Positions 1 through 64,000 of a DNA stretch of 64,000 bases are shown piece by piece; position 1 is the first letter of the stretch, and every line of letters begins with the position of its first letter. This DNA is from Cryobacterium sp. PH31-L1 (lineage in GTDB: Bacteria > Actinomycetota > Actinomycetes > Actinomycetales > Microbacteriaceae). The notes under the pieces were generated by a model. It did not search any database. It worked only from the letters and a program-made list of their open reading frames with translations, and was not told the origin of the DNA. Location of the stretch: positions 186,001 to 250,000 of the forward strand of contig NZ_JASISM010000001.1 of NCBI RefSeq assembly GCF_030063145.1. Reading direction: 5' to 3'. The position numbers were made by a program, and so were the translations under genes.

Positions 1-309
1 CCAACCCCGACGCCATCGCCGATCCCTACGTCCTCACCAACACCAACAGCCCAGACCGAACAGCAGATTCTCGACAGCATCGTGACCAGCACCGTCAGCG
101 TCTACAGCGTGCTGGTTTGCGACAGCCTTAAAGAATACGCCGCCCTGTCAATTCCAGAGATCATCACCAAGGTGCTCGCCGAATACCCGACCACCGGCCT
201 GTCCGACCAATCACGTCAGCTCATGGCTCAGCGTGTGCTCACCGAATCCACGGCGAAGAGCTGCCCAGAGCAGAGTCCGCGAGTGGCCGCTGGAATCGTT
301 CAGGGCTAG
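1..309 (+). CDS. C-terminal part of a Pro/Thr/Ser-rich protein, function unknown (5' end outside window)
   Basis: The frame is open from base 1 to a TAG at 307-309. The first ~20 residues are a proline/threonine/serine linker (repeated PTPT, PTSSPT). About 80 residues of mixed composition follow, containing two cysteines (in VLVCDSL and AKSCPEQ) that could pair. Such linkers are common in secreted or membrane-anchored actinobacterial proteins, so an extracytoplasmic protein is plausible, but the N-terminus is not visible. I recognise no family. A strong hairpin follows the stop codon. Confidence 0.6.
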   Translation, partial: PTPTPSPIPTSSPTPTAQTEQQILDSIVTSTVSVYSVLVCDSLKEYAALSIPEIITKVLAEYPTTGLSDQSRQLMAQRVLTESTAKSCPEQSPRVAAGIVQG

Positions 310-328
310 GTCAACCTCAGCACTGAAA

Positions 329-362
329 CGGATGCCCGTGGCCAGTCGGCCGCGGGCATCCG
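329..362 (+). terminator. Strong hairpin after the first gene, likely terminator
   Basis: Arms CGGATGCCCGTGGCC and GGCCGCGGGCATCCG with a 4-nt loop and one mismatch, 20 nt after the stop codon. No T-tract follows, which is common for actinobacterial terminators. Confidence 0.55.
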
Positions 363-402
363 CTGGTATCGCGCGCGACACGCCGCGCGCGACACGCCCG
401 GG

Positions 403-432
403 TTGCACGAAGGGGCAACTCTGTGGCAGACT
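403..432 (+). promoter_or_regulatory. Putative distal promoter of the S10 operon
   Basis: TTGCAC at 403-408, 18-nt spacer, CAGACT at 427-432. If used, the rpsJ message has a leader of about 350 nt. Nothing else coding is seen in 310-791. Confidence 0.35.
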
Positions 433-680
433 CTTCTAGTTCAACACTTTCGGCGTGCGCTACGCGTCGCCGGAATCACTGCCAGGCAGTGCATAGTCGC
501 GTCACACCCTTTCGAATAACACTTGTCGAAATGCGCAGATCGCAGGCTAGGCCGCAGGGAGCAGAGCGCAGCATAAATCAACGATCTGGTCGGCGTGGGT
601 AAAACCGTGCCGTCCCCCGGGTTCTGCTTCTGGGAGTCGACGTTGACGATGAGCGTCGTTTATTCGTACGTGATTCGAAA

Positions 681-707
681 TTGACATATGAACAGTGGTG
701 CTAATAG
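681..707 (+). promoter_or_regulatory. Putative proximal promoter of the S10 operon
   Basis: Perfect TTGACA at 681-686 and an extended -10 (TG-C-TAATAG, 699-707). The 15-nt spacer is short. It lies about 85 nt upstream of rpsJ. Confidence 0.45.
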
Positions 708-791
708 CAGCAGTGCTACTACGGCGTCCAATGCAACCTCGGCAAATCCTGCCGTTGTCTGTAAGACGCCTCGACAGAGAGAGAGTTCGAC

Positions 792-1100
792 ATGGCGGGA
801 CAGAAGATCCGCATTCGACTTAAGTCGTATGACCACGAGGTCATCGACATTTCGGCGCGCAAGATCGTCGACACAGTGACCCGTGCGGGCGCTACAGTCG
901 TCGGCCCGGTGCCGCTTCCGACCGAGAAGAACGTGGTGTGTGTCATCCGTTCCCCTCACAAGTACAAGGACAGCCGGGAGCACTTTGAAATGCGCACCCA
1001 CAAGCGTCTGATCGACATCATTGACCCGACCCCGAAGGCCGTTGACTCGCTCATGCGCCTCGACCTTCCGGCCGACGTCAACATCGAGATCAAGCTCTAG
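792..1100 (+). CDS. rpsJ: Small ribosomal subunit protein S10
   Basis: 102 residues, the usual length. S10 is a head protein of the 30S subunit and, as NusE, partners NusB in antitermination. The family signature [12 protein letters not shown] is at residues 65-76. It is the first gene of an eleven-gene run to rpsQ with gaps mostly below 30 nt. The ATG follows a purine-rich GAGAGAGAG stretch. Two possible promoters lie upstream. Confidence 0.98.
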
Positions 1101-1108
1101 GGCCCGCG

Positions 1109-1768
1109 ATGTCTTACTCCGATACCAAGACCACCAAGGGTCTCCTCGGCAAGAAGCTCGGCATGACCCAGGTGTGGGACGAGAACAACAAGCTTGTTCC
1201 CGTTACCGTCATCGAGATCGCGCCGAACGTTGTCACGCAGATTCGTACCAAGGCCGTCGACGGCTACAACGGCGTTCAGATCGCCGCTGGCCCCATCGAC
1301 CCGCGCAAGGTCAACAAGCCCCTTGCCGGTCACTTCGACAAGGCCGGCGTCACGCCGCGTCGCCACATCACCGAGCTCCGCACCGCGGATGCCGCTGACT
1401 ACAACCTGGGCCAGGAACTCACCGTTGACGGTGTCTTCGTTGCCGGCACCAAGGTTGACGTCATGGGCACCAGCAAGGGTAAGGGTTTCGCCGGTGTTAT
1501 GAAGCGTCACAACTTCAAGGGTGTCTCCTCCTCTCACGGTTCGCACCGCAACCACCGCAAGCCCGGTTCCATCGGTGCTTCCTCGACCCCGAGCCGTGTC
1601 TTCAAGGGCATGCGCATGGCCGGTCGTATGGGTGGCGAGCGCGTAACCGTGCTGAACCTCAAGGTGCACGCTATTGACGCCGACAAGGGCCTCATGCTCG
1701 TCAAGGGTGCCGTTCCCGGTGCTCGTGGCCGCCTCGTATTCGTTCGCAACGCAGTGAAGGGAGCCTAG
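1109..1768 (+). CDS. rplC: Large ribosomal subunit protein L3
   Basis: 219 residues, full length. L3 binds near the 3' end of 23S rRNA, and its central extension reaches the peptidyl-transferase centre. The conserved loop motif [15 protein letters not shown] is seen near residues 140-155. It starts 8 nt after rpsJ, as expected in the S10 operon, and is followed 5 nt later by rplD. Confidence 0.98.
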
Positions 1769-1773
1769 TCATA

Positions 1774-2424
1774 ATGGCTACAGCACTCGACATCATTGAC
1801 GCCAAGGGCAAGAAGGCGGGCTCAGCCGAGCTTCCCGACGAGCTCTTCGACGTTCCCGCCAACATTCCTCTCATCCACCAGGTCGTTGTTGCGCAGCTCG
1901 CTGCCGCACGCCAGGGAACGAGCAAGGTCAAGCGCCGTGGAGAAGTTTCCGGTGCCGGCCGCAAGCCGTTCAAGCAGAAAGGAACCGGTCGCGCTCGTCA
2001 GGGCTCGATCCGCGCTCCTCAGATGACCGGTGGTGGAATCGTCCACGGACCGACCCCGCGCAGCTACGACCAGCGCACCCCGAAAAAGATGATCGCCGCA
2101 GCCCTCAAGGGTGCACTGAGCGACCGCGCCCGCGGTGGCCGCCTGCACATCGTCGAGGCACTGTTCACGGCTGAGACCCCCAACACCAAGGTTGCCCTGG
2201 AGCTGCTCACGCAGATCGCCACGAGCAAGCACGTGCTGGTCGTCCTCGAGCGTACCGACGAGACCACGTTGCGCAGCATTCGCAACATCCCGACGGTGCA
2301 CATCCTTTCGTGGGATCAGCTCAACGCCTATGACGTGCTCGTCAGCGACGACATTGTCTTCACCACCGGCGCGTTCAACGCGTTCGTGGAGAGCAAGACC
2401 AAGAAGGAAGAGGTGGCCGCATAA
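1774..2424 (+). CDS. rplD: Large ribosomal subunit protein L4
   Basis: 216 residues. L4 lines the peptide exit tunnel. The tunnel loop is recognisable in [15 protein letters not shown] and [14 protein letters not shown] (about residues 65-95). In E. coli it also autoregulates the S10 operon, but no L4 leader structure was recognised here. Its stop codon overlaps the start of rplW (TAATG). Confidence 0.98.
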
Positions 2425-2726
2425 TGACTATCGCGACCAACAAGGACCCCCGCGACATCATCATCTCTCCGGTTGTCTCTGAAAAGAGCTACGGCCTGAT
2501 TGACGAGGGTAAGTACACCTTCATCGTTGACCCCCGCTCGAACAAGACGGAGATCAAGCTCGCGATCGAATCGATCTTCAAGGTGCAGGTCGCTTCGATC
2601 AACACCCTGAACCGCGTGGGCAAGACTCGCCGCACCAAGTTCGGCATGGGCAAGCGCAAGGACACCAAGCGTGCCATTGTCACGCTCAAGTCTGGTTCCA
2701 TCGACATCTTCACGGCCGTCGGCTAA
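2424..2726 (+). CDS. rplW: Large ribosomal subunit protein L23
   Basis: 100 residues, normal size. L23 sits at the exit of the peptide tunnel and is a docking point for trigger factor and SRP. The start [16 protein letters not shown] is family-typical, and the basic loop [17 protein letters not shown] is present. It overlaps the rplD stop, which suggests translational coupling. Confidence 0.98.
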
Positions 2727-2748
2727 GCGACAGGCAGAGGGATAACTA

Positions 2749-3588
2749 ATGGCTATTCGTAAGTACAAGCCCACGACCCCGGGTCGACGCGGTTCATCCG
2801 TTGCCGACTTCGCGGAAATCACGCGTTCCACCCCGGAGAAGTCGCTTCTGCGTCCGCTCTCCAAGACCGGTGGACGTAACAACCAGGGCCGCATCACGAC
2901 CCGTCACATCGGTGGTGGCCACAAGCGCCAGTACCGCGTGATCGACTTCAAGCGCAACGACAAGGACGGCGTCAACGCCCGCGTCGCTGAAATTGAATAC
3001 GACCCGAACCGCACGGCGCGCATCGCGCTCCTGCACTTCATCGACGGCACGAAGCGTTACATCATCGCGCCGAACAAGCTCAGCCAGGGCGACATCATCG
3101 AGTCGGGAGCCGGGGCTGACATCAAGCCCGGCAACAACCTGCCGTTGAAGAACATCCCCACCGGTACCATCATTCACGCGATCGAACTGCGTCCGGGTGG
3201 TGGCGCCAAGATGGCCCGCTCCGCCGGTTCGTCTGTTCGCCTCGTCGCGAAGGAGGGCGTCTACGCCCAGCTTCGTCTGCCGTCTGGTGAAATCCGCAAC
3301 GTGGATGCTCGCTGCCGCGCGACGATCGGCGAGGTCGGCAACGCCGAGCAGTCGAACATCAACTGGGGCAAGGCCGGACGTATGCGCTGGAAAGGCGTTC
3401 GCCCGACCGTTCGTGGTGTTGCCATGAACCCGGTCGATCACCCGCACGGTGGTGGTGAGGGTAAGACGTCCGGTGGACGTCACCCCGTCAGCCCCTGGGG
3501 CCAGAAGGAAGGGCGCACCCGCCACCCGAATAAGGAAAGCGACAAGCTCATTGTTCGTCGCCGCACCGTCGGCAAGAAGCGTAAGTAG
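2749..3588 (+). CDS. rplB: Large ribosomal subunit protein L2
   Basis: 279 residues. L2 is required for subunit association and peptidyl transfer. The signature around the essential histidine, [20 protein letters not shown], is intact at about residues 225-245. The GAGGG 10 nt upstream supports the ATG at 2749. The C-terminus is strongly basic ([11 protein letters not shown]). Confidence 0.98.
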
Positions 3589-3597
3589 GAGTAGACG

Positions 3598-3879
3598 ATG
3601 CCAAGAAGTCTTAAGAAAGGCCCTTTCGTTGACGACCACCTGCTTCGCAAGGTGTTCGCGGCGAACGAAGCCAAGAGCAAGAACGTAATCAAGACCTGGT
3701 CGCGCCGCTCGATGATCATCCCCGACATGCTCGGACACACCATCGCAGTGCACGACGGACGCAAGCACATCCCGGTGTTCGTCACCGAGAGCATGGTCGG
3801 ACACAAGCTCGGTGAGTTTGCGCCCACCCGCACCTTCCGTGGACACGTGAAGGACGACAAGAAGGGCCGTCGCCGCTAA
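3598..3879 (+). CDS. rpsS: Small ribosomal subunit protein S19
   Basis: 93 residues, usual length. S19 forms a head dimer with S13 and contacts A-site tRNA. The N-terminus [15 protein letters not shown] and the motif [18 protein letters not shown] are family hallmarks. It lies 9 nt after rplB. Confidence 0.98.
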
Positions 3880-3905
3880 CGCGGGGACGTGAAGGAGGAG
3901 AAGAA

Positions 3906-4271
3906 ATGGTGGAGTCGATCGCACGCGTGCGTCACATCCGCGTTACCCCCCAGAAGGCTCGTCGCGTCGTCAACATGATCCGCGGCAAGCAGGCGCACGA
4001 AGCGCTGGGAATTCTGAAGTTTGCGCCCCAGGGCGCTTCCGACCCGGTCTACAAGCTGGTGGCCTCGGCCATCGCCAACGCCCGAGTCAAAGCAGATGCA
4101 GCCAACACGTATCTGGACGAGCAGGACCTGTTCATCAGCCGGGCATTCGTTGACGAGGGTACGACCCTCAAGCGCTTCCAGGCTCGTGCCCAGGGTCGCG
4201 CATTCGAAATCAAGAAGCGCACCAGCCACATCACGGTTGTGCTCACCACTCCTGAGGAGGGTACGAAGTAA
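3906..4271 (+). CDS. rplV: Large ribosomal subunit protein L22
   Basis: 121 residues. L22 has a globular domain on the 50S surface and a long beta-hairpin in the exit tunnel near L4. Typical segments are [17 protein letters not shown] near the start and [16 protein letters not shown] at the end. A clear GAAGGAGGAGAAGAA site precedes the ATG. The stop overlaps the rpsC start. Confidence 0.98.
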
Positions 4272-5041
4272 TGGGTCAGAAAGTAAACCCCTATGGCTTC
4301 CGTCTGGGAATCACCACCGATCACGTATCGCGTTGGTTCTCCGACTCGACCAAGCCAGGTCAGCGTTACGCTGACTTTGTTGCAGAAGACGTCAAGATCC
4401 GTCGCCTGCTGAGCACCAGCCTTGACCGTGCCGGCGTCAGCCGCATCGAGATCGAGCGCACTCGTGACCGTGTTCGCGTTGACATTCACACCGCCCGTCC
4501 GGGCATTGTGATTGGTCGCCGCGGCGCCGAGGCCGAGCGCATCCGCTCTGACCTCGAGAAGCTCACCGCCAAGCAGATCCAGCTGAACATCCTCGAGGTC
4601 AAGAACCCCGAGCAGGATGCCCAGCTCGTCGCGCAGGGTATTGCCGAGCAGCTCTCCGCTCGTGTGGCTTTCCGCCGCGCGATGCGCAAGGGCCTGCAGG
4701 GTGCACAGCGCGCCGGCGCCAAGGGTGTTCGCATCCAGGTGTCCGGTCGTCTGGGTGGCGCCGAGATGAGCCGCAGTGAGTTCTACCGCGAAGGCCGTGT
4801 GCCCCTGCACACCCTGCGTGCGAACATCGACTACGGCTTCTACGAAGCCAAGACCACCTTCGGCCGTATCGGCGTGAAGGTCTGGATCTACAAGGGCGAC
4901 ATCACCAACAAGGAACTCGCTCGCGAGCAGGCCAACGCTAAGTCGTCCCGCCCCGAGCGTCGTGACGATCGACCGCGCCGTGCACCTCGGGCAGATGCTC
5001 CGGCAGCGGCACCGGTCGCAGCAGGAGTTGAGGCTAAATAA
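4271..5041 (+). CDS. rpsC: Small ribosomal subunit protein S3
   Basis: 256 residues. S3 lies at the mRNA entry pore and has helicase activity with S4 and S5. The type II KH motif [13 protein letters not shown] is at about residues 79-91. The last ~35 residues form a low-complexity Arg/Ala/Pro tail, as in other actinobacterial S3 proteins. The gene overlaps rplV and rplP by single TAATG units. Confidence 0.98.
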
Positions 5042-5460
5042 TGTTGATTCCACGTAGAGTCAAGCACCGCAAGCAGCACCACCCGGGTCGCACCGGCCAC
5101 GCTACTGGTGGCACCACGGTGTCCTTCGGTGAGTACGGCATTCAGGCGATGACCCCCGCGTATGTGACCAACCGTCAGATCGAGTCCGCTCGTATCGCCA
5201 TGACGCGTCACATCAAGCGTGGCGGAAAGGTGTGGATCAACATCTACCCCGACCGCCCGTTGACCAAGAAGCCGGCCGAGACCCGCATGGGTTCCGGTAA
5301 GGGTTCGGTCGAGTGGTGGGTTGCCAACGTCAAGCCGGGTCGCGTTCTGTTCGAGCTCAGCGGTGTCACCGACGCCGTTGCGAAAGAGGCGCTCACCCGC
5401 GCAATTCACAAGCTGCCCCTCAAGGCACGCATCATCAAGCGCGAGGAGGGCGACGCATAA
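5041..5460 (+). CDS. rplP: Large ribosomal subunit protein L16
   Basis: 139 residues, normal length. L16 helps position A- and P-site tRNAs. The N-terminus [17 protein letters not shown] and the motif [19 protein letters not shown] are typical. It overlaps rpsC upstream and rpmC downstream by TAATG. Confidence 0.98.
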
Positions 5461-5804
5461 TGGCGATCGGAACCAAGGAGCTCGCCTCAGTCGAGCTCGA
5501 TACTTTTGACAATGAGAAGCTGTTCGACGAGCTGAAGAAGGCCAAGGAAGAGCTGTTCAACCTGCGCTTCCAGTCGGCTACCGGTCAGCTCGAAAGCCAC
5601 GGCCGCCTCCGCGCGGTCAAGCGCGACATCGCTCGCATCTACACGGTTCTCCGTGAGCGCGAGCTGGGCATTCGTGCCACCCCGGTCGTAGCCCCGGCTC
5701 CGGCCAAGGCCGAAAAGGCCGAGAAAAAGACCAAGAAGGCCAAGGCCGCAGTGGAGTCCACCGACGACGCTGCAGCTGAGGCCGTCGAGACGAAGGAGGC
5801 CTAG
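5460..5804 (+). CDS. rpmC: Large ribosomal subunit protein L29 with a long C-terminal tail
   Basis: 114 residues against about 65-70 for most L29 proteins. The core ([20 protein letters not shown], then [17 protein letters not shown]) ends near residue 74. A ~40-residue Ala/Lys tail follows and turns acidic at the end. The ATG at 5460 overlaps the rplP stop. An upstream in-frame ATG inside rplP is rejected because it adds non-homologous sequence. Confidence 0.96.
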
Positions 5805-5806
5805 TC

Positions 5807-6106
5807 ATGGCGAAGACTGACGAAACGGTCGTCGCGGGCGAAGCCACCGAGCTCGTACGCGGATACCGCAAGACGCTGCGTGGTTACGTGACCAGCGACA
5901 AGATGGACAAAACCATCATTGTCGTGGTTGAAGACCGCGTGAAGCACCCGTTGTACGGCAAGGTCATCCGCCGTACATCCAAACTGAAGGCGCACGACGA
6001 GGCGAACTCCGCCGGCATCGGCGACCTGGTCCTGATCAGTGAGACCCGTCCGCTCAGCGCTTCCAAGCGCTGGCGCCTGGTCGAGATTCTTGAGAAGGCC
6101 AAGTAA
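5807..6106 (+). CDS. rpsQ: Small ribosomal subunit protein S17
   Basis: 99 residues, slightly longer than E. coli S17 because of an N-terminal ~20-residue extension. The OB-fold core starts at [18 protein letters not shown] and contains the signature [18 protein letters not shown]. An AAGGAGG site lies 8 nt upstream of the ATG. It is the last gene of the S10 run; rplN follows after 34 nt. Confidence 0.97.
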
Positions 6107-6140
6107 GCCTCGCGCTTACTTGACGTAAAGGAGTTATAAA

Positions 6141-6509
6141 GTGCTTCAGCAAGAATCACGAGTACGGGTTGCCGACAACAGCGGCGCCAAGGAACTCTTG
6201 ACCATCCGCGTTCTCGGTGGCTCCGGCCGTCGTTACGCCGGCCTGGGCGACGTCATCGTCGCCACGGTCAAGGATGCAATCCCGGGCGGAAACGTCAAGA
6301 AGGGTGACATCGTCAAAGCTGTCATCGTTCGCACCAAGAAGGAGACCCGTCGTCCAGACGGCTCCTACATCAAGTTCGATGAGAACGCTGCAGTGATCTT
6401 GAAGGCAGACGGTGACCCCCGCGGCACCCGAATCTTCGGACCGGTCGGTCGCGAGCTTCGCGACAAGAAGTTCATGAAGATCATCTCGCTGGCACCGGAG
6501 GTTATTTAA
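6141..6509 (+). CDS. rplN: Large ribosomal subunit protein L14
   Basis: 122 residues, exact family length. L14 takes part in intersubunit bridges. It starts with GTG after AAAGGAG. Family motifs are [13 protein letters not shown] at the start and [23 protein letters not shown] at the end. It opens the spc cluster. Confidence 0.98.
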
Positions 6510-6511
6510 TC

Positions 6512-6871
6512 ATGGCCAGAATCAAAAAGGGTGACCTCGTTCAGGTCATCAGCGGCCGCAGCCAGGCTCGCGGCGGGGACCGTGGCAAGCAGGGCAAGAT
6601 CATCTCCGTCGACGTCGAGAAGAACCGTGTCCTCGTTGAGGGCATCAACTTCGTGACCAAGCACGTTCGCGTCGGACAGACCCAGCGCGGCACCAAGACG
6701 GGCGGCATCGAGACTTTCGAAGCCCCCATCCATGCGTCCAACGTTGCCATCGTCGACCCGGAGACCAAGAAGCCGACCCGCGTCGGCTTCCGCCAGGAAG
6801 AGGTAACGAAGGACGGCGTCTCCAAGACGGTCCGCATTCGTTACGCCAAGAAGTCAGGGAAGGACCTCTAA
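6512..6871 (+). CDS. rplX: Large ribosomal subunit protein L24
   Basis: 119 residues, usual for Actinobacteria. L24 starts 50S assembly. The KOW motif is seen in [25 protein letters not shown]... near residues 5-30 (shown in part). It is 2 nt after rplN and overlaps the rplE start. Confidence 0.97.
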
Positions 6872-7476
6872 TGACTGACACCGCAGTTGTTGAAGGCACT
6901 GGCGGAGCCACGCTCGTCAAGGCCCTGCCGCGTCTGAAGCAGAAGTACCGCGATGAGATCAGTGCCAAGCTCTCCGCAGAACTCGGCTTCACCAACGTGC
7001 ACCGCATCCCCACCCTGACGAAGATTGTCGTCAACATGGGTGTCGGAGAAGCAGCACGCGACGGCAAGGTGATGGACGGTGCGGTTTCTGACCTCACCAA
7101 GATCACCGGCCAGAAGCCGCAGGTCACCAAGGCCCGCAAGTCCATTGCGCAGTTCAAACTGCGTGAGGGACAGCCCATCGGCGCCCACGTCACACTTCGT
7201 GGCGACCGCATGTGGGAGTTTCTGGACCGGCTGCTCAGCCTGGCCCTTCCTCGCATCCGTGACTTCCGCGGTCTGTCCGACAAGCAGTTCGACGGTGCGG
7301 GCAACTACACCTTCGGTCTGACCGAGCAGGTCATGTTCCACGAGATCGACCAGGACCGCATTGACCGCGTTCGCGGCATGGACATCACGGTCGTCACGAC
7401 CGCGAAGACCAACGACGAGGGTCGCGCGCTGCTCAAGGCGCTCGGCTTCCCGTTCAAGTCGGACGACGCCAAGTAG
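6871..7476 (+). CDS. rplE: Large ribosomal subunit protein L5
   Basis: 201 residues, about 20 longer than E. coli L5 at the N-terminus. L5 binds 5S rRNA and contacts P-site tRNA. Signature segments are [14 protein letters not shown] and [19 protein letters not shown]. The gene is followed by an unusual ~190-nt gap instead of rpsN. Confidence 0.97.
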
Positions 7477-7511
7477 CAGTTCCTCACAACAGAGGAACAA
7501 ATTCAACTAGA

Positions 7512-7543
7512 GTTGGGAGCTTGCGCTCAGTAAGGCTCTCAAC
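7512..7543 (+). promoter_or_regulatory. First hairpin in the rplE-rpsH gap
   Basis: Arms GTTGGGAGC and GCTCTCAAC (one G-U type mismatch) around a 14-nt loop, beginning 35 nt after rplE. It may act in attenuation or mRNA processing inside the spc cluster. Confidence 0.4.
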
Positions 7544-7581
7544 GTGTTGAGGACTTCAGGTCCGGCGTAATAACTTCACCC

Positions 7582-7607
7582 GGGGACCGGCCGACCGGCC
7601 GGTCCCC
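7582..7607 (+). terminator. Perfect GC hairpin between rplE and rpsH
   Basis: Perfect 11-bp arms GGGGACCGGCC / GGCCGGTCCCC with loop GACC, no T-tract. Upstream, TTGAGG (7547-7552) and TAACTT (7571-7576) could be a weak promoter, so this may be a terminator or attenuator separating two transcription units. Confidence 0.5.
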
Positions 7608-7670
7608 TCACCACCACAGGTCGCCATTCGGTAACGGATGAGCGAAACCAGGCGAGAAAGGCACCACAAA

Positions 7671-8069
7671 ATGACAATGACAGATCCGGTCGCAGACATG
7701 CTGACCAGACTGCGCAACGCGAACTCGGCATATCACGACACCGTGTCCATGCCGCACAGCAAGTTGAAGGCGCACATCGCTGACATCCTCAAGGCTCAGG
7801 GTTATATCTCTGCCTGGACGGTCACCGATGCAACAGTAGGCAAGACCCTCACGCTCGACCTGAAGTTCGGTCCGAACCGTGAGCGTTCCATCGTCGGCAT
7901 CAAGCGGGTTTCCAAGCCCGGACTGCGCGTGTACGCAAAGTCCACTGAGATCCCCACGGTTCTCGGTGGCCTCGGCGTTGCCATCCTGTCCACCTCCAGC
8001 GGTCTGCTCACCGATCGCCAGGCTGAGAAGAAGGGCGTAGGCGGAGAAGTTCTCGCCTACGTGTGGTAA
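7671..8069 (+). CDS. rpsH: Small ribosomal subunit protein S8
   Basis: 132 residues from the ATG at 7671, which has an AAAGG site 9 nt upstream and gives the standard start [18 protein letters not shown]. An ATG 33 nt further upstream would add unrelated residues. S8 organises the central domain of 16S rRNA. The C-terminal signature [20 protein letters not shown] is complete. Confidence 0.97.
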
Positions 8070-8075
8070 CCGAGA

Positions 8076-8612
8076 ATGTCACGTATTGGTAGAAAGTCCA
8101 TTGAGATCCCCGCTGGGGTCACGGTCGTCGTTGACGGCCAGGCCGTATCGGTGAAGGGCCCCAAGGGCGAGCTCGCGCTTGTCGTTGCAAAGCCCATCGC
8201 GGTCAAGGTTGAGGACGGTCACGTTTTCGTCACCCGTCCGAATGACGAGCGCGATTCGCGTTCGCTCCACGGCTTGAGCCGCACCCTGATCAACAACCAG
8301 ATCATCGGCGTAACCGTTGGTTACTCCAAGGGTCTTGAAATCGTCGGTACCGGTTACCGCGCGGCGCAGAAGGGCACCTCCGTTGAGTTCGCCCTCGGCT
8401 TCTCGCACCCGGTCGTCGTCGAGCCGCCCGTTGGCATCGTTTTGACCGTTGAGAGCGTCAACAAGCTCACGGTCAGCGGAATCGACAAGCAGGCCGTCGG
8501 CGAGGTCGCCGCCAACATCCGTAAGATTCGCAAGCCAGAGCCCTACAAGGGCAAGGGTGTGCGTTACGCCGGCGAGATTGTTCGCCGCAAGGCCGGAAAG
8601 AGCGGTAAGTAA
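8076..8612 (+). CDS. rplF: Large ribosomal subunit protein L6
   Basis: 178 residues. L6 lies near the sarcin-ricin loop and L7/L12 stalk base. The start [15 protein letters not shown] and the C-terminal signature [18 protein letters not shown] are diagnostic. It lies 6 nt after rpsH and 2 nt before rplR. Confidence 0.98.
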
Positions 8613-8614
8613 CC

Positions 8615-8986
8615 ATGGGACTCGGAACTAGAGGCAAGAGCAAGGCCGCAGCCCGCGGACGTCGTCACACACGTCTTCGCAAGAAGATCGAGGGAACGGC
8701 GCTTCGCCCGCGCCTCGTCGTCACGCGCTCGGCTCGCCACGTATTCGTTCAGGTCGTCGACGACAGCAAGGGTTTCACCCTTGCGTCGGCCTCCACGCTC
8801 GAAACGGACTTGCGCACCTTCGATGGTGACAAGACCGCCAAGGCCCGCAAGGTCGGTGAGCTTGTTGCTGAGCGTGCGAAAGCCGCCGGCATCGAAGCCG
8901 TTGTATTTGACCGTGGTGGCAGCAAGTACGCAGGACGCGTCGCAGCCATCGCCGAGGGAGCTCGAGAGGGTGGATTGAACCTGTGA
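8615..8986 (+). CDS. rplR: Large ribosomal subunit protein L18
   Basis: 123 residues. L18 binds 5S rRNA with L5 and L25. The basic N-terminus ([15 protein letters not shown]) and the motif [25 protein letters not shown] are typical. The stop overlaps the GTG start of rpsE by 4 nt. Confidence 0.97.
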
Positions 8987-9690
8987 GCACTGAAAAGATC
9001 GAAACCACAGCACCTGTTGCTGCCGTTGCCGAGGCACCGGTTGAAACCGCTGCCTCCACGACCCCGCCGCAGAACGAGCCTCGCGAGGCTCGTCGTGGTG
9101 GCCGTGAGCGCAACCCGAACAAGGACCGCGGAAGCCGCGATGCCGACAAGAGCCAGTTCCTGGAGCGCGTCGTCACCATCAACCGCGTTTCGAAGGTCGT
9201 CAAGGGTGGTCGTCGCTTCAGCTTCACCGCTCTCGTCGTCGTCGGCGACGGTAACGGCCTGGTCGGCGTTGGATACGGTAAGGCCCGCGAGGTCCCGACC
9301 GCTATCTCCAAGGGCGTCGAAGAAGCGAAGAAGAACTTCTTCCGCGTTCCTCGCGTTGGCCTGACCATCCCGCACCCCGTCCAGGGTGAAGCCGCAGCCG
9401 GCGTCGTTCTGCTTCGTCCGGCAGCAGCAGGTACCGGCGTTATCGCCGGTGGCCCGGTGCGCGCCGTACTCGAATGCGCTGGCATCCACGACGTGCTGAG
9501 CAAGTCGCTCGGTTCGTCGAACACCATCAACATCGTGCACGCCACGGTCGAGGCACTGCACCAGCTCGAAGAGCCGCGTGCGGTTGCGGCTCGCCGCGGT
9601 CTCGCCTACGAAGACGTGGCTCCGGCCCGTTTTCTTCGTGCCGACGCTGCTGCAGCTGCAGCGGCCGCAACCGCGAAGGCAGGTGCCTGA
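8983..9690 (+). CDS. rpsE: Small ribosomal subunit protein S5
   Basis: 235 residues starting at GTG (8983) inside the rplR stop (GTGA). S5 acts in decoding fidelity. The double-stranded RNA binding S5 domain ([20 protein letters not shown]) begins at about residue 53, after an Ala/Glu/Arg-rich extension common in Actinobacteria. The C-terminus is alanine-rich. It overlaps rpmD by TGATG. Confidence 0.97.
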
Positions 9691-9872
9691 TGGCCCAGCT
9701 GAAGATCACACAGATCAAGTCCAAAATTAGTGAGAAGCAGAACCAGCGCGACACTCTTCGCAGCCTGGGTCTGCGACGCATTGGCGCCGTTACGATCCGC
9801 GAGGACAACTCGCAGAATCGTGGCTACGTCAACACCGTCGCTCACCTCGTAAAGGTCGAGGAGATTGACTAA
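9690..9872 (+). CDS. rpmD: Large ribosomal subunit protein L30
   Basis: 60 residues, exact family size. The start [20 protein letters not shown] and the segment [18 protein letters not shown] match L30. The ATG at 9690 overlaps the rpsE stop; longer in-frame starts would lie inside rpsE. The stop overlaps the rplO start. Confidence 0.97.
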
Positions 9873-10450
9873 TGGCTGACGAGAAGGAAGCTACCAAGGT
9901 AGCCGACAAGCCCGCCACGAAGAAGGCTGCTGCCCCCAAGAAGGCCGCAGCACCGAAAAAGGCCGCTGCCCCCAAAAAGGCAGCTGTTGCAGCAGAGCCC
10001 ACTGAGCCCCGCGAGCACGTGCTGAAGGTACACCACCTTCGCCCGGCGCCCGGAGCGAAGAAGGCCCGCCAGCGCGTTGGCCGTGGTGAAGGATCCAAGG
10101 GTAAGACCGCGGGTCGAGGCACCAAGGGCACCAAGGCACGCTATAGCGTGCGCGTCGGCTTCGAGGGTGGGCAGATGCCTCTGCACATGCGCACCCCGAA
10201 ACTGCGTGGGTTCAAGAACCCGTTCCGCGTCGAGTACCAGGTTGTCAACCTGGAAAAGCTCGAACTGCTCTACCCGAACGGCGGCGATGTCACCATTGCC
10301 AGCCTGATCGCCAAGGGTGCGGTTCGTGACAACGAAAAAGTCAAGGTTCTTGGAACCGGTGAAATTACCGTTAAGCTGAACGTGACGGTCGACAAGGTCT
10401 CTGCTTCCGCTGAGCAGAAAATTGTCGCCGCGGGTGGATCTGTAAAGTAA
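9872..10450 (+). CDS. rplO: Large ribosomal subunit protein L15 with a lysine/alanine-rich N-terminal extension
   Basis: 192 residues against about 145-150 for E. coli L15. The first ~48 residues contain repeated AAPKK units resembling a histone H1 tail. The L15 core then starts at [15 protein letters not shown] and includes [19 protein letters not shown]. The extension is in frame and overlaps the rpmD stop at its start, so it is real, not a mis-called start. Confidence 0.97.
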
Positions 10451-10465
10451 GTCCGTAGACGCTCA

Positions 10466-10525
10466 ATCGAGCTTGTCGAATCCGTCAATCGAGTAAATCG
10501 TTTGGTGTGATTCGACAAGCTCGAT
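10466..10525 (+). repeat. 17-bp perfect inverted repeat between rplO and secY
   Basis: Arms at 10466-10482 and 10509-10525 (ATCGAGCTTGTCGAATC and its exact complement) around a 26-nt loop. Each arm holds a TTCGACAAGCTCGA core resembling short intergenic repeats. It may terminate the spc message or be a REP-like element. The remaining ~70 nt to secY contain no gene. Confidence 0.6.
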
Positions 10526-10594
10526 CGTTTTAAGTCGATCTGCCGCTTTACAACGATATGCACTGTCGATCTGCGTAAAAATCTGGAGGCCTTT

Positions 10595-11917
10595 TTGTTT
10601 AGCGCCATTGCGCGGATCTTCCGCACACCCGACCTTCGTAAGAAGATCGGCTTCACCCTGGGCATCATTGCTCTGTTCCGTCTGGGCTCTTTCGTACCGG
10701 CCCCGTTCGTGGACTTCGGCAATGTGCAGCTGTGTCTCGCAGCCAACCAGGGCACGAGCGGCCTCTACGAGCTCGTCAACCTGTTCAGTGGTGGCGCCCT
10801 GCTCCAGCTGAGCGTCTTTGCGCTCGGCATCATGCCGTACATCACGGCATCGATCATCGTGCAGTTGCTGCGTGTGGTCATCCCCCACTTCGACACCCTC
10901 TACAAGGAGGGTGCATCGGGCCAGAGCACTCTGACCCAGTACACGCGTTACCTCACCATCGCCCTGGGTATTCTTCAGTCGACCACGCTGATCACGGTGG
11001 CTCGAAGCGGCGCCCTGTTCGGGACATCCGCCAGCACCGAGTGCACGCAGCTGATCACCAACGACGCCTGGTACGCCATCATGCTCATGGTCATCACGAT
11101 GACCGCCGGTACCGGCGTCATCATGTGGATGGGTGAGCTCGTCACCGAGCGCGGCGTCGGCAACGGCATGTCGCTCATGATCTTCATCTCGATCGCCGCC
11201 CTGTTCCCCGGCTCGCTCGCCTCGATCGGCCAGCAGCAGGGTCCCGACACCCTCATCATCGTTCTGATCGTTGGAATCCTGGTGGTCGCCGGCGTGGTCT
11301 TCGTCGAGCAATCGCAGCGGCGAATACCCGTGCAGTATGCCAAGCGCATGGTTGGTCGGCGCACCTACGGCGGCAACAACACCTACATTCCGATCAAGGT
11401 CAACATGGCCGGCGTGATCCCCGTGATCTTCGCCTCCTCGCTGCTGTACCTGCCGGCCCTGCTCGCGCAGTTCAACCAGCCGGCTGCCGGAACTGAAGCG
11501 CCGGCCTGGGTGGTCTGGATCTCGCAGAACCTCACCGGTGGCGACCAGCCGCTCTACATGGCCATGTACTTCCTGCTCATCATCGGCTTCACCTACTTCT
11601 ACGTGGCCATTACGTTCAACCCCGAAGAAGTCGCCGACAACATGAAGAAGTACGGCGGGTTCATTCCCGGCATTCGCGCCGGCCGCCCGACCGCCGAGTA
11701 CCTCGACTTCGTGCTGACCCGCATCACGCTCCCCGGCTCGATCTATCTGGGCCTGATCGCGCTCATCCCGCTGATCGCGTTCTCGGTCATCGGCGCCGAC
11801 CAGAACTTCCCGTTCGGCGGCGCGAGCATTCTCATCGTCGTCGGCGTGGGGCTCGAGACGGTCAAGCAGATCGACTCGCAACTGCAACAGCGACACTATG
11901 AGGGGCTTCTTAAATGA
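10595..11917 (+). CDS. secY: Protein translocase subunit SecY
   Basis: 440 residues with about ten hydrophobic segments. It forms the protein-conducting channel of the Sec translocon. The first segment is [20 protein letters not shown]. The cytoplasmic C4-C5 loops contain [10 protein letters not shown] and [17 protein letters not shown], both diagnostic. It starts at a TTG, supported by GGAGG 5 nt upstream and by homology ([17 protein letters not shown]). The stop overlaps the adk ATG. Confidence 0.97.
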
Positions 11918-12510
11918 CGCGCTTACTACTGATCGGCCCGCCCGGCGCGGGTAAAGGCACCCAGGCCGAGCGCCTCGCGCTCGCCTTCGACGTTCCGGCC
12001 ATTTCCACCGGCGACATCTTTCGCTACAACGTGACCAACAACACCCCGCTCGGGCTCGAGGTCAAGTCGTTCATGGACGCCGGCGCCTACGTGCCAGACT
12101 CCCTCACCAACGCGATCGTCGCTGACCGCCTGAAAGAAGCGGATGCTGCCAACGGCTTTCTGCTCGACGGCTACCCGCGCACAACCGATCAGGTCGCTGA
12201 GCTCGATCGCCTACTCGTTTCCGGCGGCACCCAGCTCGACGTGGTCGTTCTGATCACCGCCGACACCGACGAGGTTGTCGCCCGCCTGCTCAAGCGTGCA
12301 GCCGAGCAGGGCCGCGCGGACGACACGGCCGAAGTCATCCGTCACCGTCTTGACGTCTACGCCGAGCAGACCGCTCCGCTCATCGATGTGTACAGCGCCC
12401 GCAGCCTCGTCGTCACCATCGACGGACTCGGTGCCGTTGAAGTGGTCACCGACCGCATTCTCGCTGCGCTGGCCGAACGCGGCCTGCGCCCCGATAGCAG
12501 CACTCTCTAG
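11914..12510 (+). CDS. adk: Adenylate kinase, short-lid form
   Basis: 198 residues. It converts ATP and AMP to two ADP in the cytoplasm. The P-loop GPPGAGKGT is at residues 8-16, the AMP-binding [10 protein letters not shown] at about 32-41, and [10 protein letters not shown] at about 82-91. The LID region is short and has no zinc cysteines, as in other actinobacterial kinases. It overlaps secY by ATGA, the classic secY-adk-map order. Confidence 0.97.
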
Positions 12511-12520
12511 CACCAGTTTG

Positions 12521-12544
12521 GGGCTGGGTCGAAAGGCCCGGCCC
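12521..12544 (+). terminator. Hairpin between adk and map
   Basis: Arms GGGCTGGG / CCCGGCCC with one G-U pair, 10 nt after adk. No T-tract; it may be a weak terminator or processing site, so map may have its own transcript. Confidence 0.35.
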
Positions 12545-12624
12545 ATCATCATGTGCACCACCAGGTTATGCACGCAAACAATGAATATTTGCTCCCGTTC
12601 TCGGAGCTAGTTTGTAGGAAATCA

Positions 12625-13455
12625 GTGAGTCTTCGACGTTCCATCTACAAAAACCCAGCCCAGCTGCGCCTCATGGTGGCACCGGGACTGGCCACCGCGG
12701 CATCACTCAAAGCTGCCCGCGCGGCCATGGTCATCGGCGCGACCACCCTCGATCTTGATGCCGCGGCTGAGGCCGCCATCGTCCTGCTCGGCGGCAAGCC
12801 GAACTTCAAACTTGAACAGGGCTACCACCACACGGTGTGCGCTTCGGTGAACGACGACGTCGTGCACGGGATCCCATCTGCACGTCGCCTCGGCGCCGGC
12901 GATATCGTCTCGATCGACAGCGGTGCGATTATCGAAGGCTGGAACGGTGACGCCGCGTTCAGCTTCGTTCTCCCCGACGAGACGCGCCCCGAGCTCGTCG
13001 CTGAACGCCAGAAGCTGTCCGACGTGACCGAGCAGTCGCTCTGGCACGGCATCGCCCGCCTGCACACCGCGCGCCACCTGAACGAGGTCGGCGACGCCAT
13101 CGAGGACTACATCGAGTCGCAGGGCAGCTACGGAATTCTCACCGACTACGTCGGCCACGGCATCGGTCGCTCCATGCACGAAGCCCCGCCGGTGTTCAAC
13201 TACCGCGTGCGCCAGAAGGGGCCTGATGTGAAGCCGGGCCTCGTGGTGGCCATCGAGCCGATGGTCGTGCTCGGCTCAATCGATACCTACACTCGCGATG
13301 ACGACTGGACCGTCGCGACGAGCGACGGCAAGGCCGCCGCGCACTGGGAACACAGCATCGCCGTGCACAAGGACGGCATCTGGGTGCTCACCGCCGAGGA
13401 CGGCGGGGCCTCCGGTCTCGCCCAGTTCGGAATCGTTCCCGTCCCAATTCCGTAG
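12625..13455 (+). CDS. map: Type I methionine aminopeptidase
   Basis: 276 residues from the GTG at 12625, preceded by AGGAA. It removes the initiator methionine from new proteins. All ligands of the dimetal site are visible: D98, D109, H178 (in VGHGIGRSMHE), E211 and E242, plus the substrate histidine H81 in VVHGIPS. An earlier in-frame ATG (12553) would add 24 unrelated residues. In most relatives infA follows directly; here a mannitol locus does. Confidence 0.95.
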   Translation: MSLRRSIYKNPAQLRLMVAPGLATAASLKAARAAMVIGATTLDLDAAAEAAIVLLGGKPNFKLEQGYHHTVCASVNDDVVHGIPSARRLGAGDIVSIDSGAIIEGWNGDAAFSFVLPDETRPELVAERQKLSDVTEQSLWHGIARLHTARHLNEVGDAIEDYIESQGSYGILTDYVGHGIGRSMHEAPPVFNYRVRQKGPDVKPGLVVAIEPMVVLGSIDTYTRDDDWTVATSDGKAAAHWEHSIAVHKDGIWVLTAEDGGASGLAQFGIVPVPIP

Positions 13456-13477
13456 TCTCGCGCGCGTCGTGCCTGTG

Positions 13478-13505
13478 GCAGTCTCGACGGGCTCGACCAG
13501 CGGAG
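13478..13505. repeat. REP-like motif in the map-regulator convergent gap
   Basis: TCTCGACGGGCTCGACCAGCGG shares a TCGAC(A/G)(A/G)GCTCGA core with the arms of the inverted repeat before secY. Such motifs recur in Microbacteriaceae intergenic DNA as far as I know. The 101-bp gap between the two stops holds nothing else. Confidence 0.3.
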
Positions 13506-13556
13506 GGTGGCGCCGCGCAGGCGGGTTGCGACCGGCGGCGGTGTGCCGGGCCGCGG

Positions 13557-15512
13557 CTACTGGTCCATCAGGTGCACGAGCTCGTCGATGAAGTTCGCGA
13601 AGTCGCCGGAGCGCTGCACCAACCGGTGCACATCGGCCCGATCGGCGAAGACCTCGACGAACTGGTCGAACACCGCCTGGAACGACGCCCGACCGGCAGC
13701 GCTGAACGCGATCATCGCCACGACCGTCACGCGATTCTCGCCCCAGTCCATCGGTAGGTCGTTCAGCACGATCGCGATCGAGGTCTGCCGCGCCGTCATC
13801 TCCATGGCGTGTGGCACCGCGAGGTTGTCGGTGAACGCGGTCGACGACATGCGCTCGCGGTCGAGGGCGCCGTCGACGTAGGCCTGCGTGATAATGCCGC
13901 GCTCCCGCATCCGCTCACCGAGGGCGCGAATCATGGCGGCGGCATCGCCCGGGTAGAAGTTGCGGAAGAACAGCTCCTCGTCGAAGAACCGCAATAGTTC
14001 GTCCTTGATCGCCGCCCGCCGTCCCGCCCGGCGCACACGGCTGACGAACTGGCGGATATTGCTCACGTCGACCTCGGTCAGGAACGGGTGGATCACGAGT
14101 GCTCCGTCGACCGGCCGGGGCGGCTCGATGGTCGTGAGCACCAGATCGACGTCGAGCCGGGCCCAGTCCAGATCCGCGCGCGTGATGACCTCGACGACAT
14201 CGAGGTCGGCGCCGAGAGCACCCTCGATGCGCTCGCGCAGCACCGACTGCAGGTCGTAGTAGTTCGGGCAGACCAGCACGGTTCGCACCCGCTGCTCGCG
14301 GAATTCCTGTTGCTGCTGTTCCAAGTGCGCCCCGACGTGCATCGCGATGTAAGCGATCTCGTCGTCGTTGATCACGATCTGCTCGTGCCGTTGCAGCTCG
14401 CTGGCGATGTAGACGGCCAGCTCGTAGGTCATCGGGTATGACGTCTTCATCGATCGCGCCAGCGGATTGCGCGAGAACGAGCTCTGCCCGGCCCGATCAA
14501 TGAGGTTGCGCACGTGCAGGGTCAGACGCGCGATGAAATCCTCGTCGGTCAGGTCGACCAGGTATTCCGCGCTGGCCCTGGCGACGATGCGGCGCACGAC
14601 CCGCAAATCGTCCGGCCGGGCGAAAGCGGATGCCGCGGCCCGCGCCGGCAGGTCGTGCCCGGGAGCGAGTACCCGAGTACGAAGCAGCACGGCGAGATAG
14701 TCAAGCTCGGCCGGTTCGAGCACCAAGTCGAAGTGAGTGCGGATGAGGTCGGCGAGGGTGCTCGCCAATTCCGGCAGGAGATCGGCCGGCGGGGGACCCG
14801 AGTACGGAGAGCGGGACAGCGCGGGCGGAGCGGGTGCACGCTTACGCACCCGGTCGACGGCGATGGCGAGGTGCAGCAGCACGCCGTCGGTGCCGAACTC
14901 GTTGACGAAATAGCCTGATGCGTCGAGCGCTGCCAGCAGGTCGGTCTTGAACGCGCCCAGTTGGTCAGAGTCGAACTCGCGGGAGATGGCGGCAAGTTCC
15001 AGAAACCCGCGCTTGCTCTCGTCCCGGAACATTCGCCCGAGCAGCCGACGCCGGTCGGCCTCCGACCCCCTGAGCCCGATGACGCTTCCGGTGCGCGTCA
15101 CTTCCAGCCCCGACCCCGGCAGAAGGGCGCGCAGCCGCACCAGGTCGGCTTCGATGGTGGAATCGCTCACGAACAGGTCTGCCGCCAGAGCGTACAGGTC
15201 GAGCCCGGCCGGGTCGTCAGACGCCGTGCCGTCAATGAGTCGGCGCACCAGCTGGTAGACCCGGTTCTGCGGCGAATCTGCCGTCTCGGCAGTCGGCTCC
15301 TGCACAAAAGTGGCATAGGCGGTGCGATTCAGGCGGTACCCGAATGGCCCCGACTCGATCACGGCCAGCGGATGCGACGCCGCCTTCACATTCGTCACAT
15401 AGCTGCGCACGCTGCGCGGCGTCACCCCGAGCTCGTGGGCGAGCTCACCCGCCGTGACCCAGGCGGGCGAGCCCACGAGGTAATCCAGCATCCTCGCCTG
15501 CTTATCTGCCAT
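13557..15512 (-). CDS. mtlR: PRD-containing transcriptional activator of the mannitol PTS (MtlR/BglG class)
   Basis: 651 residues from the ATG at 15512, which has a GGAGCGAGG site; an ATG 42 nt upstream is possible. Domains in order: winged HTH (residues ~15-45, TAGELAHELGVTPRSVRSYV), PRD1 (~180-300, H214), PRD2 (~305-400, H333, H392, H396 in YIAMHVGAHLE), an EIIB-like domain (C415) and an EIIA-like domain (~505-651, H568 in NLAVPHAME). This is the architecture of MtlR activators, whose activity is set by PTS phosphorylation. It is divergent from the mtl genes. Specific sugar is inferred from the neighbours. Confidence 0.88.
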   Translation of the reverse strand: MADKQARMLDYLVGSPAWVTAGELAHELGVTPRSVRSYVTNVKAASHPLAVIESGPFGYRLNRTAYATFVQEPTAETADSPQNRVYQLVRRLIDGTASDDPAGLDLYALAADLFVSDSTIEADLVRLRALLPGSGLEVTRTGSVIGLRGSEADRRRLLGRMFRDESKRGFLELAAISREFDSDQLGAFKTDLLAALDASGYFVNEFGTDGVLLHLAIAVDRVRKRAPAPPALSRSPYSGPPPADLLPELASTLADLIRTHFDLVLEPAELDYLAVLLRTRVLAPGHDLPARAAASAFARPDDLRVVRRIVARASAEYLVDLTDEDFIARLTLHVRNLIDRAGQSSFSRNPLARSMKTSYPMTYELAVYIASELQRHEQIVINDDEIAYIAMHVGAHLEQQQQEFREQRVRTVLVCPNYYDLQSVLRERIEGALGADLDVVEVITRADLDWARLDVDLVLTTIEPPRPVDGALVIHPFLTEVDVSNIRQFVSRVRRAGRRAAIKDELLRFFDEELFFRNFYPGDAAAMIRALGERMRERGIITQAYVDGALDRERMSSTAFTDNLAVPHAMEMTARQTSIAIVLNDLPMDWGENRVTVVAMIAFSAAGRASFQAVFDQFVEVFADRADVHRLVQRSGDFANFIDELVHLMDQ

Positions 15513-15547
15513 GCGTTCGCCTCGCTCCGTCGTTGACGCGACCATTG

Positions 15548-15564
15548 TGCCCACTTTTTGGGCA
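15548..15564. promoter_or_regulatory. Small palindrome in the mtlR-mtl intergenic region
   Basis: TGCCCA-CTTTT-TGGGCA lies 36 nt upstream of the regulator start and 88 nt upstream of the IIB gene. It is a candidate operator or structure for the divergent promoters; no firm -35/-10 pair was recognised. Confidence 0.3.
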
Positions 15565-15651
15565 TTTGGGGCTCGTTTCCGGGGGTGCGGAAAATATCAT
15601 CTTGGATGAATTCTCAGCAATTTGACAGGATTACCGCGGAAGGGCGATTCG

Positions 15652-16026
15652 ATGAAGATTCTCGTGGTGTGCGGAGCGGGTGCGTCGAGCACGTTCGTGG
15701 CGCTGCGCCTGCGTCGGAGCGCCACACTGCGCGGTCTCACCGTCTCGGTGACCGCCATCACCGAATCCGACCTGCTCGGCCGGCTCAGCGCGGCGACCGC
15801 CCATAGCCCGGTCGATGTCGTTCTCGTCGGCCCGCATCTCGCGCCGGCCTTCCCGGCGATCGCCCAGCAGTGCGCGGAATACGGGGCAAAGGGGCGGCTG
15901 CTTCCCATCTCGATCTTCACCGATCGGGACGGCGAGGCAGCCCTTGATCTGGCCCTGACCGCGACGGGGGAGCGTCCGCTTCACAATCCTGCACAGCACA
16001 CCACCACCAAACAAGAGAGGTCCTGA
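15652..16026 (+). CDS. Small PTS EIIB protein, lactose/cellobiose-type fold
   Basis: 124 residues from the ATG at 15652 (GGAAGGG 8 nt upstream). The N-terminus MKILVVCGAGASSTFVALRL carries the phosphorylatable C7 in the CGAGASSTF loop typical of lactose/cellobiose EIIB proteins. The core domain is ~100 residues, followed by a hydrophilic Gln/Thr tail. It is 1 nt upstream of mtlA, in the same operon. MtlA has its own IIB domain, so this protein may be an extra phosphoryl carrier, perhaps to the regulator. Role is inferred. Confidence 0.75.
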   Translation: MKILVVCGAGASSTFVALRLRRSATLRGLTVSVTAITESDLLGRLSAATAHSPVDVVLVGPHLAPAFPAIAQQCAEYGAKGRLLPISIFTDRDGEAALDLALTATGERPLHNPAQHTTTKQERS

Positions 16027-16027
16027 A

Positions 16028-17602
16028 ATGACGACGACGTCAGTCGACCCGAAACGCCCAAGCACGCGCGTCCACGTGCAGCGCTTCGGCACCTTTTTGA
16101 GCGGCATGGTCATGCCGAATATCCCCGCGTTCATCGCCTGGGGACTCATCACCGCCCTGTTCATCCCCACCGGCTGGGCACCCAACGGCATTCTCGGCGG
16201 TTTTGGCGATGTGAACGCCATTGGCTGGCAGGGCGCAGCGACAACCCTCGGTACCAATGTCGACGGCACCACTTTTCCGCAATACATCGGCCTCGTCGGC
16301 CCAATGATCACCTACCTGCTGCCGTTGCTGATCGCCAACATGGGCGGGCGCATGATCTATGACACCCGCGGCGGCGTGATCGCCACGATCGCCACCATGG
16401 GCGTCATAGTCGGCAGCACCATCCCGATGTTCATCGGCGCCATGATCATGGGCCCGCTCTCGGCCTGGTTGCTCAAGAAGGTCGACGCCATCTGGGACGG
16501 CAAGATCAAAGCCGGCTTCGAGATGCTGGTCAACAACTTCTCGGCCGGCATTCTCGGCGCGCTCCTGGCCATCGGCGCGTTCTTCGGCATCGCCCCGATC
16601 GTGACCGGTATCAGCAGCGTGCTCGAAACGGCCGTGGACTGGCTGGTCGCCAACCACCTGCTGCCGCTCGCGAGCATTCTGATCGAGCCCGGCAAGGTGC
16701 TCTTTCTCAACAACGCCATCAACCACGGGGTACTCACCCCACTCGGCGTGCAGCAGGTGGAGCAGAACGGCAAATCGTTGCTGTTCCTGCTCGAGGCCAA
16801 CCCCGGCCCAGGCCTGGGCATTCTGCTCGCGTATACCTTCTTCGGAATCGGTATCGCCAAGGCGAGCGCCCCCGGTGCCATCATCATCCAGTTCCTCGGC
16901 GGCATCCACGAGATCTACTTCCCCTACGTACTCATGAAGCCGATCATCATTCTCGCCGCGATCGGCGGCGGCATGACCGGTGTCGCCATCAACGTGGCCT
17001 TCCAGACCGGGCTGCGAGCACCCGCGTCGCCGGGCAGTATCTTCGCGGTGCTGTTCCAAACCGCGCCCGACAGTTATGTCGGGGTGATCCTCTCGGTGAT
17101 CGGCGCTGCCGGTGTGTCCTTCCTGATCGCCGCGGTCATTCTGCGGGCCAGCCGCAGGCGTGACCTGGCCGCCGGTGAGACCGGAGACCTCGGCGCTGCC
17201 GTCGCCCAGACCGAGTCGTACAAGGGCAAGTCCAGCTCGGTTCTCGGCGGCCTTTCCGGCCAAAACAACGGCAGCACGGCGGATGCCGCTGCCGCCGGCC
17301 GGCCGCTGCACAACATCGTGTTCGCCTGCGATGCGGGCATGGGGTCGAGCGCCATGGGCGCCTCCGTGCTGCGCAACAAAATCAAGAAGGCCGGCATCGA
17401 GGGCGTCACGGTATCGAACAAGGCCATCGCCAACCTCGACGGCACGGCCGATCTCGTGATCACCCACCAGGACCTCACCGATCGGGCCCGCAGCAAGTCC
17501 CCGAACTCGGTGCACGTCTCGGTGGAGAACTTCATGAACAGCCCGAAGTACGACGAGGTCGTCGACCTGATCAAGGCCAACGACAACGAGGTGACACGGT
17601 GA
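16028..17602 (+). CDS. mtlA: PTS mannitol transporter EIICB
   Basis: 524 residues. It takes up mannitol and phosphorylates it to mannitol-1-phosphate. The IIC membrane domain covers ~residues 15-380 ([20 protein letters not shown], later [15 protein letters not shown] with the conserved GGIHE). The IIB domain begins near residue 425 with C434 in [14 protein letters not shown]. No IIA domain is fused; mtlF supplies it. The gene overlaps mtlF by 4 nt. Confidence 0.95.
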
Positions 17603-18039
17603 CGCAGAATATCCTCGCCCGCACCAACGTGGTGGCCGAAGGAACTGCCACCACCAGGGACGAAGCCATCCGCGAAGCCGGGGCACTCCTCGTGGACTCC
17701 GGTGCGGTCCGTGCCGACTACGTGGATTCCATGTTCGAGCGGGAGGCATCCGTCAGCACATACATGGGCAATTTCCTCGCCATTCCGCATGGCACGAACG
17801 AGGCCAAGGAATCGATCCTGCGCTCCTCGCTCTCGCTCGTGCGGTACCCGCAGTCGATCGACTGGAACGGCAAACCGGTGCGTTTCGCCGTCGGCATCGC
17901 CGGCCTGAACAACGAGCACCTAGAGATTCTCTCCAAGGTGGCCATCGTGTTCTCCGACACCGACGAGGTGCAAAAGCTCCTCGACGCCGGGTCTGCCGAC
18001 GAGATCTTTCAGCTGCTGGAGGAGGTCAACGAAGCATGA
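17599..18039 (+). CDS. mtlF: PTS mannitol EIIA component
   Basis: 146 residues from a GTG overlapping mtlA. It passes phosphate from HPr to the IIB domain of MtlA. The active histidine is H64 in [16 protein letters not shown]. Length and motif match single-domain MtlF proteins. It overlaps mtlD by 4 nt (ATGA). Confidence 0.95.
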
Positions 18040-19190
18040 AAGCCATTCACTTCGGCGCGGGCAACATAGGGCGCGGATTCGTCGGACTGTTGCTGCACGA
18101 GGCCGGCTACGAGGTTGTCTTCGCCGACGTCAATGCGGCGTTGATCGACGCCCTGCATGCGGCGCCGAGCTACCGGGTGTTCGAGGTCGGCGGGGAATCC
18201 AGCGTGCACGTCGTCGACAACTTTCGGGCCATCAACAGTGACACGCAGTCCGATGAGCTGGTCGCCGAAATCGCGACGGCCGACATCGTCACGACGGCGG
18301 TCGGGCCGAATATTCTTCGGTTCGTTGCCCCCGTGATCGCGGCCGGGCTGGTGCGGCGGCGGGCGAGCCTGCCGCCGCTGCCGGTGATCGCCTGCGAGAA
18401 CGCCATCAACGCCACCGACCGGCTGGCCGAACACGTCTGGACGCACGTCGTGCCGGCCGATCAGGCGGCTGTTCGAGCCCGGGTGGTGTTCGCCAACACG
18501 GCGGTCGACCGCATCGTTCCGGGCCAGGCAGCGGATGCCGGCATCGACGTGACCGTGGAGACCTTCGCCGAGTGGGTGATCGAACGCGGCGGCTTCGGCG
18601 ACACGGTGCCGAACATTCCAGGCGCCACCTTTGTCGACAACCTCGAACCGTTCATCGAACGCAAGCTGTTCACGGTGAATACCGGCCACGCCACCATCGC
18701 CTACTTCGGGCACCTGGCCGGGGCTGCCACGATCAGTGAGGCCCTCGAACTGTCGGTCGTTCGGGATGCCGCGCGCCGGGTGCTCGAGGAGACCTCCGGC
18801 CTGCTCGTGGCCAAGCACGGCCTCGACGAGATCGCACAGCGGGCGTATCGGGAGAAAATCCTGGCCCGGTTTACGAACCCGGCCCTCGCTGACACTGTCG
18901 TGCGGGTGGGGCGAGAGCCGATGCGCAAGCTCAGTCGCTCTGAGCGATTCATCGGGCCGGCGGCGGAGCTCGCTGAGGGTGGCGGCAGCGCGGTCGCCTT
19001 GCTGGAAGCGATTCGTGCGGCTTTCCGCTTCGACGTACCCGGCGATTCGCAGAGCGCCGAGCTTCAGCGCTTGCTGGCGGGGGAGGCCGCGCCGCGGATC
19101 GCGGAGGTGGTCTGCGGGCTGGCGCCGGGGCATCCGCTTTTTGACGCCGTCACCCGGGAAATCGCCGCAGCTCAGCGGGTGAACCACTGA
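18036..19190 (+). CDS. mtlD: Mannitol-1-phosphate 5-dehydrogenase
   Basis: 384 residues. It oxidises mannitol-1-phosphate to fructose-6-phosphate with NAD+. The Rossmann motif [12 protein letters not shown] is at residues 6-17. [15 protein letters not shown] and [20 protein letters not shown] are conserved family segments, the latter holding the catalytic-region lysine and histidine. It ends the mtl operon. Confidence 0.95.
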
Positions 19191-19292
19191 AGCGATCACC
19201 CGAGCCGTACCCACCGGCGCCCCTGACTCCTCTGGCCATACCTGCTTCCGCCGAGTCGGGGGCGCTGGTGCGCGGGCGATTATAGGACTGAA

Positions 19293-19322
19293 TTGCCAAA
19301 AGGCAATCTCATACCATAAGAT
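19293..19322 (+). promoter_or_regulatory. Putative infA promoter
   Basis: TTGCCA (19293-19298), 18-nt spacer, TAAGAT (19317-19322). The -35 sits within a small palindrome ATTGCC-AAAA-GGCAAT (19292-19307). A 7-bp inverted repeat TTGGTGT/ACACCAA (19329-19370) follows in the leader. This promoter restarts ribosomal transcription after the mtl genes. Confidence 0.45.
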
Positions 19323-19411
19323 TGATCCTTGGTGTCTGGTGTCGTCTTTTGTGGCGTGTCCGTACACCAATCCCGCATGACCAGCATTCAATACAGAGCG
19401 ACAGTGAGGGT

Positions 19412-19633
19412 ATGGCCAAAAAAGACGGTGTCATCGAAATCGAGGGCGCAGTAGTCGAAGCTCTGCCCAACGCGATGTTTCGCGTTGAGCTGTCCAACGG
19501 CCACCGAGTTCTTGCCCACATCTCGGGCAAGATGCGCCAGCACTACATCCGCATCCTCCCCGAGGACCGCGTGATCGTAGAGCTGAGCCCGTACGACCTG
19601 ACCCGCGGCCGGATCGTCTACCGCTACAAGTAA
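19412..19633 (+). CDS. infA: Translation initiation factor IF-1
   Basis: 73 residues, standard length, from the ATG at 19412 (GAGGG just upstream). It binds the A site of the 30S subunit during initiation. The OB-fold sequence [20 protein letters not shown] and the end [11 protein letters not shown] are near universal. It normally follows map directly; here 5.9 kb lies between. Confidence 0.98.
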
Positions 19634-19700
19634 CGACTGCTGTAAGTAACGGCCCTCGGCATCCCGCGGGTACGAAGACAGCGAAAAACAAGGAATCACC

Positions 19701-19814
19701 ATGAAGGTCAAGCCCAGCGTCAAAAAGATCTGTGACAAGTGCAAGGTCATCCGCCGTAACGGCAACGTGATGGTCATCTGCGAGAACCCGCGTCACAAGC
19801 AGCGCCAGGGTTAG
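19701..19814 (+). CDS. rpmJ: Large ribosomal subunit protein L36, zinc-binding form
   Basis: 37 residues from the ATG at 19701, with AAGGAA upstream. The zinc ligands C11, C14, C27 and H32 are all present ([30 protein letters not shown]), so this is the C+ form. It is 67 nt after infA, in the standard order infA-rpmJ-rpsM. Confidence 0.97.
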
Positions 19815-19957
19815 GTCGGGTGGCGCTCGTCGCTGCCTGATCTATCTGAATAACTGAATATTTACTAGCAGTTCCGGGAGCCCGTGAGGGTGACACCATC
19901 GGTTGGAGGCCGGTGTACAGGAGCTGTTACAGACCTCCATCACTAACAGGAGACACA

Positions 19958-20332
19958 ATGGCACGTCTAGCCGGCGTCGACATCCCGCGCGATAAGCGCG
20001 TGGAAGTTGCATTGACTTACATTTACGGTGTTGGCCGTACGAGGGCCCTCAAGACCCTCGCCGACACTGGAATCGACGGAAACATCCGCGTCAAGGATTT
20101 GAGCGACGATCAGCTCGTCCTTCTCCGCGACTACGTCGAGGGTTCCTTCAAGGTTGAGGGTGACCTCCGCCGTGAGGTTGCCGCTGACATCCGCCGCAAG
20201 GTTGAAATTGGCAGCTACGAGGGCATTCGCCACCGCAAGGGCCTGCCCGTTCGCGGACAGCGCACCAAGACCAACGCTCGCACCCGCAAGGGCCCGAAGC
20301 GCACCGTAGCCGGCAAGAAGAAGGCGCGCTAG
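19958..20332 (+). CDS. rpsM: Small ribosomal subunit protein S13
   Basis: 124 residues from the ATG at 19958 with AGGAG 5-9 nt upstream. S13 contacts the P-site tRNA and bridges to L5. [21 protein letters not shown] and [22 protein letters not shown] are diagnostic. The 143-nt gap after rpmJ contains a possible leader with a GGAGG...CCTCC pairing but no gene. Confidence 0.98.
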
Positions 20333-20378
20333 GCCCTCGGCCTAGCCCGCTAACGCCTTTAGGATTCAGGAGAAATTC

Positions 20379-20777
20379 ATGGCACAACCCAAGTCGGCCG
20401 TACGGAAGCCGCGTAAGAAAGAAAAGAAGAACATTGCTGTGGGCCAGGCCCACATCAAGAGCACCTTCAACAACACGATCGTGTCGATCACCGACACAAC
20501 CGGTGCCGTCATCAGCTGGGCCTCTTCGGGCCAGGTTGGTTTCAAGGGTTCGCGCAAGTCGACCCCCTTCGCCGCACAGCTGGCCGCCGAGTCGGCCGCC
20601 CGCCAGGCGCAGGAGCACGGCATGAAGAAGGTTGACGTCTTCGTCAAGGGACCCGGCTCAGGCCGCGAGACCGCGATCCGTTCGCTGCAGGCCGCTGGCC
20701 TCGAGGTCGGTTCGATCAACGACGTGACGCCCCAGGCTCACAACGGATGCCGTCCGCCGAAGCGCCGCCGCGTCTAA
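20379..20777 (+). CDS. rpsK: Small ribosomal subunit protein S11
   Basis: 132 residues. S11 is a platform protein near the Shine-Dalgarno helix. [20 protein letters not shown] and the C-terminal [19 protein letters not shown] are family hallmarks. An AGGAG site precedes the ATG. A terminator follows the stop. Confidence 0.98.
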
Positions 20778-20792
20778 AGCACAAGCTGTCAT

Positions 20793-20850
20793 CTCGACAG
20801 GGCTCGGCAATCGTTTGCGAGCCCCGTCGGGATTCTTTTCTTTCACTTTT
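20793..20850 (+). terminator. Rho-independent terminator after rpsK
   Basis: A hairpin (GACAGGGCTCG ... CGAGCCCCGTC, one mismatch) is followed by a T-rich run (TTCTTTTCTTTCACTTTTTC). It separates infA-rpsK from rpoA, so rpoA must have its own promoter. Confidence 0.75.
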
Positions 20851-20868
20851 TCACTCTCTCGTCATTGC

Positions 20869-20890
20869 AAGTGTCATATAGCGGACACTT
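20869..20890. promoter_or_regulatory. Palindrome upstream of rpoA
   Basis: Perfect 7-bp arms AAGTGTC / GACACTT around CATATAGCG, 18 nt before the rpoA start. The AT-rich centre (CATATA) could be a -10 box, which would make this an operator over the promoter. Confidence 0.35.
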
Positions 20891-20908
20891 AGCCGAAAGG
20901 AATCAACA

Positions 20909-21898
20909 GTGCTTATTGCACAGCGTCCAACGCTCACCGAAGAGAACATCTCGGAGTTCCGTTCACGGTTCATCATCGAGCCGCTCGAACCTGGCTTCGG
21001 CTACACCCTCGGCAACTCGCTTCGCCGTACCCTGCTCTCCTCGATCCCGGGCGCTGCTGTAACCAGCATCCGTATCGATGGCGTGCTGCACGAGTTCAGC
21101 ACCGTTCCCGGGGTGAAGGAAGATGTCACCGAGATCATCCTGAACATCAAGGGACTCGTCGTCTCGAGCGAGCACGACGAGCCGATCACCGCGTACCTGC
21201 GCAAGCAGGGTGCCGGCCAGGTCACCGCCGCTGACATTTCGGCTCCGGCTGGCGTCGAAGTGCACAACCCCGAACTGGTCATCGCAACCCTCAACGACAA
21301 GGCGAAGTTCGAACTCGAACTGACCATTGAGCGTGGACGTGGTTACGTCTCCAGCGCCCAGAACCGCAACGAGTTCTCCGAGGCCGGCCAGATTCCGGTC
21401 GACTCGATCTACTCGCCCGTGCTCAAGGTGACCTACCGCGTCGAGGCAACTCGTGCCGGTGAGCGCACTGACTTCGACCGCCTCGTCGTTGACGTGGAGA
21501 CCAAGTCGGCTATCTCGCCTCGCGACGCCATCGCATCCTCTGGGCGCACCCTGACCGAGCTGTTCGGTCTGGCCCGCGAGCTCAACACCGCCGCTGAGGG
21601 CATCGAGATCGGCCCCGCGCCGGTTGACGCCGTGCTCTCGACCGAGCTTTCGATTCCGATCGAAGACCTCGACCTGTCGGTGCGCTCGTACAACTGCCTC
21701 AAGCGCGAAGGCATCAACAACGTCAGCGAACTGGTCGCCCTCTCGGAGACCCAGCTGATGAACATCCGCAACTTCGGGCAGAAGTCGGTTGACGAAGTGA
21801 AGGACAAGCTCGTTGAGCTTGGCCTGTCCCTGAAGGATTCGGTTCCCGGATTCGACGGCGCGCACTTCTACAGCGGCTACGAAGAAGAGACCATCTAA
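20909..21898 (+). CDS. rpoA: DNA-directed RNA polymerase alpha subunit
   Basis: 329 residues from a GTG with GAAAGG upstream. The N-terminal domain (~1-230) dimerises and assembles core polymerase ([21 protein letters not shown]). The C-terminal domain (~250-315) contacts UP elements and activators ([32 protein letters not shown]). Complete and of normal length. Confidence 0.98.
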
Positions 21899-21947
21899 GG
21901 CTCGCGCTTCCCGCTGCCTTTCGATTTTTTGATACTGGAGATTACCA

Positions 21948-22505
21948 ATGCCTAAGCCCACAAAGGGCCCCCGTCTCGGTGGCGGCCCGGCGCACGAGCG
22001 CCTCATGCTTGCGAACCTGGCCGCGGCCCTGTTCACCCACAAGTCGATCAAGACGACCGAGACTCGGGCCAAGCGCCTGCGTCCGCTCGCCGAGCGTATG
22101 GTGCAGTTCGCCAAGCGCGGCGACCTGCACGCCCGTCGTCGCGTTCTCGCAACGATCACCGACAAGACCGTCGTGCACGAGCTGTTCACGGTCATCGCCC
22201 CGCAGGTCAACGAGCGTCAGGGCGGTTACACCCGCATCACGAAGCTCGGTTTCCGCAAGGGTGACAACGCGTCCATGGTGCAGATGGAGCTCGTTCTCGA
22301 GCCCCTGGCCCCCAAGGTCAAGCGCTCCAAGACCGCGACCGTTGCCGCGACCCCCATCGGGTCCGAGAACGTCGTAGTCGAGGATGTCGTCGCTGACGAC
22401 GTTGTCGTCGAGGATGCCGTCGTCGAAGAGACCGTTGTTGCTGGAGATGTCGTAGCTGAGGATGCAGTCGTCGAAGACGCTGCAGCAGAGGCCGACAAGA
22501 AGTAG
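21948..22505 (+). CDS. rplQ: Large ribosomal subunit protein L17 with an acidic C-terminal tail
   Basis: 185 residues against ~120-130 for most L17. The core [20 protein letters not shown] to [17 protein letters not shown] ends near residue 118. The last ~65 residues form a Val/Asp/Glu repeat tail ([17 protein letters not shown] and similar). This opposes in charge the basic tails on L15 and L29. It ends the alpha operon. Confidence 0.97.
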
Positions 22506-22531
22506 CATCACCCCCGCTCGCGAGAGCGCGG

Positions 22532-22568
22532 AAAGTGCCCGATTGGATCGCTCAATCGGGCACTTTTT
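22532..22568 (+). terminator. Rho-independent terminator after rplQ
   Basis: Perfect 14-bp arms AAAGTGCCCGATTG / CAATCGGGCACTTT, 7-nt loop, ending in TTTTT. Ends the ribosomal/rpoA transcript. Confidence 0.9.
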
Positions 22569-22585
22569 GCGCTCTCGACGAAAGA

Positions 22586-22597
22586 TAGGGTTGGGGG
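22586..22597 (+). promoter_or_regulatory. TAGGGT -10 box directly before the first GNAT gene
   Basis: TAGGGT at 22586-22591 ends 6 nt before the ATG, placing transcription start at or near the start codon (leaderless). Confidence 0.4.
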
Positions 22598-23641
22598 ATG
22601 GATGTACACCAGACTTCGCTGGCCGAACGCGTGGGGGTAGCCCCGGCTCCGGTTCTTCCGCAGCACCCGGATGTCCCGGCGTGGCGGCCCGCAACCACCG
22701 ACGACATCGACGGAATCTGGCAGCTGCGCCACGATATGGGCGAAGTCGACCACCCCAACTACCTCACCGCGCGCGGCGCGATCGCCGCCGACTTCGGCTA
22801 CTCGCACTTTCACCCCGAGGTTGACTCGCTCGTGGGACTCGACTCAGCTGGTCGAATCGTCGCGGTCGGCATGGTCATGTTCCCGCCCCGCCAGGTGAGC
22901 CTCGCACGGTCGATGCCGATCGGCGGGGTGCACCCGGTGCTGCGCGGCCGCGGTATCGGCCGCCAGCTGCTGGCCTGGCAGCTTGCTCGGGCGAAGCAGC
23001 AGCTCGCCACATCGACGAAGGCCCTGCCCGGCTGGATCCTCGCTTACGCCGACGAACGCTCCCCGCAGAACGCCGCCCTGTTCGAGCACGCCGGCCTCAG
23101 CATCGCACGCTACTTTCTCACCCTCGAACGCCCACTGGATGCCCCGATCCGCGTGATCCACGCGGCCGCCGGCATCCGCATTGCCGCGTATGCCGACGCA
23201 GTCTCGGCCGAGGTGCACCGTACCCGCGATGACTCCTTCATGGACCACTGGGGCAGTCAGCCGATGAGTGACGAAAACTGGAATGCCTTCGTGGGCGGAA
23301 AATGGTTTCGCCCCGACCTGTCGTTCGTGGCCTATGGAACCGACGACACCGGCACCGAGCAGGTCGTCGGCTTCGTGCTGTCAACCGCGAATGAGAACGT
23401 CTGGGCCACCCAGGGGTTCACCGGCAGCTACATCGACCTGGTCGGCGTCGTGAGCGTATGGCGTGGCCGCCACGTCGCGCAATCCCTCCTGGCTGCGCAG
23501 CTGGCTGCCGGTCAGGCCCTCGGCCACGAGCGGGTGACCCTCGCTGTGGACTCTGCGAGCCCCACCGGTGCCCTCGGCCTGTACACCGGCATGGGTTTTG
23601 TCCCCACCCATAGGAAGATGGCCTACTCGCTGGAGTTCTAG
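22598..23641 (+). CDS. Double-GNAT-domain acetyltransferase, copy 1
   Basis: 347 residues with two GNAT folds. The N-terminal one has the acetyl-CoA loop RGRGIGRQLL at ~residues 112-121; the C-terminal one has WRGRHVAQSLL and ends DSASPTGALGLYTGMGFVPT. The layout resembles MshD-type mycothiol synthases, but substrate cannot be read from sequence. A second gene of the same length follows 38 nt later and aligns along its whole length. The leaderless-type TAGGGT supports the ATG. Confidence 0.85.
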   Translation: MDVHQTSLAERVGVAPAPVLPQHPDVPAWRPATTDDIDGIWQLRHDMGEVDHPNYLTARGAIAADFGYSHFHPEVDSLVGLDSAGRIVAVGMVMFPPRQVSLARSMPIGGVHPVLRGRGIGRQLLAWQLARAKQQLATSTKALPGWILAYADERSPQNAALFEHAGLSIARYFLTLERPLDAPIRVIHAAAGIRIAAYADAVSAEVHRTRDDSFMDHWGSQPMSDENWNAFVGGKWFRPDLSFVAYGTDDTGTEQVVGFVLSTANENVWATQGFTGSYIDLVGVVSVWRGRHVAQSLLAAQLAAGQALGHERVTLAVDSASPTGALGLYTGMGFVPTHRKMAYSLEF

Positions 23642-23679
23642 GCCTGGCCGCGTTCGAGGCGTCGCGGATAGGGTGAACC

Positions 23680-24723
23680 ATGACCGATCACACGACTCCA
23701 CTCTCCGCGCGCGTGACCGATCCCGCGCAGCTGCCCATTCCCGAACATGCCCAGGTCGCACTGTGGCGCCCGGCCACTCCCGCCGACATCGACGCCGTCT
23801 GGCAGCTGGAGAAAGAAATCGGCCGCGCCGACCACCCGAACTATGTGCTCGAACGGGAGGAAATCAGCGAGGCCTTCACGTTCTCGTTCGTGGACGTCGA
23901 ACGGGACACCCTCGTGGCCGTCGACGCTGACGGGCGCATAGTCGCACACGGCCTCGTGCTGCTGCAGCCGGGCCAGCACACCCTGGTGAAAGCCAACCTG
24001 AGCGGCGGGGTGCTGCCCGAGGTGCGCGGCCGGGGCATTGGGCGTGAGCTGCTGGATTGGCAGGTCGCCCGCGGCCTGCAGCAACTGGCGACCTCCGACA
24101 AGCTGCTGCCCGGATGGATCTCCACATTCTCCGACGAGCGCGCACCGCAGAACGGGCGCCTCTACGAGAGGTTCGATCTCGCCTGCACGCGCTACTTTCT
24201 CACCCTCGACCGCATGCTCGCCGACCCGATCCGTGAGGTCAGGGTGGGCGCGGGCATCCGTTTGGCGCCGTATACGCCCGATCTCTCGGCCGCGGTGCAC
24301 GCTGCGCGCGATGCCGCCTTCATGGATCACTGGTCGAGCCAGCCCATTCCCGACGAGAGCTGGAACGCTTACGTCACCGGGCCGTCGTTCGTGAATGACC
24401 TTTCCTTCGTCGCGTTCGCAACCGCCGAGGGCGGCGCCGAGCAGGTCGTCGGCTTCATCATGTCGAGCGTGAACGAAGACGACTGGACAGCGGCCGGCTA
24501 CCGCAGCAGCTACATCGGCTTGGTCGGTGTGCTGAGCGGATGGCGCGGCCGCCACATCGCGCAGGCCCTGTTGGCCGCGCAGCTGGCCGCCAGCCGTGCC
24601 GCCGGGCACGAGCGGGCCACCCTCGACGTGGACTCGGCGAGCCCGACCGGCGCGCTCGACCTGTACACCGGCATGGGCTTCTTCGCCACCAATCGTGAGC
24701 TCGCCTACGTGCTCGAGTTCTAA
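23680..24723 (+). CDS. Double-GNAT-domain acetyltransferase, copy 2
   Basis: 347 residues, the same length as the preceding gene, with the same motifs: RGRGIGRELL in the first domain, WRGRHIAQALL and DSASPTGALDLYTGMGFFAT in the second. The C-terminal halves are more alike than the N-terminal halves. A TAGGGT box ends 5 nt before the ATG, so it also seems to have its own leaderless promoter. This is a diverged tandem duplicate; substrate unknown. Confidence 0.85.
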   Translation: MTDHTTPLSARVTDPAQLPIPEHAQVALWRPATPADIDAVWQLEKEIGRADHPNYVLEREEISEAFTFSFVDVERDTLVAVDADGRIVAHGLVLLQPGQHTLVKANLSGGVLPEVRGRGIGRELLDWQVARGLQQLATSDKLLPGWISTFSDERAPQNGRLYERFDLACTRYFLTLDRMLADPIREVRVGAGIRLAPYTPDLSAAVHAARDAAFMDHWSSQPIPDESWNAYVTGPSFVNDLSFVAFATAEGGAEQVVGFIMSSVNEDDWTAAGYRSSYIGLVGVLSGWRGRHIAQALLAAQLAASRAAGHERATLDVDSASPTGALDLYTGMGFFATNRELAYVLEF

Positions 24724-24727
24724 GGCC

Positions 24728-26683
24728 TCAACGGTAGGGCGGCGTCCTGGGCGCGTCGGGGGCACGCAGCAGCCAGCTGGCGTCCGCGAGCGGCGGCACT
24801 GCGGCGAGACGCTGAAGCGCGGCATGCACCTCGTCGGCGTAGAGTTGGCCGCCGGTCGGCCCCGGGTGCACGTGATCGCCGGCCAGCAGATCCAGGCGTC
24901 CCGCGATCACGTCGTGCCAGTTCGCGAGTTCGACCCGACGATTGCCCGCGGCGAACTCGGCGAGCCTGGCGTTGACCGTGTCAGTCCAGTCCCGCTCGGC
25001 GTAGGCATTGACCAGCACGAGCTGCCGGTCGGGTCCGAGAATGCGCAGAATCTCGGTGAGTTCATCGGTCGTGATCGGCCCGTTGGTGCCGAGCCCGATC
25101 ACCACAACCGGCTGCAACTGGTCTGCCGCCTGCAGCGCCAGCAATATGTCGTCTGCGGAATACATCCCGCGGGAGACCGACGCGTCAACGGTCATGCCCG
25201 CGAAGGTGGTCTGCAATTCCGGAACCGACGCCAGCATGACGGAGTCGCCGATCGCGGTGATCGGTCCGTCGACCAGGGCCGGGGCGGCAGTGGCCTGGCG
25301 GGCAGAATCGGCGGCCGCAGCCTGCGCGGCCGCCCGGGCCGCGGCATCCATTGCTCGTTGGCCTCTCTCGATGCGCAGTTGCGCCGAGGTCTGCGCCGGC
25401 GCGGCCACGACGGCGGCGGTGGTACCGCCGACCAGCAGCACCGACAGGGCCGCCGTTGCCGCGACCAGGCGGCGGCGATGGGTAGGGCCGGTCCACAGTG
25501 CACCGATCTGACCGATGCTGCCGCGCACGCCGACCCGCCGAATCGGCATTTCCAGCCAGCGGTATAACAATGCGGCGAGGAGCAGGGTGATGACCGTGGC
25601 GACAAGGCCGATCGCCAGCAGGCTGTTCGCGCGGGACGATGCCGGCCAGAGCAGCTGCACCAGCACGAGGATCGGCCAGTGCCACAGGTAGATGCCGTAG
25701 GAGCGCTCTCCGAGGTAGCGGAGCGGGGCCGCATCGAGCAGCCGCCCGAACCGGCCGCCGCGCACTCCCGCCCAGATGGCGACGGCTGTGGCCACGGAGA
25801 CCGCCACGAGGCCACCGTGGTAGGTGGCTGTGCCGTCTTCCGGCAGCCAGAGTGCGAAAGCGATGATCGTCAGGATGGCAGCGCCGCCGAGCCACGGACG
25901 CAATCGGGGCACTTCGTTGCGTTGTCCGCTTGGTCGACGGAGCAGCAGAGCCAGGGTGGCGCCCGCGAACAGGCCGAAGCTGTGGGTGTCGGAGCCGTAG
26001 TACACGCGGGTCGGGTCAGCTCCGGGCTGGTACAGCACACCCATCCACAGGGCAGAGGCGACGAACAACGTGGTGACAATGATCAGCCGAACGCGCGGCC
26101 GGCGAATCAGTAGCACGGCCAGCAGGAGCAACGGCCAGACCAGATAGAACTGTTCCTCCACCGCGAGCGACCACAGGTTGCGCAGCAGTTCGGGCTCGTT
26201 GACGCTGAAATAGCTCGCGTCACTGGCGATCGACACCCAGTTGTAACCGAAGGTGCTGGCCCCGATGAGTTGGGCGCCGAGACCCACCAGCACGTCGCCG
26301 CCGATCACGAAGGCGATCGTGCAGCTGATCAGCACGACCGGAATGAGCGGCGGTACCAGACGGCGGGCGCGCCGCTGCCAGAATCGGCGGAGCGAGATGC
26401 GCCCGGTGCGGGTGTGCTCGGAGACCAGAAGTCCGGTGATCAGAAAACCACTGATCACGAAGAAAACGTCCACGCCGATGAAGCCGCCGGGCAGTATCGC
26501 CGGAAAGAAATGGTACAGCGCGACGGCAATGACGGCGAGCGCACGCAGGCCGTCGAGGCCGGCCAGACGAGAGCTCCGCGGGGCATTCGTCGGTCCAAGC
26601 ACGGGAGTGTTGACCGGCCCGATCGCGGCGGTCGCTGACCGAGTTCTCCCGGTGACTGGGAATGAACGCGGGGAACGAGTCAT
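24728..26683 (-). CDS. Membrane acyltransferase (OafA/YrhL, acyltransferase-3) with C-terminal SGNH domain
   Basis: 651 residues. The N-terminal ~400 residues form an acyltransferase-3 membrane domain of about ten segments (LAGLDGLRALAVIAVALYHF, then GVDVFFVISGFLITGLL, with the catalytic histidine in the first). After a further segment, residues ~480-640 form an SGNH esterase domain: block I GDSV, block III GLGTNG, block V DHVHPG. Such fusions O-acetylate cell-wall polysaccharide. Start: ATG at 26683; a TTG two codons upstream is possible. Convergent with the GNAT genes, 4 bp apart. Confidence 0.88.
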   Translation of the reverse strand: MTRSPRSFPVTGRTRSATAAIGPVNTPVLGPTNAPRSSRLAGLDGLRALAVIAVALYHFFPAILPGGFIGVDVFFVISGFLITGLLVSEHTRTGRISLRRFWQRRARRLVPPLIPVVLISCTIAFVIGGDVLVGLGAQLIGASTFGYNWVSIASDASYFSVNEPELLRNLWSLAVEEQFYLVWPLLLLAVLLIRRPRVRLIIVTTLFVASALWMGVLYQPGADPTRVYYGSDTHSFGLFAGATLALLLRRPSGQRNEVPRLRPWLGGAAILTIIAFALWLPEDGTATYHGGLVAVSVATAVAIWAGVRGGRFGRLLDAAPLRYLGERSYGIYLWHWPILVLVQLLWPASSRANSLLAIGLVATVITLLLAALLYRWLEMPIRRVGVRGSIGQIGALWTGPTHRRRLVAATAALSVLLVGGTTAAVVAAPAQTSAQLRIERGQRAMDAAARAAAQAAAADSARQATAAPALVDGPITAIGDSVMLASVPELQTTFAGMTVDASVSRGMYSADDILLALQAADQLQPVVVIGLGTNGPITTDELTEILRILGPDRQLVLVNAYAERDWTDTVNARLAEFAAGNRRVELANWHDVIAGRLDLLAGDHVHPGPTGGQLYADEVHAALQRLAAVPPLADASWLLRAPDAPRTPPYR

Positions 26684-26762
26684 GGGCAATACATGGTTTC
26701 TTTGGCACTCATTATGGGGGTGGGCCGGGGGCCGGTTTCAACGATAACCCGAGCGCGCCGCC

Positions 26763-26775
26763 TAGGCTTACCCCC
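26763..26775 (+). promoter_or_regulatory. TAGGCT -10 box of truA (leaderless)
   Basis: TAGGCT at 26763-26768 ends 7 nt before the GTG; no ribosome binding site is present. Confidence 0.45.
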
Positions 26776-27714
26776 GTGAATCTTTTTGTGCCCCGCGCCG
26801 CGAATGCCGCGCTCGGCTCCACGCGCATCCGTCTTGACCTCTCTTACGATGGCACTGATTTTACCGGTTGGGCCCGCCAACCGGGCTTTCGAACCGTTCA
26901 GGCTGACATCGAAAATGGCCTCGCCGGCATTCTGCAGAGTTTCCCCCCGCACCCCACCCTGATCGTCGCCGGCCGAACGGATGCCGGGGTGCACGCCCGC
27001 GGGCAGGTCGCGCACTTCGACCTCACCGCCGAGCAGGCGCACTCCCTGGTGCGCATCCAGCGCGGCACCGGAAACCGCCCGCCGGTCGACCTCGGCACCG
27101 CCGTGCTGCGCCGCCTCGGCGGCATCCTGGTGACCAAGCCCGACATCGTGCTGCGCCGCGCCACGGTTGTGCCCGGCGGCTTCGACGCCCGGTTCTCCGC
27201 CATGTGGCGACGCTACGAATACCGCATCGCCGATCCCGTGGCCCTGCACGACCCGCAGCAGCGGCTGCGCACCACGTGGCATCCGTTCAAACTGGACCTT
27301 GCCGCGATGGACGCCGCGGCGGCGGCGCTCGTCGGCCTGCACGACTTCGCGGCGTACTGCAAGCCGCGGCCCGGCGCCACCACCATCCGCACCGTGCAGG
27401 ACTTTCGCTGGAAGCGAGATGAGGACGGCCTGCTCATCGCCAGCATTAAGGCGGATGCCTTCTGCCACAGCATGGTGCGCGCCATGGTCGGCGCCTGCGT
27501 GGCGGTGGGGGAAGGGCGCCTCGACGGCAGCACCCTCGCGCACCTGCACTTCGACAAGCACCGCATCAGCGAGTTCAAGGTGATGCAGGCGCACGGCCTC
27601 ACCCTGATCGACGTCGGCTACCCCGACGACGCGTCACTCGCGCAGCGCGCCATCGACACGCGCAACCGGCGCTCGCTTCCTGGGCAAGTTGCGTCTGCGG
27701 TCGCCTCCGACTAG
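26776..27714 (+). CDS. truA: tRNA pseudouridine(38-40) synthase
   Basis: 312 residues from GTG 26776; earlier in-frame starts would run into the upstream promoter region. It makes pseudouridine at positions 38-40 of the tRNA anticodon arm. The catalytic aspartate is in VAGRTDAGVHARGQVAHFDL. Further motifs are LDLSYDGTDFTGWARQ at the start and SMVRAMVGACVAVGEGRL near the end. The family often follows rplQ; here the GNAT genes and acyltransferase lie between. Confidence 0.95.
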   Translation: MNLFVPRAANAALGSTRIRLDLSYDGTDFTGWARQPGFRTVQADIENGLAGILQSFPPHPTLIVAGRTDAGVHARGQVAHFDLTAEQAHSLVRIQRGTGNRPPVDLGTAVLRRLGGILVTKPDIVLRRATVVPGGFDARFSAMWRRYEYRIADPVALHDPQQRLRTTWHPFKLDLAAMDAAAAALVGLHDFAAYCKPRPGATTIRTVQDFRWKRDEDGLLIASIKADAFCHSMVRAMVGACVAVGEGRLDGSTLAHLHFDKHRISEFKVMQAHGLTLIDVGYPDDASLAQRAIDTRNRRSLPGQVASAVASD

Positions 27715-27852
27715 TGTTGACCCTCGGTGTCTGTGCGTTGCAGCACGGCACCCGAACGTGAGCCCTCCATCGACAGTGTTCTCATCACGAAAACACGCCC
27801 GGAGCGGGATTCACGAACACCTCCGTTCGAAAAAGAAGAAAGCAGCACAACA

Positions 27853-28299
27853 GTGACGCGCACTTACACCCCCAAGGCAAGCGAACTCCAGCACGACTGG
27901 GTTGTCATCGATGCCACCGATATCGTCCTCGGACGTCTGGCCAGCCACGCGGCAATCCTGCTGCGCGGCAAGCACAAGGCCACCTTCTCCCCGCACATGG
28001 ACGGTGGCGACTTCGTCATCATCGTCAACGCCGAGAAGGTTGCCCTCACCGGCAAGAAGCTCGACCTGAAGATCGCTTACCGCCACTCCGGTTACCCGGG
28101 CGGACTCACGGCGACCAACTACTCCGAGATGCTCGAGAAGCACCCGACCCGTGCGGTCGAAAAAGCGATTCGCGGCATGCTGCCGAAGAACTCGCTCGGT
28201 CGCGCCCAGCTCACCAAGCTGAAGGTGTACGCCGGCCCTGAGCACCCGCACTCCGCTCAGCAGCCCAAGCCGTACACACTCAGCCAGGTCGCGCAGTAG
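27853..28299 (+). CDS. rplM: Large ribosomal subunit protein L13
   Basis: 148 residues from GTG 27853. L13 is an early 50S assembly protein. [20 protein letters not shown] and [20 protein letters not shown] are diagnostic. An in-frame ATG 126 nt upstream adds unrelated sequence and is rejected. The 138-nt leader has no recognised motif; the ribosome site is weak (AAGAAG). rpsI follows after 50 nt. Confidence 0.97.
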
Positions 28300-28349
28300 C
28301 GCCGGCAACCAGACTTCTCGACTCTTAGATAAAAAGGATTCCCATCATC

Positions 28350-28835
28350 GTGGCGAAGATCGCAGACCAGATTGACCAGGCTCCGGAGAGCTACTCCACC
28401 GAGACTCCGGCCGAAACCGTAACCAAGGCGCCCCGCGCCGTCCTCAACGTTCCCGGCGCAGCCGTCGGCCGTCGCAAGCAGGCCATCGCCCGCGTGCGCA
28501 TCGTCCCCGGCTCCGGCACAATCGTTGTCAACGGCCGCGAGTTCGCTGACTACTTCCCGAACAAGCTGCACCAGCAGCTGATCAACGACCCGTTCAAGGT
28601 TCTTGACCTGCTCGGCTCGTACGACGTCATCGCCCGCATCACCGGTGGTGGCCCGTCCGGCCAGGCCGGTGCGCTTCGGCTCGGCATCGCACGCTGCCTG
28701 AACCTGATCGACGAAGAAAACAACCGCGCCGTCCTCAAGAAGAACGGCTTCCTCAGCCGCGACGCTCGAGTCAAGGAGCGTAAGAAGGCCGGACTCAAGA
28801 AGGCCCGTAAGGCACCTCAGTTCAGCAAGCGCTAA
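28350..28835 (+). CDS. rpsI: Small ribosomal subunit protein S9
   Basis: 161 residues, about 30 longer than E. coli S9 through an acidic N-terminal extension usual in Actinobacteria. The core starts at [33 protein letters not shown] and the basic C-terminus [12 protein letters not shown], which reaches the P site, are intact. GTG start with AAAGGA upstream. Confidence 0.97.
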
Positions 28836-28854
28836 CCCGATAGCCGACGACGAA

Positions 28855-30216
28855 ATGACTCGTCTGTTCGGCACGGACGGCGTTCGGGGCCTGGCCAACC
28901 GTGATCTCACGGCTGGCCTGGCCCTGAGCCTTGCCCAGGCCAGCGCCGCAGTGCTGACCAAGGGTCGTCGTGCCCAAGCACGTCTTGAAGCGGGCCGCCG
29001 GCCCGTCGCCGTGGTCGCCCGCGACCCGCGAATTTCCGGTGAATTCCTGACCGCTGCCGTTTCGGCAGGCCTGGCCTCCAGCGGGGTCGATGTTCTCGAC
29101 GCCGGGGTCATCCCCACGCCGGCTGCAGCCTTCCTGATCAACGACATCGGTGCCGACTTCGGTGTGATGATTTCTGCATCACACAACGCGGCACCCGATA
29201 ACGGCATCAAGATCTTCGCCTATGGCGGAACCAAACTTCCCGACGACGTCGAGGACCGCATCGAGAGCTACATCGGGCGCGACACCCTGATGCCGATCGC
29301 CGGGGACGTTGGACGCATCCGTCGCTTTGCCGACGCCGAAGACCGCTACGTCGTGCACCTGCTCACCACCCTTCCGCACCGCCTCGACGGCATCCACGTC
29401 GTGCTCGACTGCGCCCACGGCGCCGCCGCCGGCGTGTCGCCTCAGGTGTTCACGGATGCGGGTGCTCGCCTCACAGTGATCGGCGCCGACCCCGACGGCC
29501 TCAACATCAACGACGGTGTGGGCTCCACCCACCTCGACAACCTCGCCAAGGCCGTCCTCGAGCACGGTGCCGACATCGGCATCGCCCACGACGGCGACGC
29601 CGACCGTTGCCTGGCCGTGGACAAGGAGGGCAACATCGTCGACGGCGACCAGATCATGGCGATCCTCGCCGTGTCGATGGCCGAACGCGGTGTGCTGAAA
29701 GACCGCACGCTGGTCGCGACCGTCATGAGCAACCTCGGCCTGCGCAAAGCGATGGCGGCCAACGACATCGCCATGGTGCAGACCAAGGTCGGCGACCGGT
29801 ATGTGCTCGAAGAACTCAACGCCCACGGGTATTCCCTCGGCGGAGAGCAGAGTGGTCACGTCATCATGACCAAGTTCGCCACCACCGGCGACGGCATCCT
29901 GACCGGCCTGCACCTCGTCGCCGAAATGGCGCGCACCGGTAAAACCTTGGCCGAACTGGCATCCGTCATGACGGTGTACCCGCAGATTCTGGTCAACGTG
30001 CGCGGCGTCAACCACAAGGGTCTTGGCGCCGACGACGTCATCGCCCAAGCTGTCCTCGCCGCTGAAGCCGAACTCGGCGACACTGGGCGCGTGCTGCTGC
30101 GTCCCTCTGGCACCGAGCCGATGGTTCGGGTCATGGTGGAAGCCGCCGACCAGCACACCGCCGACCGCCTGGCGCACTCCCTCGCCGACGTGGTCCGAGC
30201 CCGCCTGGCCCTCTAG
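28855..30216 (+). CDS. glmM: Phosphoglucosamine mutase
   Basis: 453 residues. It converts glucosamine-6-phosphate to glucosamine-1-phosphate for peptidoglycan. Start [16 protein letters not shown]; phosphoserine S109 in [14 protein letters not shown]; metal site [12 protein letters not shown]; sugar loop GGEQSGHVI; phosphate-binding [12 protein letters not shown]. It is 20 nt after rpsI, and its partner enzyme glmS is nearby. Confidence 0.96.
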
Positions 30217-30261
30217 AAGTTATCTTCCGGGCCCAGGCCCAGGTTGGCAGCGGGGTGCTGG

Positions 30262-31218
30262 TCAGACCTTGCGCAGGAGAACCGTGGAGACCGCGTGCGT
30301 AGGGTCCTTGCGCAGCACCAGGGTCGCCCGCGACCGGGTGGGGCGAATGTTCTGCAGCAAGTTGGGCTGATTGATACTGGTCCAGATGCTGCGTGCCTTG
30401 CTGCGAGCCTCATCTTCGGTGAGGTCGGCGTAACGGTGAAAGAACGAGTTGGGGTTGGCGAACGCGCCGCGCTGCAGCTTGAGAAAACGCTCCTCGTACC
30501 AGCGGGCAATGTCCTGGGTGCGGGCGTCCACGTAGATCGTGAAGTCGAACAGGTCACTGACCGACAGGCCGTGCCCAGGGCCGGGCGGCTGCAGAACGTT
30601 GAGGCCCTCGACGATGAGAATGTCGGGCTGGCGCACCACAATCTGCGCGTCGGGAACGATGTCGTAGCTCAGATGCGAGTAGAACGGTGACCGCACCTCG
30701 GGGGCGCCGCTCTTGACCGCGCTCACAAAGCGCAGCAGCGCACGCCGGTCGTAGCTTTCCGGAAACCCCTTGCGTTCCATCAGTCCGCGGCGATTCAGCT
30801 CGGCGTTCGGAAATAAAAACCCGTCGGTCGTGACCAGTTCCACCCGGGGAGTGTCGTCCCAACGGGCAAGCATCTCGCGCAGCAGCCGGGCCGTAGTGGA
30901 TTTTCCGACCGCGACCGAGCCGGCCACACCGATCACGAACGGGGTCGGGCGGGCGCGTTCGCCCAAAAAACCACTGGTAGCGCGGTGCAGCGTGCGGGCA
31001 TTCGCTGCGTAGAGGTTGAGCAGACGGCTGAGCGGAAGGTAGACATCCGTCACCTCGTTGATGTCGAGCGGCTCGCCGATGCCGCGCAATTGCACGATCT
31101 CGGTTTCTTTCAGCGGCAGCAGAGTGGTCGGCGCGAGGGCCGCCCAATCGGCCCGGTCGAGCTCCACAAAAGGGGTACCGTGACCGTTCATTACAGGGGC
31201 CAGCACCGGATCGGACAT
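30262..31218 (-). CDS. coaA: Type I pantothenate kinase
   Basis: 318 residues from the ATG at 31218. It catalyses the first step of CoA synthesis. P-loop [17 protein letters not shown]; substrate segments [10 protein letters not shown] and [16 protein letters not shown]-terminal [17 protein letters not shown] start 36 nt upstream would overlap the glmS promoter. The ATG lies 7 nt after TAAGCT on its strand, so the message seems leaderless. Confidence 0.95.
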
Positions 31219-31252
31219 TCCCCCAAGCTTAGTCCGACTAAAATCGACTTCC
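31219..31252. promoter_or_regulatory. 34-bp divergent leaderless promoters of coaA and glmS
   Basis: Minus strand TAAGCT (31231-31226) ends 7 nt before the coaA ATG; plus strand TAAAAT (31239-31244) ends 8 nt before the glmS ATG. The two -10 boxes are 7 bp apart, so the -35 region of each lies over or inside the other gene's start. Confidence 0.55.
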
Positions 31253-33103
31253 ATGTGCGGAATCGTAGGTTATGTCGGAAGCAATAAAACCGTTGACGTT
31301 CTCATGGGAGGACTCGGACGGCTCGAATACCGTGGGTACGACTCCGCGGGAATAGCCGTCATCGATGACTTCGGTGTGCTCAACACCGCCAAGAAAGCCG
31401 GCAAGCTGTCGGCCCTCACCAGTGAGCTGAAGGCTCACCCCATCAACGACGGCACGACCGGAATCGGGCACACCCGCTGGGCCACTCACGGCGGACCCAC
31501 CGACGGCAATGCGCACCCGCACCTCGGTGACAACAACAAGCTTGCCCTCATCCACAACGGCATCATCGAGAACTTCGCCCCCCTGCGCGACGAACTCCTC
31601 GCTGAGGGGTACACCTTTCTGAGTGAGACCGACACCGAGGTCGCCGCGGTGCTGCTCGGCCGTGAATACCAGCGCGTCGGCGACCTGGCCGAAGCCTTCC
31701 GCATCATCGTCGCCCGTCTCGACGGAGCCTTCACGCTTCTCGCCGTGCACCAGGACCAGCCCGGCGTCGTCGTCGGCGCCCGCCGCAACTCGCCGCTCGT
31801 CATCGGCCTCGGCGAGGGCGAGAACTTTCTCGGATCCGATGTGGCCGCGTTCGTCGAATACACCCGGCGCGCCGTCGCCATCGGCCAGGACCAGATCGTC
31901 ACGATCACAGCGGATGCCGTCACGGTCACAGACTTCGACGGTCACCCCGTCGAGACGGAAGAGTTCGACATCGCCTGGGACGCCTCCGCCAGTGAAAAGG
32001 GCGGCTGGTCCAGCTTCATGGCCAAGGAAGTCTCCGAGCAGCCCGACGCCGTCGCCAATACCCTGCGCGGTCGTATCACGGACGATCAGGTCGTCGTTCC
32101 CGAACTGACCGCGTTCGGCGATGACGTGCTCGCGGGCATCCGTCGTATCGTCATCGTCGCCTGCGGCACCGCAGCCTACGCCGGCCAGACTGCCAAGTAC
32201 GCCATTGAAAAGTGGGCCCAGGTGCCGGTGGACGTTGAACTGAGCCACGAATTCCGCTACCGCGACCCGGTGCTCAGCGACGACACCCTGGTGATCTCTA
32301 TCAGCCAGTCCGGCGAGACCATGGACACGCTCATGGCCGTCAAGTACGCCATGTCGCTCGGCGCCAAGGCCATCTCCATCTGCAACACGCAGGGTGCGAC
32401 CATCCCGCGCGAGAGCGACGCCGTCATCTACACGCACGCCGGCCCCGAGGTCGCCGTGGCATCGACCAAGGCCTTCGTCGCTCAGATCACCGCGCTGTAC
32501 CTGTTCGCCCTGCACCTCGCCCGTGTGCGCGGCAGCCTCACCGAGGCCGAGCAGGCCGTGCAGGTCGAAGAGTTGCAGGCCATTCCGGAGAAAATCCAGG
32601 CCGTTCTCGGCGTCGAAGACGAGGTGCGTCAGCTGGCCCGCTGGATGAGCGACACTCGCGCTGTGCTGTTCCTCGGCCGTCACGTCGGGTTCCCGATCGC
32701 TCTCGAGGGTGCGCTCAAGCTCAAGGAACTCGCCTACATCCACGCCGAGGGCTTTGCCGCCGGAGAACTCAAGCACGGCCCGATTGCGCTGATCGAGCCC
32801 GGCCAGCCGGTGTTCGTGGTGGTACCGAGCCCGCGCGGCTCGGCCCATCTGCACCCGAAGGTCGTCTCCAACATTCAGGAGATCCGCGCCCGCGGTGCCC
32901 GCATCATCGCCATCGCCGAGGTCGGCGACGCCGCCGTGCTGCCGTTTGCCGACACGGTCATTCACATTCCGCTCGCGGCACCCCTGTTCGAACCGCTGCT
33001 GGCCGTGGTGCCGCTGCAGATGTTCGCGATGGAGCTCGCCATCGCCAAGGGCCTGGACGTGGACCAGCCGCGCAACCTCGCGAAGTCGGTCACGGTCGAA
33101 TAA
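31253..33103 (+). CDS. glmS: Glutamine-fructose-6-phosphate aminotransferase (isomerizing)
   Basis: 616 residues. It makes glucosamine-6-phosphate, the entry to amino-sugar synthesis. The class II glutaminase domain begins with the nucleophile C2 (MCGIVGYVG) and includes [20 protein letters not shown]. Two SIS domains follow ([31 protein letters not shown]). The C-terminus [11 protein letters not shown] is conserved. Divergent from coaA; starts the glmS-acpS-alr-tsaE run. No glmS ribozyme space exists. Confidence 0.97.
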
Positions 33104-33107
33104 TCCC

Positions 33108-33464
33108 ATGATCAAGGGCATCGGGGTTGACGTGGTCGACCTGGCGCGGTTCACCCGCCAGGTCGCCCGCACACCGCGCCTCGTTCCGCGCCTATTCACC
33201 GAAAGTGAACGCGGCCTGCCGGTGCACTCCCTCGCCGCACGCTTCGCCGCCAAGGAAGCCCTGATCAAGGCCCTCGGTGACAGCGCCGGCGCCACCTGGC
33301 AGGAGATGGAAATCGTGAACGACCGGCACGGCAACCCTGAATTCAAGCTGAGCGGGGCCGCCCTCGTTGCGCTCACTGACCGGGGCATCAGCCGGGTGCA
33401 CGTCACGATGACCCACGACGCCGGCGTGGCCTGCGCCTTCGTCGTCGCCGAGGGAGAAGCATGA
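33108..33464 (+). CDS. acpS: Holo-[acyl-carrier-protein] synthase
   Basis: 118 residues. It attaches phosphopantetheine from CoA to ACP. Magnesium ligands D8 (GIGVDVVDLARF) and E50 (RFAAKEALIKAL) are present. The ATG is 4 nt after glmS, and the stop overlaps alr by 4 nt. Confidence 0.94.
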   Translation: MIKGIGVDVVDLARFTRQVARTPRLVPRLFTESERGLPVHSLAARFAAKEALIKALGDSAGATWQEMEIVNDRHGNPEFKLSGAALVALTDRGISRVHVTMTHDAGVACAFVVAEGEA

Positions 33465-34582
33465 CCGGGTTTCGTGAGGCCGTGATCGACCTGGGTGCGA
33501 TTCGCCACAACATGGCCCACCTGCGCCACCTCGCGGGCACCCCGCACGTGATGGCGGTGGTCAAAGCCAACGCCTACGGGCATGGCGCTGTTCCGGTGGC
33601 GCGCGCCGCCCTCGCCGGCGGGGCCGACTGGCTCGGCGTCGCCGACATCGACGAGGCCCTGGCACTGCGTGACGCGGGCCTCGACGCCCCCATCCTGGCC
33701 TGGCTGCACGACCCCGACGCCGACTTCAGCGCCGCCATCGACGACGACGTCACCCTGGCCCTGTCATCCGTGCGTCAGGTGCAGCAGGTAGCGGATGCAG
33801 CGGCGGAACTCGGCCGGGCCGCATCCGTTCACCTGAAACTCGAAACCGGCCTGAGCCGCAATGGCGTGCACGAAAACGACTGGGCCGAAGTGTTCGCGCT
33901 CGCCGCCGCCCTCGAGAGGGTCGGCCTGCTGCGCGTCGACGGTCTCATGAGCCACCTCGCCAACGCCTCAGCCCTGGACGACCAGCAGGCCTTGGACCGT
34001 TTTGAACGCGGCATTGCGGCGGCCCGCTCCGCTGGCCTGACTCCTACACTCGTGCACCTCGCGTCGTCGGCTGCAGCGCTGCGGCTGCCGGCCGCCCGCT
34101 TCACCATGGTGCGATTTGGCATCACCCTGTACGGGCTGTCACCGTTCGACGATGCGACCAGCGCCGACCTCGGGCTGGTTCCGGCGATGACCCTGCGCGG
34201 CCGGATAGCCCTGGTGCGCCGGGTGAGCGCCGGTGCCGGTGTCTCCTACGATTACCTGTGGCGGGCGCCGGAGGATTCCACGCTCGTGCTGGTGCCGCTC
34301 GGCTACGCCGACGGTATTCCGCGGCAGGCGTCGGGAACAGCGCTCGTGCACATCAACGGCGAGAACTATCCCCTGGTGGGTCGGGTGGCAATGGACCAGT
34401 TCGTGGTCAACCTCGGCAACGACAACCCCGGCGTCGCCGTCGGCGATACGGTCGTGCTCTTCGGCGACCCGGCCACTGGCGCGCCGAGCGCCACCGACTG
34501 GGCCGACGCAGCGGGCACGATCAACTACGAGATCGTCACCCGCATCGGGCACCGGGTGATCCGGCGGCACCTCAATGGCTGA
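33461..34582 (+). CDS. alr: Alanine racemase
   Basis: 373 residues. It makes D-alanine for peptidoglycan with PLP. The PLP lysine is K35 (VMAVVKANAYGHG), and the second catalytic base is Y263 (GAGVSYDYLWRAP). The substrate segment GRVAMDQFVV is near the C-terminus. It overlaps acpS upstream and tsaE downstream by 8 nt. Confidence 0.96.
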   Translation: MTGFREAVIDLGAIRHNMAHLRHLAGTPHVMAVVKANAYGHGAVPVARAALAGGADWLGVADIDEALALRDAGLDAPILAWLHDPDADFSAAIDDDVTLALSSVRQVQQVADAAAELGRAASVHLKLETGLSRNGVHENDWAEVFALAAALERVGLLRVDGLMSHLANASALDDQQALDRFERGIAAARSAGLTPTLVHLASSAAALRLPAARFTMVRFGITLYGLSPFDDATSADLGLVPAMTLRGRIALVRRVSAGAGVSYDYLWRAPEDSTLVLVPLGYADGIPRQASGTALVHINGENYPLVGRVAMDQFVVNLGNDNPGVAVGDTVVLFGDPATGAPSATDWADAAGTINYEIVTRIGHRVIRRHLNG

Positions 34583-35126
34583 GCGGCGTCTGGGTGGACT
34601 TCGGCGCACGATCGTCGACGCGGCGGCGATGCATCGGTTCGGCGTGAGCCTCGCCGGCAGTCTGACGGCCGGGGACCTCGTCGTGCTCACCGGACCACTC
34701 GGGGCAGGTAAAACCACCCTCACCCGCGGCCTGGGCGAGGGGCTGCAGGTGCGCGGAGCCGTCACCAGCCCCACCTTCGTGCTCGCCCGCACGCATCCGA
34801 GCCTGATCGGCGGGCCGCCTTTCGTGCATGTCGACGCCTACCGCCTCGGCAGTGCCATGGAACTCGACGACCTCGACATTGATTTCGCCCGCTCCATCGT
34901 GGTGGTGGAGTGGGGCCGCGGCCTGCTCGACGGGATCACTGAATCCTGGCTGGACATCGAGATCGAGCGACCGCAGGGTCGTGCGGCTGCAGCGTGTGAA
35001 ACGGATGCGGCGGCATCCGCTCCAGGCGCTGTTCTCGACCTTGATCACGATGTCGACGAACCGCGATCTCTGACCCTCACCGGTCACGGCCAGCGCTGGG
35101 CGCGTCTGGCCGACGCAATGCCGTGA
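34575..35126 (+). CDS. tsaE: tRNA threonylcarbamoyladenosine biosynthesis ATPase TsaE
   Basis: 183 residues. It is the P-loop ATPase of the TsaB-TsaD-TsaE complex that makes t6A37 on tRNA. Walker A GPLGAGKTTL at residues 40-49, then TSPTFVLARTHPS and HVDAYRLGSAMELDDLD with the conserved aspartates, and VVVEWGRGLLD. The C-terminal ~45 residues are an Ala-rich extension. Normally tsaB follows; here 6.4 kb intervenes. Confidence 0.94.
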   Translation: MAERRLGGLRRTIVDAAAMHRFGVSLAGSLTAGDLVVLTGPLGAGKTTLTRGLGEGLQVRGAVTSPTFVLARTHPSLIGGPPFVHVDAYRLGSAMELDDLDIDFARSIVVVEWGRGLLDGITESWLDIEIERPQGRAAAACETDAAASAPGAVLDLDHDVDEPRSLTLTGHGQRWARLADAMP

Positions 35127-35257
35127 CTTGGGCCCTGGCGCCCACTATCGAGCCCCCTCGCTCTGATCGGGCTGCGGCGGGGCTGATCGACCTGCGCGCC
35201 GGCCTGGTGGTCGGCGTGGCAGCCACTGCGCCGCCGGCGCGGGACGCCAGTTCTCCC

Positions 35258-35959
35258 CTACTTGAGCAGGGCTACGTCGGAGACGAGCTCGATGTGCGAG
35301 AGCATCGCCGCGGTCGCCGCTGCGGCGTCCTGCGCCCGGATCGCCTCGGTGATGGTGCGGTGTGAGGCGAGGGACTGCTCCGGCCGGCCCGGCTGAGCGA
35401 GGGATTCGAGCCGGGTTTCGAGTATCATCTCTGCGATGAACGTCATGAGCTGGGCGAGCACAGGGGAGTGAGCAGCCGCAGTGACGGCTTGGTGGAAGAG
35501 CTCGTCGCCGTGCGCCCCGCGGTCGCCGACGGCGATTTCCTCTGCCATCGCCCGGAGCGCATCCTCGATCGCGAGCAGGTCGGCATCCGTTCGGCGATCC
35601 GCGGCGAGCTCAGCGAGTTTGACTTCGAGGGTGGTGCGGGCTTCGACAATCTCGGGCAGCCGGTTGCGGTGCTCCCGCAGCCCACTGATCACCGTTGCGA
35701 CGCTCGGCCGATAAACGAGAACGGCGCCGGTGCCGTGCTTAACATCGATGACGCCGAGCACTTCGAGGGCCACGAGTGCCTGTGCGAGCGTGGCTCGGGA
35801 AACGCCGAGGCGTTCGGCGAGGTCGCGCTCGGCGGGCAACAGGTCGCCGGGGCCGAGGTGGGCTGACTCGATGTAGGCGAGAAGCTGGGCCACGAGTTGT
35901 TCGTACAGGCGTGGTTTCGTGACGCGTATGAGCGGCTGGGGCATTGCGTCCCTCGTCAT
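35258..35959 (-). CDS. GntR/FadR-family transcriptional regulator
   Basis: 233 residues from the ATG at 35959, which has GGGGAGG upstream; a longer frame back to 36046 would cover the promoter. Winged HTH at ~15-80 (LPAERDLAERLGVSRATLAQ, then KHGTGAVL), followed by an all-helical FCD effector domain (~95-230). FCD members usually sense organic acids. It is divergent from the dicarboxylate carrier, so it likely controls that operon; the effector is inferred to be its substrate. The 131 nt between tsaE and this gene hold no recognised gene. Confidence 0.88.
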   Translation of the reverse strand: MTRDAMPQPLIRVTKPRLYEQLVAQLLAYIESAHLGPGDLLPAERDLAERLGVSRATLAQALVALEVLGVIDVKHGTGAVLVYRPSVATVISGLREHRNRLPEIVEARTTLEVKLAELAADRRTDADLLAIEDALRAMAEEIAVGDRGAHGDELFHQAVTAAAHSPVLAQLMTFIAEMILETRLESLAQPGRPEQSLASHRTITEAIRAQDAAAATAAMLSHIELVSDVALLK

Positions 35960-36001
35960 GTCTGCCTCCCCATCAGTATTCGACCCAAGGTTACACGGCT
36001 C

Positions 36002-36040
36002 TTGACAAAGTCGCCTACTGTCTAGGAGGCTAGTCCAGTG
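36002..36040 (+). promoter_or_regulatory. Promoter and imperfect palindrome before the carrier gene
   Basis: TTGACA at 36002-36007 is a good -35. An imperfect palindrome ACTGTCTAG-GAGG-CTAGTCCAGT (36017-36039) follows where the -10 should be. It is a candidate site for the divergent GntR regulator; the exact -10 is not clear. Confidence 0.4.
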
Positions 36041-36082
36041 AGCCAATAGCCCACATTCACCTAACCCTATGGAGGAACAACG

Positions 36083-37456
36083 ATGTCCGCTCCCGTTATC
36101 TCAATCATCATCCTGGCGGTGATGTTTCTGATCGCCACGCTTTTGCCCGTCAACATGGGGGCGTTGGCCTTCGTGGGTGCCTTCCTACTCGGTGCCGTCT
36201 TTCTCGGCATGGAGACCACCGATATTCTCGCCAATTTCCCGGGCGGGCTGTTCCTCACGCTCGTCGGGGTTACGTACCTGTTCGCGATTGCGCAGGGCAA
36301 CGGCACGATCGACCTGCTGGTGCGCGGCGCCGTGCGGCTCGTCGGCGGCCGGGTGGCCCTCATTCCGTGGGTGATGTTCGTGATCACCGCCGTGATTACC
36401 GCAGTCGGCGCGCTCTCCCCGGCGGCGGTGGCCATTGTGGCACCGATCGCGCTCGGTTTCGCCCGCAAGTACAAGATCAGCCCGCTACTGATGGGCATGA
36501 TGGTGATTCACGGCGCGCAGGGCGGCGGATTCTCGCCGATCGCCGTCTACGGCGTGATCGTGAACAGCCTCATCTCGACCACCGGGCTCGACGCGAGCCC
36601 CACTGCCGTGTTTCTCTCCAGCCTCATCTTCAACTTTCTGATCGCCGTCGTGCTGTTCATCGTGCTCGGTGGTCGAAAGCTCATGTCAAGCCGGGTCGGC
36701 CACTTCGTGGAGCAGGCCGCCGAAGCTCGCATGGCGGTGAGCGTGGGTGCACGCGCCGCCGGTGACGGTGACGTGGCGTTCAAGGGCTTCGGCTCCGGCA
36801 TCTACGGACCCCGTGACCCCGCGGGCGACGGGATGCAGGCCACGGTGACCCGCGGTGAGCGCATCCCACAACTCGTGACCGTGGCAGGCCTCATCGCGCT
36901 CGCCGTGATCGCGCTCGGTTTCAAGGTGGACGTGGGCTTTGTCGCCATCACGATTGCCGTCATCCTCGCCCTCGTCTCGCCCGAAGCGCAAAAGGGCGCG
37001 GTCAATAAGATCAGCTGGTCGACCGTGCTGCTCATCTGCGGCATGCTCACGTTCGTTGGTGTTCTCGAAGAGGCAGGCACTATCGAGTACGTATCGGGAG
37101 CGGTGGCCAACCTCGGCATGCCGCTGCTTGCGGCACTTTTGATCTGCTACATCGGTGCCGTCGTCTCGGCCTTCGCCTCGTCAACGGCCATTCTCGCCGC
37201 GCTGATTCCGCTCGCCGTGCCGTTTCTCGCAACCGGGGATATCAGCGCCATCGGCGTGATCTGCGCGCTCGCCGTCGCGTCGACCATCGTGGACGTGTCG
37301 CCGTTCTCGACCAATGGCGCTCTCGTGCTTGCGAACGCCCCAGACGACGTGGACAAGGACCGCTTCTACAAGCAGATTCTCTCCTACAGCGGAATCGTCG
37401 TCGTAGCCGGGCCGGCCATCGCCTGGGCCGTGCTCGTGCTGCCCGGTTGGCTGTAA
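36083..37456 (+). CDS. MatC-like dicarboxylate (malonate-type) carrier
   Basis: 457 residues with about 11-12 hydrophobic segments and a hydrophilic central loop (~200-260). The N-terminal half resembles the MatC_N dicarboxylate carrier domain (LPVNMGALAFVGAFLLGAVF; FPGGLFLTLVGVTYLFAIAQ; ALSPAAVAIVAPIALGFARK; MVIHGAQGGGFSPIAVYG). MatC imports malonate in rhizobia, but other ion-transporter carriers share the fold. GGAGGAAC precedes the ATG. It is the first gene of a run with a CoA-transferase and a carboxyltransferase. Confidence 0.75.
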   Translation: MSAPVISIIILAVMFLIATLLPVNMGALAFVGAFLLGAVFLGMETTDILANFPGGLFLTLVGVTYLFAIAQGNGTIDLLVRGAVRLVGGRVALIPWVMFVITAVITAVGALSPAAVAIVAPIALGFARKYKISPLLMGMMVIHGAQGGGFSPIAVYGVIVNSLISTTGLDASPTAVFLSSLIFNFLIAVVLFIVLGGRKLMSSRVGHFVEQAAEARMAVSVGARAAGDGDVAFKGFGSGIYGPRDPAGDGMQATVTRGERIPQLVTVAGLIALAVIALGFKVDVGFVAITIAVILALVSPEAQKGAVNKISWSTVLLICGMLTFVGVLEEAGTIEYVSGAVANLGMPLLAALLICYIGAVVSAFASSTAILAALIPLAVPFLATGDISAIGVICALAVASTIVDVSPFSTNGALVLANAPDDVDKDRFYKQILSYSGIVVVAGPAIAWAVLVLPGWL

Positions 37457-37492
37457 CCCGCCACCTGCCGAAATACTGAGAAAGGACCGAAC

Positions 37493-38713
37493 ATGAATAC
37501 CGACATCCGCTCCGAAAACGGTACGCAGGGCCCGCTCTCGGGCTACCTCGTCGTAGACCTGAGCCGCGCGCTTGCGGGCCCGCACGCCACCATGATGCTC
37601 GCCGATCTCGGCGCACGCGTGATCAAAGTGGAGAACCCCAGCACGGGAGATGACACCCGCGGCTGGGGCCCTCCCTTCGTGGGCCCAGCGAACGATCCGC
37701 AGTCCACCTACTTTCTCTCCTGCAACCGCAACAAGGAGTCGATCGCCCTCGATCTGAAGAGTGACGACGGGCGTGAGGTGCTCAGCGAGTTGCTGCTGCG
37801 CGCCGACGTTGTAGTGGAGAACTTTCGTCCGGGGGTACTTGACAGGCTCGGCTTCTCGCCCGAGGCGATGCACGCCCTCAATCCGGCCCTGGTGATTCTC
37901 TCGATCACCGGTTTCGGCCACGACGGCCCCGAATCGAGCCGCAGCGGCTACGACCAGATTCTGCAGGGCGAGGCCGGCCTGATGTCGCTCACCGGCGCAG
38001 GCCCCGACGACCCGCAGCGTGTGGGCGTGCCCATCGCCGACCTCCTCTCGGGCATGTACGGCGCGTTCGGGCTGCTCGCGGCGCTTCTCGAGCGAGAGCG
38101 CACCGGGCGCGGGCAGGTCGTGCGCACCTCGCTGCTGGCCGCGCTCGTGGGAGTGCACGCCTTCCAAGGCACCCGCGCCACCGTGGCAGGCGAGGTGCCA
38201 GAAGCACGGGGCAACCACCATCCATCTATCGCGCCCTACGGCCTGTTTTCCTGCCGCGGTGGCAGCGTGCAGATCAGCATCGGCAGCGAGAAACTCTGGG
38301 CCACCTTCGCCGAGGAGTTCGGCCTTGATGCGGCGAGAGCCGAGTGGGCCAGCAACGCGCACCGGGTGCGCAACCGGACGAGCCTCACGGCTGCGATAGA
38401 AAATGTCTTCGGCGAGTTCGATGCGGTAACGCTGCTGCAGAAGCTTGCCGATGCCGGGATTCCGGCCGGGAAGGTGCGTTCGCTGGACGAGGTCTATAAA
38501 TGGGATCAGGTTTTGTCGCAGGGGCTGCTGATCGACGTGGAGCACGAGGTGCTCGGCAGGATCAGTCTCCCCGGTCCACCGCTTCGGTTCTTCGGACCCG
38601 CCGATACGGTCGAAACGACCAACACGATGCACTCCGCTCCGCCGGTGCTCGACCAGCACGGCACGGACATTCGAAGCTGGCTCAACCGCTCACTGGAAGG
38701 TATCTCACGATGA
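37493..38713 (+). CDS. Family III (CaiB/BaiF) CoA-transferase
   Basis: 406 residues. Family III enzymes move CoA between carboxylic acids through an aspartyl intermediate. Start GYLVVDLSRALAGPHATMML; ADLGARVIKVENPSTGDDTR; NRNKESIALDLKSDDGREVL; the catalytic aspartate is probably in SGYDQILQGEAGLMSLTG (~residue 153). The last segment has RFFGPADTVE. It overlaps the next gene by 4 nt (ATGA). With a carrier upstream it should activate the imported acid to a CoA thioester. Confidence 0.9.
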   Translation: MNTDIRSENGTQGPLSGYLVVDLSRALAGPHATMMLADLGARVIKVENPSTGDDTRGWGPPFVGPANDPQSTYFLSCNRNKESIALDLKSDDGREVLSELLLRADVVVENFRPGVLDRLGFSPEAMHALNPALVILSITGFGHDGPESSRSGYDQILQGEAGLMSLTGAGPDDPQRVGVPIADLLSGMYGAFGLLAALLERERTGRGQVVRTSLLAALVGVHAFQGTRATVAGEVPEARGNHHPSIAPYGLFSCRGGSVQISIGSEKLWATFAEEFGLDAARAEWASNAHRVRNRTSLTAAIENVFGEFDAVTLLQKLADAGIPAGKVRSLDEVYKWDQVLSQGLLIDVEHEVLGRISLPGPPLRFFGPADTVETTNTMHSAPPVLDQHGTDIRSWLNRSLEGISR

Positions 38714-40221
38714 CGACCGACGCCGCGCTCGCAACCCGCCACCTCAACGCCACGGAGCTCATCGACGTGGTGCTCGACAACGGCTCCTTCACGAGCTGGG
38801 ATCAGCCCGTGGTCGACCCCGCCCCGAATGAGGAGTACCGGGCCGACCTCGTGAAGGCCCGCGCGAAAAGCGGCACCGACGAGTCGGTGCTCACCGGCGA
38901 GGGGCTGATCCGCGGCCGCCGGGTGGCGATCGTGGTGAGCGAGTTCGCATTTCTCGCCGGATCGATCGGGCTTTCTGCTGCCGACAGAATTGTGAAGGCG
39001 ATCGAACTGGCCACACGCGAGGGGTTGCCGGTCTTGGCCGGACCGGCATCCGGCGGGACCCGCATGCAGGAAGGCACGCTGGCTTTTTTGTCGATGGTGA
39101 AAATCACGGCGGCGGTGCGCGCGCACCGGGAGGCGGGGCATCCGTATCTGGTGTACCTGCGGCACCCAACCACGGGCGGGGTGATGGCATCATGGGGGTC
39201 GCTCGGGCACGTGACGGTTGCCGAGCCGGGGGCGTTGCTCGGGTTCCTCGGCCCGCGCGTCTATGAGGCGCTCTACGACAAGAAGTTTCCGGAGAACGTG
39301 CAGGTCTCCGAAAACCTGTTCAACCAGGGGCTGATCGACGCCGTCGTGCCGCCGGAACAACTGCCAGAGATCGTGCACCGCGCGCTCATTATTCTCACCG
39401 ACCGGACTTCCGCGTCGGTGGCGGCCCCGGAAACCGTGAACGTGCGGCCAGCGCCTGACGACGCGTGGGCATCCGTTCAAATTTCGCGAAACCCGCGGCG
39501 GCCCGACCTACGCCAGCTGCTCGCCTATGGCGCGCACGACGTGCTGCCGCTTAACGGCACGGGCGAGGGCGAGAAAGACCCGGGACTCATGCTCGCCATG
39601 GCACGGTTCGGGCAGCAGAGCTGCATAGTGCTCGGGCATATTCGGCCGCGGCCCTCGCAAGACACGAAGATGGGCCCTGGATCTCTGCGGGAGGCTCGCC
39701 GCGGAATGCGCCTGGCGGAAGAGCTCGGAATTCCGCTGCTCACCGTGATCGACACCGCCGGCGCCGCACTATCGAAGGAGGCCGAGGAGGGCGGAATGGC
39801 CGGCGAGATAGCTCGGTCGCTGCACGAACTCATCGGCCTCAAGTCGGCCACGGTGTCGGTGCTGCTCGGCCAAGGTGCGGGGGGCGGGGCGCTGGCCCTG
39901 TTGCCGGCCGACCGCACGATCGCTGCGCAGCACTCCTGGCTCTCGCCGCTGCCTCCCGAGGGAGCAAGCGCCATCGTGTACCGCAGCACCGATTTCGCGC
40001 CGGCCGTGTCGGAGGCGCAGGGCGTGAACGTGGCCTCGCTGTTTGCCAATCGGATCGTCGACCACATCGTGGACGAGCGCCCCGACGCCGCAGACGAGGG
40101 ACGGGCGTTCTGCCAGCGCTTGGCGTCGGCCATCGAATACGAGTTGTCCGCGCTCTCCACGGTGCCCGTTGATGAACTACTTCCCCGCCGCCTGGCCCGT
40201 TACCACTCCCTCGGTCGCTGA
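38710..40221 (+). CDS. Fused AccD-AccA-type carboxyltransferase
   Basis: 503 residues in two crotonase-like halves. The first resembles the AccD beta half (VAIVVSEFAFLAGSIGLSAADR; AGPASGGTRMQEGTLAFLSM; HPTTGGVMASWGSLGHV) but lacks the N-terminal zinc ribbon. The second resembles AccA (RPSQDTKMGPGSLREARRGM; LLTVIDTAGAALSKEAEEGG; LLGQGAGGGALALLPADRTI). No biotin carboxylase or carrier gene is nearby. It may act in carboxylation using subunits encoded elsewhere, or, like MdcD/MdcE of malonate decarboxylase, in biotin-free decarboxylation. The latter is speculation. Confidence 0.85.
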   Translation: MTTDAALATRHLNATELIDVVLDNGSFTSWDQPVVDPAPNEEYRADLVKARAKSGTDESVLTGEGLIRGRRVAIVVSEFAFLAGSIGLSAADRIVKAIELATREGLPVLAGPASGGTRMQEGTLAFLSMVKITAAVRAHREAGHPYLVYLRHPTTGGVMASWGSLGHVTVAEPGALLGFLGPRVYEALYDKKFPENVQVSENLFNQGLIDAVVPPEQLPEIVHRALIILTDRTSASVAAPETVNVRPAPDDAWASVQISRNPRRPDLRQLLAYGAHDVLPLNGTGEGEKDPGLMLAMARFGQQSCIVLGHIRPRPSQDTKMGPGSLREARRGMRLAEELGIPLLTVIDTAGAALSKEAEEGGMAGEIARSLHELIGLKSATVSVLLGQGAGGGALALLPADRTIAAQHSWLSPLPPEGASAIVYRSTDFAPAVSEAQGVNVASLFANRIVDHIVDERPDAADEGRAFCQRLASAIEYELSALSTVPVDELLPRRLARYHSLGR

Positions 40222-40230
40222 CCCCTCGTC

Positions 40231-40349
40231 ATCTCGGTGTGGTGCATGGTGTCTGCTGCGCCCCGTTCGGCGATTACCCCGTGGGCCAGGTTTGCCATGC
40301 CGGCCAGAACGTTTTTTGGCCCCGTTGGCTCGGTGCATGTCGGTGGGCC
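40231..40349 (-). pseudogene. Chimeric relic of a TSUP exporter gene joined to a tsaB fragment, inverted
   Basis: Read on the minus strand, 40349-40286 matches the TSUP gene at about 41283-41346 (PTDMHRANGAKK versus STDIHRANGAKN) with a one-base insertion in an A-run that breaks the frame. It then runs directly into 40290-40231, which matches tsaB at about 41639-41700 (encoding GVIAERGAADTM versus GVIAERGEADTM). The ~290 bp between these parts in the intact locus is missing. Both parts differ from the intact copies at many, mostly third-position sites, so this is an old relic. Confidence 0.8.
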
Positions 40350-40439
40350 GAATTCTCGTCAAGGCTTGCCTAGGCGATAATCGAACGAGACGAGCAGGGG
40401 CCCTGGGCTGCCCGATGTTGGCCACGAAAGGACACGTCC

Positions 40440-40763
40440 ATGATGCAAGCGATTCTGGTGGGGCGACTCGGCGGCGGCCATGGCACGCTTGATCTGGAAA
40501 TGTTTTCCTACAGGCGACTCGCGCTGCACGGGGTCACCTTTCGCACCCGCTCCACCCAGGACAAGATCGCCCTCGTCGCCGCGCTGCGTGCCGACGTCGA
40601 CCTTGACTCGCCGGTACTTCGACCGCTCATCGACGGGATCATGCCGTGGACCGAGGCCAACGCGGCCCAGATTCTGATGCGCACCAACTCATCCCTCGGC
40701 AAGATTGTGCTCGCAGTCGGCGACGCGGCCGCCGAGAATTCGAACACGGGAAACTCTTACTAA
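40440..40763 (+). pseudogene. Remnant of a quinone oxidoreductase (zinc-type alcohol dehydrogenase family), internal deletion
   Basis: 107 residues. After MMQAILV the frame reads GRLGGGHGTLDLEMFSYRRL, HGVTFRTRSTQDKIALVA and RTNSSLGKIVLAVG, which match only the last ~100 residues of ~320-residue quinone oxidoreductases. The NAD(P)-binding fold and catalytic half are absent. The first residues resemble the normal start of the family, so an in-frame internal deletion is likely. AAAGGA precedes the ATG, and the stop overlaps the TSUP start, so the stub may still be translated. Confidence 0.75.
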
Positions 40764-41530
40764 TGACTCTTCTTGAAGGCGCGATCATCCTGGTCGCCGG
40801 AATTGCCGCTGGCATCATCAATGTGGTCGCCGGCGCTGGAACCCTGATCACCTTTCCCACCCTGCTCGCCCTGGGTGTCCCCCCGATCACGGCGAACGTC
40901 TCCAACACGGTTGGTCTAGTTCCCGGGTCGATCGCCGGAGCTTACGGTTATCGCCGGGAACTGCGCTCGCAGTGGCGGCCCGTGGCCTGGATGGCGGTAT
41001 TCTCGGCCGTAGGCGGAGTGATCGGCGGGTTGCTGCTGCTGATCCTGCCCGAGGAGGCCTTCTCGGCGGTCGTTCCGTTCCTGCTGCTGCTCGCCGCCGT
41101 GCTCTCCGCGATCCAGCCCCGCGTGGCCCGTTACGTGCGGCGCAAGTCCCCCGAAGGCACCACCACCGACACTCGGCCGATCACGTTCGGCCTCGTGCTC
41201 GGTATCCTCGGCACGGGGGTCTATGGGGGATACTTCGGCGCAGCGCAGGGAGTGGTGCTGTTGGCACTGCTGGGTATTCTGTGGTCCACCGACATACACC
41301 GGGCCAACGGTGCCAAGAATGTGCTGGCCGGCATGGCCAACCTCGTCTCCGCGATTATTTTCATTTCCAGCGGCACGGTGGACTGGGTGATCGCTCTACT
41401 GATCGGCGTTGGTTCTGCTTTCGGTGGCTGGCTCGGTGCCCGCATCGGGCGAAGGCTATCGGCTCCGGTATTGCGTGCGATCCTGGTGATCGTTGCCCTG
41501 ACCGCCGCCGTCGTGCTCTTTCTGACCTGA
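40763..41530 (+). CDS. TSUP (TauE/SafE) family anion exporter
   Basis: 255 residues from the ATG at 40763, overlapping the previous stop (TAATG). About 7-8 hydrophobic segments with the two half-repeats typical of the family (GIINVVAGAGTLITFPTLLA; GVYGGYFGAAQGVVLLALLG; STDIHRANGAKNVLAGMANL). Members move sulfite, sulfonates or organic anions; the substrate here is unknown. A piece of a related copy lies inverted at 40286-40349. Confidence 0.88.
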   Translation: MTLLEGAIILVAGIAAGIINVVAGAGTLITFPTLLALGVPPITANVSNTVGLVPGSIAGAYGYRRELRSQWRPVAWMAVFSAVGGVIGGLLLLILPEEAFSAVVPFLLLLAAVLSAIQPRVARYVRRKSPEGTTTDTRPITFGLVLGILGTGVYGGYFGAAQGVVLLALLGILWSTDIHRANGAKNVLAGMANLVSAIIFISSGTVDWVIALLIGVGSAFGGWLGARIGRRLSAPVLRAILVIVALTAAVVLFLT

Positions 41531-41531
41531 G

Positions 41532-41584
41532 CGCTGGCCTATCAAAGCCAGCCGCGCGAAGAGCTGGCCTGTCAAAGCTAGGCT
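41532..41584 (+). repeat. Two direct copies of a 19-nt motif before tsaB
   Basis: GCTGGCCTATCAAAGCCAG (41532-41550) and GCTGGCCTGTCAAAGCTAG (41562-41580) differ at two positions. Each is an imperfect hairpin (CTGGC/GCCAG). The second runs into the TAGGCT box (41579-41584) that ends 6 nt before the tsaB GTG, so the pair could be operator sites on a leaderless promoter. Confidence 0.5.
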
Positions 41585-41590
41585 GAACGG

Positions 41591-42226
41591 GTGCTACTTG
41601 CCATCGACACCTCCGCCGGCACCAGCGTCGCCGTCGTCGACCTTGCCCGTGGAGTCATCGCCGAACGCGGCGAAGCAGACACGATGCGTCACGCCGAAAT
41701 AGTCGGCCCGTTCATTCTGGAATGTCTGCAAGAAGCGCAGGTCGCCCCGGCTGACCTCTCCGGCGTCGTCGGCGGCATGGGTCCAGGCCCGTTCACCGGC
41801 CTGCGAGTCGGTATCGCATCGGCCCGCGTCTTCGCCCTCGGTGCTGGCACTCCGCTCGTACCCGTGATCAGCCACGACGCCATTGCCTACGGCCACTACC
41901 GTGGCGGCCACACCGGGCCCCTCGTCGTCGTCACCGACGCCCGGCGCCGCGAAGTCTACTGGAGCGCCTATTCCCACGCGGATGCCGTGGGCCTGCCCGT
42001 GCGTGTCGGCCAGCCCGGCCTCGCCAAACCGGCCGACCTCGACGACCTGAACTGGCTGCACGCCGGGTGGCCGCGCTTGGACGCCGCCACGGTGTCGGCC
42101 GGCGAGCTTGGTCTGGTCGCTGAGTTGAGCTATGCGCACGGGCGCCCGTTCGCAGTGAATGAGCCGCTCTACCTGCGCTCACCCGACGTCACCCTCTCGA
42201 ATGGTCCGAAGCGGGTCAGCCGATGA
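41591..42226 (+). CDS. tsaB: tRNA threonylcarbamoyladenosine biosynthesis protein TsaB
   Basis: 211 residues from GTG 41591. TsaB is the scaffold paralogue of TsaD in the t6A complex. Start LLAIDTSAGTSVAVVDLARG; GGMGPGPFTGLRVGIASARV and VVTDARRREVYW are typical. No ribosome site, but TAGGCT ends 6 nt upstream. It overlaps rimI by 4 nt. A diverged fragment of this gene is found inverted at 40231-40290. Confidence 0.94.
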   Translation: MLLAIDTSAGTSVAVVDLARGVIAERGEADTMRHAEIVGPFILECLQEAQVAPADLSGVVGGMGPGPFTGLRVGIASARVFALGAGTPLVPVISHDAIAYGHYRGGHTGPLVVVTDARRREVYWSAYSHADAVGLPVRVGQPGLAKPADLDDLNWLHAGWPRLDAATVSAGELGLVAELSYAHGRPFAVNEPLYLRSPDVTLSNGPKRVSR

Positions 42227-42714
42227 CCTGGCAGCTGCGCCGCGCGCACGAGGCTGACCTGGCGTCCATCATGCACCTCGAGACGACCACTTTTATCAAT
42301 GACGCCTGGTCGCCGACCATGATGGCGCGCGACCTCGGCGACCCAGCCTGCTACTACCTGGTCGCTTTCCCGCCCGACGCCCCCGGCACGGTCGAGGGCT
42401 ACGCCGGCCTGCTCGCCCCCCGGGGAGCCGTCGAGGGCGACATCCAGACCATCGCGGTCGCGGAATCCGCGCGTGGACGCGGGCTGGGACGCACGCTCAT
42501 GCAGGCGCTCATCTCCGAGGCCCGGAAGCGCGGCGCGCGGCTGATCTTTCTCGAGGTGCGGGCCGATAATCCCGGCGCTCAGCGCCTGTATGAGCGCCTC
42601 GGATTCATCGACGTGGGGGTGCGCCGCGGCTACTATCAGCCAGACAACGTCGACGCCATCGTCATGCGTCTGAACATTCCAGAACTGGAATCTGTGCTCG
42701 TGGAGACCCAATGA
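42223..42714 (+). CDS. rimI: Ribosomal-protein-alanine N-acetyltransferase RimI
   Basis: 163 residues, a single GNAT domain. RimI acetylates the N-terminus of S18 in E. coli; in Actinobacteria broader N-terminal acetylation is known. Motifs: [20 protein letters not shown] (acetyl-CoA loop), [20 protein letters not shown]. It is coupled to tsaB and tsaD by 4-nt overlaps, the usual order. Confidence 0.93.
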
Positions 42715-43805
42715 CGACCCTGAACCGCGCCGATCCCCTCGTTCTCGGCATTGAAACCTCCTGCGATGAAACCGGCATCGGCATCGTGCGCGGAACCACG
42801 CTGCTCTCGAACACCATTGCCAGCTCAATGGACGAGCATGCCCGCTACGGCGGCGTCGTGCCCGAGATCGCGGCTCGGGCACACCTCGACGAGCTCGTGC
42901 CGGCCATCAACGCGGCCGTTGCCGAGGCGGGCATCCGCTTGAGTGATCTGGATGCCATTGCCGTCACCTGTGGGCCCGGACTCTCCGGCGCGCTCATGGT
43001 CGGCGTCGGGGCCGCAAAGGCGCTTGCCGTGGCGCTCGACAAACCGATCTACGCGGTCAACCACCTGGTCGGCCACGTCGGCGCCGACCTGCTGCAGGGA
43101 GAGCTTCGGCACGGCGACACCAACACCGGCGACACCGCTCCGCTCGAGTACCCGACGATCGCCCTGCTGGTCTCCGGGGGCCACACCTCGCTGCTGCTCG
43201 TGCGCGACCTGGTCAGCGACGTTGAGCTGCTCGGCGAAACCATCGACGACGCCGCCGGCGAGGCCTTCGACAAGGTGGCGCGCCTGCTCTCCCTCCCGTA
43301 CCCCGGCGGGCCGCAGATCGACCGGGTCGCTTTGGGCGGTAACTCGAAGGCCATTCGCTTTCCGCGCGGACTCAGCCAGCCCAAGGACATGGCCGCCCAC
43401 CGCTACGACTTCTCCTTCTCCGGCCTGAAGACCTCTGTCGCACGCTTCGTCGAACAGCGCCAGGATGCCGGCGAACCCGTGCCGATCGGCGATGTCGCGG
43501 CCAGTTTTCGGGAGGCGGTCGTCGATATTCTGCTGACCAAGGCCCTCGCCGCCTGCGCCGACTACGGCGTACCGCGGCTGCTGCTGGGCGGCGGTGTCAT
43601 CGCGAACAAGCGTCTGCGCGAAGTCGCCGCCCAGAGAACGGCTGCCGCCGGCATCGTTCTGCGCATCCCGCCCCTCTCCCTGTGCACCGACAACGGTGCC
43701 ATGATCGCCGCCCTCGGTGCGCAGCTCATCATAGCCGGGCATGAGCCCTCCACGCTGGAATTCGGCGCCGATTCCACCCTGCCGGTCGGCCAGATTCAGG
43801 TCTGA
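42711..43805 (+). CDS. tsaD: tRNA N6-adenosine threonylcarbamoyltransferase TsaD
   Basis: 364 residues. The catalytic subunit transfers the threonylcarbamoyl group to A37. Start [15 protein letters not shown]; metal histidines H118 and H122 in [10 protein letters not shown]; the ASKHA-fold segments [24 protein letters not shown] and [13 protein letters not shown] with the metal-binding aspartate. Last gene of the tsaB-rimI-tsaD operon. Confidence 0.96.
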
Positions 43806-43889
43806 TCCGCCACAGAATTCGCCCACGCGCGGGCACACGAGATATTCTGGCTCTGCGACCCCGAACATTCCACACGAAGGAGACCGCAG

Positions 43890-44390
43890 ATGTCTGATCC
43901 CACCCAGCCCCCCGTCGATCCGACCAGCAGCACCCCGGCGAGCAGCAAAACCGGTTCGACTCCGGCGGACTCCAGCGTGCCGCCGGCCTACGAAGCTCCG
44001 GCCTACCCGGCTGCTCCGGCCTACCCGGCACCCGGCGCTCCGGCCGCTTCCGGATCTGGCCAGGCTCCCGCCTACGGGCAGCCCGCCGCGTATGGCCAGC
44101 AGCCGGCCTACGGCCAGAACCCCTACGGCCAGCAGAACCCGCAGGACAAGTACAACGTTCTCTCCATCATCTCGCTTGTCACCTCGATCCTTCTCATCTC
44201 GGTGGTCGGTATCATCACCGGCCACATCGCCCTGAGCCAGATCAAGAAGACCGGCGAAAAAGGGCACGGGCTCGCGCTCTGGGGGACCATCCTCGGCTAC
44301 GTCGGCCTTCTTGGCGGTGCTATCTTCGCCGCTTTCACAATCGTTTTGTTACTCGCGGCGGCCTCCACCGGCACGAGCTATAACTACTAG
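43890..44390 (+). CDS. DUF4190-type membrane protein with Pro/Tyr/Gln-rich N-terminus
   Basis: 166 residues. Residues 1-85 are low-complexity with repeated PAYPA and PAYGQ units. Two membrane segments follow (VLSIISLVTSILLISVVGII and a C-terminal one), flanking HIALSQIKKTGEKGHGLALW, the conserved DUF4190 loop. GAAGGAGA precedes the ATG. Function unknown. A related small protein follows. Confidence 0.82.
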   Translation: MSDPTQPPVDPTSSTPASSKTGSTPADSSVPPAYEAPAYPAAPAYPAPGAPAASGSGQAPAYGQPAAYGQQPAYGQNPYGQQNPQDKYNVLSIISLVTSILLISVVGIITGHIALSQIKKTGEKGHGLALWGTILGYVGLLGGAIFAAFTIVLLLAAASTGTSYNY

Positions 44391-44398
44391 CCACGCAG

Positions 44399-44417
44399 GT
44401 GGCCCCCTCGGGGCCAC
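44399..44417 (+). terminator. Hairpin between the two DUF4190-like genes
   Basis: GTGGCCCC-CTC-GGGGCCAC, perfect 8-bp arms, 8 nt after the stop, followed by a short TTTT at 44425-44428. Confidence 0.55.
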
Positions 44418-44490
44418 GTGGTACGTTTTGACCGAAAGCGGGGCGACCCCGACGAGCTGACCGTTTGCAGTTTGCGGCCAGAGGACAGCC

Positions 44491-44892
44491 ATGACTACAC
44501 CCCACCAGCACGACGAGGCTTCAGCGCAGTTGCACTACACGCGCGCGCCCGCACCGCCCGGCAGCCAGCTGGACTGGGCCTCGACGGTCACTGCACCCAC
44601 CGAATTCGTGCCGTACAGCTACACCGAGGACGAGGTGCAGCGCATCACCAGCCGTCGTCGGCTCGCGGTTTACTCCGTTATCTGTGGCCTTCTCGGGCTC
44701 GGCCTCGGTGTATTCGGTGTCTTCGGTCTGCCGATCGCGCTCATCGCGATCACCCTCGCGCTGATCGCGCGCACTACCGAGAATCGGGCGCGCGTGCTCT
44801 GGCGGAGTGGCCTCGTGAGCGGTCTCGTCGGGGTTCTGCTGGCGGCCGGCTGGATCGTCTACATCAGCCAGATCGTGTTGCCGCTGCTGTAA
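44491..44892 (+). CDS. Small DUF4190-like membrane protein
   Basis: 133 residues: ~65 hydrophilic residues, then two membrane segments (LAVYSVICGLLGLGLGVFGV... and GLVSGLVGVLLAAGWIVYIS) with a short loop containing LALIARTTENRARVLW. Likely a paralogue of the preceding protein without the PAYGQ repeats. Function unknown. Convergent with the methyltransferase gene, 4 bp apart. Confidence 0.75.
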   Translation: MTTPHQHDEASAQLHYTRAPAPPGSQLDWASTVTAPTEFVPYSYTEDEVQRITSRRRLAVYSVICGLLGLGLGVFGVFGLPIALIAITLALIARTTENRARVLWRSGLVSGLVGVLLAAGWIVYISQIVLPLL

Positions 44893-44896
44893 TCCG

Positions 44897-46102
44897 CTAC
44901 CGCACGCGCTCCGCGAGCAGCGCCACGCGATGCCCGGCCGCCCTGGTCAGAATCAGCGTTGCGGCTTCCGGCCCCTTGAGCTTCAGCCGGGTGCGCAGCG
45001 TCGCCGGGTCAACGTCTACGCCGCGCTTTTTGATCTCGAGGGTGCCGATACGCCGCTCCAGCAGCGCCAGTCGCAGCTTCTTCTCATCGAACGGGAGCGT
45101 TTCGAGCACCCGAAAAGCGCTCACGAACGGCGTCGGCGTGAGAGTGTCGTTGGTCAGGTAGGCGATGTTCTCACTCAGCATTCGGGCATTCAGCGAGCGG
45201 GCCAGATCGCCGATCAGCCGTGCCCGAATCACCGCGCCGTCCGGTTCGTAGACGTAGTTTCCGAGGCTGCCAGCATCGACGTCCGCACTGTCGTCCGAGG
45301 CAGTCAGTTCGTGCCTGCCGTCCGCTGTCAGGAGCAGGGCCGACCGACGGATCCCGGGGCGGGCGAGAGCGCCGAACCACAGCCCCATCTCCACCAGCTG
45401 GCCGTCCACCGACACCCACTGCGCCTCGGCGTCGACCGGAATCTGGTCACGATCGTGGCCGGGCCCGAGCTTCATCCCGAGCGGTAGTTTCGTCGCGAGC
45501 AGATAGGCGAAGTCTAGCGAGGGGGAGTAATCCTCGGAACGGGTCAGTCGCGTTGTGTTGCTGTGCCCACTCGTGCGGCGGGCCGGATCGAGCCAGACCG
45601 CGTCGAAATCTTCGAGGTCGACCGTCTCGGCCTCGGCCTGCAACGCCGAGGCGTTCGGAAACGGCGCGAGGTTGAAGCTCGCTACGGTCGCCGTTACCTC
45701 GTCGGCATCAACGGCCACGACCGACAGATCCAGCGCGGCGAGGGCCATGGCGTCGCCGCCGATACCGCAGCCGAGGTCGGCGACCCGCGGCGCTCGCCCG
45801 AGTGTGGCTTCCAGCCCGGCGAACCGGCCGGCGTGCAGGGCTGCGACACGCAGTCGGGTGGCCTGCTCCAGGCCGGCCTCTGTGAAGAGCATCCGCTCGG
45901 CGAATTCACCGAACTTGAGGGCGGCTTTCGCCCGCAGCCGAGATTGGCTGAGCACGGCCGACACGAGCCCGGGCGCGTGCCCGGCCTTGCGCAAATCGCT
46001 CACGAGCTTCAGTACGTCTCCGTGGGTCTCGTAGGGCGGCAGGGAGTCCAACAGCCGCAAACTCGCGGGGGAAAGCAGCTCAACGAGTTCGGTTCGATCC
46101 AT
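44897..46102 (-). CDS. SAM-dependent methyltransferase with THUMP-like domain
   Basis: 401 residues. A Rossmann methyltransferase core begins near residue 100 with [16 protein letters not shown] (SAM loop), [10 protein letters not shown], and [11 protein letters not shown] as the motif IV analogue. The C-terminal ~70 residues ([20 protein letters not shown]) fit the THUMP-like domain of this actinobacterial family. RNA is the likely substrate; position unknown. Its start is 28 bp from the CIRCE of groES on the other strand. Confidence 0.85.
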
Positions 46103-46130
46103 GCTGCAACGCTACCAAAATGGCCCCCAT

Positions 46131-46157
46131 CTGGCACTCACGTTGCGTGAGTGCCAG
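46131..46157. promoter_or_regulatory. CIRCE operator (HrcA site) upstream of groES, copy 1
   Basis: CTGGCACTC-N9-GAGTGCCAG, perfectly symmetrical and very close to the CIRCE consensus TTAGCACTC-N9-GAGTGCTAA. Predicts HrcA repression of groES. Confidence 0.88.
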
Positions 46158-46175
46158 AACCCCCCTAAACTTCAC

Positions 46176-46202
46176 TTGGCACTCTCGCTGTGAGTCTGCT
46201 AA
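46176..46202. promoter_or_regulatory. Degenerate second CIRCE, copy 2
   Basis: TTGGCACTC followed after 7 nt by GAGTCTGCTAA. The left half is near-consensus; the right half has two extra bases. It lies 26 nt upstream of the groES GTG. Confidence 0.55.
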
Positions 46203-46227
46203 CCCAAATCTTAGAAAGAGGTCAACC

Positions 46228-46524
46228 GTGTCGGTCTCCATCAAGCCGCTCGAGGATCGCATCGTCATCAAGCAGGTCGATGCCGAGCAGACCACCGCAT
46301 CAGGTCTGGTCATTCCTGACACCGCGAAGGAAAAGCCCCAGGAGGGCGAAGTTGTTGCAGTCGGCCCCGGCCGCATTGACGACAACGGCAACCGCATCCC
46401 CCTCGACATCGCCGTCGGCGACAAGGTCATCTACTCCAAGTACGGCGGAACCGAGGTCAAGTTCGGTGGCGATGACCTTCTGGTTCTCTCCGCTCGCGAC
46501 GTGCTCGCCGTGGTCGTACGCTAA
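46228..46524 (+). CDS. groES: Co-chaperonin GroES
   Basis: 98 residues from GTG 46228 (AGAAAGAGG upstream); an in-frame ATG at 46120 lies before the CIRCE and is rejected. GroES caps the GroEL cage. Start [14 protein letters not shown]; mobile loop [17 protein letters not shown] at ~19-35; [20 protein letters not shown] near the end. groEL does not follow; a terminator does. Confidence 0.96.
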
Positions 46525-46550
46525 CACCACGCAGTCGGTCGTTCTAGACT

Positions 46551-46587
46551 GAAAACTCCCGGATAGCCCTGCTATCCGGGAGTTTTC
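46551..46587 (+). terminator. Rho-independent terminator after groES
   Basis: Perfect 17-bp arms GAAAACTCCCGGATAGC / GCTATCCGGGAGTTTTC with loop CCT and a TTTTC tail. Confidence 0.9.
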
Positions 46588-46628
46588 TGCTTTCATCCTG
46601 CTTCACCCCTGCCGAGCCAAGGACCCTC

Positions 46629-47579
46629 ATGACGGATGCCGTAAGCCCAGTCGCGACGACCGGTACCGCCGCGGGCACGCATCGCTCCGGGCTCATTTTC
46701 GGCGGTCTCTCCTATGCCCTCTGGGGTGTGCTGCCGCTCTACTTTCTGCTGCTCGCACCGTCGGGAGCCTTCGAGATCGTGGCCTGGCGGGTGCTGTTCT
46801 CCCTGGTCTTCTGCGTCCTGATCATCACGGTCACCCGCACCTGGGCGGTGCTCGGGCGGGCACTCAGACAGCGGCGCCTGGTCTTGACCATGGGCATGGC
46901 CGGGGTCTTCATCTTCATCAACTGGCAGACCTACGTGATCGCCGCCACCACCGGCCACGTCGTCGAAGCCGCCCTCGGCTACTTCATCAACCCGATCGTC
47001 ACCGTGCTGCTCGGCGTCTTCGTGCTGCGCGAGCGCCTGCGGCGACTGCAATGGGTGGCCATCACCATCAGCTTTCTCGCCGTGGTCGTGCTCGCCGTCG
47101 GGTACGGCTCGCTGCCCTGGATCTCACTCATTCTCGCCTTCTCCTTCGGGCTCTACGGCCTGATCAAAAAGCGCGTCGGGCCGAGTGTGGACGCCGTCAC
47201 CGGCCTCACCCTCGAGACGGCCTGGCTAGCACCGGTCGCCGTCATTCAACTGGTCGTGGTCTCCGGCATTTCCGGACTGACCTTCGGCACGGTGTCGCCC
47301 TGGCATACAGCTGGCCTGCTCGCGGCCGGCATCATCACGGCGGTGCCACTGCTGCTGTTCGCTGCCGCCGCGCGGCGCCTGCCGTTGACCGTGCTCGGGC
47401 TCATTCAGTTCGTGGCCCCGGTGCTGCAGTTTTTGGTTGGCGTGTTCATCCTGAATGAGGCGATGCCGCTCGAACGCTGGCTCGGCTTCGGCCTGGTCTG
47501 GGTGGCCCTGATCATTTTGACGGTTGACATGGTGGCTTCCGGCCGCACTCCCCGCCGCAGCGCCCTCGAACCCGCCTAG
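46629..47579 (+). CDS. rarD: EamA/RarD-family transporter
   Basis: 316 residues with about ten hydrophobic segments in two EamA repeats. RarD-type features are GLSYALWGVLPLYFLLLAP, WRVLFSLVFC, FIFINWQTYVIAATTGHVVE and GYFINPIVTVLLGVFVLRER. The substrate of RarD proteins is not established. It stands alone on this strand after the groES terminator. The 93 nt after it hold no gene. Confidence 0.88.
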   Translation: MTDAVSPVATTGTAAGTHRSGLIFGGLSYALWGVLPLYFLLLAPSGAFEIVAWRVLFSLVFCVLIITVTRTWAVLGRALRQRRLVLTMGMAGVFIFINWQTYVIAATTGHVVEAALGYFINPIVTVLLGVFVLRERLRRLQWVAITISFLAVVVLAVGYGSLPWISLILAFSFGLYGLIKKRVGPSVDAVTGLTLETAWLAPVAVIQLVVVSGISGLTFGTVSPWHTAGLLAAGIITAVPLLLFAAAARRLPLTVLGLIQFVAPVLQFLVGVFILNEAMPLERWLGFGLVWVALIILTVDMVASGRTPRRSALEPA

Positions 47580-47672
47580 CTTGCCCGGCCCGGCCAGCCG
47601 TTACGCTGAACCAGCGGCACGCGCCAGCCCCGCCCACGCAGCACCGATTCAGCCCAGCACCAGAGGATCCAC

Positions 47673-48380
47673 ATGCCCCGTCGCCCCATGATCGCCGCCG
47701 TTCTGCTGCTAGCTCTGGCCCTGACCGGCTGCACCGGTGCGCCGGCCGCCAAGCCGAGCACGACCCCAACCCCGGTCGCCAGCACCGCACCCACCGGTGA
47801 CGGAACGCTTTTGATCGGCACGCTGTTTCCCATGACCGGCGAGAGCGCCGCGAGCGGTGCCGCCCAGGTAGCCGGCACCGAACTCGCCGTGCGTGACATT
47901 CTCGCCGACCAGACGACGCCCACTCAAGCCGTGCAGCTGATCCACCGCAGCTCCGCCGGCGACCTCGCTGTCGCCTACGCCGACCTGGCGGCGCGCGGCG
48001 TGGATCTGGTGCTGTGGGACGCGGCGACGGCACTACCAGCGGGTGCCGGGGGCCTGGTCGGCAGCGCCGCCGTCGTTGGCCTGATCGACTTTGCCAATGG
48101 CGGAACCCCGCTCGCCGCCACGGACGAGTTCACCGCACGGCTGAAGACCGCCGATCCGACGCTGACGGCCACCGCCGGCGGCGCGGAAGCGTATGACGGG
48201 GTGATCACGGGCGCCCTGGCCGCCGTCATCACCGGCGACGATGGAGGTTTCTCGCTCATGGCGGGTTGGCCTCAGGTTGTTTCTGGAACCGCCGTGTGCG
48301 CTTCCTGGGGGGAATGTGTGTTCGCCATCAGTGACGACCAAACCACGGATTATCAGGGGATCACCGGTCGCCGTTCGTAA
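47673..48380 (+). CDS. Mini substrate-binding lipoprotein, internally deleted LivK-like
   Basis: 235 residues with a lipoprotein signal (LLLALALTGC, C at ~20). The first part, LLIGTLFPMTGESAASGAAQ, and last part, EFTARLKTADPTLTATAG...YDGVI, align with the ends of the 438-residue binding protein that follows, but ~150-200 central residues are missing. It keeps a cysteine pair (VCASWGECVFAI) at a place where related binding proteins commonly carry one and the neighbour does not. Ligand binding in the normal bilobal way seems unlikely. No frameshift is seen. Confidence 0.75.
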   Translation: MPRRPMIAAVLLLALALTGCTGAPAAKPSTTPTPVASTAPTGDGTLLIGTLFPMTGESAASGAAQVAGTELAVRDILADQTTPTQAVQLIHRSSAGDLAVAYADLAARGVDLVLWDAATALPAGAGGLVGSAAVVGLIDFANGGTPLAATDEFTARLKTADPTLTATAGGAEAYDGVITGALAAVITGDDGGFSLMAGWPQVVSGTAVCASWGECVFAISDDQTTDYQGITGRRS

Positions 48381-48393
48381 CGATTTGGTCCCT

Positions 48394-48407
48394 TTACACG
48401 GTTGTAA
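48394..48407. promoter_or_regulatory. TTACA-CGGT-TGTAA palindrome before the binding-protein gene
   Basis: A short perfect palindrome 100 nt upstream of the 48508 ATG, in the 127-nt region that must hold its promoter. Candidate operator for a nitrogen or amino-acid regulator; the regulator is not identified. Confidence 0.3.
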
Positions 48408-48507
48408 CACGCACAGGTAGGTTTCGGGGGCTGTGAGTCTCTACTCTGACACCACGGCAGTCAATCGGCTGACCAGACTTACTTCTCATAAACCATCAAG
48501 GAGCAAC

Positions 48508-49824
48508 ATGAGCGTATTCGCGAAGGCCTCGGCCTCCCGCTCAGTTCGTACCCTCGTTACCGGAGTCGCGCTCGTCGGCGTGAGTGCACTTCTGCTCACC
48601 GGCTGCAGCAATGGCGCCGCTACGACGCCGAGCGATTCTGCAGCACCGTCTGCCGCCGCAAGTGACTTCAAGACGGTCGAGGCCGGTGACCGCGACCTCT
48701 CTTTGAAGATCGGCACCATCCTCCCGCAGAGTGGCGGCCTGGCCTTCCTCGGCCCGCCCGAAGAAGCCGGTGTTCAGCTTGCCATCAACGACATCAACGC
48801 GGCCAACCTCGGCATCAACGTTGATGCCATCTTCCGCGACTCGGGGGACACGACGACCGACAAGGCGACCGTCTCCGTGACCGACCTGCTGTCGCAAAAT
48901 GTCTCGGCCATCATCGGTGCGGCCTCGTCGGGCGTCTCAAAGACCGTGATTGACCAGATCACCGGCGCCGGGGTCGTGCAGTTCTCTCCGGCCAACACGT
49001 CCGACGCCTTTACGACCTATGCCGACAACGGCCTGTACTGGCGTACGGCTCCGTCTGACGTGCTGCAGGGTGAAGTGCTCGGCACCCAGATCGCTGATGA
49101 CGGTAACGCCACCCTCGGCCTGATCGTGCTGAACGATGCGTACGGAACCGGCTTGGCCAAGTACACCAGTGACGCGTTCACAGCCGCAGGCGGCGAGGTT
49201 GTCGCGACCGCACTCTTCAACGAGGGTGACTCGAACTTCGCCTCGCAGATTGCGGAAGTTACCGCCGCCGCTCCCGACGCGATCGCCCTGGTCACGTTCG
49301 ACCAGGCCAAGATCATCACTCCGGCGCTCGTGGGGGCTGGCTTCGCCGGTGACAAGTTGTACTTCGTCGACGGCAACGTCGCCGACTACAGTGCAGACTT
49401 CGCGCCCGGCCTTATCGAGGGCTCCAAGGGCACGCTGCCCGGCCTCGACACCGCCACTCTCGGTGACTTTACCTCCCGCCTGCTCGAGGTCGACCCGACG
49501 CTGACCGACTACAGCTACGCTGCCGAGTCGTACGATGCCGTGATCCTGATCGCCCTGGCTGCCTACGCCGCCAACGACACTTCAGGAGAATCGATCGCGG
49601 GCTACCTCCGTCAGGTCTCCGGTGGAACCGGTGACGGTACCAAGATCGACGGAACCAAGACCACCGGCTTCGCCGAAGCCGCTGCAGCCCTGAAGGCTGG
49701 CGACCAGGTCGACTATGACGGTTTCTCCGGTCCGATCACATTCGATGAGAACGGCGACCCGACCGGCGCGACGATTGGCATCTACCAGTTCGGTGCCGAC
49801 AACAAGCCCGCTCGCATCAACTAG
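48508..49824 (+). CDS. livK: Branched-chain amino-acid ABC transporter substrate-binding lipoprotein
   Basis: 438 residues from the ATG at 48508 with AAGGAG upstream. Signal ending in the lipobox LLTGC, then a Ser/Ala linker. The periplasmic-binding type I fold starts at LSLKIGTILPQSGGLAFLGP and includes IIGAASSGVSKTVID and DAIALVTFDQAKIITPAL. The permease and ATPase genes are on the opposite strand, convergent. Specificity for Leu/Ile/Val is by family only. Confidence 0.9.
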   Translation: MSVFAKASASRSVRTLVTGVALVGVSALLLTGCSNGAATTPSDSAAPSAAASDFKTVEAGDRDLSLKIGTILPQSGGLAFLGPPEEAGVQLAINDINAANLGINVDAIFRDSGDTTTDKATVSVTDLLSQNVSAIIGAASSGVSKTVIDQITGAGVVQFSPANTSDAFTTYADNGLYWRTAPSDVLQGEVLGTQIADDGNATLGLIVLNDAYGTGLAKYTSDAFTAAGGEVVATALFNEGDSNFASQIAEVTAAAPDAIALVTFDQAKIITPALVGAGFAGDKLYFVDGNVADYSADFAPGLIEGSKGTLPGLDTATLGDFTSRLLEVDPTLTDYSYAAESYDAVILIALAAYAANDTSGESIAGYLRQVSGGTGDGTKIDGTKTTGFAEAAAALKAGDQVDYDGFSGPITFDENGDPTGATIGIYQFGADNKPARIN

Positions 49825-49844
49825 CAACACTGCACCACTGATTT

Positions 49845-49874
49845 GAAGGGCCCCGGCTTCGGCCGGGGCCCTTC
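49845..49874 (+). terminator. Strong terminator after livK
   Basis: GAAGGGCCCCGGC-TTCG-GCCGGGGCCCTTC, perfect 13-bp arms, 20 nt after the stop codon. Confidence 0.85.
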
Positions 49875-49941
49875 TGTGTAACCGCTTCGGGTCCGATCTC
49901 GCGACGCGAGCTACGGACATCCGCTCGCCGAAGACAGCAAA

Positions 49942-49970
49942 GCGGCGCCCGAGGTGATCTCGGACGCCGC
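49942..49970 (-). terminator. Terminator of the liv permease operon
   Basis: On the minus strand GCGGCG/CGCCGC and CCGAG/CTCGG pair around a short loop and are followed by TTTGCTGTCTT, 28 nt after the livF stop. Confidence 0.6.
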
Positions 49971-49997
49971 CACGGACTCACAGAGGGGGTTGGGGCG

Positions 49998-50765
49998 CTA
50001 ATCCTGACCGAGGGTACCCAGGTACAGGCCGATTACCTTGGGGTCGCTCAACAGTTCACGTCCGGTGCCGGTATAGGCGTCGCGGCCCTGGTCGAGCACA
50101 TACCCGCGGTCACAGATCTGCAGGCAGCGACGAGCGTTCTGCTCCACCATTATCGTGGTCACGCCGGCCTTGTTGATCTCTTTCACGCGGAGGAAGGCTT
50201 CGTCCTGGCGCACGGGGGAGAGGCCGGCGCTCGGCTCGTCGAGCAGCAACACGTGCGGGCCCATCATGAGCGCACGGCTCATGGCGACCATCTGCCGTTC
50301 ACCGCCGGAGAGTGACCCGGCGCGCTGTGACATGCGCTTGCTCAGCTCGGGAAAGATCTCCGTGACGAACTCGAGCCTCTCGATGAGCCCCTTGGGCTTC
50401 TGGAAGATGCCCATCTCGAGGTTTTCGCGAATGGTCAGAGTTGGGAACACGTTGTTGTTCTGCGGAACGAAGCCCACCCCCTGCGCGACCAGTTTGTTGG
50501 CCTTGAGGTTGGTGATGTTCTTACCGCGCAGAAGAATCTCCCCGTCGCGCACCTTCACCTGGCCGAATATCGACTTGAGCAAGGTCGACTTGCCGGCGCC
50601 GTTCGGGCCGATGATGCCGATGAGTTCACCGTCGTAGGCGGTCAGGGAGCACTCATTGAGAATACTCACGCCGGTGACGTAGCCGGCCGTGACGTTCTTG
50701 ACCTCCACGACGGCGTCCCGGGTCTCGAGCGGTGCCGGGACGGCCAGGGGATTAGCGTTCGTCAT
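49998..50765 (-). CDS. livF: Branched-chain amino-acid ABC transporter ATPase LivF
   Basis: 255 residues. Walker A IGPNGAGKSTLLK, Q-loop region FVPQNNNVFPTLTIREN, signature LSGGERQMVAMSRAL, Walker B VLLLDEPSAGLSP, and IMVEQNARRCL are typical of LivF. The AAGGAG site lies inside the end of livG, and the genes overlap by 14 nt. Last gene of livHMGF. Confidence 0.95.
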   Translation of the reverse strand: MTNANPLAVPAPLETRDAVVEVKNVTAGYVTGVSILNECSLTAYDGELIGIIGPNGAGKSTLLKSIFGQVKVRDGEILLRGKNITNLKANKLVAQGVGFVPQNNNVFPTLTIRENLEMGIFQKPKGLIERLEFVTEIFPELSKRMSQRAGSLSGGERQMVAMSRALMMGPHVLLLDEPSAGLSPVRQDEAFLRVKEINKAGVTTIMVEQNARRCLQICDRGYVLDQGRDAYTGTGRELLSDPKVIGLYLGTLGQD

Positions 50766-51711
50766 CGAGCAACTCCTTAATGGCCGAAACGTGCTCGGTT
50801 TCGGCAGCGGGGTCTTCCCCGATGTCCTCGTCGTGGTGCGACCCGAGGTAGGCGTCGATCACGGCAGGGTTCTGCATGACCTCGTGCGGGTCGCCCTCGG
50901 CGACCACCTTGCCCTCGGCCATCACGATCACCCAGTCCGCGATGTGGCGTACCATATGCATGTCGTGTTCCACGAACAGAACAGACATGCCTTGCGCCTT
51001 GAGGTTGAGAATGTGATCGAGTAGCGACTGAGTCAGGGCCGGATTGACCCCGGCCATGGGTTCGTCGAGCATGACCAGGGTCGGATCGCTCATGAGCGCT
51101 CTGGCCATTTCGAGCAGCTTGCGCTGTCCGCCGGAGAGGCTCGCCGCGTAGTCGTCTTTCTTGGTATCGAGCTTGAACCGGGTGAGCAGATCGAGGGCCT
51201 TGGCGCGGTTCTCCTCCTCTTCGTTGCGCCAGAGAAACGGCATCAGCGCGCGGAACATGTTCTCACCGGTCTGGCCCTTGGCACCGAGCAGCATGTTGTC
51301 CATAACGGTGAGCAGACCGAGCGCCTTGGTGAGCTGGAAGGTGCGTATCTGGCCCATCCGGGCTACTCGGTAGGCGGGTACCCCGGCGAGGGAGCGGCCG
51401 TCGAAGGTCCACTTTCCGTCGTCGGGCTTGTCGAAGCCGGTCAACAGGTTGAACAGGGTCGTCTTGCCGGCACCGTTCGGGCCGATCAGCGCTGTGATCG
51501 CGCCGCGCGGAACCTCAACGTGGGCGACGTCGACGGCGGTGAGGCCGCCGAAGGTGCGGCGCACGTTGTCGACGACGAGAATCGGATCGACCTTTGCGCA
51601 GCCGGGTTCGGCTGCACCGATGTGCAAGCCGGTGGTCTTGACCGGCTTCTTGGTGGGGACGGGCGGCTCCAGCGGGGCCGCAGAATCGAGAGGAACAGCG
51701 TTAGCGGACAA
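50752..51711 (-). CDS. livG: Branched-chain amino-acid ABC transporter ATPase LivG
   Basis: 319 residues from a TTG at 51711 with AGGAG 7 nt upstream. An N-terminal ~40-residue Pro-rich extension precedes the domain. Walker A IGPNGAGKTTLFNLLTG, RTFQLTKALGLLTVMDNMLL (LivG type), signature LSGGQRKLLEMARAL, Walker B VMLDEPMAGVNP. The C-terminus is acidic. Overlaps livM by 11 nt. Confidence 0.95.
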   Translation of the reverse strand: MSANAVPLDSAAPLEPPVPTKKPVKTTGLHIGAAEPGCAKVDPILVVDNVRRTFGGLTAVDVAHVEVPRGAITALIGPNGAGKTTLFNLLTGFDKPDDGKWTFDGRSLAGVPAYRVARMGQIRTFQLTKALGLLTVMDNMLLGAKGQTGENMFRALMPFLWRNEEEENRAKALDLLTRFKLDTKKDDYAASLSGGQRKLLEMARALMSDPTLVMLDEPMAGVNPALTQSLLDHILNLKAQGMSVLFVEHDMHMVRHIADWVIVMAEGKVVAEGDPHEVMQNPAVIDAYLGSHHDEDIGEDPAAETEHVSAIKELLDDER

Positions 51712-52681
51712 AAGCCAACTCCTTTTTATTGCCGAAGATGCCTTGCGGTCTGAAGATAACGATCGCCATGATCGCCGCCCCCACGAGGATGAAGCTCAGC
51801 TGGCCGCCTTGGATCCCCGTCATGAACGGCAACCAGCCGGCCTCAACGGCCCGGGCGATGAAGCCGGAGAAGAATGACAGCAGCACCCAGAAGATCATCG
51901 AGCCGATAATCGGGCCGAGCACCGTCGCTGCTCCACCGAGCAGCAGGATGGCGTAGATGAAGAAGGTCAGCGTCGTCTGGTAGTTCGAGGGCACGACCGC
52001 TCGCGGCAGGGCGAAGATCATGCCAGCGATGGTGCCGAGCACGCCACCAAAAATGAGCGACTGCATCTTGTAGGCGTAGACGTTCTTGCCGAGCGCGCGC
52101 ACGGCGTCTTCGTCTTCACGAATACCCTTGATGACGCGGCCCCAGGGGCTGCGCATGATCTGCCACACCAGCAACGCGGCAATGATCACGATCGACCAGG
52201 CCACAATGCGAAGCCAGGTGTCATAGGCGTTGTTCGTGAACGGGCCAAATCCATAGGTGCCGTCCGCGAGCGGATTCAGAGCCGCAAATTCGTTCTTGTA
52301 GCCGCTGAGGCCGTTGGCCGAACCGGTGACCGAGGCGAAGGTGTTCGTCGTGAACAACAGCCGTACGATCTCCGCGGCCGCAATGGTGACGATCGCGAGA
52401 TAGTCAGCGCGAAGTCGCAGCGTCGGAATACCCAGAATCAACGCGAAAACAACGGATGCCCCCACGCCGACCAGAAAAGCGCCCCAGACGGGAAAGCCGA
52501 AGGTCAGAATCGAAATCGCATAGCCGTAGGCTCCGAGGGCCATGAACCCGGCCTGGCCGAAGTTCAGCAGGCCGGTGTAACCGAAGTGCACGGCCAGCCC
52601 GAGGGCGGCGAGTGCGTAAGCGGCCGTGGTCGGGCTGATCAGCTCGACGGCTGCGTTGCCAAAGATTGCTCCCCAGTCCAT
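51701..52681 (-). CDS. livM: Branched-chain amino-acid ABC transporter permease LivM
   Basis: 326 residues from the ATG at 52681 (AGGGG upstream); a longer frame starting inside livH adds unrelated residues. About eight or nine membrane segments. HFGYTGLLNFGQAGFMALGA is the LivM hallmark; PWGRVIKGIREDEDAVRALG is the ATPase-coupling loop. It starts 8 nt after livH. Confidence 0.93.
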   Translation of the reverse strand: MDWGAIFGNAAVELISPTTAAYALAALGLAVHFGYTGLLNFGQAGFMALGAYGYAISILTFGFPVWGAFLVGVGASVVFALILGIPTLRLRADYLAIVTIAAAEIVRLLFTTNTFASVTGSANGLSGYKNEFAALNPLADGTYGFGPFTNNAYDTWLRIVAWSIVIIAALLVWQIMRSPWGRVIKGIREDEDAVRALGKNVYAYKMQSLIFGGVLGTIAGMIFALPRAVVPSNYQTTLTFFIYAILLLGGAATVLGPIIGSMIFWVLLSFFSGFIARAVEAGWLPFMTGIQGGQLSFILVGAAIMAIVIFRPQGIFGNKKELAFVR

Positions 52682-52689
52682 GTGAACCC

Positions 52690-53994
52690 CTAACCAATTC
52701 TCTCTTTGCGACCCAGAATGCCCTGCGGTCGAAACAGCAGCACCAGGATCAAAATTACAAGGGCGCCGACGATCTTCATGTCGGACGGTAGCCAAAGTGT
52801 CGATAGCTCAACAAAGAGCCCGACGATGAGGGAACCGACGAGGGCCCCGAAAGCCGTTCCGAGCCCGCCGAGGGTCACCGCGGCGAAAACCAGCAGCAGC
52901 ATCTGAAAGCCCATGTCCCAGCTGACACCCGGTCGGAAGTAAGCCCAGAGCACGCCGCTGAGTCCCGCCAGGGCCGCACCGACCACCCAGACGATGCGAA
53001 TGACGTTGTCAACGTCGATGCCGCTCGCGGAGGCCAGACTGGGGTTGTCGGACACAGCGCGGGTGGCCTTGCCGATTCGGGTTCGCAGCAGAAAATAGGC
53101 CACGGCGAGCAACACCACGATGCTGATGCCCATGCTGGCGAGGTCGATGGGGGAGAGCGAGATCGGGCCGAACTTGAGATCGGCCATGCCGGCACCCGGA
53201 AGCTGGCTCGTGCTGCCGCCGAAGAAGTACTGGTACAAGTACCGCAGGGCGAGCGACAGGCCGATGCTCACGATCATCAGAGGGATCACCGCCACGCCTT
53301 TACGGCGCAGTGGTTTCCAGAGCACCGCATCGAGGCTGTATCCGAACACGCCGCTGAGGGCGATGGCGATCAGAATGGCGAGCCAGATCGGCAGCCCCAG
53401 GTTGACGGAGAACACCAGCGTCATCAGGGCGCCGAAGGTGATCAGCTCGGCGTGGGCGAAGTTGCTGAGGCCGGTGGTACCGAAAATCAGCGACACCCCG
53501 ATCGCCGCGAGGGCGAGCAGCAGGCCGAAGTTGAGTCCGTTAAAGAACCGGTTCACGAACTGGTCGAAGAAGCTGACCGTGTTGCGCACGCCTTCGCCCA
53601 GGAAGAAGTTCACCGAGCGACGGTCGGTCAGCCCGAACTCGGTATTGATCACGTTGCCGCCTTTAGCGACAATAACGCCCTTAGGCAGCGTCTCTTCGTC
53701 GAGGGTCACCTTATAGGTGCCTTTTTCGGGAACCCCAATCGACCATTTACCATCAGCATCCGTCACGGTGTCGGCTTTGTAGCTGTTGCCATCGACGGCG
53801 ACGGCGACACCGTCGAGCGGTTTTCCGTCGAACTTCACGTTGCCGGAGATAGTGAAGTCGTATTCGGTTCCCACCTCGTCGGCCTGAGCGCTGCCCACCG
53901 AGAAGGTGGCCATGGTGAAGGCTGCCAGAAGCGTCAGTAGCAGAATGACCAGCATCCTGGGAACGTATCTTTGAGCCGTAAGAGTGGACTTCAC
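52690..53994 (-). CDS. livH: Branched-chain amino-acid ABC transporter permease LivH with extracytoplasmic N-terminal domain
   Basis: 434 residues against ~290-310 for ordinary LivH. Residues 1-40 look like a cleavable signal (LVILLLTLLAAFTMATFSVG, then AQA). Residues ~45-125 resemble a carboxypeptidase-regulatory or Ig-like beta-sandwich (YDFTISGNVKFDGKPLDGVA; TVTDADGKWSIGVPEKGTYK). The permease core follows (GLNFGLLLALAAIGVSLIFG; RAVSDNPSLASASGIDVDNV). The extension is contiguous in frame. It heads the operon. Confidence 0.92.
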   Translation of the reverse strand: MKSTLTAQRYVPRMLVILLLTLLAAFTMATFSVGSAQADEVGTEYDFTISGNVKFDGKPLDGVAVAVDGNSYKADTVTDADGKWSIGVPEKGTYKVTLDEETLPKGVIVAKGGNVINTEFGLTDRRSVNFFLGEGVRNTVSFFDQFVNRFFNGLNFGLLLALAAIGVSLIFGTTGLSNFAHAELITFGALMTLVFSVNLGLPIWLAILIAIALSGVFGYSLDAVLWKPLRRKGVAVIPLMIVSIGLSLALRYLYQYFFGGSTSQLPGAGMADLKFGPISLSPIDLASMGISIVVLLAVAYFLLRTRIGKATRAVSDNPSLASASGIDVDNVIRIVWVVGAALAGLSGVLWAYFRPGVSWDMGFQMLLLVFAAVTLGGLGTAFGALVGSLIVGLFVELSTLWLPSDMKIVGALVILILVLLFRPQGILGRKERIG

Positions 53995-54046
53995 GGGACC
54001 TCCATGTGGGTGCCGACCGGTGGGTGACCGGGCGGGCGCCGGGCAA

Positions 54047-54074
54047 GTACTACCAACAACGTTGTTGAGAGTAC
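54047..54074. promoter_or_regulatory. 28-bp palindrome upstream of livH, candidate operator
   Basis: GTACTACCAACAAC/GTTGTTGAGAGTAC: 12 of 14 positions symmetrical, with a perfect 14-bp core CAACAACGTTGTTG at 54054-54067. It lies 53 bp before the livH start and 178 bp before guaB. The remaining bases up to guaB have T-rich stretches and a possible -10 GATAAT at 54214-54219. Confidence 0.5.
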
Positions 54075-54218
54075 GTGCCGATTATGTCCTATATGTTTCG
54101 AAACTCCGCACCGTGTGGCAAATGTGAGCGGAATGTGATGACCCCAAACACGCTTAACATTGAAGGACCGGTTAGTTCCTTCACGTCCCGTGCGGTGGTA
54201 ACGCGTTTTTCCGGATAA

Positions 54219-55754
<1,536 letters not shown>

Positions 55755-55805
55755 GCCCGGCCGGGCATCCCGCTCGGGCGGGCGGGTTGCGCCGGGGCAT
55801 CCGTC

Positions 55806-55817
55806 TAAACTGGAACC
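55806..55817 (+). promoter_or_regulatory. TAAACT -10 box of guaB3 (leaderless)
   Basis: TAAACT at 55806-55811 ends 6 nt before the ATG; no ribosome site. Confidence 0.4.
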
Positions 55818-56936
55818 ATGGAAATCGAGATCGGCCGTTCCAAGCGCGCTCGCCGCGTATATGCCTTCGACGACATTGCGGTGGTGCCGAGTCGGCGCAC
55901 CCGCGACCCGGAGGACGTGTCGGTCGGTTGGACCATCGACGCGTACCAGTTCGCCATTCCGGTGCTCGCCGCCCCGATGGATTCCGTCGTCTCGCCGACC
56001 ACGGCCATCATGATGGGCCAGCTCGGCGGAGTGGGCGTGCTCGACCTCGAAGGCCTGTGGACCCGTCACGAGAACCCCGAGCCTTTGCTCGCCGAGATTC
56101 GCAGCCTGCCTGCCGATAAAGCGACTGCCCGCATGCAGGAGATGTACTCCGCACCGATCAAGCCGGAGCTGGTCACCGCCCGCCTCGCCGAGATTAGGGC
56201 TGGCGGCGTCACCGTGGCCGGCGCCCTCTCGCCCCAGCGCACCCAGGAACTCTACGAAACCGTCGTCGCCGCCGGCGTTGACCTGTTCGTGATTCGCGGC
56301 ACGACAGTGTCGGCCGAGCACGTCTCCCAAAACCAAGAACCGCTCAATCTCAAGAAGTTCATTTACGAGCTCGACGTTCCCGTCATCGTGGGCGGCGCGG
56401 CCACCTACACGGCGGCCCTGCACCTCATGCGCACCGGTGCTGCCGGTGTTCTGGTCGGTTTTGGCGGGGGAGCCGCGTCGACCACCCGCGCGACCCTCGG
56501 CATCCACGCCCCGATGGCCACGGCCGTAGCGGATGTCGCCGGCGCGCGCCGCGACTACATGGACGAGTCCGGCGGGCGCTACGTGCACGTCATCGCCGAC
56601 GGCGGCCTCGGTACCTCGGGCGACATCGTCAAGGCCGTAGCCTGCGGCGCCGACGCCGTCATGCTCGGCACAGCGCTCGCGCGCGCAACGGACGCTCCCG
56701 GCGGCGGATTCCACTGGGGCGCCGAGGCGCACCACCCGCAACTGCCGCGCGGCAAGCGTGTCGAGGTCGGCACAGTGGCCCCGCTCGAGGAGATTCTCTA
56801 TGGCCCGGCGCCGGTCGCCGACGGCACCGCCAACCTGATCGGCGCGCTGCGTCGGTCGATGGCGACCACGGGTTACTCCGATCTCAAAGAATTTCAACGG
56901 GTTGAAGTGGTTGTCGCGCCGTACCGAGTGAACTAA
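55818..56936 (+). CDS. guaB3: GuaB3-family IMP dehydrogenase-related protein
   Basis: 372 residues. Same barrel as IMPDH but without CBS domains. The start MEIEIGRSKRARRVYAFDDI and GVGVLDLEGLWTRHENPEPL are typical of the actinobacterial GuaB3 family. The IMPDH loop with the catalytic cysteine (GPGSICTT in GuaB) is not conserved; here the equivalent reads GFGGGAASTTRATLGIH. Activity is therefore uncertain. Found next to guaB in many Actinobacteria. Confidence 0.93.
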   Translation: MEIEIGRSKRARRVYAFDDIAVVPSRRTRDPEDVSVGWTIDAYQFAIPVLAAPMDSVVSPTTAIMMGQLGGVGVLDLEGLWTRHENPEPLLAEIRSLPADKATARMQEMYSAPIKPELVTARLAEIRAGGVTVAGALSPQRTQELYETVVAAGVDLFVIRGTTVSAEHVSQNQEPLNLKKFIYELDVPVIVGGAATYTAALHLMRTGAAGVLVGFGGGAASTTRATLGIHAPMATAVADVAGARRDYMDESGGRYVHVIADGGLGTSGDIVKAVACGADAVMLGTALARATDAPGGGFHWGAEAHHPQLPRGKRVEVGTVAPLEEILYGPAPVADGTANLIGALRRSMATTGYSDLKEFQRVEVVVAPYRVN

Positions 56937-57012
56937 CGTCGGTGTGAAGTAACGTCAGTGGTAGAAGTTCCTCAACTCAACCTATGAAAACTGAGTCTGA
57001 ACAGGAGAAGCA

Positions 57013-58743
57013 ATGGCCTCCCACAATTCGGTCACCCGGTCCACCAAGTTGGGGCCTGAGGAGCGGGTCGCCGCTCTCGCCAAGCTCAAAGAGAAGGAGC
57101 TCGACATCCTCGTCGTCGGCGGCGGCATCGTCGGTGCCGGTGCAGCCCTCGATGCCGTCACGCGCGGCCTGAGCGTCGGTATTCTCGAGGCCCGGGACTG
57201 GGCGTCCGGCACGTCGAGCCGGTCTTCGAAGCTCGTGCACGGCGGCATCCGCTATCTGGAGCAACTCGACTTTCGCTTAGTGCGTGAGGCGCTCACCGAG
57301 CGGGGCCTGCTGCTTCAGCGCATCGCGCCGCACCTCGTGAAGCCGGTGCGCTTTCTGTACCCGCTCAAGAAACGCTTCACCGAACGGTTCTACATCGGTG
57401 CCGGCATGCTGCTCTACGACATCTTCTCCTACACCGGCGGGCGCCCGCCCGGAGTGCCGCACCACCGTCACCTGTCGAGAGCTCAGGTGCAGAAGCTCAT
57501 TCCGAGCCTCGCCAACGACGCCTTGGTCGGCGGCATCACCTACTATGACGCCCAGGTCGACGACGCCCGCTATGTGTCTTCGCTCGTGCGCACCGCCTCG
57601 TTCTACGGCGCCCACGCGGCCAGCCGGGTGCGGGTCGAGGGCTTCATCAAGGTGGGGGAGCGCGTCGTCGGCGTGCGCGCCCACGACTTGCAGACCGACG
57701 AACACTTCGACGTGCGGGCCAAGCAGGTCGTGAACGCGACCGGCGTCTGGACCGACGACACGCAGCGCATGGTCGGTGAACGCGGCACCTTCAAGGTGCG
57801 GGCCTCGAAGGGTGTACACCTCGTCGTACCGCGCGACCGATTCCAGAGCGCCATGGGGCTGCTGCTGCGCACCGAGAAGAGTGTTCTGTTCGTCATACCG
57901 TGGGGCCGGCACTGGCTCATCGGAACGACCGACACTGACTGGCACCTCGACAAGGCGCACCCCGCTGCGACCGCGGCAGACATCGACTACATCCTCGAGC
58001 ACATCAACTCCGTGCTGAGCGTTCCGCTCACCCGCGAAGACGTCGAGGGTGTGTACGCCGGGCTGCGTCCGCTGCTGGCCGGCGAGAGCGACCAAACGTC
58101 CAAGCTGTCCCGAGAGCATCTCGTCGGGCATTCCGTTCCCGGCCTCGTAGTCATCGCCGGCGGCAAGTGGACCACCTACCGCATCATGGCCAAGGACGCA
58201 GTGGATGCCGCGGCGTCGGCTCTCGACGGTCGCATTCCTGCGTCCGCGACCCAGGACATCCCGTTGCTGGGCGCCGAAGGTTATCAGGCCGCGTGGAACA
58301 AGCGCGGCAAGATCGCCCGCGCAGTCGGGCTGCACACCGTTCGGGTCGAACACCTGCTCAACCGGTACGGCACCCTGACGGACGAACTGCTCGACCTGAT
58401 TCGTGCGAACCCGGCGCTCGCCGAGCCGCTGCCCGGCGCCGACGACTATATCGGTGCCGAGGTCGTCTACGCGGCTTCGCACGAGGGCGCCCTGCACCTC
58501 GAAGACGTGCTCGCGCGCCGCACCCGCATCTCGATCGAGGCCTGGGACCGCGGGGTGTCGGCCGCGCCGGTCGCCGCCGCGCTCATGGCCGACGTGCTCG
58601 GTTGGGACCAGGAGCGCATCGACCGGGAGGTCGGCTTCTATCTCACCCGGGTCGCCGCCGAGCGGGCCTCGCAGGAGGAGCCGAACGACGAATCCGCCGA
58701 CCGGGTGCGCCTCGAAGCTCCGGACATCGTGGTCACGAACTAG
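57013..58743 (+). CDS. glpD: Glycerol-3-phosphate dehydrogenase, FAD-dependent
   Basis: 576 residues. It oxidises glycerol-3-phosphate to dihydroxyacetone phosphate at the membrane. FAD motif DILVVGGGIVGAGAALDAVT at ~35-54; SSRSSKLVHGGIRYLEQ; RASKGVHLVVPRDRF; the C-terminal DAO_C domain with EGVYAGLRPLLAGES before it. GGAGAAG precedes the ATG. Stands alone between guaB3 and a repeat. Confidence 0.95.
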   Translation: MASHNSVTRSTKLGPEERVAALAKLKEKELDILVVGGGIVGAGAALDAVTRGLSVGILEARDWASGTSSRSSKLVHGGIRYLEQLDFRLVREALTERGLLLQRIAPHLVKPVRFLYPLKKRFTERFYIGAGMLLYDIFSYTGGRPPGVPHHRHLSRAQVQKLIPSLANDALVGGITYYDAQVDDARYVSSLVRTASFYGAHAASRVRVEGFIKVGERVVGVRAHDLQTDEHFDVRAKQVVNATGVWTDDTQRMVGERGTFKVRASKGVHLVVPRDRFQSAMGLLLRTEKSVLFVIPWGRHWLIGTTDTDWHLDKAHPAATAADIDYILEHINSVLSVPLTREDVEGVYAGLRPLLAGESDQTSKLSREHLVGHSVPGLVVIAGGKWTTYRIMAKDAVDAAASALDGRIPASATQDIPLLGAEGYQAAWNKRGKIARAVGLHTVRVEHLLNRYGTLTDELLDLIRANPALAEPLPGADDYIGAEVVYAASHEGALHLEDVLARRTRISIEAWDRGVSAAPVAAALMADVLGWDQERIDREVGFYLTRVAAERASQEEPNDESADRVRLEAPDIVVTN

Positions 58744-58771
58744 CGCACCGCGCTGCGCCACGCCCGCGCGT

Positions 58772-58845
58772 CGTTCACCGCGCCAGCTGCCGATGGCTGC
58801 ACCACCTATAGCTGGCGCGGTGAACGGTACCTGGCGCGGCGGCGG
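58772..58845. repeat. Palindromic repeat, copy A, after glpD
   Basis: Perfect 17-bp arms at 58772-58788 and 58810-58826 (CGTTCACCGCGCCAGCT and complement) around 21 nt, then GTACCTGGCGCGG. A similar sequence in the same orientation lies at 59949-60019 beyond the next gene. It may also end the glpD transcript. Confidence 0.7.
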
Positions 58846-58847
58846 CG

Positions 58848-59873
58848 CTAGCGGCATCGAGGGACGCCGATGCGCGTGAGGTAGGCGCCGAACGTCGTCA
58901 GGTCGCGTGCGATCTGCCAGTCCCACCGCGAAACGGACGGCCCGCACGCGCGAATTCGGTCCTCACGATGCTTCTCGTCCATGACGACTTCGGCGGTTGT
59001 GCGGCCTCGGGTGTACGCGTTCTTGACGTATTTGCCGAGCCCGTCGAACTCGCCGACCCTGTTGATGCTTCGCCAGAAGAAGTCGACAAAGGCAATGAAC
59101 CCCGCGGCATCGTCGAAGCGCACCTGCAGCTCGGGAGCGGCGAACCCAAGCAGGAACATGTGTGCGCGGCTGATCGATTCCCCGCCTGAATCGGACTGCG
59201 TAGAAGCGAAGTCCCCGGCGCGGAGTGCGGCGGCCTTGCCATAGCGTCGACCAGAGCTTTCGAGTGCGTCGAGGGCGGCCTGTAACTCGTCCCGTGTGGC
59301 CAGTGTCGTTCCCGAGCTGCTTCCGGGAGACATCAGGCGGGGCACGTGGATGGCCCGGTCCATCATCGCGACGGACTCCGGAAATGGCAGAATGCGGGCC
59401 ATCGCGACAGCCGTCTCGGCCGCCGAGGTGACCAACAGGCCACCGCGCCTGACTGCCCCGGCTGCCAGCGCGCCCGGGACGATGGCAGAGTGCCGCACGA
59501 TGCCGGGTTTGGAACGACCGCCGGATGCCTGCGGGACGGTGACATGGACCTCCGTCGGCCAGTGAGACGGCCGGGGAAACCCCCAGATCGCCGCCGCAGA
59601 GTGGTGGGAAAACACTGGCGCATCTGCGCTGACCGCAGCGTAGGCGCGGATCCGAAAGAGGTAGCGCGCGTCGAGATCGAGGTGTTCCCAGTGCGCGGTG
59701 GGCAGGTAGACGCCCCGCCGCAGTCGCGTAACGAGGTGGTGCGTGAATTCGGTGCGGAGCGCCTCATGCAAACCGACCGCCGCAGCATCGGATGCGAGGA
59801 TGAGCCCATCGGGTCGCAGGAGAGCCGCGATCAGGTAGTTCGATGCAGATCCGGAGGGCGCCGTGGTTGCCAT
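58848..59873 (-). CDS. AbiEi-antitoxin-like protein of unknown function
   Basis: 341 residues from ATG 59873 (MATTAPSG); a start 57 nt upstream is possible. The N-terminal ~100 residues resemble the winged-helix AbiEi antitoxin fold (TEFTHHLVTRLRRGVYLPTA; DAPVFSHHSAAAIWGFPRPS). The C-terminal part contains an aspartate-rich DFFWRSINRVGEFDG that recalls the DUF559/Vsr-like region of related proteins. No cognate toxin gene is adjacent. Solitary AbiEi-like genes are frequent in Actinobacteria. It is bracketed by palindromic repeats. Confidence 0.6.
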   Translation of the reverse strand: MATTAPSGSASNYLIAALLRPDGLILASDAAAVGLHEALRTEFTHHLVTRLRRGVYLPTAHWEHLDLDARYLFRIRAYAAVSADAPVFSHHSAAAIWGFPRPSHWPTEVHVTVPQASGGRSKPGIVRHSAIVPGALAAGAVRRGGLLVTSAAETAVAMARILPFPESVAMMDRAIHVPRLMSPGSSSGTTLATRDELQAALDALESSGRRYGKAAALRAGDFASTQSDSGGESISRAHMFLLGFAAPELQVRFDDAAGFIAFVDFFWRSINRVGEFDGLGKYVKNAYTRGRTTAEVVMDEKHREDRIRACGPSVSRWDWQIARDLTTFGAYLTRIGVPRCR

Positions 59874-59948
59874 GACCCGAGAATGGCAGCGACTGGAGCG
59901 CACGGGACGCGCGCCGGAGAATCTGTGCATAACTCACCCGCGCTCACC

Positions 59949-60019
59949 ACTCACCGCGCCAGCTGCCGGTGCCCGCGCCACCTCTTGCTGGCGCGCTCAC
60001 CGGTACCGGGCGCGGTGAC
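59949..60019. repeat. Palindromic repeat, copy B, before the antiporter genes
   Basis: CTCACCGCGCCAGCTGCCG at the start and GGTACCGGGCGCGGTGA at the end match copy A at 58773-58845 in the same orientation. Pairing arms GCGCCAGC/GCTGGCGC and CACCGCGCC/GGCGCGGTG remain. Confidence 0.65.
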
Positions 60020-60056
60020 GAAAAGCGCGGGCGCGCGGCGGCAAAAGCGGCTCCAG

Positions 60057-60062
60057 TAGAAT
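60057..60062 (+). promoter_or_regulatory. -10 box of the antiporter operon
   Basis: TAGAAT 29 nt upstream of the first ATG; an AGGAG site lies between, so this promoter would give a short normal leader. Confidence 0.35.
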
Positions 60063-60091
60063 GGGGGAACTGCCCCTAAACCTCAGGAGTC

Positions 60092-60625
60092 ATGACAATG
60101 GTTGATGTTCGGCGGGTCAAACTTCCCGGCGTTGGTGTGCTGCACACCTTCATCACGGATGATGGTGGCAAGGTCGGCGTCATCGCCCACCGTTCCGGCC
60201 ATAGTGACCTCATCACCTTCGCTGACGACGAGGGCGGCCCCGACGCGAGCAAGGTCTCGCTGAGGCTCAACGAAGACGAGGCGCACACCCTCGCCGAGTT
60301 GCTCGGCGGCACCCAGATCACCGAGTCGCTGAGTGCCCTCGACCAGATTCCCGGCCTCAGCATCGACTGGTTCACCGTCGACTACGAAGACCACATCGCC
60401 GGCCAGGCTCTCGGAAATCCGGCCGATCGCGGTATCGCCGGACTCACCGTGGTGGCGGTCGTGCGCGGAGAATCCGCCAACCCGGCTCCCGCCGCCGACT
60501 TCAAGGTCTTTCCCGGTGACACCCTCGTGGTCGCCGGCTCGCCGGAAAAAGTCGTCAAGGCCTTCGCGTTCTTCCGCACCGGTGAAGTGAAGGCGAAAAC
60601 CGTCGACGCTCCACCCGGGGGATGA
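60092..60625 (+). CDS. K+/H+ antiporter regulatory subunit, KhtT-like (RCK_C domain)
   Basis: 177 residues. An N-terminal ~80-residue domain is followed by an RCK_C (TrkA_C) domain at ~95-165 (RGIAGLTVVAVVRGESANPA; FKVFPGDTLVVAGSPEKVVK). In KhtTU this subunit gates the antiporter in response to nucleotides or pH. AGGAG lies 8 nt before an ATG two codons downstream (60098), which may be the true start. It is 3 nt before the transporter gene. Confidence 0.85.
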   Translation: MTMVDVRRVKLPGVGVLHTFITDDGGKVGVIAHRSGHSDLITFADDEGGPDASKVSLRLNEDEAHTLAELLGGTQITESLSALDQIPGLSIDWFTVDYEDHIAGQALGNPADRGIAGLTVVAVVRGESANPAPAADFKVFPGDTLVVAGSPEKVVKAFAFFRTGEVKAKTVDAPPGG

Positions 60626-60628
60626 CCG

Positions 60629-62095
60629 ATGCACCTGGGCGAAGACCTCCTCGTTCTCGGCATCCTGCTCGTCGTCGCCTACGTTCTTGGCCGCCTGGGC
60701 AAAATGATCGGACTCCCCACTATCCCGATCTACATGATCGTGGGCGTTCTCGCGAGTCCGAACACCGACTTCTTTCCCATCGACTTCCAGTCCGGCGACA
60801 TTGAACTCATCGCCGTGTTCGGCCTGATCCTCCTGCTCTTCAGCCTCGGCCTCGAATTCGACCAGGAGGAATTCTTCGGTAACGCCAAGACCCTGATCAT
60901 CTCCGGCGGATCCTGGGTGCTCATCAACATGGGTGCCGGCTTCATCTTCGGGCTGCTCGTGGGCTGGGGCCCCCGCGAAGCCCTCGTCATCGCCGGAATG
61001 ACCGGAACCTCCTCGAGCGCCATCATCACCAAACTCCTCATCGAACTGCGCCGCCTCGCCAACAAAGAGACCCCGATGATCCTCGGCGTCACGGTCGTCG
61101 GCGACATCTTCATCGCCATCTACCTCTCCATTGTCTCCGTGGTGCTGAGTGGTAAAACCGAGATCTGGCCGATCGTGCTGCAGCTCTCCATCGCGTTCCT
61201 GTTTCTCGTCGCCATGTTCTCCCTCGCCCGCTGGGGCGGCCGCGTCGTCTCGCGCCTGATGCGCACCAAAGACGACGAACTGTTCACCATCTTGTTCTTC
61301 GGGCTCGTGGTGTTGTTCGCCGGCATCGGCGAGATCATCGGCGTAACGGATGCCATTGGCGCCTTCCTGATCGGCGTCGTGCTCGGCGCGAGCAGCTATC
61401 GCGCCAGAATCGAACGCGTCGCGGTGCCCCTCCGCGACATCTTCGCGGCATTCTTCTTTCTCAACTTCGGACTTGCCCTCGACGTGGCCCAGTTCGGATC
61501 GGTGATCGGGGTGGTGCTGATCGCCATCGTGATGACCTTCCTGCTCAGTCTGTTGTCGGGGGCGCTGCTGGCCTGGTTGCACAAAATGGGGCCACGCGAA
61601 GCCCTCAACACCGCCGCGATCTTCGTCAACCGCGGCGAGTTCACGCTCATTTTGGCAACGCTGTCGGTGTCGGCCGGGCTGGATTCGCGGCTGCAACCGT
61701 TCGCCGGGCTTTACGTGTTATCGATGGCCATACTCGGCCCCCTGTTCGCGGCGAATTCCGAGAAGATCGGATCGGCGCTGCGTCGTCGGGTGCCGGCATC
61801 CGTTGCCGCGCGCGCACCGCGCAACCCCATGCTCGACGAAGAAATCGCCCTGGTCGAGGCTGCGACCGCGGCCCAGGCAGCGGATGCTGACGAGTACACG
61901 CGCCGTGCGGCCAAACGCGACTCGGCCAATTCCCAAGCGGCGGAAGATACGGTTGCCAGAGCGAAACGCTCGCATTCAGACGTAGATTCCATGGCCGATT
62001 TCGCGCTCGGTCAGCACTCCCCAGAACCCGATGACGCGGCCGACCGGCCGGCACGCAAACCCGGGCGAGAAACCCACACAGGTGACTATTCGTGA
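60629..62095 (+). CDS. Monovalent cation:proton antiporter of the CPA2 family (KhtU-like)
   Basis: 488 residues. About 12 membrane segments over residues 1-390 (GRLGKMIGLPTIPIYMIVGV; LLLFSLGLEFDQEEFFGNAK; GMTGTSSSAIITKLLIELRR; DIFAAFFFLNFGLALDVAQF). A ~95-residue hydrophilic tail follows. It lacks a fused RCK domain, which is supplied by the preceding gene. Likely exports K+ for H+. Its stop overlaps the next start by 4 nt. Confidence 0.9.
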   Translation: MHLGEDLLVLGILLVVAYVLGRLGKMIGLPTIPIYMIVGVLASPNTDFFPIDFQSGDIELIAVFGLILLLFSLGLEFDQEEFFGNAKTLIISGGSWVLINMGAGFIFGLLVGWGPREALVIAGMTGTSSSAIITKLLIELRRLANKETPMILGVTVVGDIFIAIYLSIVSVVLSGKTEIWPIVLQLSIAFLFLVAMFSLARWGGRVVSRLMRTKDDELFTILFFGLVVLFAGIGEIIGVTDAIGAFLIGVVLGASSYRARIERVAVPLRDIFAAFFFLNFGLALDVAQFGSVIGVVLIAIVMTFLLSLLSGALLAWLHKMGPREALNTAAIFVNRGEFTLILATLSVSAGLDSRLQPFAGLYVLSMAILGPLFAANSEKIGSALRRRVPASVAARAPRNPMLDEEIALVEAATAAQAADADEYTRRAAKRDSANSQAAEDTVARAKRSHSDVDSMADFALGQHSPEPDDAADRPARKPGRETHTGDYS

Positions 62096-62880
62096 TCAGA
62101 ATGATGGTGCGACCCCGCTGGGTCGCTGCACTGCTGCTTGCCCTCGGCGTTGCCGCGGCGTTCGCCCTGCTCGGGCATTGGCAGCTCGAGCGCGCCATTG
62201 AATCCGGCGTGGTGGTGGAGCGCAGTACGGAACAGGTCAAGCCGCTCGCCGAGGTGGCGCAGCCTGACGGGGGAGTGACGCAGATCGCGACCGGCCAAAT
62301 GGTCAGCACCGAAGGCACCTGGGTGCCCGGTGACGAGACGCTCATCACGACACGCTTCAACGGCGGCGTCGAAGGGTTCTGGGTGGTCAGCCATTTTCAA
62401 ACGGATGCTGCCGCCAGCATCGCCGTCGCCCGCGGCTGGGCCCCCGACAAATCCGGTGCCCAGGCCGTGATCGATGCGCTGCAGACCGAACCACGCAATG
62501 CCCCGGTGACCGTTACCGGACGCTTCCTCACCGGAGAGGCACCGGAGCTGCCCGACCCGCAAGGCGACCCGATGGAGCTGACCAAGGTGGCACCATCCGC
62601 TTTGATCAACCTGTGGGCCGATTTCACCGACGAGTCGGTGTACTCCGCCTACATCGTCAGCGCGGACGCGCCGGCCGGGCTCGACGTGATCGACTCCCCG
62701 GTGCCCCAGGTCGACCAGTCGCTCAACTGGCTGAACATCTTCTACGCCATAGAGTGGGTCGTCTTCGCCGGGTTCGCCGTGTTCCTCTGGTACCGCCTGG
62801 TGCGCGACGCGCTGGAGCGCGAGCAGGAAGAAGCCGAGCTTGAATTGGCCTCTGCGAGCACTCCCAGCGCTGGCGCATAG
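62092..62880 (+). CDS. SURF1-family cytochrome oxidase assembly protein
   Basis: 262 residues with membrane segments near each end (WVAALLLALGVAAAFALLGH; IFYAIEWVVFAGFAVFLWYR) and an extracytoplasmic middle. GHWQLERA, VARGWAP, VTGRFLTGEAPE and the C-terminal NIFYAIEWVVF are SURF1 hallmarks. SURF1 helps insert heme into cytochrome oxidase. It is coupled to the antiporter gene by a 4-nt overlap. Confidence 0.88.
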   Translation: MIRMMVRPRWVAALLLALGVAAAFALLGHWQLERAIESGVVVERSTEQVKPLAEVAQPDGGVTQIATGQMVSTEGTWVPGDETLITTRFNGGVEGFWVVSHFQTDAAASIAVARGWAPDKSGAQAVIDALQTEPRNAPVTVTGRFLTGEAPELPDPQGDPMELTKVAPSALINLWADFTDESVYSAYIVSADAPAGLDVIDSPVPQVDQSLNWLNIFYAIEWVVFAGFAVFLWYRLVRDALEREQEEAELELASASTPSAGA

Positions 62881-62889
62881 AATTACCCC
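62878..62889 (+). promoter_or_regulatory. TAGAAT -10 box overlapping the SURF1 stop codon
   Basis: TAGAAT at 62878-62883 begins with the TAG stop of the SURF1 gene and ends 6 nt before the next ATG: a leaderless promoter for the DUF3817-guaA pair. Confidence 0.45.
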
Positions 62890-63324
62890 ATGCCACTTGA
62901 TCCCAAGCCCGCCGATATTTCCCGAATCCCCGGTGCGCTTCGGCTCTACCAGGTGTCGTCCATCATCACCGGTGTCTTTCTGCTGCTGCTCTGCGCCGAG
63001 GTTTACGCCAAGTTCATTCTCGGCTACGAACTCGAAATGAACGGCGCCGAAGGCTTCCTCGCCTTCGTGCCCCGCGGAACAGTTGCCGCAATCAACCTGA
63101 GCACGATCATTCTGATCGTGCACGGCTGGTTCTACGTGCTCTACCTGTTCGCCGACTTCCGGCTCTGGAGCCTCATGCGCTGGCCATTCTCGCTCTTCGT
63201 GCTGATCGCGCTCGGCGGCATCATCCCCACGCTCTCGTTCTTCCTGGAAGGCCCCATGACTCGCCGCGTGAAACGTTCCCTCGAACAGCTCGAAGCGAAA
63301 AAGGCCGCCGAGGTGCGTTCGTGA
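62890..63324 (+). CDS. DUF3817 membrane protein
   Basis: 144 residues with three membrane segments ([60 protein letters not shown]) and a C-terminal coiled basic tail. This family sits directly upstream of guaA in many Actinobacteria. Function unknown. Overlaps guaA by GTGA. Confidence 0.87.
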
Positions 63325-64000
63325 GTGCCGTCGAGACCGCGTCAGCGGATGCTGTAGTCGCCGACTCTGGCCTCGATCGCCCCGTTCTCGTGGTCGACTT
63401 CGGAGCCCAGTACGCGCAGCTGATCGCGCGACGCGTGCGGGAGGCATCCGTTTATTCGGAAATCGTGCCGCACACGATCACCGCCGCCGAGGTTCTCGCG
63501 AAGAACCCGCGCGGAATCGTTCTGAGCGGCGGGCCGTCGAGCGTCTACGCCGAGGGTGCGCCCGCCTTCGACGCGGCGATCTTCGAGCTCGGTGTGCCCG
63601 TGCTCGGCATTTGCTACGGCTTCCAGGTGATGGCGACCGCCCTCGGCGGCACCGTTGCCCACACCGGCGCCCGCGAATACGGTTCGACCCCGGTCACCGT
63701 GAACAACGGCGGCAACGTGCTGCTGGCCGACCAGCCGGACAGCCAGACCGTGTGGATGAGCCACGGCGACTCTGTTGCCACTGCACCTGACGGCTTCACA
63801 GTGCTCGCCTCGTCGGTTTCGACCCCGGTCGCCGCGTTCGCTAACGACGCCAAGCGCCTCTACGGGGTGCAGTGGCACCCCGAGGTCAAGCACTCCGAAA
63901 ACGGGCAGCACGTGCTCGAAAACTTTCTGCACCGCGCCGCCGGCATCAACCCCGACTGGAACAGCGGCAACGTCATCGCCGAACAGGTCGCGAAGATTCG
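63321..64000 (+). CDS. guaA: GMP synthase (glutamine-hydrolyzing), 5' part
   Basis: 226 codons from GTG 63321 are in the window; the frame is still open at 64000. The class I glutaminase domain is complete: [20 protein letters not shown], nucleophile Cys in [20 protein letters not shown], and catalytic histidine in [13 protein letters not shown]. The ATP pyrophosphatase domain is outside. It converts XMP to GMP, the step after GuaB. Confidence 0.96.

Follow-up and report, generated by a model that had tools for sequence, protein, structure and literature searches.

What do a dicarboxylate carrier, a family III CoA-transferase and a fused carboxyltransferase accomplish together when no biotin-dependent partner is encoded nearby? 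The question is raised by a compact gene block in the window, by which we mean the whole 64,000-nucleotide stretch of DNA analyzed here (Cryobacterium sp. PH31-L1, contig NZ_JASISM010000001.1, positions 186,001 to 250,000 of the forward strand). On its minus strand a GntR/FCD regulator (35258..35986; PF00392, 58.7 bits; PF07729, 91.6 bits) is divergent from three plus-strand genes, which encode a MatC-type dicarboxylate carrier and probable malonate importer (36083..37456), a family III CoA-transferase of the CaiB/BaiF type, probably an acetyl-CoA:malonate CoA-transferase (37493..38713), and a fused AccD-AccA-like carboxyltransferase (CT), probably a biotin-independent malonyl-CoA decarboxylase (38710..40221). 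The ORF list of the window holds no further genes from the regulator through to the end of the CT. The CT starts at the ATG at 38710, although its long open frame opens at 38500, and this ATG sits on the CaiB stop codon (ATGA), giving a 4-bp overlap. The ORFs and the Pfam and NCBIfam matches agree with the gene content and the divergent layout given in the original prediction, and two absences that it had noted are borne out: the CxxC...CxxC motif of a zinc ribbon is missing from the fusion, and the four biotin carboxylases of this genome are all located elsewhere, none of them near the block.

We consider it likely that the block is an operon for malonate catabolism on free CoA, with the CT as a biotin-free decarboxylase. 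In the cycle that we propose, MatC would import malonate, CaiB would load malonate with CoA taken from acetyl-CoA or some other acyl-CoA, giving malonyl-CoA and acetate, and the CT would decarboxylate malonyl-CoA to acetyl-CoA and CO2. The acetyl-CoA formed by the CT would prime the next round, such that malonate would be activated without the spending of ATP and the net conversion would be that of malonate to acetate and CO2. Acetyl-CoA as the donor is a guess, because family III enzymes often take succinyl-CoA. The CT is a candidate for the decarboxylation step because both established solutions are missing from the genome: there is no MatA-type malonyl-CoA decarboxylase (PF05292), genes for which occur in 2 of the 297 class genomes, each time adjoining a MatB-like ligase, and no protein in this genome matches MdcD above the model cut-off. 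The decarboxylation chemistry has a precedent in the MdcD-MdcE pair, a biotin-independent CT from a different branch, which by itself suffices to decarboxylate malonyl-CoA in vitro, with a kcat of 2.3 per s (PMC5534430).

The CT of 503 aa consists of an AccD-like half (residues 12-229, 175 bits) and an AccA-like half (residues 252-503, 154 bits), and the Pfam and NCBIfam matches and an AlphaFold2 model (mean pLDDT 91.4) agree on a two-domain crotonase fold in which the complete CT architecture is kept. The AccA half of the model aligns with 9m70_B (Z 36.1, rmsd 1.5 over 254 residues) and the whole chain with AccD6 (Z 34.5, rmsd 2.7 over 390), and no Mdc chains were among the best 50 matches listed in the fold search. 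With AccD/AccA and the zinc-ribbon AccDA fusions the window CT shares the two crotonase-fold halves and the CoA-side motif SGGxRMQE, but it has no zinc ribbon and no biotin carboxylase (BC) or biotin carrier (BCCP) beside it, its biotin-side motifs are altered and it belongs to a clade of its own. In a maximum-likelihood tree the 46 CT-clade rows group together with a support of 100, separate from a group of biotin-linked AccDA and split AccD/AccA (support 96), while the MatB-linked CTs form another group (support 99); the fusion therefore falls outside the biotin-dependent AccDA enzymes, as anticipated, in a tree rooted on PccB, a long branch that leaves the root unsure. The zinc ribbon is missing from all CT-clade relatives as well and is present at loci L050, L204, L206 and L210, the fusions at the first three of which have BCCP and BC genes next door. 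An assignment as a zinc-ribbon AccDA was accordingly rejected.

The residue differences lie on the side of the active site that faces biotin. Arg151 (window CT numbering, alignment column minus 3), which precedes the PTTGG loop by two residues, is present in all 46 CT-clade sequences, in 4/4 MatB-linked CTs and in 2/2 other ribbon-less fusions, and is Thr in 6/6 biotin-type rows, a small biotin sample. In the AccA half, the GEGGSGG...SVISPEG of the biotin enzymes is replaced in the CT clade by G[QE]G[ATS]GGG...SPLPPEG. These substitutions suggest that the CT has a rebuilt biotin-side active site and that it probably no longer works with biotin.

The block is a recurrent actinobacterial unit, found together far beyond chance. 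A sample of 200 Microbacteriaceae genomes contained 18 CT-clade loci, the window's own excluded, so that the CT is present in about 1 in 10 of them. Their CTs are 47-89% identical to that of the window, the closest named relative being Cryobacterium gelidum (89%), and CaiB directly adjoins the CT in all 18 while carriers and other genes vary. Among 80 named actinobacterial loci, including those of Arthrobacter, Pseudarthrobacter, Glutamicibacter, Tersicoccus, Cryobacterium and others, CaiB is adjacent to the CT in 50, and MatC and GntR are each present in 27, with the regulator orthologues divergent from MatC. The CT and a close CaiB occur together in 52 of the 297 class genomes, compared to 23 expected (Fisher p 2e-16, uncorrected for kinship), and they are adjacent in 42. 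A search anchored on MatC, in which the CT was not presupposed, gave the same picture: the CT lies within a few kilobases of MatC in 20 of the 21 loci inspected (that of L180 took a second query), and the nearest MatC homologues in the 297 genomes are almost all beside a CT or beside MatB and a CT. The arrangement varies from genus to genus (MatC-CaiB-CT, MatC-CT-CaiB, and CT-CaiB with GntR in between), and such variation favors a functional tie beyond the inheritance of one stretch. The expectation that the block would recur across genomes without biotin subunits was also confirmed, since BC and BCCP are near the CT in none of the 80 named and none of the 21 MatC-anchored loci.

CaiB and the CT are not tied to each other exclusively. 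Strong CaiB matches lie away from the CT in 33 of 75 cases, one of them a plasmid copy that adjoins an aldehyde dehydrogenase, and about 40 CT-bearing genomes have no strong CaiB. CaiB-CT pairs are also found beside genes for aromatic hydroxylases, FAH-type hydrolases, carboxylesterases, amidases and hydantoinase B. Such varied loci either converge on malonate or a similar acid as a common end product or handle different acids, and with so many CaiB orthologues away from the CT the acid may differ between loci.

For the block of the window, the evidence on the acid comes from the carrier and its relatives. The MatC_N match covers the whole model (200.5 bits; CitMHS, 103 bits), which makes this a carrier of the type found in MatABC systems, and it is 53-59% identical to carriers linked to MatB. 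The order GntR-MatC-MatB-CT is seen at four loci (L179, L180, L186 and L196), all from one genus. Their MatB is an AMP-forming ligase orthologous to that of S. coelicolor; the one at L179 matches the solved S. coelicolor structure 3NYQ, 'Malonyl-CoA Ligase', over its full length with 981 bits. MatB thus occupies the place of CaiB in these loci, which points to malonate as the substrate, and we infer from this gene context that malonate is the substrate of the block. The tie between carrier and malonate that the original prediction gave for MatC is thereby strengthened, in that Streptomyces-like genomes combine MatB and a CT with a regulator and a carrier of the same families. CaiB is a family III CoA-transferase by its CoA_transf_3 domain (PF02515, 384 bits) and by Asp154 of a GYD motif, which occupies the equivalent position in an alignment with family III enzymes of known structure and is on that basis the presumed catalytic residue. 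Its best solved relatives are 4ed9, SUGCT (9br7) and formyl-CoA transferase, and among named models that of succinate-glutarate CoA-transferase comes closest, with 304 bits against a cut-off of 750. A malonate CoA-transferase activity (EC 2.8.3.3) has been described for the malonate decarboxylase of Pseudomonas and has no KEGG number (PMC8307300).

How does the block relate to the known malonate systems? As in the Mdc system (MdcA, MdcC, MdcD, MdcE), we propose that an acetyl/malonyl swap on a thiol would be followed by decarboxylation by a two-domain crotonase-fold CT, without biotin and with acetate and CO2 as net products. Unlike Mdc, the block has no acyl carrier protein (MdcC) and no prosthetic-group or maturation genes, a family III CoA-transferase stands in place of MdcA, and the CT is a single chain of AccD/AccA descent that scores 42 bits on the MdcD model (TIGR03133; cut-off 278). 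The parallel to MdcD/MdcE drawn in the original prediction therefore stands as a likeness in function and fails as a statement of descent, as the AccD and AccA scores are far above that for MdcD, and membership in Mdc was rejected because the MdcD-type decarboxylase and MdcC are missing. With MatA/MatB/MatC of Rhizobium the block would share the MatC carrier, malonyl-CoA as a free-CoA intermediate and decarboxylation to acetyl-CoA, but CaiB, which uses no ATP, takes the place of MatB and the AccDA-like fusion that of MatA (PF05292); with MatB and MatA missing, membership in MatAB was also rejected. As the defining parts of both systems are missing, the route is distinct from each, just as had been foreseen, and that the block encodes a way of decarboxylating malonate outside Mdc and MatAB is well supported in silico. 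We found no description of a malonate route that combines CaiB with AccDA in the open-access text searched. The Streptomyces GntR-MatC-MatB-CT locus has the same regulator and carrier families and a CT in the same place, but it uses the ATP-dependent MatB instead of CaiB, and its CT is about 32-36% identical to that of the window and belongs to another clade. A sister relationship of the two CTs is unsupported, given the long branch of the PccB root, and hence the shared role is one of context and not of close descent. This locus is probably the SCO2443-2445 region, where SCO2445 is listed as an acetyl-CoA carboxylase (PMC10302056, PMC4367926) and for SCO2444 no paper was found in the open-access text searched.

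The CT is not confined to such blocks. Many Nocardioides-, Rhodococcus- and mycobacteria-like genomes carry a CT gene that stands alone, and two genomes (G248 and G484) each combine a lone CT with a second CT inside a MatC-CaiB block. At one mycobacterial-like locus (L216) a CT of 490 aa with the same biotin-side motifs is divergent from an enoyl-CoA hydratase gene, which is followed by a gene for an MBL-fold protein. This is presumably the same gene order as accD3-echA6-Rv0906 of M. tuberculosis, and by this order the lone mycobacterial CT, which differs from that of the window in having no adjacent MatC or CaiB, is a probable orthologue of AccD3 (Rv0904c, MSMEG_5642). Mycobacterial AccD3 reportedly binds no biotin partner (PMC4347857) and plays no part in the synthesis of fatty acids; a second homologue, MSMEG_2169, is encoded in M. 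smegmatis (PMC5311964).

Several other readings of the block have to be weighed against malonate decarboxylation. The same enzymes could act on another beta-dicarboxylate, such as methylmalonate, hydroxymalonate (tartronate) or ethylmalonate, to yield the matching acyl-CoA and CO2. The widely varied catabolic loci in which CaiB-CT pairs occur are consistent with this, as are the low score of CaiB on the succinate-glutarate model and the fact that MatB of S. coelicolor accepts methylmalonate too. The close homology of the window MatC to the MatB-linked carriers argues for malonate, which is also the simplest substrate common to all versions, and we regard a different acid as unlikely. The CT might instead be the subunit of a biotin-dependent acetyl-CoA or acyl-CoA carboxylase that borrows a distant BC and carrier, with MatC and CaiB feeding or salvaging malonyl-CoA for fatty acid synthesis. 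Such a role would suit a fold whose halves are both clearly AccD and AccA, relatives that databases name acetyl-CoA carboxylase and the four biotin carboxylases of the genome, but it fits poorly with the loss of the zinc ribbon, the separate clade, the changed biotin-side motifs and the lack of BC or BCCP nearby. The genome has its own PccB-type CT near a biotin carboxylase, the restriction of the CT to about a tenth of the sampled Microbacteriaceae genomes suggests that it is dispensable, and AccD3, the probable mycobacterial orthologue, bound no AccA partner (PMC4347857); a carboxylase is on these grounds highly improbable.

Alternatively, the CT could act as a transcarboxylase without biotin or, as a malonyl-CoA hydrolase or editing enzyme, do no more than keep malonyl-CoA low, in an operon that mainly makes malonyl-CoA for biosynthesis. 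Housekeeping control of malonyl-CoA would suit the lone CT genes without CaiB or MatC, but the combination of a carrier, a CoA-transferase and a GntR regulator looks catabolic, and the two-domain biotin-free MdcD-E does decarboxylate, which makes this reading very unlikely.

Extending the malonyl-CoA decarboxylase reading from the block to the whole clade is a bolder step. We suggest only tentatively, at somewhat less than even confidence, that the CT clade is a previously unrecognized family of biotin-independent malonyl-CoA decarboxylases across the actinobacteria, including AccD3, that is paired with a family III malonate CoA-transferase, which would be a gene for EC 2.8.3.3. If true, actinobacteria would have a third route for malonate, a cycle like that of Mdc but on free CoA that needs only two enzymes and a carrier; malonate CoA-transferase would gain a gene, and it would become clear how the core of acetyl-CoA carboxylase was turned into a biotin-free decarboxylase. 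AccD3 would then be a direct test case. Since relatives of the CT are annotated, and in Streptomyces papers counted, as acetyl-CoA carboxylase, models of fatty acid and polyketide metabolism may carry the wrong reaction.

Regulation of the block would fall to the GntR/FCD protein, a probable repressor that would keep the block silent until malonate or malonyl-CoA is present. The putative divergent promoter/operator region (35987..36082) contains a TTGACA box and a AGGCTAGTCCAGTGAGCCA element with in-register conservation among relatives, as judged by eye. Of the 45 loci whose intergenic regions were compared, 29 match a consensus TGGCTNAGCCA at no fewer than 8 of its 10 positions; the copy in the window matches at 7 of 10, which is no better than shuffled sequence, and we therefore take the operator as a hint and have dropped it as independent proof of the block. 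As to its surroundings, the block is located between tsaE and tsaB, and it is followed downstream by what is left of a zinc-type dehydrogenase (107 aa) and by a TauE/SafE carrier.

Downstream of the block and on the same strand lies a TauE/SafE carrier (40646-41530). Because a homologue of this carrier (38-45% identity) stands by the GntR gene and adjoins MatC (the dicarboxylate carrier), CaiB (the family III CoA-transferase) and CT (the fused carboxyltransferase) in L181-L185, loci from other actinobacterial genomes, TauE/SafE may in some genera serve the system as an additional carrier. Also 3' of the block is a 107-aa ORF (40440-40763) with a weak match to PF13602; it resembles the C terminus of a dehydrogenase of the zinc-binding/quinone type and is possibly a remnant from the settling of the block between tsaE and tsaB.

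The surroundings of the CaiB-CT pair in other genomes are varied. In Microbacteriaceae (L036-L042) the pair is repeatedly adjoined by DUF3500 proteins, FAD aromatic hydroxylases and FAH-type hydrolases, and there may be an aromatic route in these loci with malonate or a similar acid as its end point. In Brevibacterium (L091, 5424-12253, and other loci) the pair lies within the histidine/tryptophan synthesis region, with HisG on one side and HisF/HisA-type and trpE-like genes on the other.

CaiB and CT also occur separately. A Rhodococcus plasmid from a quinoline reactor (L212, 5461-8212) carries a close CaiB homologue without CT, and the aldehyde dehydrogenase immediately 5' of it might oxidize malonate semialdehyde. 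A lone CT, with an enoyl-CoA hydratase gene and then one for an MBL-fold protein divergent from it, is found at 3124-6467 of L216, which by gene order is likely the accD3 locus of mycobacteria-like genomes. In the Streptomyces-like mat locus (L179, L180, L186 and L196) the malonyl-CoA ligase MatB is followed by an AccDA-like fusion; SCO2445 of Streptomyces coelicolor, probably the CT of this locus, has been classed as an acetyl-CoA carboxylase (PMC10302056, PMC4367926).

Follow-up and report, generated by a model that had tools for sequence, protein, structure and literature searches.

The window, a 64,000-nucleotide stretch of a Cryobacterium genome (G000), was examined in a comparison across 57 genomes of the genus, its own among them, and 398 of the family. 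It carries, in order, tsaE, a GntR/FCD regulator gene on the minus strand, genes for a MatC transporter, a CaiB-type CoA-transferase (CoA-transferase III) and a fused carboxyltransferase, a short chimeric scar (40231-40349), the remnant of a zinc-type quinone-oxidoreductase gene, a TSUP gene (40763-41530, plus strand; Pfam TauE), tsaB (41591-42226, plus strand), rimI and tsaD. The regulator through the carboxyltransferase (35258-40221) form an operon for which we use the name malonate-type; the substrate that this name implies is putative and is read from the presence of MatC, the CoA-transferase and the carboxyltransferase. The scar begins within 10 bp of the end of this operon and lies between its 3′ end and the quinone-oxidoreductase promoter. 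The oxidoreductase gene itself (40440-40763, plus strand), 3′ of the scar, has been reduced to 107 amino acid residues by an in-frame deletion of 699 bp, and is whole in the sister genomes G011 (340 residues) and G015. With the start codon, the region upstream of it and the reading frame all preserved, a short protein may still be produced.

Across the genus the tsaE-tsaB interval holds nothing, a second TauE-like gene (TSUP2), TSUP alone, the oxidoreductase together with TSUP, or islands of several kilobases. Depending on the species (loci L058-L076), it can be nearly absent or reach about 12 kb, and its gene content differs. Close TSUP homologues (cut-off E of at most 1e-60) are present in 20 of the 57 Cryobacterium genomes. 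Elsewhere in the window, a GC-rich hairpin-like element is found as a direct repeat with 85% identity (58775-58839 and 59951-60015) flanking an unassigned minus-strand gene (58848-59930), for which Pfam gave no match.

Read on the minus strand, the scar joins a piece of TSUP (TSUP′; 40349-40288) to a piece of tsaB (tsaB′; 40291-40231). Local alignment reveals 53 of 62 identical positions (85%, one gap) between TSUP′ and 41283-41343, and 49 of 61 (80%) between tsaB′ and 41640-41700. The corresponding alignment scores of 77 and 62 far exceed the maxima of 27 and 29 reached in 200 shuffles each, and blastn within the window gives E-values of 5e-14 and 9e-11; chance similarity is thereby excluded. 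A repeat search recovered the same relationship as inverted pairs, namely I1 (40231-40291 and 41640-41700; 61 nt, 80%), I3 (40313-40349 and 41283-41319; 37 nt, 86%) and I2, which is the remainder of the TSUP part. The initial annotation had described matches of about 64 bp to TSUP (41283-41346) and about 60 bp to tsaB (41639-41700), which agrees to within a few bases with the 62 and 61 bp measured here. It had also estimated that some 290 bp were absent between the two pieces, where we count 296 bp (41344-41639), and had placed the joint near a common ACCT, in which the pieces do overlap (40288-40291) and which is identical in G011 and G015. The one-base insertion that it reported in the TSUP part is a run of six rather than five A residues (minus strand, at about 40312-40317); it shifts the frame and has no counterpart in the scars of G011 and G015. 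The scar thus resembles a gene-fragment pseudogene in showing significant similarity to a functional gene while being truncated or frameshifted.

A search of its own genome returned the scar and the two intact genes as the sole matches, with no further copy. Mobile repeats such as a REP element, a MITE or an IS remnant, of which several genomic copies would be expected, are therefore ruled out. Nor is the scar a known structured RNA: no Rfam family matched it near the gathering score, and it occurs in only three of the 57 genomes. One might imagine that the scar is functional, as an antisense RNA or a regulatory element directed at the transcripts of TSUP and tsaB: its minus strand matches the sense strand of both genes, and transcription of the plus strand would yield RNA antisense to each. 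That explanation deserves almost no credence, however, as identity to the targets is just 80-86%, Rfam offers no match above threshold, and the element is absent from 54 of the 57 genomes, is being lost piecemeal in sister species and differs between copies without codon bias (see below).

The scar is present in the genomes of the window, G011 and G015, at an identical place and with the identical junction, and these three copies represent different stages of decay. In G015, it consists of 331 bp of inverted TSUP without gap or stop, equivalent to 41013-41343 of the intact gene in the window, followed by the ACCT joint and 61 bp of tsaB. TSUP′ is 256 bp long in G011, where 75 bp have gone from its interior relative to G015, and 62 bp in the window, where 269 bp have gone in addition to the frameshift; the same 61 bp of tsaB′ follow in each. 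Comparison with G015 places the point of the 269-bp deletion at 40341-40354 (GCCGAATTCT), where the scar is joined straight to the conserved promoter region of the quinone-oxidoreductase. Such shrinkage by deletion in related lineages is again characteristic of a pseudogene. Genome G006 is nearer to the window than G015 is and yet has no scar, so that either loss or transfer has to be assumed. A 29-bp match near tsaE in G015 and G020 was considered as a second scar and discarded, as it falls inside TSUP2.

The initial annotation saw in the scar the record of an older TSUP-tsaB pair lying inverted at this very junction, and the longer versions bear on this proposal too. Such a pair would once have been functional and would later have given way to the present genes. 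The orientation, the co-linearity of the TSUP and tsaB pieces and a long period under coding constraint would all fit such a history. Against this, even the longest scar contains only internal parts of the two genes, lacking both ends of each, and the 296-bp gap is already present in it. tsaB is single-copy in all 57 Cryobacterium genomes, and within the clade the resident TSUP genes cluster together in the same way as the flanking genes. Among relatives, for which the initial annotation had suggested a comparison of tsaE-tsaB intervals, two sister genomes hold the longer scars, and no intact inverted or duplicated TSUP-tsaB pair was seen in the 57 genomes of the genus or the 398 of the family. 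We regard an ancestral inverted arrangement as very improbable.

The distribution of differences over codon positions indicates when the divergence arose. The G015 scar differs from the G015 TSUP gene at 59 sites, distributed 10/4/45 over the first, second and third codon positions, much as two working TSUP genes differ from each other, whereas the scars of G015 and G011 differ from each other at 21 sites with a distribution of 8/5/8. The latter is flatter than both the former and the pattern between the working TSUP genes of G011 and G015 (7/1/27; Fisher p 0.003 and 0.005, respectively), and is that of a sequence evolving without coding constraint, as a pseudogene does. Together, the third-position excess relative to the resident TSUP and the flat scar-to-scar pattern show that most of the divergence dates from the time when the piece was a working gene, and that it has drifted neutrally since. 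In this respect, the initial annotation, which had read the differences as divergence of a coding sequence followed by decay, was correct.

Fresh copying of the resident TSUP is an improbable origin for the scar. Phylogenetic placement rests on TSUP′, the 61 bp of tsaB′ being too short to place. In free trees the scar branches outside the clade formed by the resident TSUPs of G000, G011, G006 and G015, for which the full-length tree gives support of 97/97. Grouping the scar with the residents of G000, G011 and G015 alone was rejected on 331 columns (p-AU 0.0096) but not on the full alignment (p-AU 0.10), and grouping it with all the residents, G006 included, was not rejected (p-AU 0.11-0.28). 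The last result leaves some room for a local inverted duplication, in which the resident TSUP-tsaB region was copied in an ancestor of the three species, by template switching or by fold-back synthesis, and the copy then decayed. The intact genes are only 1 kb away, inverted copies beside their source are typical of template switching, and an old copy that had long been functional would be compatible with the clade that was not rejected. A truncated internal fragment could hardly have remained functional, however, and third positions account for 45 of the 59 sites at which it differs from the resident TSUP while the scar-to-scar differences are flat, which puts most of the divergence before the loss of function; the position outside the resident clade in the free trees argues in the same direction. 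On balance, we judge a local duplication unlikely.

The operon beside the scar has a different location elsewhere in the genus. In other Cryobacterium species it lies between purC and purD, reading toward the end of purD; in G000, G011 and G015 that site is empty and purC follows purD. At the new place in these three genomes, no more than about 10 bp separate either end of the moved operon from the stop codon of its outermost gene. The region to the right of the scar, upstream of the oxidoreductase, is common to G035, in which the oxidoreductase directly follows TSUP2. At third positions, G011 and G015 differ by 8-13% within the operon, compared with 20-32% in glmS, alr, tsaE, TSUP, tsaB and tsaD. 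The neutral divergence between the G011 and G015 scars, which were used for this comparison since the short scar in the window yields too small numbers, is 8% and fits the operon rather than the backbone genes. This agreement suggests that the scar travelled between lineages together with the operon.

The tract from MatC to the carboxyltransferase (36300-40220) is about 96% identical between G011 and G015 (89-98% by 300-bp bins). The window shows 84-98% identity to one or the other over this tract, whereas the flanking genes group it with G011, a pattern which, from the alignments, we take as a sign of interspecies recombination. At the other border of the operon, two short pieces of TSUP2 are left between tsaE and the GntR gene (35119-35246) and constitute a second deletion scar. 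TSUP2 is whole at the tsaE-GntR position in G015, and the first joint of its deletion is common to the window and G011.

We consider it likely that the scar is a non-functional fragment of a relative's TSUP-tsaB region, which was taken up through illegitimate joining as the operon was inserted at this place, and which is now in the course of deletion. End joining of an illegitimate, microhomology or Ku type would have sealed a break between TSUP2 and the oxidoreductase with a relative's DNA, the TSUP-tsaB fragment being taken in as filler and the internal 296-bp loss presumably a product of joining at ACCT. Scar and operon would subsequently have spread between species through homologous recombination. 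Separate deletions are eroding the scar that the three species share. A simple integration guided by homology to the resident genes is not compatible with the inverted orientation of the fragment. A Ku gene is present in G000, G011 and G015, and the inner joint displays the 4-bp ACCT microhomology, which speaks weakly for the joining pathway, the outer joints being placed to about 10 bp only. Against this reading stand the scarless G006 and a search for the donor among the 398 family genomes and the GTDB species genomes, which yielded nothing nearer than members of the genus, at best 81-82%, and no donor carrying the operon and the TSUP-tsaB fragment joined.

The scar does no work and merely marks the edge of an insertion. 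On a small scale it illustrates how foreign filler is acquired at the edge of a relocated operon and lost again, three species having kept three stages of the decay. A caution also comes from it: a short inverted similarity beside an intact gene is not necessarily a recent local duplication, given that the codon positions here show divergence mostly as a working gene. A wider reading, to which we give little weight, is that the tsaE-tsaB interval may be a recurrent landing site at which entire catabolic islands replace one another, their ends coinciding precisely with those of genes. If this were true, capture would also stitch in inverted scraps of target-site homologues, which would serve as readable markers of past captures.

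It has been put forward that illegitimate recombination, alone or with one-sided homology, is a major source of the small variable segments that bacteria carry (PMC2884548). The scar resembles the products of homology-facilitated or strict illegitimate recombination described there in that foreign DNA is joined at short or no homology to create novel intergenic joints; it differs in that the homologous part is inverted, and the joining event itself is one that we infer. Ku/LigD end joining with filler DNA is likewise comparable, a small foreign filler lying between two joined ends in a host that encodes Ku. The scar is also like the gene-fragment pseudogenes found at bacterial insertion borders, which are truncated, frameshifted, drifting neutrally and shrinking by deletion beside inserted genes. 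It departs from these in its orientation, opposite to that of the intact homologues resident at a distance of 1 kb, and in displaying its decay in three stages in three species; it is an ordinary pseudogene scar with an unusually complete record.
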